A stretch of DNA of 35,792 nt from Methanobacteriota archaeon (GTDB lineage Archaea; Thermoplasmatota; Poseidoniia; Poseidoniales; Thalassarchaeaceae): positions 1-35,792 of the forward strand of contig JAAZXI010000010.1 in assembly GCA_014240285.1 (NCBI GenBank), read 5' to 3'. Shown in pieces: positions 1 to 35,792 of this stretch. The position numbers and the translations under genes were made by a program. The first letter of the stretch is position 1. Each line of letters starts with the position of its first letter. Under the pieces are notes generated by a model. That model did not search any database. It was not told where the DNA came from and worked only from the letters and a program-made list of their open reading frames with translations.

Positions 1-1
1 G

Positions 2-322
2 AGACAGGTACTGGTAGAGCTCGACAACGACGGCAGTCGCACCATCGAAGACATCGAACTGCAGGTTAGGTTCATTGACTCCGATGGGATAGAAGTGTCT
101 AGATCGTCGTTTCTGAGAGACAACCTACCGGCGCACTCGTCAGTATCGGGAGATGACATGGAACTTCTCATCGAAGGCGCCTCCGTGTGGGAGAACTACA
201 CTATCGAGGTTCTGATCTACTACGATTCCTATGCTGGTCAGAGGAGCGAGAGATGGACACATGATGTAGGGGAGTGGACGATGGAGATCTTCGTCGACAA
301 GTCGCAATACCGATTCTTCTAG
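2..322 (+). CDS. CARDB/adhesin-like extracellular protein, 3' end only (truncated by window start)
   Basis: Frame is open from base 2 (RQVLVELDNDGSRTIEDIELQVRFIDSDGIEVSRSSF...), so the listed ORF at 95 is an internal GTG. Beta-rich LVELDNDGS..IEDIELQVRF resembles a CARDB/NEW3 Ig-like repeat. Confidence 0.55.
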   Translation, partial: RQVLVELDNDGSRTIEDIELQVRFIDSDGIEVSRSSFLRDNLPAHSSVSGDDMELLIEGASVWENYTIEVLIYYDSYAGQRSERWTHDVGEWTMEIFVDKSQYRFF

Positions 323-341
323 TGCAAATCATGACTTTTCT

Positions 342-358
342 TGGGTTCGTAGAACCCA
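342..358. repeat. Perfect inverted repeat TGGGTTC-GTA-GAACCCA (7-bp stem, 3-nt loop) in intergenic gap
   Basis: Read directly from sequence; lies 20 nt after the stop at 322 and 35 nt before the start at 393. Confidence 0.8.
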
Positions 359-392
359 TACGCTCAAATTGATAGCGACGAGGCGATAGCCG

Positions 393-3300
393 ATGACAAA
401 GCGCTCAGTGACGTTGATAATGATCGTTCTTCTGTTGTCCTACGCCCCCGTTCCCGACTATTCACCGACTGAGGTCAATCCTATCGTGCAGTCATTGGAT
501 CGCACGGTTGAGAGGGTGGAAATCTCCCCCGACCCTAACAGCATACAGGATCTCGGTTCCCCGCTCATCTACTCCGGCTCTGAGGATCTCAGAGTGATCA
601 GGGCGGACTCCAGCATCGGTGTTTACACCTTAGCAGGGCTACTCCCCTCAGTTCAGATGAGCACTGAACTGACTCAGCCACGAAACGACCTCGCAATCGT
701 CCTCGTTGACGGCGAAGTTGGACTCTGGGAAGCGAGGATGGCAATACTCGAAGTTGGGAATATCGAAGTCAGATCGACGATACCTCCCTCAGGATTCCTA
801 GTGCAGGCCCCGCCCGATGACATCACTGCCCTGTCATTGGTGGAAGAGGTCGAGGCAATTCATATGGTGCCAGCCGGGCTGCTGGTACACCCTGATTTGA
901 GACTGGCCAAAGGGGAGCAGACGCTTCTAGTCGAGGTTCTCGGATGGAAGGACTCAGATTTGAATAGACACGATAAGCCCGGAATGGGCTTTGAGGACAC
1001 ACTGAACATAGCAGCATCGCTCTGGTTGAAAGAGTACTGGTCACCTGAGCCGGGCAGGATGTGGGGACTAATCACTTCAGATGATGTGGATGAAATAGTC
1101 AAACACCCCTCTGTCGCTTATGTCGCTCCTATGCCCGTGCTAGTATTGCATAACGACCAGGCCAGAGTCAACATGGGAATCAATACTGTCGAGTCCACAT
1201 TCATCACCGGATTGAACGGCAGTGGACAGAAGATTGCCGTGGGCGACTCCGGACTCGACGACGACCACGGCGACTTCACCGGCAGAATCGCCGGCTTGAC
1301 TTCAGTCACCCCCGGTGATTCGTCGACAGCAGATCTCTCTGACGGGCATGGCACCCACGTCGCCTGCACGGTTTTGGGTGACGGATTCCGCAGCAGCGGC
1401 ACCTACCAGGGGGTAGCGCCAGAGGCGCAGGTCTATTTCCAAGCGATGGAGGACGATGATACTGGTCATTTGTACAGCTACGGCATCAATAGCATGCTCA
1501 ATTCTGCCTACAACAACGGCGCCCGTTTGCACACTAACAGTTGGGGTGCAGGTAGCGGGAGCGGGAGCTACTCGACCCAATCAGAGGATGCCGACGACCG
1601 TACCTCGACATGGGATCAGTACTGGTCCTACGACGGGATGACTGTTCTGTTCGCGGCCGGCAACGAGAGGAACGATGGAATTTCACCGCCTGGAACTGCG
1701 AAGAACGTCATCACCATCGGCGGTCACAAGAACCGATACAGCGGTGCTCCCGACGAGATGTACTACTGGAGCAGCCGAGGTCCGACGGATGACGGCAGGA
1801 TCAAGCCCGATCTTGTCGCCCCGGGGGACTACGTCCGTTCGTGCAAGTCGCAGGAGGCGGACAGTGCTCAAGGCTCTTGGAGCAACAACTGGTACCTCGA
1901 ATACAGCGGCACTTCGATGGCAACTCCCGCAGCTGCGGGGGCGGCGGTTCTCGTCAGGGAGTACCTGATGGAGGTGATTGGCAGACAGGATCCTCAAGGC
2001 GCTCTGATCAAGGGGCTGATGATACTAGGGGCCCAGGACATGGGTACCCGAGACATACCCAATGATGACGAGGGGTGGGGCCGAGTAAATCTCGTCGAAT
2101 CACTGATTCCAGACAACGATGTCGGCATCTTCGTCGACGACCGCTCGAGACTTTCCAGCGGACAGACGAGTGAGTACTCCTTCGATATCACCCGCGTGGG
2201 CGAGCCGATGAAGGTGGTACTGACTTGGTCCGACTATCCTGGATCATCATCTTCCTCGACCCAACTGAGGAACGACCTCGACCTCGAGGTCATCTCGCCC
2301 AACGGACAGGTCACCTACAAGGGTAATGCCTTCATCAATGGACGATCGGTTACTGGCGGAACCAAGGACTCCACCAACAACGTCGAGGTCGTGTTGATTG
2401 ACAATGCCGCCACAGGGACGTGGACGGTACGCGTACACGACGCCCAGCATGGAGGCGGCAGGACCTGGCAGCCATACGCCCTCGCTGTTCGCGGGGTCAA
2501 TGTCAATGACCTGAGCCCAGATCCAGCTTTTGTACAGAACTCCTTTGAGATATCTTCCCCTATCCCCCAAGTAGGAGAGGAGGTCGATGTCTCCGTCGTC
2601 ATCCAGAATCAGGGTGCCGGTTCGGTTGCCGACCTATCGATTATCGCCCGGGCTGACAACGAAATGCTCGGCACCCGTCAGTTGAGCATGTCTCCGGGGG
2701 AGTCGGCAGTACTCGAGTGGAACTGGACTCCGACTCAGCAGGGAGATGTGGAGTTCACCTTCCACATAGACCCAAGTGACACAGTCGAGGAGGCCTCAGA
2801 GACCAACAACTACCTCACTCAGACTGTCGTGGTAAGTGCACCTGGAGTCAGGGTTTCTTCCGAGCAGGCAACCGTCACCCTTGGCGACGCGACGGACAGC
2901 TCGACCACATGGCAGCTCTTACTGATGAACACAGCTCTATTCGAAACCAACGCGTCAATACAGGTCAGTGACCCCATGCGGATGCAGGACGGAGTGCAAT
3001 ACGACTGGTTCACCTCGTTCACCTCGAATACCTTCAATCTAGAGGCAGCCGAAACCACTTCGGTCAGCCTGACCATGGTCCATGGCGAATCCCCGCCTCC
3101 TGGACTCTACAGCATGATGGTCACTGGCACAGATATCGATAACAGCGTCATCTCGGAGTTAGAGATTTTCTTCGACGTGCCCGTGCTGGCCGAAGCCGAC
3201 ATAGTGATGCCGGGCGAGCATTTCACAGTGAGCCCACTCGATCCCACAGAACTGCAGATCCTAGTCTTCAACGAGGGCAATGGTGCCCAGACCTACGACG

Positions 3301-4886
3301 TGGAACTAATATCCCCAGCCGGTTGGCATCTCGGATTAGACACACTCGGGGCCTTCGCAGGCTCCTCGCATGGCTCTACCGGAACCATGGCTAGGGATGC
3401 CGGCCGGACAATCGACATCACAATCAACCCTCCAGGGGCAATGATTCCCGCCGGCTCAGTGTTCGACGCTGCGATAATTATTCACTCGAGAGTCAGTTCT
3501 GACTCCTGGAGCGAGGACATTTCACTTGTGGTCAAGGCGATTGACGAGGTCAGCACGACACCGTCCTCCGACGGCGCAGAGCACGACATCGCTGCGGATG
3601 CTCTGTTGGAAATCGAGGTGGAGCTCATCAATCTCGGTAATCGGATGCTGGACTTACAGTCGTATATGCGCAATATCCCTGGTGGATGGACTGTATCGGG
3701 AGGGTTGGACACTATCAGCATCCCAGCGGGAGAATCCGGTGTCTGGTCCGTGGCACTACAGGGCAATGGAGTGGCTGTTAGCGGGGATATAAAACTCAGA
3801 TTCGCCACCGATGACGGCTTTTACTTCGACTGGAACAGAACTCTGAACGTCCTTTCAGGTGCAATTCCCACTTTGAGCTTCCACATGGTCGCTTTGCCAG
3901 ACGGAACCAATTCAGACTATCCACTGGGAGTCGGGACCCACCCTGTCGGCGAGCCCGGCTTCGACCTCGCTTGGACTGTTACCAACCAAGGCTCGACGAC
4001 TTGGCATCCTACCACCTATCTTGAGGTCCCGGAAGATGATTGGTCATCATCTTGCTCTGCCCCCTCGGCGCTCTCTGCAGGCGCCTCGTCGACGGTGTGG
4101 TGCACCTTGTTGATACCTCTGTCAGCTGAGGCCACCTCCGAACCCATCGTCACACTGGTGATGCAGGGCGAGGGCATCGAGGTGAGCGACTCGATATCAC
4201 TGTTGGTCGAGTCCGTGGCTAGGGTGAGTTGGACCCTTACCAACCAACCGACAGGGCACGAAGGCTACCCGTCCACATTGTACATCGAATTGGAGAACAC
4301 AGGCAACTCAGATATCTCCTACATCCTTCAGACATCGGGACCTGACGGATGGAATCCTTTGATACTCGATGGCGTGGTGGTCAACCTGAGGCCGGACGAG
4401 GTTCGTAGCCTAAATCTTGGATTCACTCCTAATTCCGGGAATGACGGGATGCTTGTGGTGGAACTGGTCGGAGCGGGAGATGTCGAAGGCTCTTCGTTCG
4501 GTATTGAGATTGATGTACTTCCCGCTGCTAAGGTGCAGGGAACGTCAATTCTAGAGACACTGCTGATTGCAGTGTTGGTACTCGCTCTGGTCGGTGGCGG
4601 TCTCTATGTTTACTCTCGCAGAGGGGGCGATTCCTCAAGTCTGATTCAAAGCGACACACTGGCCAAGATAGCTGACAGTTTTGGGCTGGGTGAACAGCAA
4701 GAAGTGGAGAGTGACGGTATTCCCTGCTGGATCTGCAGCCAGGACATCACACCAGGGGAGGCATGGGCCTGTCTAGAGTGCGGTGCGAGATATCACAGGT
4801 CGGACCAAGTACAGGGCTGTGACATCGTTTCCATGGGGAACTGCCTGCACTGTGACGCCCCGTCTGAAGAACTCGCAGAAGCGTGA
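393..4886 (+). CDS. Secreted, membrane-anchored subtilisin-like (S8) serine protease with CARDB-type repeats, C-terminal TM helix and Cys/His zinc-finger tail
   Basis: Signal peptide-like N-terminus; catalytic motifs D (AVGDSGLDDDHGDF), H (DGHGTHVA), S (YSGTSMATPAAAGAAV); repeated VNQGxxx/NTGN beta-domain motifs; TM LLIAVLVLALVGGGLYVY followed by RR; tail CWIC-x12-CLEC-x4-H-x8-C-x7-CLHC. Confidence 0.9.
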   Translation: MTKRSVTLIMIVLLLSYAPVPDYSPTEVNPIVQSLDRTVERVEISPDPNSIQDLGSPLIYSGSEDLRVIRADSSIGVYTLAGLLPSVQMSTELTQPRNDLAIVLVDGEVGLWEARMAILEVGNIEVRSTIPPSGFLVQAPPDDITALSLVEEVEAIHMVPAGLLVHPDLRLAKGEQTLLVEVLGWKDSDLNRHDKPGMGFEDTLNIAASLWLKEYWSPEPGRMWGLITSDDVDEIVKHPSVAYVAPMPVLVLHNDQARVNMGINTVESTFITGLNGSGQKIAVGDSGLDDDHGDFTGRIAGLTSVTPGDSSTADLSDGHGTHVACTVLGDGFRSSGTYQGVAPEAQVYFQAMEDDDTGHLYSYGINSMLNSAYNNGARLHTNSWGAGSGSGSYSTQSEDADDRTSTWDQYWSYDGMTVLFAAGNERNDGISPPGTAKNVITIGGHKNRYSGAPDEMYYWSSRGPTDDGRIKPDLVAPGDYVRSCKSQEADSAQGSWSNNWYLEYSGTSMATPAAAGAAVLVREYLMEVIGRQDPQGALIKGLMILGAQDMGTRDIPNDDEGWGRVNLVESLIPDNDVGIFVDDRSRLSSGQTSEYSFDITRVGEPMKVVLTWSDYPGSSSSSTQLRNDLDLEVISPNGQVTYKGNAFINGRSVTGGTKDSTNNVEVVLIDNAATGTWTVRVHDAQHGGGRTWQPYALAVRGVNVNDLSPDPAFVQNSFEISSPIPQVGEEVDVSVVIQNQGAGSVADLSIIARADNEMLGTRQLSMSPGESAVLEWNWTPTQQGDVEFTFHIDPSDTVEEASETNNYLTQTVVVSAPGVRVSSEQATVTLGDATDSSTTWQLLLMNTALFETNASIQVSDPMRMQDGVQYDWFTSFTSNTFNLEAAETTSVSLTMVHGESPPPGLYSMMVTGTDIDNSVISELEIFFDVPVLAEADIVMPGEHFTVSPLDPTELQILVFNEGNGAQTYDVELISPAGWHLGLDTLGAFAGSSHGSTGTMARDAGRTIDITINPPGAMIPAGSVFDAAIIIHSRVSSDSWSEDISLVVKAIDEVSTTPSSDGAEHDIAADALLEIEVELINLGNRMLDLQSYMRNIPGGWTVSGGLDTISIPAGESGVWSVALQGNGVAVSGDIKLRFATDDGFYFDWNRTLNVLSGAIPTLSFHMVALPDGTNSDYPLGVGTHPVGEPGFDLAWTVTNQGSTTWHPTTYLEVPEDDWSSSCSAPSALSAGASSTVWCTLLIPLSAEATSEPIVTLVMQGEGIEVSDSISLLVESVARVSWTLTNQPTGHEGYPSTLYIELENTGNSDISYILQTSGPDGWNPLILDGVVVNLRPDEVRSLNLGFTPNSGNDGMLVVELVGAGDVEGSSFGIEIDVLPAAKVQGTSILETLLIAVLVLALVGGGLYVYSRRGGDSSSLIQSDTLAKIADSFGLGEQQEVESDGIPCWICSQDITPGEAWACLECGARYHRSDQVQGCDIVSMGNCLHCDAPSEELAEA

Positions 4887-4892
4887 AATTTC

Positions 4893-4911
4893 CGCGACCC
4901 TAGGGGTCGCG
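4893..4911. repeat. Perfect inverted repeat CGCGACCC-TAG-GGGTCGCG (8-bp stem, 3-nt loop)
   Basis: Direct reading; 7 nt after the protease stop and ~42 nt before the ATG of the next gene. Confidence 0.85.
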
Positions 4912-4952
4912 ATGCCCGAAGTCCTTAGAGGGGCGGTTATGTCGGAGTGCCG

Positions 4953-7646
4953 ATGAAGCGTAGTTCATCTGTAATCATCCTCACGGCGATGCTGCTTCTC
5001 ACAATCGCATCACCGCTAACCGCAGCAGCGGCCTCAGTGTCGCTTTCAGCCAACCCCACGGCACAGGAAGCGACCACAGATGACGAAGCGGAGTACGATA
5101 TCATCGTGACCAACGACGGGGATGAGGACATCACAGTGACCCTCAGCACTCAGCAGGGCAACGACTGCAGTGGTTTCTCCTCCGCTCTGGATCAGCCCAC
5201 GGTTTCGGTGAATGAAGGAGAATCTGAAACCGTCCTGCTCACGGTTTCGGTGAATGATCAGGCTGATGGTGACTGCGAAACGACGGTCAACGCTCAGGCA
5301 ACAGGGGGCATAGGATCTCCGGCCAGTGACGATGTGACTGTGACGACAACTGCCGGCGATGGTGGCGGACTCTACTCTGTGAAGATGACTACCGATGAGC
5401 AGTTGAAAATCTACGACGGCGACTCGATCGAGTCCGACAGCGTGGTCTGGGACGTCGAGGTCGAGAACAACGGCGAGCAGCAGGCTAACGTCCAGTTGGA
5501 GATGACTTCGGACAATGACTGCGAGTCTGACACCCTTGATGCCACTGTCGACCCGCAGGTCCTGCAACTGGATCCTGAGGACACGGAGACCGTAGAAGTG
5601 ACCGTTGACGTGCCCGACGGGAGCTCAACCGAGGCGGGGGATCACTGCTTCATCCTCAAGGCCACCGTGACTAACGACCCCAATGCTGCTGACCAGGCCG
5701 AGGACAACATCACCTTGACTCTCAAGATTCCCGAGCGCAAGGAGTGTGACCCCGACCTACAGTTCACCTCGCACAACCTTGATCCGGGCGATTCGGCCAC
5801 CAACTCGTTCGAAGTCGAGAACATCGGGAACACAGAGTGGACCGTGACTGCCAATGCACAGGCTCAAAACTCCGACTACGATATCACAGGATGGGTGGAT
5901 TTCGACAGCCCCCTAAGCAAACTCCTCTCCGAGCCCGGTGGTTCGCAGGACAGCCACACGTTCACCTTCAGCGTCACCCCCGATGACTCCGTCGAGTCCG
6001 GGACACAAGTGGGAATCAAGATTCAGGGACGTGCTGGGACTTCGGTCGGCTGTGAGCAGATTCTGACTGTCACAGTTGGTCAGAGTCATGATGCCATCAT
6101 GAGTCTGAGCAAGAACAAGCTCAGCAACGTTGAGCCGGGCAGTTCTGACACAGTCACAGTTCAGATCATCAATCAAGGCAACGGTATGGAGACCATGTCT
6201 ATCGGCGCTACAGGACTGCCTCCTGGGTGGCAGATCTCTTTCTCCCAGACTTCGGTTACTGTTGGCAGTTCGCACTCTGGCAACAACCAAGAAACAGTGA
6301 CTGCGGAGGTATTCATACCTGAGGACGCGAGTGCGGCTGAGGACACGGTCATCACCTTCACCGTTGGACGCGGCGGAGGCAGTTCACCTTACGACACCAA
6401 GGAACTCACAGTTTCAGTGGCTGCGCGTCATAGTGTCACTACCTCGATCCTTTCGATCCAGCAGACCGGTAAAACAGGTCAGACGGTCCAGTTCCCCATC
6501 GATGTGACTAACTCAGGAAACATCCAGGACACTTTCAAGCTACAGACCTGCGACCCGGGAGACCAGACCGGATGTAACTCCCCGATGTGGGAATCGTCAT
6601 TCTCCGACTCTCAGGGGAACACAATCTCGCAAATCATCCTCGATCCAGGCCAGAAGCAGACGGTCTATCTCGACATCCTAGTCGAGGGCGAGGAGGACGC
6701 TGACTCGGCCAGCGTGCTTGCACGGATAGCGATCTATGGGACGGCCGAGGCGGACGAACACACTGTCAGTGTGGTGGTTTCAAACTACAACTACGCGATG
6801 GCCATCTCCCCCCAGAGCCCCGGTGAGATACCGGACCTGATTGGTGCGACCCTTCCTCCAGGAGGTTCCATGGCCGCCTCGTTCTGGGTCGAGAACACCG
6901 GAGACTACCCCGGTGGAGACACGGCGGTGATTACCGTTACTGGCATGGAGTCGTCTGTGCTGAGGACGATGACAATCGAAGGTGTCGAGATTGATGGAAC
7001 AGTGATGATTGGGATGGGAGAGAGAGTCCTCGTCGAAATTCAGTTTGACATTCTCGAGGGAGTTGCCAACGGCGTCGCAGGCGTAGTCAAGGTGAGCGCT
7101 TCGTCGGAGAAGAACACAGCTCAGAGCACTTCGGTCGACGTCGTGGTTGAGGTGATGACTGTTCACGATCTCAGATTCACTCTCGAGGGTGAGGACGAAC
7201 AGACCGCCGAGTACCCTGACAAGGCCTATTTCACTCTCTACATCACCAACTATGGTAACACCTTAGAAGACGTACAAATTATCTCGAGCGAGTCTCTGAG
7301 GGGTTGGGCAGTCAATGTCGATTTCGACGAGTTTGAACTTGAACCAGGGTCGACCAAGGAGGTCCAGATTAGTGTTACGCCGCCCAGCGATTTGCTCGAT
7401 GAAGATACCTATCAATTCACGGTCACGGTGCAGCCCGAGGGTCTTGCCGTTGCAGGCGAACCTATCGATTTGACAGTGACCTCACAGATGCCATCGACCT
7501 TCATCGGCCTGTCTGAGGAAATGGCTCAGGCCCTCGTTTACGGGTCTATTGTTCTGGGCGCCATTTTGGTCATTGTTCTATTCTTCCGCTCGCGCTCGGA
7601 GAACCGCAGAATAGTCGAAGCACTGGAAAATCAGTTCGAGGACTAG
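4953..7646 (+). CDS. Large CARDB/NEW3-type membrane-anchored surface protein
   Basis: N-terminal signal (MKRSSSVIILTAMLLLTIASPLTAAAA), many repeated Ig-like modules (VENNGEQQANVQLE, VENIGNTEWTV, IINQGNGMETMSI, VTNSGNIQDTFKL, ITNYGNTLEDVQI), C-terminal TM (LVYGSIVLGAILVIVLFF) and basic tail. ATG 4953 preferred over GTG 4947. Confidence 0.8.
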   Translation: MKRSSSVIILTAMLLLTIASPLTAAAASVSLSANPTAQEATTDDEAEYDIIVTNDGDEDITVTLSTQQGNDCSGFSSALDQPTVSVNEGESETVLLTVSVNDQADGDCETTVNAQATGGIGSPASDDVTVTTTAGDGGGLYSVKMTTDEQLKIYDGDSIESDSVVWDVEVENNGEQQANVQLEMTSDNDCESDTLDATVDPQVLQLDPEDTETVEVTVDVPDGSSTEAGDHCFILKATVTNDPNAADQAEDNITLTLKIPERKECDPDLQFTSHNLDPGDSATNSFEVENIGNTEWTVTANAQAQNSDYDITGWVDFDSPLSKLLSEPGGSQDSHTFTFSVTPDDSVESGTQVGIKIQGRAGTSVGCEQILTVTVGQSHDAIMSLSKNKLSNVEPGSSDTVTVQIINQGNGMETMSIGATGLPPGWQISFSQTSVTVGSSHSGNNQETVTAEVFIPEDASAAEDTVITFTVGRGGGSSPYDTKELTVSVAARHSVTTSILSIQQTGKTGQTVQFPIDVTNSGNIQDTFKLQTCDPGDQTGCNSPMWESSFSDSQGNTISQIILDPGQKQTVYLDILVEGEEDADSASVLARIAIYGTAEADEHTVSVVVSNYNYAMAISPQSPGEIPDLIGATLPPGGSMAASFWVENTGDYPGGDTAVITVTGMESSVLRTMTIEGVEIDGTVMIGMGERVLVEIQFDILEGVANGVAGVVKVSASSEKNTAQSTSVDVVVEVMTVHDLRFTLEGEDEQTAEYPDKAYFTLYITNYGNTLEDVQIISSESLRGWAVNVDFDEFELEPGSTKEVQISVTPPSDLLDEDTYQFTVTVQPEGLAVAGEPIDLTVTSQMPSTFIGLSEEMAQALVYGSIVLGAILVIVLFFRSRSENRRIVEALENQFED

Positions 7647-7694
7647 TCGCGACTCCAAAGTTGAGTCCGGATAGGCTTATTGCCCAAATTCAGG

Positions 7695-7743
7695 TGCAAT
7701 GACCCGTCGGTCCCTATAGGGGACCGTCGGGTGTTGCAATGAC
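7695..7743 (+). promoter_or_regulatory. nuoA leader: imperfect 13-bp hairpin (7702-7714/7720-7732) flanked by direct repeats TGCAATGAC (7695-7703, 7735-7743), with a 6-codon uORF (7699-7719)
   Basis: ACCCGTCGGTCCC-TATAG-GGGACCGTCGGGT has one T-T mismatch; ATG ACC CGT CGG TCC CTA TAG starts in repeat 1 and stops in the loop; repeat 2 contains the nuoA ATG. Confidence 0.6.
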
Positions 7744-8185
7744 TTCAGTTCCCGAAGCTTATCTCGCTGTTGCTGTGATGGCATTGGTGGGGATTGGATT
7801 CCCGGTGGGTAGCTTCATCGCGGCAGCAGTTCTGAGGCCAAGGAAATCACCCAATGACCCAACCAAGATGCGCTCGTGGCTGCTTCCGGGGTATGAGACG
7901 GACCAGAGTCTGTACCTCCGCAGGGACAGCACCTACGAGTGTGGCGCAGAGCCTGTGGGAGACGCCCACATCAACTTCCACTTCCAGTATTACTGGTACG
8001 CCATCATCTTCCTTGTCTTCGACATCGCCTTCATGTTCCTCGCCTTTGGCGGGGTCATCGCCATACAGGACGGCATGCTCGATGAAGAAGTCATTGGCGC
8101 TCTAGCCACCTTGACCGCGTTCATCGTGCTGATGGGACTGGGGGTATGGCATGTTTTCCGCAAGCGAGGAAGGATTTACATTTGA
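7739..8185 (+). CDS. nuoA: NADH-quinone oxidoreductase-type complex I subunit A
   Basis: YECGAEPVGDAHINFHFQYYWYAIIFLVFDIAFMFL matches the NuoA signature (YECG..P.G.A......FY..A..F..FD.E); first gene of an A-N operon. Confidence 0.95.
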   Translation: MTSVPEAYLAVAVMALVGIGFPVGSFIAAAVLRPRKSPNDPTKMRSWLLPGYETDQSLYLRRDSTYECGAEPVGDAHINFHFQYYWYAIIFLVFDIAFMFLAFGGVIAIQDGMLDEEVIGALATLTAFIVLMGLGVWHVFRKRGRIYI

Positions 8186-8194
8186 GGTGAGCGA

Positions 8195-8791
8195 ATGAAG
8201 GATGAGGGTCAGAACTACTCGCTCTTTAACAGTAGGATGCTGGTTGATGTAGTGGGCGACGTGACCGATGAGGCGCTGAAGGCCAGTCGGATGAAGGACA
8301 TCATCGGGGTGCTCGCTGGCAGGATGTTCAATTGGGGCCAGCGCAAATCCTTGTTTCCACTCCACCTCGGCATCAAGTGCTGTGCTTTGGAGATGGCTGC
8401 GGCAGGAGCCAGCCGATTCGACGCTGAGCGATTCGGGGTTTTCTTCAGATCCAGTCCTCGGCAGTGCGACGTCCTTCTTGTCAACGGCCCAATCAGCAAG
8501 AAGTTCGCCGACCCCATTGTTAGGCTGTGGGAGCAGATGCCCGAGCCAAAGTGGTGCATAGCCATGGGTGAGTGCGCCATCTCCGGTGGCCCCTACTTTC
8601 AGTCATACAATATCCTCGAAGGCGTCGATACCGTGATTCCGGTTGACGTCTACATACCAGGATGCCCCCCAAGACCGGAGGCCCTGATAGATGGATTCGA
8701 TAAGTTGCGACAGAAAATCATCAGAATCGGTGCGGCCCCCAGCGACGCCAGACCGGTTACTGCAGCCCCGCTGATTCCCGGAGACGAGTAG
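8195..8791 (+). CDS. nuoB: Complex I subunit B (N2 cluster protein)
   Basis: GIKCCALEM, SPRQCDVLLVNG, MGECAISGGPYFQSYN, VYIPGCPPRPEAL: all four N2 ligand cysteines present. Confidence 0.97.
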   Translation: MKDEGQNYSLFNSRMLVDVVGDVTDEALKASRMKDIIGVLAGRMFNWGQRKSLFPLHLGIKCCALEMAAAGASRFDAERFGVFFRSSPRQCDVLLVNGPISKKFADPIVRLWEQMPEPKWCIAMGECAISGGPYFQSYNILEGVDTVIPVDVYIPGCPPRPEALIDGFDKLRQKIIRIGAAPSDARPVTAAPLIPGDE

Positions 8792-8802
8792 GAGATTCCA
8801 GC

Positions 8803-9462
8803 ATGGGTAATACTGTCTCACCTGATTTCCAGAAGGCAGCGGCTGAGACACTGGCCGTGGCAACTTCCGCAATCGAGGGAGTGGATGCCGAGGTAATCGA
8901 GCGCTCTAGCGGCACTAGTCCACGACACGTAGTGCTCATCAACGCCTCGCCCGGGAGTTGGAGGGCCCTAGCCGAGAATCTCTACTCCGAGCACGCTGTC
9001 GATTACTGCTCCATGGTCACCGGTATCCACTGGCCCGAGGGCGATGAGGAGCGCAAGTGGGAGGTGGTCTACCATCTCTTGAGGACGGGAGTCAGAGACC
9101 CTCCCATCGAAAACGGCCTAGTCAGACCGATGATCGTGAATCCTTCGAAACTCAAGGGGGCCAGCATGCCTCTCGAGATCGAGATCCATGTCCACATCCC
9201 GGACACGACCACCCCATCGGTGGATTCTGTACAGGACATTTGGGTAGGGGCGGATTGGAACGAGAAGGAGACATGGGACCTCGTTGGCATTGACTTCGAC
9301 GGCCATCAGGAGATGAGAAGGGTGCTGCAACCGCATGAGACCCCGAAGGGATACCACCCTCTACAGAAACAGCACCATCTCCGCTACCATGGCTTCGAGG
9401 AGATGTATGATGATGCTCAGGGATTCATGCGCAAGCCGGCCGACGTTGGCAAGATCAAGTGA
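8803..9462 (+). CDS. nuoC: Complex I 30 kDa subunit (NuoC)
   Basis: YCSMVTGIHWPE...WEVVYHLL...PSVDSVQDIWVGADWNEKETWDLVGIDFDGHQEMRRVLQPHETPKGYHPLQK is the NuoC signature region. Confidence 0.93.
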   Translation: MGNTVSPDFQKAAAETLAVATSAIEGVDAEVIERSSGTSPRHVVLINASPGSWRALAENLYSEHAVDYCSMVTGIHWPEGDEERKWEVVYHLLRTGVRDPPIENGLVRPMIVNPSKLKGASMPLEIEIHVHIPDTTTPSVDSVQDIWVGADWNEKETWDLVGIDFDGHQEMRRVLQPHETPKGYHPLQKQHHLRYHGFEEMYDDAQGFMRKPADVGKIK

Positions 9463-9471
9463 GGTGAGAAA

Positions 9472-10608
9472 ATGGCGGAGATGTGGATTTCAATGGGCCC
9501 CCAACATCCTATGACCCATGGACTGTGGACTCTCAAGATTAAGGTCGACGGCGAGACTGTTGTAGACACCGAACCCGATCTCGGCTACATCCACAGAGGC
9601 GTGGAGAAAATCTGCGAGGCGCGCGATTTCACCCAGATTACGACTTACTGCGACCGACTCTGCTACGCTAGCGCCAACACGTGGTCGCACGCCTACATCT
9701 ACGCCGCTGAAGACCTCCTCGGGGTCGAAGTACCTGAGCGAGCCGAGTACATCCGCTTGGTGGCAGTGGAACTGCAGCGCATCGCGAGTCACCTGATGTG
9801 GCTGGGGGCTTACGGGCCAGACATCGGTAATCTCTCGGTGATGGTATGGTGTCTGCGCGAGCGTGAGATGATGATGGATCTCCTACAGGAGCTGGGTGGT
9901 TCTCGGATGCATTACAACTTCCCTCGCATCGGCGGCGTAAAGCGCGACCTTCCTCACGGTTTCGCCCAGCGAGCCCGTGCCAAACTCAAGTTGTTCCTCA
10001 ATAGAATCCAAGAGTACGAGGCGCTGTTCGATGAGAGCACTGTATTCCTAGTTCGCAGTCAGGGAGTCGGTTACGCCAAGCCCGAGGAGATGATTAATCA
10101 CGGAGTCTCAGGTCCAAATCTCCGTGCTGGCGGAGTGAACTACGACATCCGCTGGGCTCACCCCTACTCGGTGTACAGTGAACTCGACTGGGCACCACCC
10201 GTCGAACGCTCATCAATCAAGGGAGCTGATTGCTATGACCGCTACAGGGTCAGGGTCGAGGAGATGCGCGTTAGCGCGTCTTTGGTGCTCCAAGCTCTCG
10301 ACAAGATGCCCGGCGGCGCTGACACCTACCATAATCCCGGAGACCCGATGATTATCGCCAAGGCACCCACTCGAGCCCCGGAGGGCACTACAGGGGCACA
10401 TCACTTCGAGGACAGTAGGGGTGAGTCGATGTTCTACATCGCCGGTGGAGGCGAGAGTCGAGGCAAGCAACCGTACAGAGTGTCGATACGTTCTCCCATG
10501 TTCATCACGATTCCATACGCGGCTAAGTGCATGATTGGCTACAAGGTCGCCGACATACCTGCCATCATGGGCTCCTTTGATCCATGCATAGGCGAGACTG
10601 ACAGGTGA
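9472..10608 (+). CDS. nuoD: Complex I 49 kDa subunit (NuoD)
   Basis: MGPQHPMTHGLWTLKIKVDGE, EPDLGYIHRGVEKICE, CDRLCYASA, ELQRIASHLMWLG, SFDPCIGETDR. Confidence 0.97.
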   Translation: MAEMWISMGPQHPMTHGLWTLKIKVDGETVVDTEPDLGYIHRGVEKICEARDFTQITTYCDRLCYASANTWSHAYIYAAEDLLGVEVPERAEYIRLVAVELQRIASHLMWLGAYGPDIGNLSVMVWCLREREMMMDLLQELGGSRMHYNFPRIGGVKRDLPHGFAQRARAKLKLFLNRIQEYEALFDESTVFLVRSQGVGYAKPEEMINHGVSGPNLRAGGVNYDIRWAHPYSVYSELDWAPPVERSSIKGADCYDRYRVRVEEMRVSASLVLQALDKMPGGADTYHNPGDPMIIAKAPTRAPEGTTGAHHFEDSRGESMFYIAGGGESRGKQPYRVSIRSPMFITIPYAAKCMIGYKVADIPAIMGSFDPCIGETDR

Positions 10609-10612
10609 TTTG

Positions 10613-12190
10613 ATGGCGAGCAGTGATTGGTTGGATATAGTTGGATGGTCAGACTCCTTCTGTAGTTGGTCGATGGACAACGTGCACGACATCCTGCCCT
10701 CTAGCGATATAGACATGCAAGTGACGATTCCGAGTACATGGGCTTGGCAGAATCCGATTACCATGGGTCCTATTTTCAACATGCAGAGCGGATTTGCTAG
10801 TATTCAACCAGCTCTTGAGTCCTTCATGCATGCCACCATCATGTGCACTGTTGTTTTTGGCATGATGATGACCACCATGCTGGCGATTCCGTACATCGAG
10901 AGAAAGTTCATCGGACGATTGATGGATAGGCTCGGTGCTACCACCACTCTCAGGAGCCTGTGGGTAGGCGAGAGTGGTGTCACTGCTGGCGAGTGGTGGA
11001 ATCAGTTGCCGTTCGGAATGGGAGCCCCCATCGGCTGGGTGGTGAACGCGCTCAATTCCACATGGGGGAACTCGCACGAGCTCGAGACGGTCGCGAGAGT
11101 GAACAACCGCAGTTACCATGGATATTGGTTCCTGCTTCCCGGTTTCTTCCAAGCCTTCGCCGATTTCATGAAGTTCGCGACTAAGGAGCACATCGTGCCG
11201 AAGAACGCTGACAAGGTGGTCTTTGAGGTCGCCCCGGTAATCATCATAGCGACCACTGTCATGGTGTTCGCATTCGTCCCGTTCGGACCGCATATTTACG
11301 CCGCCAACCCGGAACTCTCTCTACTCTTCATGATGGCGATATTCGGGATAGCTCCTCTAGGCGTATTCTTCGCCGGTTGGGCGTCAAACAACAAGTACAC
11401 GCTGATTGGGGGGATGCGCTCGGCAGCCCAACTCACCGCTTACGAGATACCTCTCTTGATTACGGTTCTCGGAGTCGCGGTGCTGAGTGGCTCGTTCAAC
11501 ATCATTGAAATCGTCGACTTCCAGATGGGACAGGACCAAGGTAATGTCTGGAACATCTTCCTGATGCCGCTTGGTGCCCTATTATTCCTAGTCACGATGA
11601 TTGCCGAGGTGGAGCGCATCCCGTTCGACATGCCCGAGGCCGAGGCCGAACTCGTAGAGGGCTGGTGGACCGAGTACGGAGGCATACGTTGGGGATTGAT
11701 GTTCGCAGCCGAGTACATGCGCTCGTACGCGGCATGCATCCTATTCGCTCTGTTCTTCCTAGGGGGTTGGGAGGCACCGTTCCAGCACACCCTCTCAGAC
11801 CTGCCTCTGGTAGGGGGTTTGATCTCTTTCGCGTTCTCACTCATTCCAGGCGTCGCATGGATTTTGCTCAAGGCATGGGGATTATTCGCTGTATTCGTTT
11901 GGATTCGCGCCTCCCTTCACAGAGTGAGAACTGATCAAATTCTTGAGTTCGGATGGCGCTACCTGCTACCTCTCTCGATGCTAAATCTCGTCATAGCCAT
12001 CGTCCTGCGTCTACAGTTCTGGACTGGTGAGCCATGGGCGCTTTGGGTCCCAGCAGCGATCACTCTGGTCTCTGGCGGGCTGTTCGTAGTACTGGCAATC
12101 GATGAGGACAAGGAAGCGCTGGAGGTCCAGCGCAGGCCATACAGCACTCAGGCTGTGGTCAAGGCGTCTCCAGGGAGTCACAGGGAGTAA
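10613..12190 (+). CDS. nuoH: Complex I subunit H with ~70-aa N-terminal extension and ~57-aa insert after the first amphipathic segment
   Basis: IPYIERKFIGRLMDRLG, LLPGFFQAFADFMKFATKEHIVPKNADKVVFEVAPV, AAQLTAYEIPLLITVLGV, EVERIPFDMPEAEAELVEGWWTEYGGIRWGLMFAAEYM. ATG at 10613 preferred over TTG at 10610; SD-like AGGTGAT upstream. Confidence 0.93.
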   Translation: MASSDWLDIVGWSDSFCSWSMDNVHDILPSSDIDMQVTIPSTWAWQNPITMGPIFNMQSGFASIQPALESFMHATIMCTVVFGMMMTTMLAIPYIERKFIGRLMDRLGATTTLRSLWVGESGVTAGEWWNQLPFGMGAPIGWVVNALNSTWGNSHELETVARVNNRSYHGYWFLLPGFFQAFADFMKFATKEHIVPKNADKVVFEVAPVIIIATTVMVFAFVPFGPHIYAANPELSLLFMMAIFGIAPLGVFFAGWASNNKYTLIGGMRSAAQLTAYEIPLLITVLGVAVLSGSFNIIEIVDFQMGQDQGNVWNIFLMPLGALLFLVTMIAEVERIPFDMPEAEAELVEGWWTEYGGIRWGLMFAAEYMRSYAACILFALFFLGGWEAPFQHTLSDLPLVGGLISFAFSLIPGVAWILLKAWGLFAVFVWIRASLHRVRTDQILEFGWRYLLPLSMLNLVIAIVLRLQFWTGEPWALWVPAAITLVSGGLFVVLAIDEDKEALEVQRRPYSTQAVVKASPGSHRE

Positions 12191-12202
12191 GGAGGTGAGG
12201 AG

Positions 12203-13171
12203 ATGAGTTACAAAGCAAACACCGGGCACCCCCATGCCACTCCCAATTTCAGGAACCTAATCATCCGCCCGATGTGGATGACCCTCAAGACTGCTCTCAG
12301 GACCGTACCATTCCTCGGTAGGCTGGCCATCCTCAGGAATGATTACCACGGCAAGTCCGCTGCCATGATAGATTCAACCACGCGAAAAAGGGTAGGCTTC
12401 GATCATCCGACCCTGTGGCAGAAGTTCTCTGCTGACCGCGAGTCCAGTGAGATCATGCCTTTCTTAGAGCGACCTGTGACTGTGATGTACCCGTACGAGC
12501 GCTTGGAAGACTTAGAACCGTGGCTGTTCGTCCCAGGCAACTACAACGGCCGCATAGGCATTATCTGGGAGACCTGCACTGCGTGCAAGGCGTGTGTCAG
12601 AGTCTGTCCCAATGACTGCTTGCACATGACCTCGGAAGTGAGAGTCAACGTCCTTGAGTTGGCTGAAGAGGGAGATGACTGGCACGGTTACGGAGAAGAA
12701 TTGGAGGAAGGGGGATATGCCGCGAGAGAGAAGGATGACTATGATGGGATTGCCTCGGGATTCGACCTCGTCAATTCCCATGCCGACGCCCCCGCGCAGT
12801 ATGACTTCGCCGAAGTCATCGAACTGACCGGCGACAAAGCGACGGTACGATGGTCAGACGGCTCGGGCATCGAGACCATAGATTCCAGCACTCTAAAGCC
12901 AGCCGAGCAGGACATTGTCTCGGGGCAAATTGACATCGGCAGATGCATGTTCTGCGGGTTGTGCGCCGAAGCATGTCCGTTCGAGTCTTTCTTCATGACC
13001 AACGAGTACGATGGTATGGCAGAGTTCTCGAGAGAGGAACTCTGGATGGATGCCAGCAGGACCCGTGTTCTCCCCGCAGTTCACCAGGAAAGAGTAGACA
13101 TGGAACTCGCCAAGCGCGCCGAGAAGGAACAGAAGAAACGTGACAGGAAGGCTGCAAGAGCGGAGGCCTAA
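12203..13171 (+). CDS. nuoI: Complex I subunit I (8Fe-ferredoxin type) with large insertion between the two 4Fe-4S motifs
   Basis: CTACKACVRVCPNDC and CMFCGLCAEACPFES; by position in the operon and motif identity NuoI, but inter-motif spacing is ~113 residues. Confidence 0.94.
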   Translation: MSYKANTGHPHATPNFRNLIIRPMWMTLKTALRTVPFLGRLAILRNDYHGKSAAMIDSTTRKRVGFDHPTLWQKFSADRESSEIMPFLERPVTVMYPYERLEDLEPWLFVPGNYNGRIGIIWETCTACKACVRVCPNDCLHMTSEVRVNVLELAEEGDDWHGYGEELEEGGYAAREKDDYDGIASGFDLVNSHADAPAQYDFAEVIELTGDKATVRWSDGSGIETIDSSTLKPAEQDIVSGQIDIGRCMFCGLCAEACPFESFFMTNEYDGMAEFSREELWMDASRTRVLPAVHQERVDMELAKRAEKEQKKRDRKAARAEA

Positions 13172-13173
13172 TC

Positions 13174-13437
13174 ATGGCATTCGACTTTGAAGCACTGGTG
13201 TTCGTCATATTGGCCGCGATTGCCATAGGAGGCGCCCTTGGATGCGTCTACTCCAGACGCGTCGCACACTCACTACTCTCGCTGATGATGACTTTCTTCG
13301 CCGTGGCCGGAGTCTTCGTGATGGCCAGTGCGGAGATGCTGGCAGCGATCCAGATTCTCGTCTACCTCGGATCGGTAATGCTCGTGGTCCAGTTCGGAGT
13401 CATGCTGACGCGTAAGCAGATACAGGAGGATGCCTGA
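13174..13437 (+). CDS. nuoJ1: Complex I subunit J, N-terminal half
   Basis: VFVILAAIAIGGALGCVYSRRVAHSLLSLMMTFFAVAGVFVMASAEMLAAIQILVYLGSVMLVVQFGVML matches NuoJ TM1-3; stop then immediate ATG of second half. Confidence 0.9.
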   Translation: MAFDFEALVFVILAAIAIGGALGCVYSRRVAHSLLSLMMTFFAVAGVFVMASAEMLAAIQILVYLGSVMLVVQFGVMLTRKQIQEDA

Positions 13438-13701
13438 ATGAGAGGTCTCTCCGCCCTCGCTCAGATTGGCTTACTCGTCTTCATGCTCGTGCTTCTTTCC
13501 GAGGTCATGTCTCACTCGATGTGGGGTGGATCGGGGAACGCCCCTTCTACCCTAGACTTCGCAGTGGCGTTGTTCGGCGAGTGGTGGCTGGCCACCGTGG
13601 TTCTAGGAGCTCTTCTCGCGATGGCGATGATCGGCGCGTCCTACTTGGTTCGCGACGAGCGCCTCGCCAATCTGATATGGGATATGGAGGGTGACCAATG
13701 A
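13438..13701 (+). CDS. nuoJ2: Complex I subunit J, C-terminal half
   Basis: Position between nuoJ1 and nuoK, two TM helices, 87 aa; split NuoJ arrangement. Confidence 0.75.
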   Translation: MRGLSALAQIGLLVFMLVLLSEVMSHSMWGGSGNAPSTLDFAVALFGEWWLATVVLGALLAMAMIGASYLVRDERLANLIWDMEGDQ

Positions 13702-14000
13702 TCGAGGCCAGTTGGATAGCTGGACTGGGAGTCATCCTGTTCAGCATCGGCCTGCTCGGCGCGTTCACCCGCAAGAACGCCATAGTGGTGCTCATGTGTA
13801 TCGAAGTGATGCTGAACGCGGCCAACCTGAACTTCGTGGCCGGAGCCAGCCACTACAGCGATGTCGACGGATGGGTGTTCACCGCCATCGCCATCGCCAT
13901 CGCCGCAGCAGAGGTCGCGATTGGTCTGGCCATCCTGCTTTCCCTTTACAGCACCCAGGAGACAATCTCCCTGGAAGATGCAAACATCCTGAAGAACTGA
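13698..14000 (+). CDS. nuoK: Complex I subunit K
   Basis: GVILFSIGLLGAFTRKNAIVVLMCIEVMLNAANLNFV...AIAIAAAEVAIGLAILLSLY is the NuoK signature with both membrane glutamates. Confidence 0.96.
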   Translation: MIEASWIAGLGVILFSIGLLGAFTRKNAIVVLMCIEVMLNAANLNFVAGASHYSDVDGWVFTAIAIAIAAAEVAIGLAILLSLYSTQETISLEDANILKN

Positions 14001-14009
14001 GGTGAGAGA

Positions 14010-16325
14010 GTGAGCGATACGAAGAACGAGTGGGAACTCTTGGTTCCGATTATACCATTTCTATTAGTCGCTCCATCGCTCAAATTCTTGGCCGGTTGGG
14101 AGTCCGTCGAAGCCGCCTTTCTCATCGTGGTCGTGCCTCTGCTTATCTTCCCTGCTATACTGGTCCTAGGGCAGTTGTACAACGGTAACGAGACTTGGAA
14201 AAACCGTTACAAAGAGGGCGGAATATTCGCCCTCGGATCGCTCGCCCTCTCGCTCAGCATCGCCATCTGGATACTCTACGACTACATCGTAGGTTCCGCC
14301 CACTTCGAAGCACATTCAGTAGTCGACCCATTCTCGTGGCTGACTTTCGATGTCATCGAGCAGACCGGCGCGCAATGGGAGGTCAGCACGGGCTTCACCG
14401 ACATCGGAGTCGGAGTCTGGATAGATTCAGTCACCCTGATGCTACTGTTCGTAGCCACCTTCCTGTGCTTCCTGATATGTTGGTTCAGTCTCGGCTACAT
14501 GAACACGGACAAGATCAACGAAGACAGCAACCATCGCTTCTACGGGGAGTTCGTACTGTTCGCCATCGGCATGTTCGGCATGGTGCTGGCTGACAACTTC
14601 CTGTGGCTATTCATTTTCTGGGAGATAATGGGGCTTTGCTCCTACCTTCTTATCGGCTTCTACTACTGGAAGGATAGCGCAGCCTACGCCGCCAAGAAGG
14701 CATTCTTGACCACTCGCGTGGGTGATGTGTTCCTGATGGTCGGCCTGCTGATACTCTACGACATCTACGGCTCTCTGGACTTCGCGGTAATCTTCGATGA
14801 CCCTTCAACCGGGGTTGGAGGTATGATGGTAGAATCTAGTGAGTTGTTCTGGGCTCTGTTGATGTTGTTCATCGGGGCAGTGGGCAAGTCGGCCCAGTTC
14901 CCACTCCATGTCTGGCTACCTGACGCCATGGAGGGCCCGACTCCTGTGTCCGCACTCATACACGCCGCGACCATGGTGAACGCCGGGCTTTACCTCGTTG
15001 TACGGATGGTGCCTTTCGTCGATATCCATGTCAACGGCGTCGCTGGCCTCGAGAATTTTGCCCTGATAGTCGCCTGGATTGGCGGCATCACGGCATTCAT
15101 GGCAGCAGCCATCGCATTCGTCCAGAATGACATCAAGAAGGTTCTAGCATACTCCACGATGAGCCAATTGGCCTACATCTTCACCGGTTTGGGCGCCGGT
15201 CTGTTGTTCCTCAACATCGGCGAGCATCACGCGGGTTACTTTGTCATAGGGGCCTCGATGTTCCACTTGTTCAACCACGCCATGGCCAAAGGCATGCTGT
15301 TCATGGCGAGCGGCTCAGTCATCCACGAGGTACACCACGCACACGACCACGTGCGCGAACTCAGCGACAAGTACAGCACCAACGAGGGCGACGATCACGG
15401 TGACTTCGACCCTCAGGACATGCGTATCATGGGCGGCCTAGCAGCTAGGATGCCAGTCACTGCGACGGCTATGATGCTCGGCTCGATGTCCATCATCGGT
15501 ATCCCACTCATTGGTGGCTTCTGGTCCAAGGAAGGCATCATCGCTGAGACTTGGGCCGCCTGTCTGCACGAGGAACCTTTGATGTTCGTCCCGGCCCTGT
15601 TGGTGCTGGCAACTGCCGGAATGACCGGTTTCTACATGACTCGGATGTGGTTGATGACTTTCGCCGGCCCGCCAAAGAGCGAGATCGTCGGACATGTCCA
15701 CGAGGCGACACCGTGGATCAAGGAGCCACTAATCATCCTCTCCGTCATCACCGCCCTCGGTGGCTTCGCCCTGGCTCTGTTCGGTGCGGTGGAATATCTC
15801 GGTGATCCTGAGTATGACCACCTCTCATTCCATGGCATCCTCTACACGCTAGAACATGCCTTCTTACCTGAAGACACAAATCTCAGGCTGGTTGGCTGGA
15901 CTACCATACTCATCGCCATGGTCATCGGTCCTGTGATGGCCTCGCGCATCCACGGTGGAAGGTTAATCGACGGCGTAGAGGCGAGTCCGCTAGTCTCATG
16001 GCTCGTCGACCTGTCAAGCAGATTTGGCTCGCAGGATGTCTCCGAACTCGCAGATTCTCAACTCGCTGAGGCACTTCAGAGGAGGCTGTACTTCGACGAC
16101 CTCTACGAGATAACTCTCGCCAAGACGGCGATTCCACTCGCAGGACTCTCGGCTTGGTTTGACAAGAACGTAATCGACGGAGTAATCAAACAGATAGAGT
16201 CCAATTCCGCATCAGGATCAGTTCAGGTCCGCAGAATCACCACGGGCAGTGCCCGTGACTACATCCTGATGGCTGCGGTCGGCATGCTCTCCATCTTCGC
16301 GTTGCTGTGGGGGGTGAGCGCTTGA
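14010..16325 (+). CDS. nuoL: Complex I subunit L
   Basis: FIFWEIMGLCSYLLIGFYYWKDSAAYAAKKAFLTTRVGDVFLMVG, GKSAQFPLHVWLPDAMEGPTPVSALIHAATMVNAG, KKVLAYSTMSQLAYIF. GTG start. Confidence 0.97.
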   Translation: MSDTKNEWELLVPIIPFLLVAPSLKFLAGWESVEAAFLIVVVPLLIFPAILVLGQLYNGNETWKNRYKEGGIFALGSLALSLSIAIWILYDYIVGSAHFEAHSVVDPFSWLTFDVIEQTGAQWEVSTGFTDIGVGVWIDSVTLMLLFVATFLCFLICWFSLGYMNTDKINEDSNHRFYGEFVLFAIGMFGMVLADNFLWLFIFWEIMGLCSYLLIGFYYWKDSAAYAAKKAFLTTRVGDVFLMVGLLILYDIYGSLDFAVIFDDPSTGVGGMMVESSELFWALLMLFIGAVGKSAQFPLHVWLPDAMEGPTPVSALIHAATMVNAGLYLVVRMVPFVDIHVNGVAGLENFALIVAWIGGITAFMAAAIAFVQNDIKKVLAYSTMSQLAYIFTGLGAGLLFLNIGEHHAGYFVIGASMFHLFNHAMAKGMLFMASGSVIHEVHHAHDHVRELSDKYSTNEGDDHGDFDPQDMRIMGGLAARMPVTATAMMLGSMSIIGIPLIGGFWSKEGIIAETWAACLHEEPLMFVPALLVLATAGMTGFYMTRMWLMTFAGPPKSEIVGHVHEATPWIKEPLIILSVITALGGFALALFGAVEYLGDPEYDHLSFHGILYTLEHAFLPEDTNLRLVGWTTILIAMVIGPVMASRIHGGRLIDGVEASPLVSWLVDLSSRFGSQDVSELADSQLAEALQRRLYFDDLYEITLAKTAIPLAGLSAWFDKNVIDGVIKQIESNSASGSVQVRRITTGSARDYILMAAVGMLSIFALLWGVSA

Positions 16326-17923
16326 TTGACGACCCCCTGTCAGTGATTACACTGGTCCCACTGGCAGTGGGACTACTCCTGATGATTCTCCCGAGAGTCC
16401 TGCCGGAGTCATCTGCAGAGGGGCTGATACGGGTTTCGAGGAACATCAGCATTGGCGTTGCCCTCGCAATAGCTGCAATCACTACCCTGCTTTTCCTCGG
16501 CCAGTGGGGCAGCATCGACTGGACCAATATCACCCAAGGTGGGTATGTTCTCCAGAACGAAGCGGTCGACCTCATTCCCGCTATTGGGGTGACCTGGAAG
16601 GTCGGAGCGGATGCCCTCTCCTTCCCGATGATTTGGCTGACTGCAATCCTCATACCAATCTCGATGCTGGTCGAATGGGACGCCAAGCGAGGGCATCTCT
16701 TCTTCCCACTGTTGCTGATTATGGAAAGCGCCCTACTGGGAGTATTCGTTGCTCTCGACCTATTCGTATTCTACGTATTCTGGGAGTTGACCCTGATCCC
16801 CATGTTCCTCCTGATACTGCTATGGGGTGGGGAGGATCGCCGCTATGCGGCGATGAAGTTCTTCATCTACACATTCACAGCCAGTGTCTTCATGCTCATC
16901 GGAATTCTCGTGATGTACTTCCATACTGACGCTATCACAGGTCTAGGGAGTCTGTCCGGCCACCACTTTGATCTCGTCGCGATGACAGCTCAGGATAACC
17001 TGATTCCGAGCGAGGGGCTGAGGCACTTCGTCTGGATTCTCTTGTTAATCGGATTCGCTACTAAGATGCCCAGCGTACCTGTGCACACTTGGTTGCCTGA
17101 TGCTCACGTCCAAGCCCCGACAGCAGGCTCAATGCTGCTGGCCGGAGTGATGTTGAAAATGGGAGCTTACGGATTCCTAAGAATCTCGATGACCGTATTC
17201 CCCGAGTCCACCATAGAGTTCGTTCCGCTACTAATCTTCCTCGGCATGGTCAGCCTAGTCTATGGAGCATGGGTGTGCATGGGACAGACCAACCTCAAGA
17301 GAATGGTTGCTTATTCCTCGGTCTCCCACATGGGCCTGATCTTCCTCGGCATTGCCACGATGCAGCCGTTGGGAATCGCAGGCGCTCTGTTCATGATGTT
17401 CGCTCATGGAATAATCAGTCCGCTGCTGTTCGCTGTGGCTGGGGCGTTCAAGCACCACTACCACACTCTGGAAATCGGCTCGATGCGCGGCATCGCACAC
17501 CACAGCCCGTGGCTGGCTGCCCACATGATGCTCGGTTGGATGGCCAGCCTAGGGCTGCCTCTCTTAGCCGGCTTCGTCGCTGAGGTTGCCATTCTGATAG
17601 CATTCTGGATGACCTACGGCTGGTTGGTGCTTCTGCCCGCGCTGACCCTCATCGTCACCGCAGCCTACTACCTAAATTCAATGCAGAGGACAATCTTTGA
17701 GTCCAACGACCCGGATCAGGGAATCCTCCCGGACACCCTGCATGGCGAGAATCCGAGTGACCTGACATGGCACGAGAACGCCGGGATGCTGACTCTCGCA
17801 GCGATGACTGCGCTGTTCGGCATCATGCCTTTCATCTTCTGGGACATGATGTCGGACTGGAGTTCAGGAATCATCATCAACACCATGATCGAAGCCATGC
17901 AAACGCAGGAGTGGAGTCCATGA
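16322..17923 (+). CDS. nuoM: Complex I subunit M
   Basis: FYVFWELTLIPMFLLILLWGG, TKMPSVPVHTWLPDAHVQAPTAGSMLLAGVMLKMGAYG, LKRMVAYSSVSHMG. TTG start at 16322 overlaps the nuoL stop (TTGA) and follows GGGGTGAG. Confidence 0.94.
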   Translation: MIDDPLSVITLVPLAVGLLLMILPRVLPESSAEGLIRVSRNISIGVALAIAAITTLLFLGQWGSIDWTNITQGGYVLQNEAVDLIPAIGVTWKVGADALSFPMIWLTAILIPISMLVEWDAKRGHLFFPLLLIMESALLGVFVALDLFVFYVFWELTLIPMFLLILLWGGEDRRYAAMKFFIYTFTASVFMLIGILVMYFHTDAITGLGSLSGHHFDLVAMTAQDNLIPSEGLRHFVWILLLIGFATKMPSVPVHTWLPDAHVQAPTAGSMLLAGVMLKMGAYGFLRISMTVFPESTIEFVPLLIFLGMVSLVYGAWVCMGQTNLKRMVAYSSVSHMGLIFLGIATMQPLGIAGALFMMFAHGIISPLLFAVAGAFKHHYHTLEIGSMRGIAHHSPWLAAHMMLGWMASLGLPLLAGFVAEVAILIAFWMTYGWLVLLPALTLIVTAAYYLNSMQRTIFESNDPDQGILPDTLHGENPSDLTWHENAGMLTLAAMTALFGIMPFIFWDMMSDWSSGIIINTMIEAMQTQEWSP

Positions 17924-19617
17924 GTTCGATAATCACCGACATGGACCTGGCCACCACCCAGCTCATCCTGCCCGAGTTACTGTTGCTCGGTGGCATCATC
18001 GCGATGATACTGGTTCCGAACCTCGGAGATGCGACGATGCGAATTCCTCTGACGAGGGTCCGAATTCCTATACTGATAGGAGGCACTAGATTCGCATCGA
18101 TAAACAATCCAAAACTCCCGAATCAGATAGCGACAACCGTCCTCGCCCTAGCATTCCTGACTTCTTTCCTCTTCCTAGGCGAACACGGTGAGGTAGGAAA
18201 CTCGCTACAGGTAGACGAGTTCAGCAGGTTGTTCACCCTATTGTTCACCGCCGCACTTTTTCTCGCCTCGGTGGCGACGACAGCTCGGTTACCCGCTAGG
18301 CCAAGGGCTTCGGTGCCGTTAGATACCGATTCCACTACTCACTCTGATGCCAAGGTCAACGCGTTGATAGACAACCGCCGCCAGGTCGATTTCCACATCC
18401 TGCTACTCACTACTGGGCTCGGAATGAGCCTGATGGCGATGGCGACCAACCTGTTCATGCTGTTCGTGTGCCTCGAACTCGCCTCGCTGTCATCCTACAT
18501 ACTCGTTGCCTTCCACAAGGAGACCGATGTTGGTGGCGAGGCCGGTATGAAGTACTTCATCGTCGGCTCGGTCGTATCAGCGGTAGGCATCTACGGGATG
18601 TCGCTGCTCTACTTGTGGAACGGCAGCCTCGACATGGCCAATCTGGCGGCTTCATGGAAGGGGATGGAGGTAATCGATCCGTTCGCTGCCATCGGCGTCG
18701 GCTTGATGCTCGTCGCCTTCGGCTTCAAGGTCGGGGCAGCCCCGTTCCATCTAGCCGTACCCGATGCCTACGCCGGAGCTTCTTCACCGATTGCAGGCGT
18801 ACTGGCTACGGCCTCGAAGGCGATGGGTTTCGTCGCCCTCATGCGCCTCCTGCTGGTTGTGACGATGCCTTCTGCTGGACAAGCCTCCTGGCTCCTTGTG
18901 TTGGCGTTAGTCGCCGTGGTTACAATGACTTGGGGCAACCTCGCAGCTCTTACCAGCGATAACCCGAAGAGGGTACTGGCATACTCTAGTGTGGCCCACG
19001 CAGGATACATGCTCGCAGCTCTCGCTGCGATTGGCTCTGGGCTGGCAGACTCTGACACGTCCGCACTCATCGCCACCGCCGTGGTGTTCCACCTCTGCGT
19101 GCTTGTGCTGTTCAAGATGGGTGCCTTCCTAGTTCTCTCAATGCTCGAGGCGGAGGGAAGAGGTCACAGAATGGAGGACCTTCATGGGCTGGCTCGTCGA
19201 GATCCTGTGATTGCCACGTCGATGTTCGTGTTCATGCTCTCCCTAGCCGGAGTCCCCCCCCTATCCGGGTTCCTCTCCAAGCTGTTGATGATTAACGGGA
19301 TAGTCAACGTATCAGCCGGCACCGGCTCTGCATCAGCGGCCACCGCCCTCTCCTGGGCTCAGGGAGTGGACCCGGTGTTCTGGCTCGCTATCGCTATCGT
19401 GCTCAACAGCGCGTTGTCACTGTTCTACTACCTCAGGATTGGTTTGGTCATGTTCTTTGAGTCGCCTGACACAGAGAACCCTCTCGTACACTCCCCTTCA
19501 CTGAAGATGGCAATCATCGCATGCGCCGTGCTGACACTGCTCTTCGGCATTGGTCCACTGAGTGACTCACTGCTCGACATGGTAGGCTCCGCAGTAGACT
19601 CCTTCATGCGCAGTTGA
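17920..19617 (+). CDS. nuoN: Complex I subunit N
   Basis: FKVGAAPFHLAVPDAYAGASSPIAGVLATASKAMGFVALMR, KRVLAYSSVAHAGYM; ATG at 17920 overlaps the nuoM stop (ATGA), so the longer ORF from 17767 is not used. Confidence 0.93.
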   Translation: MSSIITDMDLATTQLILPELLLLGGIIAMILVPNLGDATMRIPLTRVRIPILIGGTRFASINNPKLPNQIATTVLALAFLTSFLFLGEHGEVGNSLQVDEFSRLFTLLFTAALFLASVATTARLPARPRASVPLDTDSTTHSDAKVNALIDNRRQVDFHILLLTTGLGMSLMAMATNLFMLFVCLELASLSSYILVAFHKETDVGGEAGMKYFIVGSVVSAVGIYGMSLLYLWNGSLDMANLAASWKGMEVIDPFAAIGVGLMLVAFGFKVGAAPFHLAVPDAYAGASSPIAGVLATASKAMGFVALMRLLLVVTMPSAGQASWLLVLALVAVVTMTWGNLAALTSDNPKRVLAYSSVAHAGYMLAALAAIGSGLADSDTSALIATAVVFHLCVLVLFKMGAFLVLSMLEAEGRGHRMEDLHGLARRDPVIATSMFVFMLSLAGVPPLSGFLSKLLMINGIVNVSAGTGSASAATALSWAQGVDPVFWLAIAIVLNSALSLFYYLRIGLVMFFESPDTENPLVHSPSLKMAIIACAVLTLLFGIGPLSDSLLDMVGSAVDSFMRS

Positions 19618-19661
19618 TTCGATATGCTCAACTTCACATAGGGGACTCTCGACGCAGCCCC

Positions 19662-20174
19662 ATGGCTCGTAGAGAAGAGAAGGTCGACACAGAGCTTCTA
19701 GCTCGGCTGGAATCCGGTGGCGACCGCATCCGAGTCCCCCTTCCAAAGCGGAAGGTAAACGAGATGTTCGCAATCGCCGATCAGATACTCGGAGGACGCA
19801 GGGTCAGAGCAGTCTGCGAGGATGGCGAGAGTCGGCTCGCGCGCATCCCGGGCAAGATGCGACGCCGGCAGTGGGTGCGCGAGGGAGACCTCATCGTGGT
19901 CCAACCCTGGGACTTTCAGGACGAAAAGGCCAACGTCTGCATGCGTTACACCAAGACCCAGTCCCTCTACCTCTCTAGGAAAGGAGTCCTCCCTGAGATA
20001 GTGGATCTTTTCGGTATGACCAATCTAGAGGAAGTGGAAGACATCGAGACTACGGCCTCAGAGGAGCCTGTCGAGGCCGAGGCCGAGTCCCAGGCCCCAG
20101 AAATCACCGAGCCAGAGCCTGAAACCACTGCTGCGCAAGATCCTGAGGATGACATAGACTCGTTCTTCGGGTGA
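19662..20174 (+). CDS. eif1A: Archaeal translation initiation factor aIF1A with acidic C-terminal tail
   Basis: IRVPLPKRKVNEMFAIADQILGGRRVRAVCEDGESRLARIPGKMRRRQWVREGDLIVVQPWDFQDEKANVCMRYTKTQ is an eIF1A OB-fold; upstream of rio1 and KH gene as in other archaea. Confidence 0.93.
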   Translation: MARREEKVDTELLARLESGGDRIRVPLPKRKVNEMFAIADQILGGRRVRAVCEDGESRLARIPGKMRRRQWVREGDLIVVQPWDFQDEKANVCMRYTKTQSLYLSRKGVLPEIVDLFGMTNLEEVEDIETTASEEPVEAEAESQAPEITEPEPETTAAQDPEDDIDSFFG

Positions 20175-20178
20175 GAGC

Positions 20179-21060
20179 ATGTCGGATGAGATGGACGAAT
20201 TTCCAGAGCTCGACGCTCTGATGCGAGCGGAGAAGAAGCACGACTGGATGTCTGAGCCGCGCTTCAAGCAGATGTTCAACGAAATAGAGGACGGTCTACA
20301 AGGAGTCCTCGGCAAGGGGAAATACGAATGGGTCGACAAACGAGTCTTCGACCAGGTCTTCGACCGCTCCACGCTACTGGCGGTTCACAAGCTGATGCAG
20401 AAGGGACAAATCGAGACCATAGACTACCCGATAGCCAGAGGAAAGGAGGCACATGTTTTCCACGCTACCACCAATCACGGTCCGGTGGCTGTCAAGATTT
20501 TCCATACTACCAATGCGGTGTTCAAGGGTCTAGCAAAGTACATCGATGGCGATCCGAGATTCTCAGGCCTGTCACGTAGGCACCGCAAACTGGTCAACAT
20601 CTGGGTACGCAAGGAGCTACGAAATCTGAAGCGCATGCGCAAGCACGGACTACGGGTCCCGGAACCGCTTGACAGTCTGAAGAACGTCCTCGTAATGGAA
20701 TATATCGGCGACGAGACTGGCGCCAGTCCACGACTCAAGGACCTCACCATCGATGAGCCCTACGAGGTCTTTGAGGAACTGCTCGAGTTCGTAGCAATCA
20801 ACTGGCAGACGTGCGAGCTCGTGCACGCCGATTTCAGCGAGTACAATATCCTCTGGCTCGACGGCGAGCCATGGGTCATCGATGTCGGCCAGAGCGTAAC
20901 TCGGCAACACCCCAGTTCAGAGGAGTTCCTAGTCAGGGACGTGACTAGACTGGTAGGGTGGATCAATCGACAGGGGCACAGTGTCGATCTTGCTGAAAGC
21001 CTGGCCAGAGTGCTCGACGACCCTGTCCCCTCACTGCCGTCGCTCTCGGGCGGAGATTAA
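20179..21060 (+). CDS. rio1: RIO1-type serine/threonine protein kinase
   Basis: IARGKEAHVFHA, VAVKIFHTTNAVFKG, LVHADFSEYNILWLDGEPWVIDVGQSVTRQHP. Confidence 0.96.
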   Translation: MSDEMDEFPELDALMRAEKKHDWMSEPRFKQMFNEIEDGLQGVLGKGKYEWVDKRVFDQVFDRSTLLAVHKLMQKGQIETIDYPIARGKEAHVFHATTNHGPVAVKIFHTTNAVFKGLAKYIDGDPRFSGLSRRHRKLVNIWVRKELRNLKRMRKHGLRVPEPLDSLKNVLVMEYIGDETGASPRLKDLTIDEPYEVFEELLEFVAINWQTCELVHADFSEYNILWLDGEPWVIDVGQSVTRQHPSSEEFLVRDVTRLVGWINRQGHSVDLAESLARVLDDPVPSLPSLSGGD

Positions 21061-21086
21061 AGCAGGGCGGCGGGTCGGCCGCAGTC

Positions 21087-21818
21087 GTGGAGCATCTGGC
21101 ACGCATCCCGCAAGACCGCATTGCCGTGCTGATAGGCAAGGGTGGAGAGACCCGTCGCATGCTCGAAGAGGCATGCGGGGCAACTCTCGAGATTGACTCG
21201 AAGAACGGCGAGGTGATGGCCGACTGGGGCGATGTGGATGCAGACCCAGTCGTCCGCATGAAGATGCCCGATGTCATAGTAGCCATCGGGCGCGGTCTCG
21301 CCCCCAAGCGAGCCGTGCAGTTGATTCGGGACGAAGTTTCTCTCAAGATGTACGACATCCGCGAATGGGCCGGCAGGCAACCGAACCAGACCCGCAGGAT
21401 GAGGAGCAGACTGATTGGTAGGAACGGCCGCATTCGCAGCCTGATAGAGGAGATTTCCCGTTGTGAGATGGCGATTTACGGCTCTACGGTCCTAGTCATC
21501 GGAGACGAGGACGGATTGGCTCTGGCCGCACCTGCCATTGAGGGGATTCTGCGCGGCTCAGAGCACAGCACTATCCTGCACGGACTCGAGCAGGACCGGA
21601 AGCGACAGAGGATACGCTCACGCAGGCTCGAGAGCTACGAGGAACGCAGTCCCGGCGAGACATCCACCTTCGAGACACTGGTCCCGGGACTGGCAGAGGT
21701 TCGCAGACGCAGGGAGCGTCGCTACAGGGACTCACAGGTCGACCCCGATGACGATGAGCAAGTCGACAGCATGCTGGACCTCGCAGATGACGAGGAGATC
21801 ACCTACGAGGAAGAGTGA
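21087..21818 (+). CDS. KH-domain RNA-binding protein, archaeal Dim2/Pno1-like
   Basis: Two KH signatures (IAVLIGKGGETRRMLEEACGATLEID; RSRLIGRNGRIRSLIEEISRCEMAIYGSTVLVIGD); immediately downstream of rio1; GTG start. Confidence 0.9.
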   Translation: MEHLARIPQDRIAVLIGKGGETRRMLEEACGATLEIDSKNGEVMADWGDVDADPVVRMKMPDVIVAIGRGLAPKRAVQLIRDEVSLKMYDIREWAGRQPNQTRRMRSRLIGRNGRIRSLIEEISRCEMAIYGSTVLVIGDEDGLALAAPAIEGILRGSEHSTILHGLEQDRKRQRIRSRRLESYEERSPGETSTFETLVPGLAEVRRRRERRYRDSQVDPDDDEQVDSMLDLADDEEITYEEE

Positions 21819-21837
21819 CTCACACCGCCATGCATAA

Positions 21838-23145
<1,308 letters not shown>

Positions 23146-23147
23146 AT

Positions 23148-23166
23148 TCGACATCTACGATGTCGA
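23148..23166. repeat. Perfect inverted repeat TCGACATC-TAC-GATGTCGA (8-bp stem, 3-nt loop)
   Basis: Direct reading; 3 nt after the DUF63 stop and 47 nt before the carboxyltransferase ATG. Confidence 0.85.
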
Positions 23167-23213
23167 GTCCATTCAATTGAAGGTTCGCTGGCTGTCTGGG
23201 GGGGACGAGAGGC

Positions 23214-24773
23214 ATGGACCGGCTGACCACCCGCATCGACCGAGGGAGCGAGGACTTCGAGTCCCGCTCGGTTACCAATCTGGCTCTGGTCGAGGCCCTC
23301 AGGGCCAGATTGGATGCCGCCAAGGAGGGCGGGGGTGGCAAGTACGTCCAGAGACACCGAGAGCGTGGCAAGAGCCTACCGAGGGAGAGGATAGCGGAGA
23401 TCTGCGACGCGGCGACTCCGTTCCTCGAACTCTCGAGCCTGGCTGCGAATGACCTGTACGACGGCCGGGCGCATTCAGCAGGGATCGTCACTGGCATTGG
23501 TGTGGTACATGGCAAAGAGTGCATGTTCGTGGCCAACGACGCCACGGTGAAGGGCGGCTCCTACTATCCGATGACGGTGAAGAAGCACGTCAGGGCGCAG
23601 GAGATCGCCGAGGAGAACAACCTGCCCTGCATCTACCTCGTTGACTCCGGAGGGGCATTCCTCCCCCTGCAGGACGAGGTCTTCCCGGACAAGCTTCACT
23701 TCGGACGGATATTCCGAAACCAGGCAATCCTGTCGAGCAAGGGCATCCCGCAGGTCGCGGCGGTGCTCGGCTCGTGCACAGCGGGAGGGGCCTACATCCC
23801 GGCGATGTCCGACGAATCGATTATCGTCAAGGGCAATGGTACAATCTTCCTCGCCGGCCCCCCTCTTGTCAAGTCAGCCACCGGGGAGGAGGTCTCAGCG
23901 GAGGACCTTGGTGGAGCAGACCTGCACACTAGAGAGTCGGGGGTGGCCGACCACTTCGCCGAAGACGAACCAGAGGCGCTGAGGTTGGTCCGCAGCGTGG
24001 TCGAGAATCTGAACGTCGATTCCAAGCATAGGCTCGACGCCTCACAACCAGAAGAGCCTGCACACGACCCTCAGGATTTGATGAGCATCATACCCATTGA
24101 CAACCGTACTCCCTATGATGTCAGAGAGGTCATCGCCAGAGTTGTGGACGGCTCCCGCTTCCACGAGTTCAAGCAGCGCTACGGTAACACATTGGTCTGT
24201 GGTTTCGCTAGGATTCACGGTTACCCGGTCGGCATAGTCGCTAACAACGGCATACTGTTCTCCGAGTCCGCGCTCAAGGGCGCGCACTTCGTCGAACTCT
24301 GCGGGCAGCGCGGAATTCCGCTGGTCTTCCTGCAGAACATCTCCGGATTCATGGTCGGCCGTGACGCCGAGGCCGGTGGCATCGCCAAGGACGGTGCTAA
24401 GCTTGTCACTGCAGTCTCCTGCGTTCCTGTCCCCAAGTTCACAGTCATTATCGGAGGTTCCCACGGAGCTGGCAACTACGGCATGTGCGGGCGCGCCTAC
24501 GATCCCCGCTTCCTGTTCATGTGGCCCAACGCGAGAATATCCGTAATGGGTGGCGAACAGGCCGCCAGTGTACTCTCCTCAGTGGGCAACGCTGACCCCG
24601 ACGAGATTCGTGAGAAGTACGAGAGCGAGAGCAACCCGTACTACTCAACTGCCCGCCTTTGGGACGATGGGGTGATTGATCCACGCGACACCCGCGATGT
24701 GCTCGGACTTTGCATATCTGCCAGTCTTAATGCCCCGATGCCGGACCAAGACTACGGCGTTTTCAGGATGTGA
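23214..24773 (+). CDS. Acyl-CoA carboxylase carboxyltransferase subunit, methylcrotonyl-CoA carboxylase beta-like
   Basis: [89 protein letters not shown]...[32 protein letters not shown]...[12 protein letters not shown]. Confidence 0.93.
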
Positions 24774-24777
24774 TACG

Positions 24778-25647
24778 ATGAGGATGAACGATGTAAGGCC
24801 GTCAGCGGAACTCTGCTCATTAAGCATCGATGCCTCGGTCGCCACTCTGACTCTGCAGCGAAGCGATGTCTACAACGCGCTCAATGGACAATTAATCAGT
24901 GAGATTATCGACATACTGGATTGGTCCGCACACCGCTCTGTCGGCAGAACCGGATCGTTACGTGACCATGACGGCGCCGAGTATCTGCGAGTACTGGTTC
25001 TGCGAGGCGCCGGACGACACTTCTGCGCAGGAGCCGACATTAACATGATGCGCGATGCCGGGGTCAAGAGCCCAGATGAAAACCGCACCGACTCCGAGCG
25101 ACTCGATCGCTTGTTCAACAGTCTGTGGTCACATCCTTGTTTCACCATTGCCGCCGTTCAGGGTGTTGCGCTAGGAGGTGGCGCCGGACTCATCGCCTGT
25201 TCGGACCACGTCATTGCCCTAGACAGCTCTAGGATTGCCCTGTCCGAAGCGAAGTTGGGAATCCTGCCAGCGGTAATCGGGCCATACGTCTACCGCCGTG
25301 TGGGCAGTGCCCAGTTTCGCCGATTAGCCATGCTCGCGGGGCGCATCGATGGGCATGAGGCGTTGAACATCGGCATGGCCGATCAGGTCTCCACCTCGTT
25401 GGATGAAACGACTGAGATGGTCGACGCCGCGATTGCGACGGTCATGAGCACCGGTCCCATGGCGGTCACCGAGGCCAAGAGCCTCACCGAGACCCTAGAT
25501 AACTGGCGTGGCACGGATGACGACCTACGTCAGTGGACGCTGGATAAGACCAGTGAGATGAGGGGCTCACCAGAGGGCCAAGAGGGATTGTCAGCGTTCC
25601 TCGACCGTCGACCGCCGGCCTGGTCACCGGAGGATCAGGACGGTTGA
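24778..25647 (+). CDS. Enoyl-CoA hydratase/isomerase family (methylglutaconyl-CoA hydratase candidate by context)
   Basis: VLVLRGAGRHFCAGADINMMRDAG, AAVQGVALGGGAGLIACSDHVIALDSSRIALSEAKLGILPAVIGPYV; ATG 24778 preferred (24676 start overlaps the upstream gene). Confidence 0.9.
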   Translation: MRMNDVRPSAELCSLSIDASVATLTLQRSDVYNALNGQLISEIIDILDWSAHRSVGRTGSLRDHDGAEYLRVLVLRGAGRHFCAGADINMMRDAGVKSPDENRTDSERLDRLFNSLWSHPCFTIAAVQGVALGGGAGLIACSDHVIALDSSRIALSEAKLGILPAVIGPYVYRRVGSAQFRRLAMLAGRIDGHEALNIGMADQVSTSLDETTEMVDAAIATVMSTGPMAVTEAKSLTETLDNWRGTDDDLRQWTLDKTSEMRGSPEGQEGLSAFLDRRPPAWSPEDQDG

Positions 25648-25649
25648 GC

Positions 25650-27203
25650 ATGACAGAAGACACATTCAGCAGTGCTCCTCGTCCATTCTCAAATGTACTA
25701 GTTGCCAACCGGGGTGAGATTGCCGTCAGGGTACTTCAGGCTGCCAGAGAAGCAGGTCTGCGCAGTGTTACAGTGTACTCGGACGCTGATGCAAACGCTC
25801 TCCATGTAGAGGTGGCCGACGAGGCCGTCCACATCGCCGGCCAGACTCTCGCTGAAACCTATCTGAACTCAGAGGCAATCATCTCCGCTGCCCTCAGCAG
25901 CGGTGCAGATGCGATTCACCCTGGCTATGGCTTTCTGTCCGAGAGAAGCGACTTCGCCAGTGCTGTTGTCGACGCAGGACTGGTCTGGATTGGCCCTCCG
26001 GCCGAGGCCATCTCGACGATGGGTGACAAGATATCGGCACGAATTCGAATGATTGAGTCCGGCGTGCCGGTAATCCCTGGCGAGGAGTTGACTGTCCCTG
26101 ACGGAGCAGACCACCTCGGTGCTCTGGCAGCTTGCGCTGCCCGAGTGGGATACCCTCTGTTGCTCAAGGCCAGTGCTGGCGGAGGAGGAAAGGGAATGCG
26201 GGCAGTGCAGGAGCCGAAGATGCTCAGGATCGAGTACGAGGCTGCCTCGCGTGAGGCCTCTGCAGCCTTTGGCGATGGCACCATCTATGTCGAAAGACTT
26301 CTCACCGGTGCGAGGCACATCGAAGTTCAGATTCTAGCTGACTCGCACGGCAACTGCATCCACCTCAATGAGAGGGACTGCTCCTTGCAGCGCAGGCACC
26401 AGAAGGTCATCGAGGAGGCCCCTTCTCCTGCCGTTGACCCTGATCTCCGTCAGGCTATGGGCGCTGCAGCAGTCAAGGCTGCAGAGTCCGTCGGCTACGA
26501 GGGGGCCGGAACAGTGGAGTTCTTATTGTCCTCCAGAGGCAAGTTCTACTTCCTTGAGATGAACACTCGACTGCAGGTCGAGCACCCTGTCACGGAGATG
26601 ACCACCGGTATCGATTTGGTCCTCAAGCAATTCGAGGTCGCCGCTGGCTTGCCCTTAGGAATCATGCAGGCTGACGTAGGTATCAGCGGGCACGCAATCG
26701 AAGCACGTGTATACGCCGAAGACGCATCGCGTGGCTTCCTGCCCTGCGTTGGCCGTCTAGCAATATGGAAGACCCCTCAGGGCCCTGGAATCAGGGTCGA
26801 CTCAGGAGTGAGGCAGGGAGACGCCGTCACAGTCGACTTCGACCCTATGCTCGCCAAGTTAATCGTGCACGCGCCCACACGTAGAGCAGCCCTCCGAAGA
26901 CTCGATACCGCTCTCTCTGACCTCATCGCCCTAGGAGTTACAACCAACATTGGATTCCTGCGCGATACCGCTGCACACCACACTTTCTCCAGCGGCAACG
27001 TGACGACCGACTTCTTAGATTCATCCGACATCTCCGGATTCTCACATTCCGAAGTCGACCCGACGATCCTAGTGGCCGTTGCCTGTGCCGCCCAGAGGCT
27101 CGGGCTTGAACGAGTCCTGTCCGATGGTGGACTAGGGGCATTAGACAATCACACAGGGCATTCTGGAGATCCGTTCAGGACCCTGACGAGGTCGTTCCCC
27201 TGA
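25650..27203 (+). CDS. Biotin carboxylase (ATP-grasp) without fused BCCP domain
   Basis: VLVANRGEIAVRVLQAAREAGLRSVTVYSDAD, HPGYGFLSER, LLLKASAGGGGKGMRAV, RDCSLQRRHQKVIEEAPSPA, FLEMNTRLQVEHPVTEMTTGIDLV. Confidence 0.95.
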   Translation: MTEDTFSSAPRPFSNVLVANRGEIAVRVLQAAREAGLRSVTVYSDADANALHVEVADEAVHIAGQTLAETYLNSEAIISAALSSGADAIHPGYGFLSERSDFASAVVDAGLVWIGPPAEAISTMGDKISARIRMIESGVPVIPGEELTVPDGADHLGALAACAARVGYPLLLKASAGGGGKGMRAVQEPKMLRIEYEAASREASAAFGDGTIYVERLLTGARHIEVQILADSHGNCIHLNERDCSLQRRHQKVIEEAPSPAVDPDLRQAMGAAAVKAAESVGYEGAGTVEFLLSSRGKFYFLEMNTRLQVEHPVTEMTTGIDLVLKQFEVAAGLPLGIMQADVGISGHAIEARVYAEDASRGFLPCVGRLAIWKTPQGPGIRVDSGVRQGDAVTVDFDPMLAKLIVHAPTRRAALRRLDTALSDLIALGVTTNIGFLRDTAAHHTFSSGNVTTDFLDSSDISGFSHSEVDPTILVAVACAAQRLGLERVLSDGGLGALDNHTGHSGDPFRTLTRSFP

Positions 27204-27211
27204 GGTGCAAG

Positions 27212-27712
27212 ATGGAGTGGAGTGTAGGAGAAGGCACAGGGCGGTACTCCGCCAGCATATTGGATTCAGAGGGCTCCCTGAGCCTGTCTTCCTTGAATCT
27301 TGACGGCCTCGCAGTCGATACTCCTGATGTCAGCATCTCGCGTGATGATCAGCATGGCAGACTCAGAGTGGAGATTGCTGGTGCACCACGTCTCGCTCAC
27401 GTTACGAAACTTGGAGACGACTGGTGGATTCACCTTGACGGGAGAATCCACGTGGTGCGCATGCACGAACCAGGCAGTGCTGAGACAGAACTAGTTGAAG
27501 GCGGACTATCAGCGCCGATGCCAGGCACAATACTGGAGATTCACGTCAAGCAGGGCCAGAGGGTCCGCGAGGGACAGGCTCTAATGGTGATGGAGGCGAT
27601 GAAGATGGAGCATCGTATACAGGCTCCCATGGCGGGCGAGATTACCAAGCTGCACTATTCAGTGGGTGACCGAGTGGAGATGGGAGCTACACTCATCGAA
27701 ATCGGTGACTGA
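27212..27712 (+). CDS. Biotin carboxyl carrier protein (BT-like plus biotinyl domain)
   Basis: Biotinylation motif VMEAMKMEH (27590-27613) and APMPGTILEIHVKQGQRVREGQAL fold signature. Confidence 0.93.
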   Translation: MEWSVGEGTGRYSASILDSEGSLSLSSLNLDGLAVDTPDVSISRDDQHGRLRVEIAGAPRLAHVTKLGDDWWIHLDGRIHVVRMHEPGSAETELVEGGLSAPMPGTILEIHVKQGQRVREGQALMVMEAMKMEHRIQAPMAGEITKLHYSVGDRVEMGATLIEIGD

Positions 27713-27723
27713 GGCCGGGTCTG

Positions 27724-27732
27724 GGTTAATAT
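27724..27732 (+). promoter_or_regulatory. Candidate TATA-like element (GGTTAATAT) for the DUF4126-like gene
   Basis: AT-rich TTAATAT in GC-rich context, about 24-30 nt upstream of the ATG at 27755, consistent with a leaderless transcript. Confidence 0.3.
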
Positions 27733-27754
27733 CGAGCCCCGAGGTCGGCTGTAC

Positions 27755-28363
27755 ATGGAAGCAGTCACCGTGATTATGGCCACACTGATGGGGATAAGCC
27801 TAGCAGCGGCTTCCGGTTTCAGGGTGTTTCTGCCGCCGTTCCTGCTATCTCTGGCGGCTCGCTTTGATATCGTCTGGTTCCTCGAGATCGACCTCGCGGG
27901 GACCCAGTTCGAGTTTTTCACTTCCACACTGGCCATCGTAGTCCTAGGGATAGCCACCGTGGCCGAGTTCGCGGGTTTCTACGCACCATGGATAGACAAC
28001 GCCCTCGACACTGTAGCAACACCTGCTTCCATCCTTGCTGGAGTAGCGATGACGGCAATTGTTCTCGAGGGGGCCGACCCAATAATTCAGTGGGCGGTTG
28101 CTATTGTGGCTGGTGGAGGAGTGGCTGCCACCATCCAGTCCGCCACAGTCGCGACTCGTAGCCTGAGTTCTACCTTCACCTTCGGACTAGGCAACTCTGC
28201 TGTTGCCACAGGAGAGAACGTGGCCAGCGTAGCCCTAACACTGATTGCTATCCTGATACCTTTCATCTCTGCTTTCGTCGTGATACTAGTAGTGGCGCTG
28301 CTTGTCGGGATGAAGCGTCGCAGAGAAGCAACGTCTCAACGAAGTGATTCCAAGGACTCTTGA
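27755..28363 (+). CDS. DUF4126-like membrane protein
   Basis: MGISLAAASGFRVFLPPFLLSLAARF...AEFAGFYAPWIDNALDTVATPASILAGVAMTA resembles the DUF4126 family. Confidence 0.7.
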   Translation: MEAVTVIMATLMGISLAAASGFRVFLPPFLLSLAARFDIVWFLEIDLAGTQFEFFTSTLAIVVLGIATVAEFAGFYAPWIDNALDTVATPASILAGVAMTAIVLEGADPIIQWAVAIVAGGGVAATIQSATVATRSLSSTFTFGLGNSAVATGENVASVALTLIAILIPFISAFVVILVVALLVGMKRRREATSQRSDSKDS

Positions 28364-29616
28364 CCGCCCATGTATGGCCTCAGAACCTCGGGGATCGACA
28401 CCCGCCCGTCCTCGAGTTGGTTCTGCTCGAGGATAGCCACCAGCGCCCGACTGGTCGCAATGGCCGTGGAGTTCAGCGTGTGCACCGCCTCGTTGCCCTC
28501 AGTGGTTCTGTATCTCATGCGCAGACGGTTAGCCTGATAGTCGGTGCAGTTTGAGCACGAGACGACCTCCTTGTAGTCTCCAGCTCCGGGCAGCCACGCC
28601 TCGAGGTCGTACTTCCTCGCCGCCACCGTGCCCATGTCGCCAGTGCAGATGTTCACCACTCGGTAGTGCAATCCGAGACTGTCCCACAGATCCACCGCAT
28701 TGCCCAACAATTCCTCGTGATGACCCCAAGAGTCGTCCGGATGGCAGATTACTATCTGCTCTACTTTGGTGAACTGGTGAACTCTCCAGATACCACGGTC
28801 GGACAACCCGTGCGCACCGACCTCGCGACGGAAACAGGCCGAGACCCCGACTAATCTTATCGGCAACTCACTGGGCTCGATTATCTCGTCCATCCGCATT
28901 GCGGTGAGGGGGTGCTCGCTGGTAGCGATGAGGTAGTACTTGTCAGGCTCAATGCCGTACATCACGGTCTCGAAGTCGGCGAGATCAGTGACACCCTCGT
29001 AGGCCTCGCGGTTCATCATCAAGGGCGGTTGTACAAGCGTGTAGTCCCTACCTCTAAGAAAATCAGCGCCATACTGCTGCAGGGCCATCTCCAGTCTAGC
29101 TAGGTCTCCCTGCATGAAGTAGAAGCGACTGCCAGCGACCTTGGCGCCGCGCGCCTGGTCGACCCAGCCATTCATCTCGATCAGGTCGTTGTGGTTGCGC
29201 GGCTCGAAGCCCAGTTCGGCCTTCTCGCCGTGCATGCTGTGCAGGGTGTTCTTCTGATCATCCTCGCCTATTGGCACCTCAGCGTGCAGGATATTGGGAA
29301 TCCTCATCCTCAGTGCGTCGCGTTGTGCTAGGCACCCGTCCGAGCGCTCTGCCAACTCGTCGATTTGAGCGCCGATGTCGGCCACTTCGGCCAGTATCGC
29401 ATCGGCGGCCGTAGAATCGCCTGATTTCTTCGCTTCGGCTATGCCCCTAGCAGCCTCGTTGCGGGCCTTTCTGAGTTGGTCAGCATCATATCTAGCCTTG
29501 CGCCATTCCTCATCGAGGCGGATGACCTCGTCAATGCTCTCTTGCGTCATCCCACGTCTGTCATGGTCAGCCCTGATGACGTCAGAATGCTCTCTGAACA
29601 TGCTGATGTCTAGCAT
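28336..29616 (-). CDS. serS: Seryl-tRNA synthetase
   Basis: MLDISMFREHSDVIRADHDRRG, coiled-coil arm, CFRREVGAHGLSDRGIWRVHQFTKVEQIV, GAGDYKEVVSCSNCTDYQANRLRMRYR, TLNSTAIATSRALVAILEQNQ. Confidence 0.97.
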   Translation of the reverse strand: MLDISMFREHSDVIRADHDRRGMTQESIDEVIRLDEEWRKARYDADQLRKARNEAARGIAEAKKSGDSTAADAILAEVADIGAQIDELAERSDGCLAQRDALRMRIPNILHAEVPIGEDDQKNTLHSMHGEKAELGFEPRNHNDLIEMNGWVDQARGAKVAGSRFYFMQGDLARLEMALQQYGADFLRGRDYTLVQPPLMMNREAYEGVTDLADFETVMYGIEPDKYYLIATSEHPLTAMRMDEIIEPSELPIRLVGVSACFRREVGAHGLSDRGIWRVHQFTKVEQIVICHPDDSWGHHEELLGNAVDLWDSLGLHYRVVNICTGDMGTVAARKYDLEAWLPGAGDYKEVVSCSNCTDYQANRLRMRYRTTEGNEAVHTLNSTAIATSRALVAILEQNQLEDGRVSIPEVLRPYMGGQESLESLR

Positions 29617-29619
29617 TGC

Positions 29620-29640
29620 GACCAGCCCCTAGGGCTGGTC
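29620..29640 (-). promoter_or_regulatory. Perfect inverted repeat GACCAGCCC-TAG-GGGCTGGTC (9-bp stem, 3-nt loop) 3 nt upstream of the serS ATG
   Basis: Direct reading of the minus strand: gaccagccctaggggctggtc gca ATG. Confidence 0.85.
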
Positions 29641-29670
29641 AGCGACCCTTCAACCAATCGGCCGTTGAGC

Positions 29671-30753
29671 TCACAGGAACGAGATGTCCTGCCACAGGGC
29701 CGCTGGGCCGATTGCGATTACGCCCGATACTAGGTAGCCCAGGATGCTGCCTCCGTTGAGCAGCGGCAGACCAGCTTGCGCTTCACCACGAGCAACTTGT
29801 GTCATCAGTGCCACGTAGCCACACAGGCCACCAAACAGTGTGCCTAGGCCGACAGCTAGAGGTCCTGCGTACATGGTACCGAAGATCGTCCCGATTTCAG
29901 GACCCCATTCAGGTAGGAAGGATACAGATGAGATTACCAGCATCCCCGGGAATATGATATCGCCCAAACCCATGAACAACGCACCCCTGCCATCGCTCTT
30001 CGGTTTGATGTGAGGGGCCGGGTCATCCCAATCCATTCCCTCAGGTGTCTCACTACGCATCACTTGGTCATCTTCCTCAATGAAGGAATAACCTCTTCCC
30101 TTAGGGGCAACCAACAGCACTGGGAGCTTGTTCTTAATCATCGTGTCAGCCAGTTCGAGCATGTGCTTGCTGCTGTTGACTGCCCAGTGGTCGTATACCG
30201 CCGCTGCAATCATGAACGCGATGATGAGTACGGGAACAAATGAAACCCCAATCAGCGTAATGACTCCGGCACCGACGAGTACTCCAACAGTGTTGACAAC
30301 ATACCATTCTGGATATTTTACTAACATCGCCATTAGAGATATGCAAATTGCTATTGAAGAACCCAATATTAGATCGTTAGATGAGATTCCTAGTATGTTG
30401 AATAACAACCATACGTATGGCATCACGATGTAGAAGAGACTCATTCCTAAGGCTAACATCACAATGGCCTTGATTGCGAAATCTAGGCCCTTTCGCGCCA
30501 ACCAGATAATCAGCACCGTGAAAATCATGATGAATAACAGTTCCAAGGCGACATAGCCGCCCTTGGACGCACCCTCGGCTCCGAAGGCTCTGACTTCGTC
30601 AACATCGTAAATCGGCTGGATGCTGAGGCCCAGCAGAATCGTGCCAACGAACATGCCCCCCATGCTCACCATCGATGCCCACTGCTGTCGCATCACTTCG
30701 AGCACACTGCTGGGCTCGCTTCCGTCCATGCTCCCACGAACTTCAAGGCCCAT
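29671..30753 (-). CDS. Presenilin/signal peptide peptidase-family intramembrane aspartyl protease (archaeal PSH, A22-like)
   Basis: Motif 1 AAAVYDHWAVNSSKHMLELADTMIKNKLPVLLV, motif 2 GALFMGLGDIIFPG, motif 3 AGLPLLNGGSILGYL; polytopic. Confidence 0.88.
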   Translation of the reverse strand: MGLEVRGSMDGSEPSSVLEVMRQQWASMVSMGGMFVGTILLGLSIQPIYDVDEVRAFGAEGASKGGYVALELLFIMIFTVLIIWLARKGLDFAIKAIVMLALGMSLFYIVMPYVWLLFNILGISSNDLILGSSIAICISLMAMLVKYPEWYVVNTVGVLVGAGVITLIGVSFVPVLIIAFMIAAAVYDHWAVNSSKHMLELADTMIKNKLPVLLVAPKGRGYSFIEEDDQVMRSETPEGMDWDDPAPHIKPKSDGRGALFMGLGDIIFPGMLVISSVSFLPEWGPEIGTIFGTMYAGPLAVGLGTLFGGLCGYVALMTQVARGEAQAGLPLLNGGSILGYLVSGVIAIGPAALWQDISFL

Positions 30754-30804
30754 ATCACCTTGACCCGTTCGCGCACGGACGATACTTGGGAGTGGGGAAT
30801 CTGA

Positions 30805-32022
30805 ATGAGCATCCGAAACTGGCTCGACGAACAGATGTTGATGGGCGTTAAACTGGGCTTAGAGAACTGCGCGACACTGCTCTATAGACTCGGAAATCCA
30901 CATATTGACTTTCCTTCCATCCACGTCGCTGGCAGTAATGGAAAAGGTTCTGTTTGCGCCCAGTTGTCTGCGGCTGCCTGCGCTAGCGGCCTGACTGTAG
31001 GACTGTTCACCTCGCCGCACTTGGTGACCGTCGAGGAGAGAATCAGAATCAACGGCAGACCCATTTCAACTGAGACATTCGACAGATTGCTCGGCTCGGT
31101 TAGGGCTGCTGCCGAGATAGAGCCGGAGTGCAGCCCGACCTATTTCGAGACAACCTTCCTTGTTGCAATGCTCGCCTTCAACGAGGCCGGTGTCGAGCGA
31201 GGCATCATCGAGACCGGGTTGGGAGGACGGCTCGATGCGACTAGACTGGTCGAGGCCGATCTTTGCATCCTGACCACTATCTCGAAGGAGCACAGCGAGT
31301 TCCTAGGTGAAACTCTGGCCGAGATAGCTACCGAGAAGGCGGCCATACACCGGCCCGGAGTTCCCCTCATAGCGCTGCAGCACGACGACTCGCTGGTCAG
31401 GCGAGTCATCGAGCAGACAGCGGGGGACGACTTGTCTTGGTTGTCCAGTTCCCGTATCGGTTCGACGTGGTTGAGTCACACCCCGATGGTCGAGGCCGCT
31501 GCCAAGTATTTGGGGTGGGAGACCTCGACGGGCGACTGCGTCTGGCCCGGTCGTTCGGGGGGTTATGGCGAGAACTGGATCGACGGCGTGGTGACCCGGC
31601 TGAGCGCTGCTCACAATGCTGAGAGCCTCGCGAACGACCTCGCAGAGGTACTCAGTCCCAGTGTGGTCCTGCTTGGCATGAGCCAGAAGGCCGACCTTAG
31701 GACCACGCTGGAACCGGTCGTTGCCGAGATTTGCAAGGGCGACAAGTTCCCGCAAGTCGTCTTCACTGAACCGATGAGCGGCAGGAACCCTGCTGTCAGC
31801 GTCGAGGAAATGTCTGCAATGATGGAGAACATGGAGGCGGGACACATCCTCAAAGCAGTGGATAGAGACCCAGGGAAGGCCTTCGAGATGGCAGGGGCAA
31901 TGGCGAGGGAACTCAAGTGCGAACTGCTAGTCATTGGAAGTGTCTACCTCATCGGAGACCTTCTCGGATACGTGGCCGACAGGGACGGATTGGACCTCTG
32001 GAACGAGTTGACTGTCCACTAA
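30805..32022 (+). CDS. folC: Folylpolyglutamate synthase / dihydrofolate synthase
   Basis: IHVAGSNGKGSVCAQLSAAACASGLTVGLFTSPHLVTVEERIRING, GIIETGLGGRLDATRLVEADLCILTTISKEHSEFLGETLAEIATEKAAIHRPG. Confidence 0.95.
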   Translation: MSIRNWLDEQMLMGVKLGLENCATLLYRLGNPHIDFPSIHVAGSNGKGSVCAQLSAAACASGLTVGLFTSPHLVTVEERIRINGRPISTETFDRLLGSVRAAAEIEPECSPTYFETTFLVAMLAFNEAGVERGIIETGLGGRLDATRLVEADLCILTTISKEHSEFLGETLAEIATEKAAIHRPGVPLIALQHDDSLVRRVIEQTAGDDLSWLSSSRIGSTWLSHTPMVEAAAKYLGWETSTGDCVWPGRSGGYGENWIDGVVTRLSAAHNAESLANDLAEVLSPSVVLLGMSQKADLRTTLEPVVAEICKGDKFPQVVFTEPMSGRNPAVSVEEMSAMMENMEAGHILKAVDRDPGKAFEMAGAMARELKCELLVIGSVYLIGDLLGYVADRDGLDLWNELTVH

Positions 32023-32061
32023 GAACCCAAGTATGATGACTTGCTGAGATGCTCGCATCAC

Positions 32062-32373
32062 ATGTCCGAGGATAAGGAAGACAAGGTCGAAGTCAGGGTC
32101 GTAGTGGAGTCGAAGGACTCTGCGTCTAAAGTCATCCTGATCTCCCTCACGCTGGTTCTCTTGGGCATCCTGATTGCAGTAGTCTCCTCCGGAGGGGTAG
32201 ACCAGTTGTTACCCAAGAGGGGCGATAGCGGAGGTGGGAACTGCGGAGACGGGATTGACAATGACAATGGCGGTCAAGCCGATGAAGGCGACCCCGACTG
32301 CTACTCAAATCCGAAATTATGGGAAGGATACGACCCAAGTCTGACCGAGGACCAACCAGATAATGACGTTTAG
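32062..32373 (+). CDS. Small single-TM protein with extracellular Asp-rich Cys-flanked putative metal-binding motif
   Basis: TM VILISLTLVLLGILIAVVSSGG, then CGDGIDNDNGGQADEGDPDC; ATG 32062 (MSEDKEDK) preferred over 32041. Confidence 0.6.
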   Translation: MSEDKEDKVEVRVVVESKDSASKVILISLTLVLLGILIAVVSSGGVDQLLPKRGDSGGGNCGDGIDNDNGGQADEGDPDCYSNPKLWEGYDPSLTEDQPDNDV

Positions 32374-32385
32374 ACAGGTGTAGAC

Positions 32386-32826
32386 ATGAGTGAGAAGTGG
32401 GACAGAAGATTCCTCGATTTGGCGACCCATATCTCAGCTTGGAGCAAGGATCCCTCGACCAAGGTCGGATGCGTCGTGGTCGGCGAAGACAGGGAAATCC
32501 GCTCGACCGGGTTCAATGGCTTCCCACGTGGTATCGAGGACGATGCAGTGAGGCTCGCCGATCGTGAGCAGAAGTATCCGTTGATATGTCACGCCGAGGA
32601 GAATGCCATCATGCATGCAGCGAGAACCGGCATCTCGCTCAAGGGCAACACCGCTTACGTCACCTGGCCGCCGTGCTCTCGCTGCTCACGCTCACTCATT
32701 CAAGCCGGAGTCTCCGAAGTGGTTTATCCTGCAGATATTGAGATTCCTGAGCGCTGGAAGAAGGATTTTGGCATCGCCATGGGGATGATGCAAGAGGCCG
32801 GAATCACAGTCAGACAGGCTTCCTAG
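32386..32826 (+). CDS. dCMP deaminase family (ComEB-like) cytidylate deaminase
   Basis: WSKDPSTKVGCVVV, GFNGFPRGI, CHAEENAIMHAARTG, TWPPCSRCSRSLIQAGVSEVVY. Confidence 0.93.
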   Translation: MSEKWDRRFLDLATHISAWSKDPSTKVGCVVVGEDREIRSTGFNGFPRGIEDDAVRLADREQKYPLICHAEENAIMHAARTGISLKGNTAYVTWPPCSRCSRSLIQAGVSEVVYPADIEIPERWKKDFGIAMGMMQEAGITVRQAS

Positions 32827-33365
32827 GCAAGCCTCTCGACAAGGTCTTCTAGATCGCTGTGTAGATCCTCTATCGAGCCATTGTTGTAGAGGACCAAATC
32901 AGCCATCTCCGCTGTTGCCACCAGTGCTTGGCCAGCAGCATCGAGAGCCACTTCTTCCGACTTCTCCTGCGAGATGAAGGTGGCCTTGTCAGATGGGTCG
33001 CCCGGCCGAGCCCGCTCCTGAGAGCGCTGCCAGCGTGAATCAATTCCGGCTAGAATCTCAATGAGAACGAAGTCTTCTCGAACCCTCAGAGCTTCAACTT
33101 CACTAGGTGTCCGTATCGAGTCGATGACAGCGTCACCCCCTGACAACTCATCGAGCAGCATTTCGGCGAGAATACCAGCTCCTCCCCGCCGCCTCAGTTC
33201 ACGTCCTCCCTCGATAAGGGAATCCCTACTTTCCTCGATCCCTTCCTCAGAGAGCCACCTCCTGATTGAGTCGGAACACGACATCGTCTGTACTCCTCTG
33301 TTGGCGAACCACTGCATCACAGTGGTCTTGCCAGAGGCGTACCTCCCAGTCAGTCCCACCAGCAT
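32823..33365 (-). CDS. P-loop nucleotide kinase (UPF0200 / dephospho-CoA kinase-like)
   Basis: Walker A GLTGRYASGKTT; CSDSIRRWL; AVIDSIRTPSEVEALR resembles the UPF0200 I.DG.R...E.E motif. Confidence 0.75.
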   Translation of the reverse strand: MLVGLTGRYASGKTTVMQWFANRGVQTMSCSDSIRRWLSEEGIEESRDSLIEGGRELRRRGGAGILAEMLLDELSGGDAVIDSIRTPSEVEALRVREDFVLIEILAGIDSRWQRSQERARPGDPSDKATFISQEKSEEVALDAAGQALVATAEMADLVLYNNGSIEDLHSDLEDLVERLA

Positions 33366-33413
33366 GACTCCCCCGTCAGGTCAGACGCGCATAGGGATTG
33401 CGTCGCATCCGAA

Positions 33414-34643
33414 CTAAGGGTGTGCAGGGACCTCATCGGACCAATGCGACATCTTGTTCAAGGTGATGGTGACATTGGTGACCTCTCCGTCCTCCCAGTA
33501 GTCGACGGCGATGAAGGTGGGCCTGTCACCAATTTCTTCCCAGCATAGTAAAGCCCGTTCCAGAAGAGCGTCATAGTCATTCACATCTCGGGCCCGGACT
33601 GGATCAGGCAGGCCGAATGCACTGGTCAGCCAATTGTTGAGGTGCCAAACCGGCTGGGTACCATCACCTCTGTAGACATCGCATTTCATGTCCTCAGGAT
33701 TGTTCTCTGCATAATCGGTAGTCCAACTGAATACTAGAAAATCATGTATCCATGGATACTCATCATTCTGGGATTGCTCCCAAAACACCACCAGATTCTT
33801 CCCAGTCAATACTAAATCTCCTATGCTAGGCCAAGCCTCGCCTAGGGTGTGGACATAGGTCCTGTCTAGAAGCCCAGTGGTTTCGAAGAGGTACTCCAGA
33901 TGTTCGGCTGGGACGTAGTTCTCAAGAAGTATGGTGACTACATCACCACTACTGTTATTCATCAGCGAACCGAGGGTCCTGAGCCATTCGAAAGCATCCA
34001 CCTCTCCGAACTGACAAGGATGAAAGAATTGACCAGTAGAATGGCAGAATCGGACATCCACAGCAGTGGTATTCTCATATGTACGATGATGGGAGTCGAG
34101 CATGAAGGCACGTATGCCGCCATCCCATTGTGCCAGTAGACCAGTCTTGTGATTGACTCCGATTAAAATCCCGTCCTCCACTGTCGAGTATCCATTGTGA
34201 GTCTCCGAGAAGGTGAAATTGTCGTACGATCTAAGGCAGTACTCTGACATTCCATGGCAAACCAACGTGTCCTCGGCATCCATTGGGTCCAACCCCCTCT
34301 CCTCCTCCCATTCGTTGGGCAGGCCATCTCCATCGACGTCATCATCCATCTCGTCACATTCACCGTCGTCATCGACGTCACTGGGTACTGACATCTCGTC
34401 GAGCGGGTCTGTCAAGCATTCCTCCTCGACCGAATCATTCCATCCGTCACCGTCGTCGTCGGTATCGTCCACGTCTGCGATTCCGTCTCCATCGAGGTCC
34501 GGTATCGAAGGAGCCGCACAACCAGGAGTAAACAGGCTGCTGACCAACAGCAGCGCCATCCAGAGAGCCCGCATAGCATCTAAGCGGCGCACTACACTCA
34601 TGAAACAATCGGATTTCATGCCCCGGAGCTCTCCGCAGAGCAC
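33414..34643 (-). CDS. Secreted lipoprotein with TSP3-like Ca-binding repeats and PI-PLC/GDPD-like phosphodiesterase domain
   Basis: Lipobox-like LLVSSLFTPGC; DLDGDGIADVDDTDDDGDGWND...DVDGDGLPNEWEEERGLDP; SETHNGYSTVEDGILIGVNHKTGLLAQWDGGIRAFMLDSHHRTYE...DVRFCHS. Start codon uncertain (ATGs also at 34619 and 34601). Confidence 0.72.
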   Translation of the reverse strand: MLCGELRGMKSDCFMSVVRRLDAMRALWMALLLVSSLFTPGCAAPSIPDLDGDGIADVDDTDDDGDGWNDSVEEECLTDPLDEMSVPSDVDDDGECDEMDDDVDGDGLPNEWEEERGLDPMDAEDTLVCHGMSEYCLRSYDNFTFSETHNGYSTVEDGILIGVNHKTGLLAQWDGGIRAFMLDSHHRTYENTTAVDVRFCHSTGQFFHPCQFGEVDAFEWLRTLGSLMNNSSGDVVTILLENYVPAEHLEYLFETTGLLDRTYVHTLGEAWPSIGDLVLTGKNLVVFWEQSQNDEYPWIHDFLVFSWTTDYAENNPEDMKCDVYRGDGTQPVWHLNNWLTSAFGLPDPVRARDVNDYDALLERALLCWEEIGDRPTFIAVDYWEDGEVTNVTITLNKMSHWSDEVPAHP

Positions 34644-34707
34644 TTCCCGGAGTAAACGCCTTGTCGGAAGGCACTAATCGTGAGAGCATGACCCCACGCC
34701 GAGGGAG

Positions 34708-35535
34708 ATGGCGCGTCGAGGCACTGCCAGACTGGGGCCGTTCGGCCGTTGGTGGAGAAGTCAGAGCGACCGCCACTTCCAGATTATAGTCTACTCGACG
34801 ATTATCTCCACCGCCGGCCTTGTCTGGGGATTCGTCTTCCTGTTCGTTCTGGACGGCTATAGCGACCCGGAAGTCGAGCACCTAGTTCCGTGGAGCTGGC
34901 TGGCCTTTGTCGGTGGGTTGGTAGGGGCGTTCTTCGCCGCACCGGAGTTCCACGTATACTGGGGGCAGCGAAATACCCTAGAGGACATCCTGCTCCTTGA
35001 TTCACGCCCAGAGATTCTTCGTCGTCACAAGGAGGCTGAAGATGCTGCGGACATGCTCGGAAAGTCATACCAAGCACGTTTAATGGGTCTTTACAAGGTG
35101 CATAACGTCAACATTGGCAAGAGGTACAGAGTCGATCCTGTGAGTCCAATCATGTCTACTGCCTCCATAGGGGGAGACGAAATCGAAATCCAATTCCCCT
35201 CGGAGCGGTCATGGTGGGGCACCAACGACTCCGTCCTCGCCGGCACCCTGCCCGGGTTGCATGCCCTCAGGCAACAGTCTGTCAACCGGGGTTTGATTGC
35301 TGGTTCGGTCATAACGACTCTACTACTCACTTCCAATACTCTGTGGGGGCTGTTCACGAGTTCCAGCGGCGAGCGCGACCACACGCTCGACCTGACTGCA
35401 TCGATTTACGATTTATCTAGGGTCTACGAACCATCTCCTCACTATGACATCATCAGCCTGCTTTTCATCGCCCTGTTCGTAGGCTTGTTGCTCTCCACCC
35501 GTCCACGCACCGGACCGGGCGACGAGGAGGAGTGA
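34708..35535 (+). CDS. Membrane protein of unknown function
   Basis: Four predicted TM segments, long soluble central domain, no motif I recognise. Confidence 0.65.
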   Translation: MARRGTARLGPFGRWWRSQSDRHFQIIVYSTIISTAGLVWGFVFLFVLDGYSDPEVEHLVPWSWLAFVGGLVGAFFAAPEFHVYWGQRNTLEDILLLDSRPEILRRHKEAEDAADMLGKSYQARLMGLYKVHNVNIGKRYRVDPVSPIMSTASIGGDEIEIQFPSERSWWGTNDSVLAGTLPGLHALRQQSVNRGLIAGSVITTLLLTSNTLWGLFTSSSGERDHTLDLTASIYDLSRVYEPSPHYDIISLLFIALFVGLLLSTRPRTGPGDEEE

Positions 35536-35536
35536 G

Positions 35537-35792
35537 ATGTCCTCAGGAATAGCCAGGGAAGCCACGCTGGCGCTCGGTCTAGTGGCCCTGCTGCTCGGAT
35601 CGATGTGGGTCGCGACCGGCTTGTTCCCTCCGATGGTGGTTGTTGAATCCAAATCTATGATGCACGAGGATGAAGGCTCCCTTGGAGCCATCGACCCCGG
35701 TGATCTGGTGCTGGTGATGAACCCCGACAGGGTCGATATTGTGACCTTCGTTGAGGCCACTGAGGCAGGTAGCGAAGACTTCGGTTACGAAT
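35537..35792 (+). CDS. Signal peptidase I-like protein, 5' end (truncated by window end)
   Basis: Open frame MSSGIAREATLALGLVALLLGSMWVATGLFPPMVVVESKSMMHEDEGSLGAIDPGDLVLVMNPDR; N-terminal TM then S-M motif and PGDLVLV. Confidence 0.75.
   Translation, partial: MSSGIAREATLALGLVALLLGSMWVATGLFPPMVVVESKSMMHEDEGSLGAIDPGDLVLVMNPDRVDIVTFVEATEAGSEDFGYE

Follow-up and report, generated by a model that had tools for sequence, protein, structure and literature searches.

An SH3-like insert predicted in the donor-side hairpin of NuoI: a candidate docking or gating module in the 11-subunit complex I of Poseidoniales

Complex I-like enzymes of the 11-subunit type (those of Desulfitobacterium and the Fpo-like enzymes, among others) are encoded by a nuoABCDHIJKLMN operon without nuoEFG, and their electron donor is an open question, with ferredoxin as the suspect (PMC11238625). 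Photosynthetic NDH-1, in cyanobacteria and chloroplasts, likewise has 11 core subunits without NuoEFG, and its contact with the electron donor is the hairpin between the two 4Fe-4S motifs of NdhI, which is the ferredoxin-binding element (PMC6992706, PMC7021789). Small SH3-like subunits surround this hairpin, namely NdhS, as published, and NdhO, which is included here as the top natural fold match (see below). NdhO is held by NdhJ, NdhK, and NdhN (NuoC, NuoB, and NdhN), and it is reported as a likely negative regulator, whose removal increases ferredoxin-dependent activity (PMC7021789).

The window (the whole stretch of DNA analysed, 35,792 nucleotides of contig JAAZXI010000010.1, assembly GCA_014240285.1) comes from an archaeon of the order Poseidoniales, or Marine Group II. 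Marine Group II is among the commonest archaea of the surface ocean. The window contains the same operon as the 11-subunit enzymes above, with the following features in and around nuoI:

7739..19617, + strand: nuo operon, nuoA-B-C-D-H-I-J-J-K-L-M-N, without nuoE, F, and G
12203..13171, + strand: nuoI, 322 residues, 4Fe-4S subunit of an 11-subunit complex I (Pfam Fer4, 6e-12; PDB relatives NdhI/NuoI)
12575..12610, + strand: 4Fe-4S motif 1, CTACKACVRVCP, residues 125-136
12620..12922, + strand: Poseidoniales-specific insert region, residues 140-240, with ~84 residues beyond E. coli
12944..12979, + strand: 4Fe-4S motif 2, CMFCGLCAEACP, residues 248-259
13085..13168, + strand: basic C-terminal helix of NuoI, residues 295-322 (AlphaFold; median charge +5)

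The genes adjacent to nuoI match the Pfam families Oxidored_q4, Oxidored_q6, Complex1_30kDa, Complex1_49kDa, and NADHdh. The protein itself has the two CxxCxxCxxxCP motifs and the NuoI-type flanking sequence by which the family is recognised; its closest PDB chains are NdhI and NuoI (E 1e-12 to 1e-8), and ferredoxin-dependent NdhI chains are the top whole-protein matches. The preliminary description had reported a wide spacing of the motifs, with ~84 extra residues between them, and both the spacing and the coordinates were confirmed from the ORF and from PDB chain 7awt_I: C135, the last cysteine of motif 1, is 113 positions from C248, the first of motif 2, versus 29 in E. coli NuoI (C70 to C99). 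The gap is 30 in cyanobacterial NdhI (C73 to C103), and the inter-motif length is 41 residues in the NuoI of MGIII and 22-26 residues in that of other Thermoplasmatota.

A profile of the insert (E < 0.01) matched 46 of the 48 Poseidoniales genomes, in both families, versus none of the 146 genomes of other Thermoplasmatota, which supports the restriction to this lineage that the preliminary description had proposed to test. A scan of genome contigs returned close relatives only. The NuoI of the sister group MGIII, which belongs to the same class, is without it, as are the 11-subunit enzymes examined in Thermoplasmatota outside Poseidoniales. All the complete Poseidoniales NuoI examined carry the insert at a near-constant length (107-114 residues between the motifs), and an alignment of 56 sequences over 104 columns has 13 invariant columns and 15 that are nearly so; the near-invariant residues are G162, G164, G170, A174, H193, F202, G210, and W217. 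The median dN/dS over 149 pairs is 0.034 for the insert and 0.005 for the core; purifying selection on the insert is strong, its rate by dN/dS being about sevenfold that of the core. Since the same conserved insert occurs in many independently assembled genomes and has a low dN/dS, it is neither a product of chance nor an assembly error. An intein or intron was set aside on inspection, because every member carries the insert, which is ~84-100 residues long and keeps the reading frame.

The insert profile matched NuoI only, with no standalone copies of the domain across 194 genomes, and a plasmid search gave no match. A match in a viral collection (L206, IMGVR_UViG_3300027553_000062) turned out to be a fragment of a Poseidoniales nuoI, probably in a chimeric contig; there, an alanine-rich repeat links the nuoI fragment to phage-like structural genes.

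Two AlphaFold models were made, one of the insert alone and the other of full-length NuoI, each with an alignment of related sequences. Together with the conservation, they divide the insert as follows:

12620..12646, + strand: first hairpin arm, residues 140-148, a predicted strand leading out of motif 1 (AlphaFold/DSSP)
12650..12796, + strand: residues 150-198, acidic and less well ordered, a short strand being predicted at 172-176; near-invariant G162, G164, G170, A174, and H193
12797..12922, + strand: predicted SH3-like barrel core, residues 199-240, with near-invariant F202, G210, and W217 (AlphaFold, Foldseek, conservation)
12896..12934, + strand: second hairpin arm, residues 232-244, the last predicted barrel strand, leading into motif 2 (AlphaFold/DSSP)

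The barrel core is predicted by AlphaFold to consist of strands 200-209, 212-217, and 223-227, a short helical turn, and strand 232-244; its pLDDT is ~88 in both models, which also agree on the further strands at ~140-148 and 172-176. The acidic stretch has a pLDDT of 64-82 in the full-length model and partly below 50 in the model of the insert alone. The full-length model is itself of moderate confidence (mean pLDDT 68.9), which makes its orientation of the barrel relative to the clusters tentative. A disordered loop had been named as the alternative to a fold, and structure prediction returned a barrel in which the acidic part is less ordered. Because strands 140-148 and 232-244 join directly onto motifs 1 and 2 in the model, the barrel appears to be built on the beta-hairpin between the two motifs, the strand pairing being inferred from the DSSP string. 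The ferredoxin-contact lysines of NdhI also fall between its two motifs (C73 to C103), and the Poseidoniales barrel would therefore grow from the donor-contact element; by analogy with NdhI, this supports the location on the donor side that was proposed at the outset (PMC6992706, PMC7021789). The order of an acidic stretch followed by compact strands had also been read correctly: the net charge of the insert is -19 in this NuoI (median -18 over 123 sequences), and that of residues 143-198 is -13.

Comparison of the insert model with the PDB using Foldseek gave mostly SH3-like barrels, and the majority of the best-ranked ones have a match probability close to 1. The first rank is a designed SH3 barrel (7uwz) and the second is NdhO (6nbq_O; probability 1.00, E 0.048). 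Domains of the KOW, myosin SH3-like, SH3, and Tudor types come after these, and NdhS is found at rank 19. The best natural match is thus NdhO, the small subunit of NDH-1 that lies beside the ferredoxin site. The probability of 1.00 to SH3-like folds and the pLDDT of ~88 over residues 200-237 favour a small SH3/Tudor-type barrel, as had been suggested from the strand pattern, but the fold is a prediction and the best E is 0.04 (none <0.001). An SH3-like barrel has five short strands and a helical turn ahead of the last one, and the topology predicted for the insert resembles that of the SH3-like barrels as a class (Myosin_N, Tudor, KOW, and the designed 7uwz). Matches to de novo TIM barrels in the PDB (E 0.001) are confined to 26 acidic residues and were attributed to composition. 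Pfam searches found no significant sequence relationship of the insert to a Pfam family; the families that came up (Myosin_N, PCB_OB, Agenet, and others) were sub-threshold only, and the resemblance to Myosin_N is weak (E 0.02-0.08, below the cut-off).

The lack of an electron-input module, reported at first for the window, extends to the order. NuoF (PF01512) is missing from 37 of 40 Poseidoniales genomes and the FpoF type (PF04432) from all 40, the genome-wide module search having covered these two subunits; in the three other genomes, a Complex1_51K (NuoF-type) protein is encoded on a contig other than that of nuo (L174, L175, and G074:C12:8464-8940). Poseidoniales complex I is of the 11-subunit type without an N-module. 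All 40 genomes encode a POR_N-type subunit of a 2-oxoacid:ferredoxin oxidoreductase, and small ferredoxins of two types were found in the four genomes examined, which makes it probable that these archaea have an ordinary ferredoxin pool to draw on. One type is FdxA-like and strongly acidic, with a charge of -14 to -21 (L225, L229, L231, and L232); the other, of the 8Fe type, is near-neutral, with a charge of 0 to -7 and a conserved CTHCxLCIPxCPVFAL motif (L211, L216, and L218). The nuo operon has no linked donor gene.

These observations bear on how a donor might meet the insert. NDH-1 has a basic hairpin and carries its SH3-like parts as subunits of their own, whereas in Poseidoniales, the predicted barrel is fused into the NuoI hairpin and is acidic. 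The hairpin of MGIII holds a lysine/arginine cluster (AKRKSK), as does that of NdhI, but the Poseidoniales hairpin is without one. Since the insert has a charge of about -18, one ferredoxin type is at -14 to -21, and the lysine cluster of the hairpin is gone, plain electrostatic docking of an acidic ferredoxin on the insert is unlikely. Instead, the insert may act as a gate, the donor may be non-acidic, or the basic C-terminal helix may assist in docking. The preliminary description had read the insert as a possible docking platform for an unusual donor. Of this reading, the barrel, the lineage, the missing input module, and the donor side are supported; the docking role and the unusual donor are conjectural.

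The change on the donor side exceeds the insert alone, because Poseidoniales NuoI is also without the C-terminal ferredoxin domain of its relatives. A second 2[4Fe-4S] ferredoxin domain lies at the C-terminus of NuoI in MGIII and in several other Thermoplasmatota families (L151, L152, L155, L158, and L160-L162), and profile matches reach that region; in Poseidoniales, the C-terminal helix stands in its place and is rich in Lys, Arg, and Ala, and there are no cysteines past motif 2. MGIII and these other families of Thermoplasmatota have the operon type, the phylum, and related core subunits in common with Poseidoniales, but their NuoI has the tethered ferredoxin domain and not the insert, while that of Poseidoniales is the reverse. 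A six-subunit tree, which is unrooted, does not settle whether the domain was lost in Poseidoniales or gained elsewhere.

Other parts of the complex also differ from those of MGIII. The N-terminus of Poseidoniales NuoI is ~35 residues longer. NuoC (8803-9462) contains ~25 additional residues, together with a C-terminal tail, and NuoD (9472-10608) has ~14 extra residues, along with a three-residue GKQ/GKN insert before PYR. NuoH (10610-12190) contains a long Poseidoniales-specific loop insert (residues ~105-170, 'SLWVGESGVTAGEWWNQLPFGMGAPIGWVVNALNSTWGN') between TM1 and the amphipathic helix AH1, near the quinone entrance, and is also extended C-terminally.

The insert is best explained, with about even confidence, as a module that docks or gates the donor in this N-module-less, 11-subunit complex I. 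The SH3-like barrel, on the beta-hairpin between the motifs of NuoI, would form part of the docking site, where it would orient or restrict which soluble protein (ferredoxin or a ferredoxin partner) delivers electrons to N6a; these would then pass from N6a to N6b, N2, and the quinone. The docking site is the most likely place for the barrel because, in NDH-1, the soluble donor meets N6a at that hairpin. The barrel may therefore be a built-in NuoI counterpart of NdhO, NdhS, and NdhV around the NdhI hairpin.

Another mechanism, which is somewhat doubtful, would be a structural or assembly brace, in which the barrel packs on NuoC, NuoB, and/or NuoD and stabilises the hydrophilic arm with no direct part in donor binding. 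Such a brace would be in keeping with the Poseidoniales-specific extras in NuoC, NuoD, NuoH, and the NuoI N-terminus, with an acidic charge suited to packing against basic neighbours, and with the contacts by which NdhJ, NdhK, and NdhN hold NdhO in NDH-1 (PMC7021789). However, the insert arises at the donor hairpin adjoining N6a and not at a buried face, and a pure brace would not typically include a stretch that is conserved, acidic, and in part disordered.

It is unlikely that the insert is instead a negative gate, i.e., an acidic domain that shields N6a from the general, acidic ferredoxin pool or from oxygen and thus slows or regulates the entry of electrons in aerobic surface water. In favour of this, NdhO, which is the closest natural match in fold, is reported as a likely negative regulator (PMC7021789), repulsion is expected between the insert (-18) and the FdxA-like ferredoxin (-14 to -21), and Poseidoniales do not have the lysine patch of NdhI. 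Nevertheless, no regulatory partner was found, and a link to NdhO by homology is tentative (database-wide E = 1).

When the insert profile was run against all PDB sequences (hmmsearch), only two matches were obtained, of which NdhO was the better, at E = 1, and a search of 60 Poseidoniales genomes with PF11910 (NdhO) gave none over the cut-off and one match within NuoI, at E 3. Using hhalign, three NdhO sequences scored 28.0, 20.2, and 18.9 against the insert, compared with at most 15.3 for two NdhS and nine controls (PsaE, SH3, Tudor, KOW, and others, with sequences entered by hand), which places the insert closer to NdhO than to the other SH3-like domains so compared. None of 300 shuffles reached the scores of the two NdhO tested in this way; NdhS scored 14.1 and 7.6, which were matched by 13 and 257 of 300 shuffles, and its homology was rejected. 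The alignment sets the near-invariant H193 and an EV(I/V)-GD-A segment against corresponding residues of NdhO. These comparisons suggest homology to NdhO without proving it, because NdhO was the top choice out of the entire PDB and PF11910 does not match NuoI convincingly. A true kinship with NdhO, in which archaea of the surface ocean would have captured the barrel into the NuoI donor hairpin, is judged improbable.

Finally, the insert could be a neutral expansion of the loop in this lineage, its fold being incidental. This would fit a single origin in one order and the sevenfold higher dN/dS of the insert, but it is very unlikely indeed: conservation (a dN/dS of 0.034, a near-constant length order-wide, and invariant G, H, F, and W positions) largely refutes it, and AlphaFold predicts the barrel confidently.

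A search of the open-access literature yielded no publication that combines NuoI, SH3, and complex I. A metabolic survey of Marine Group II refers to 'canonical NADH dehydrogenases' (PMC6336850), a label that contrasts with the absence of the NADH-binding NuoF from 37 of the 40 genomes checked. The donor-docking or gating reading would make the barrel a fused counterpart of the separate SH3-like subunits of photosynthetic NDH-1. If it were a true NdhO relative, a protein thought to be specific to oxygenic phototrophs, these archaea would have a complex I with built-in, NDH-1-type control of ferredoxin entry. A conserved domain on the hairpin that contacts ferredoxin would offer a concrete, testable handle on the choice of donor in uncultured archaea.
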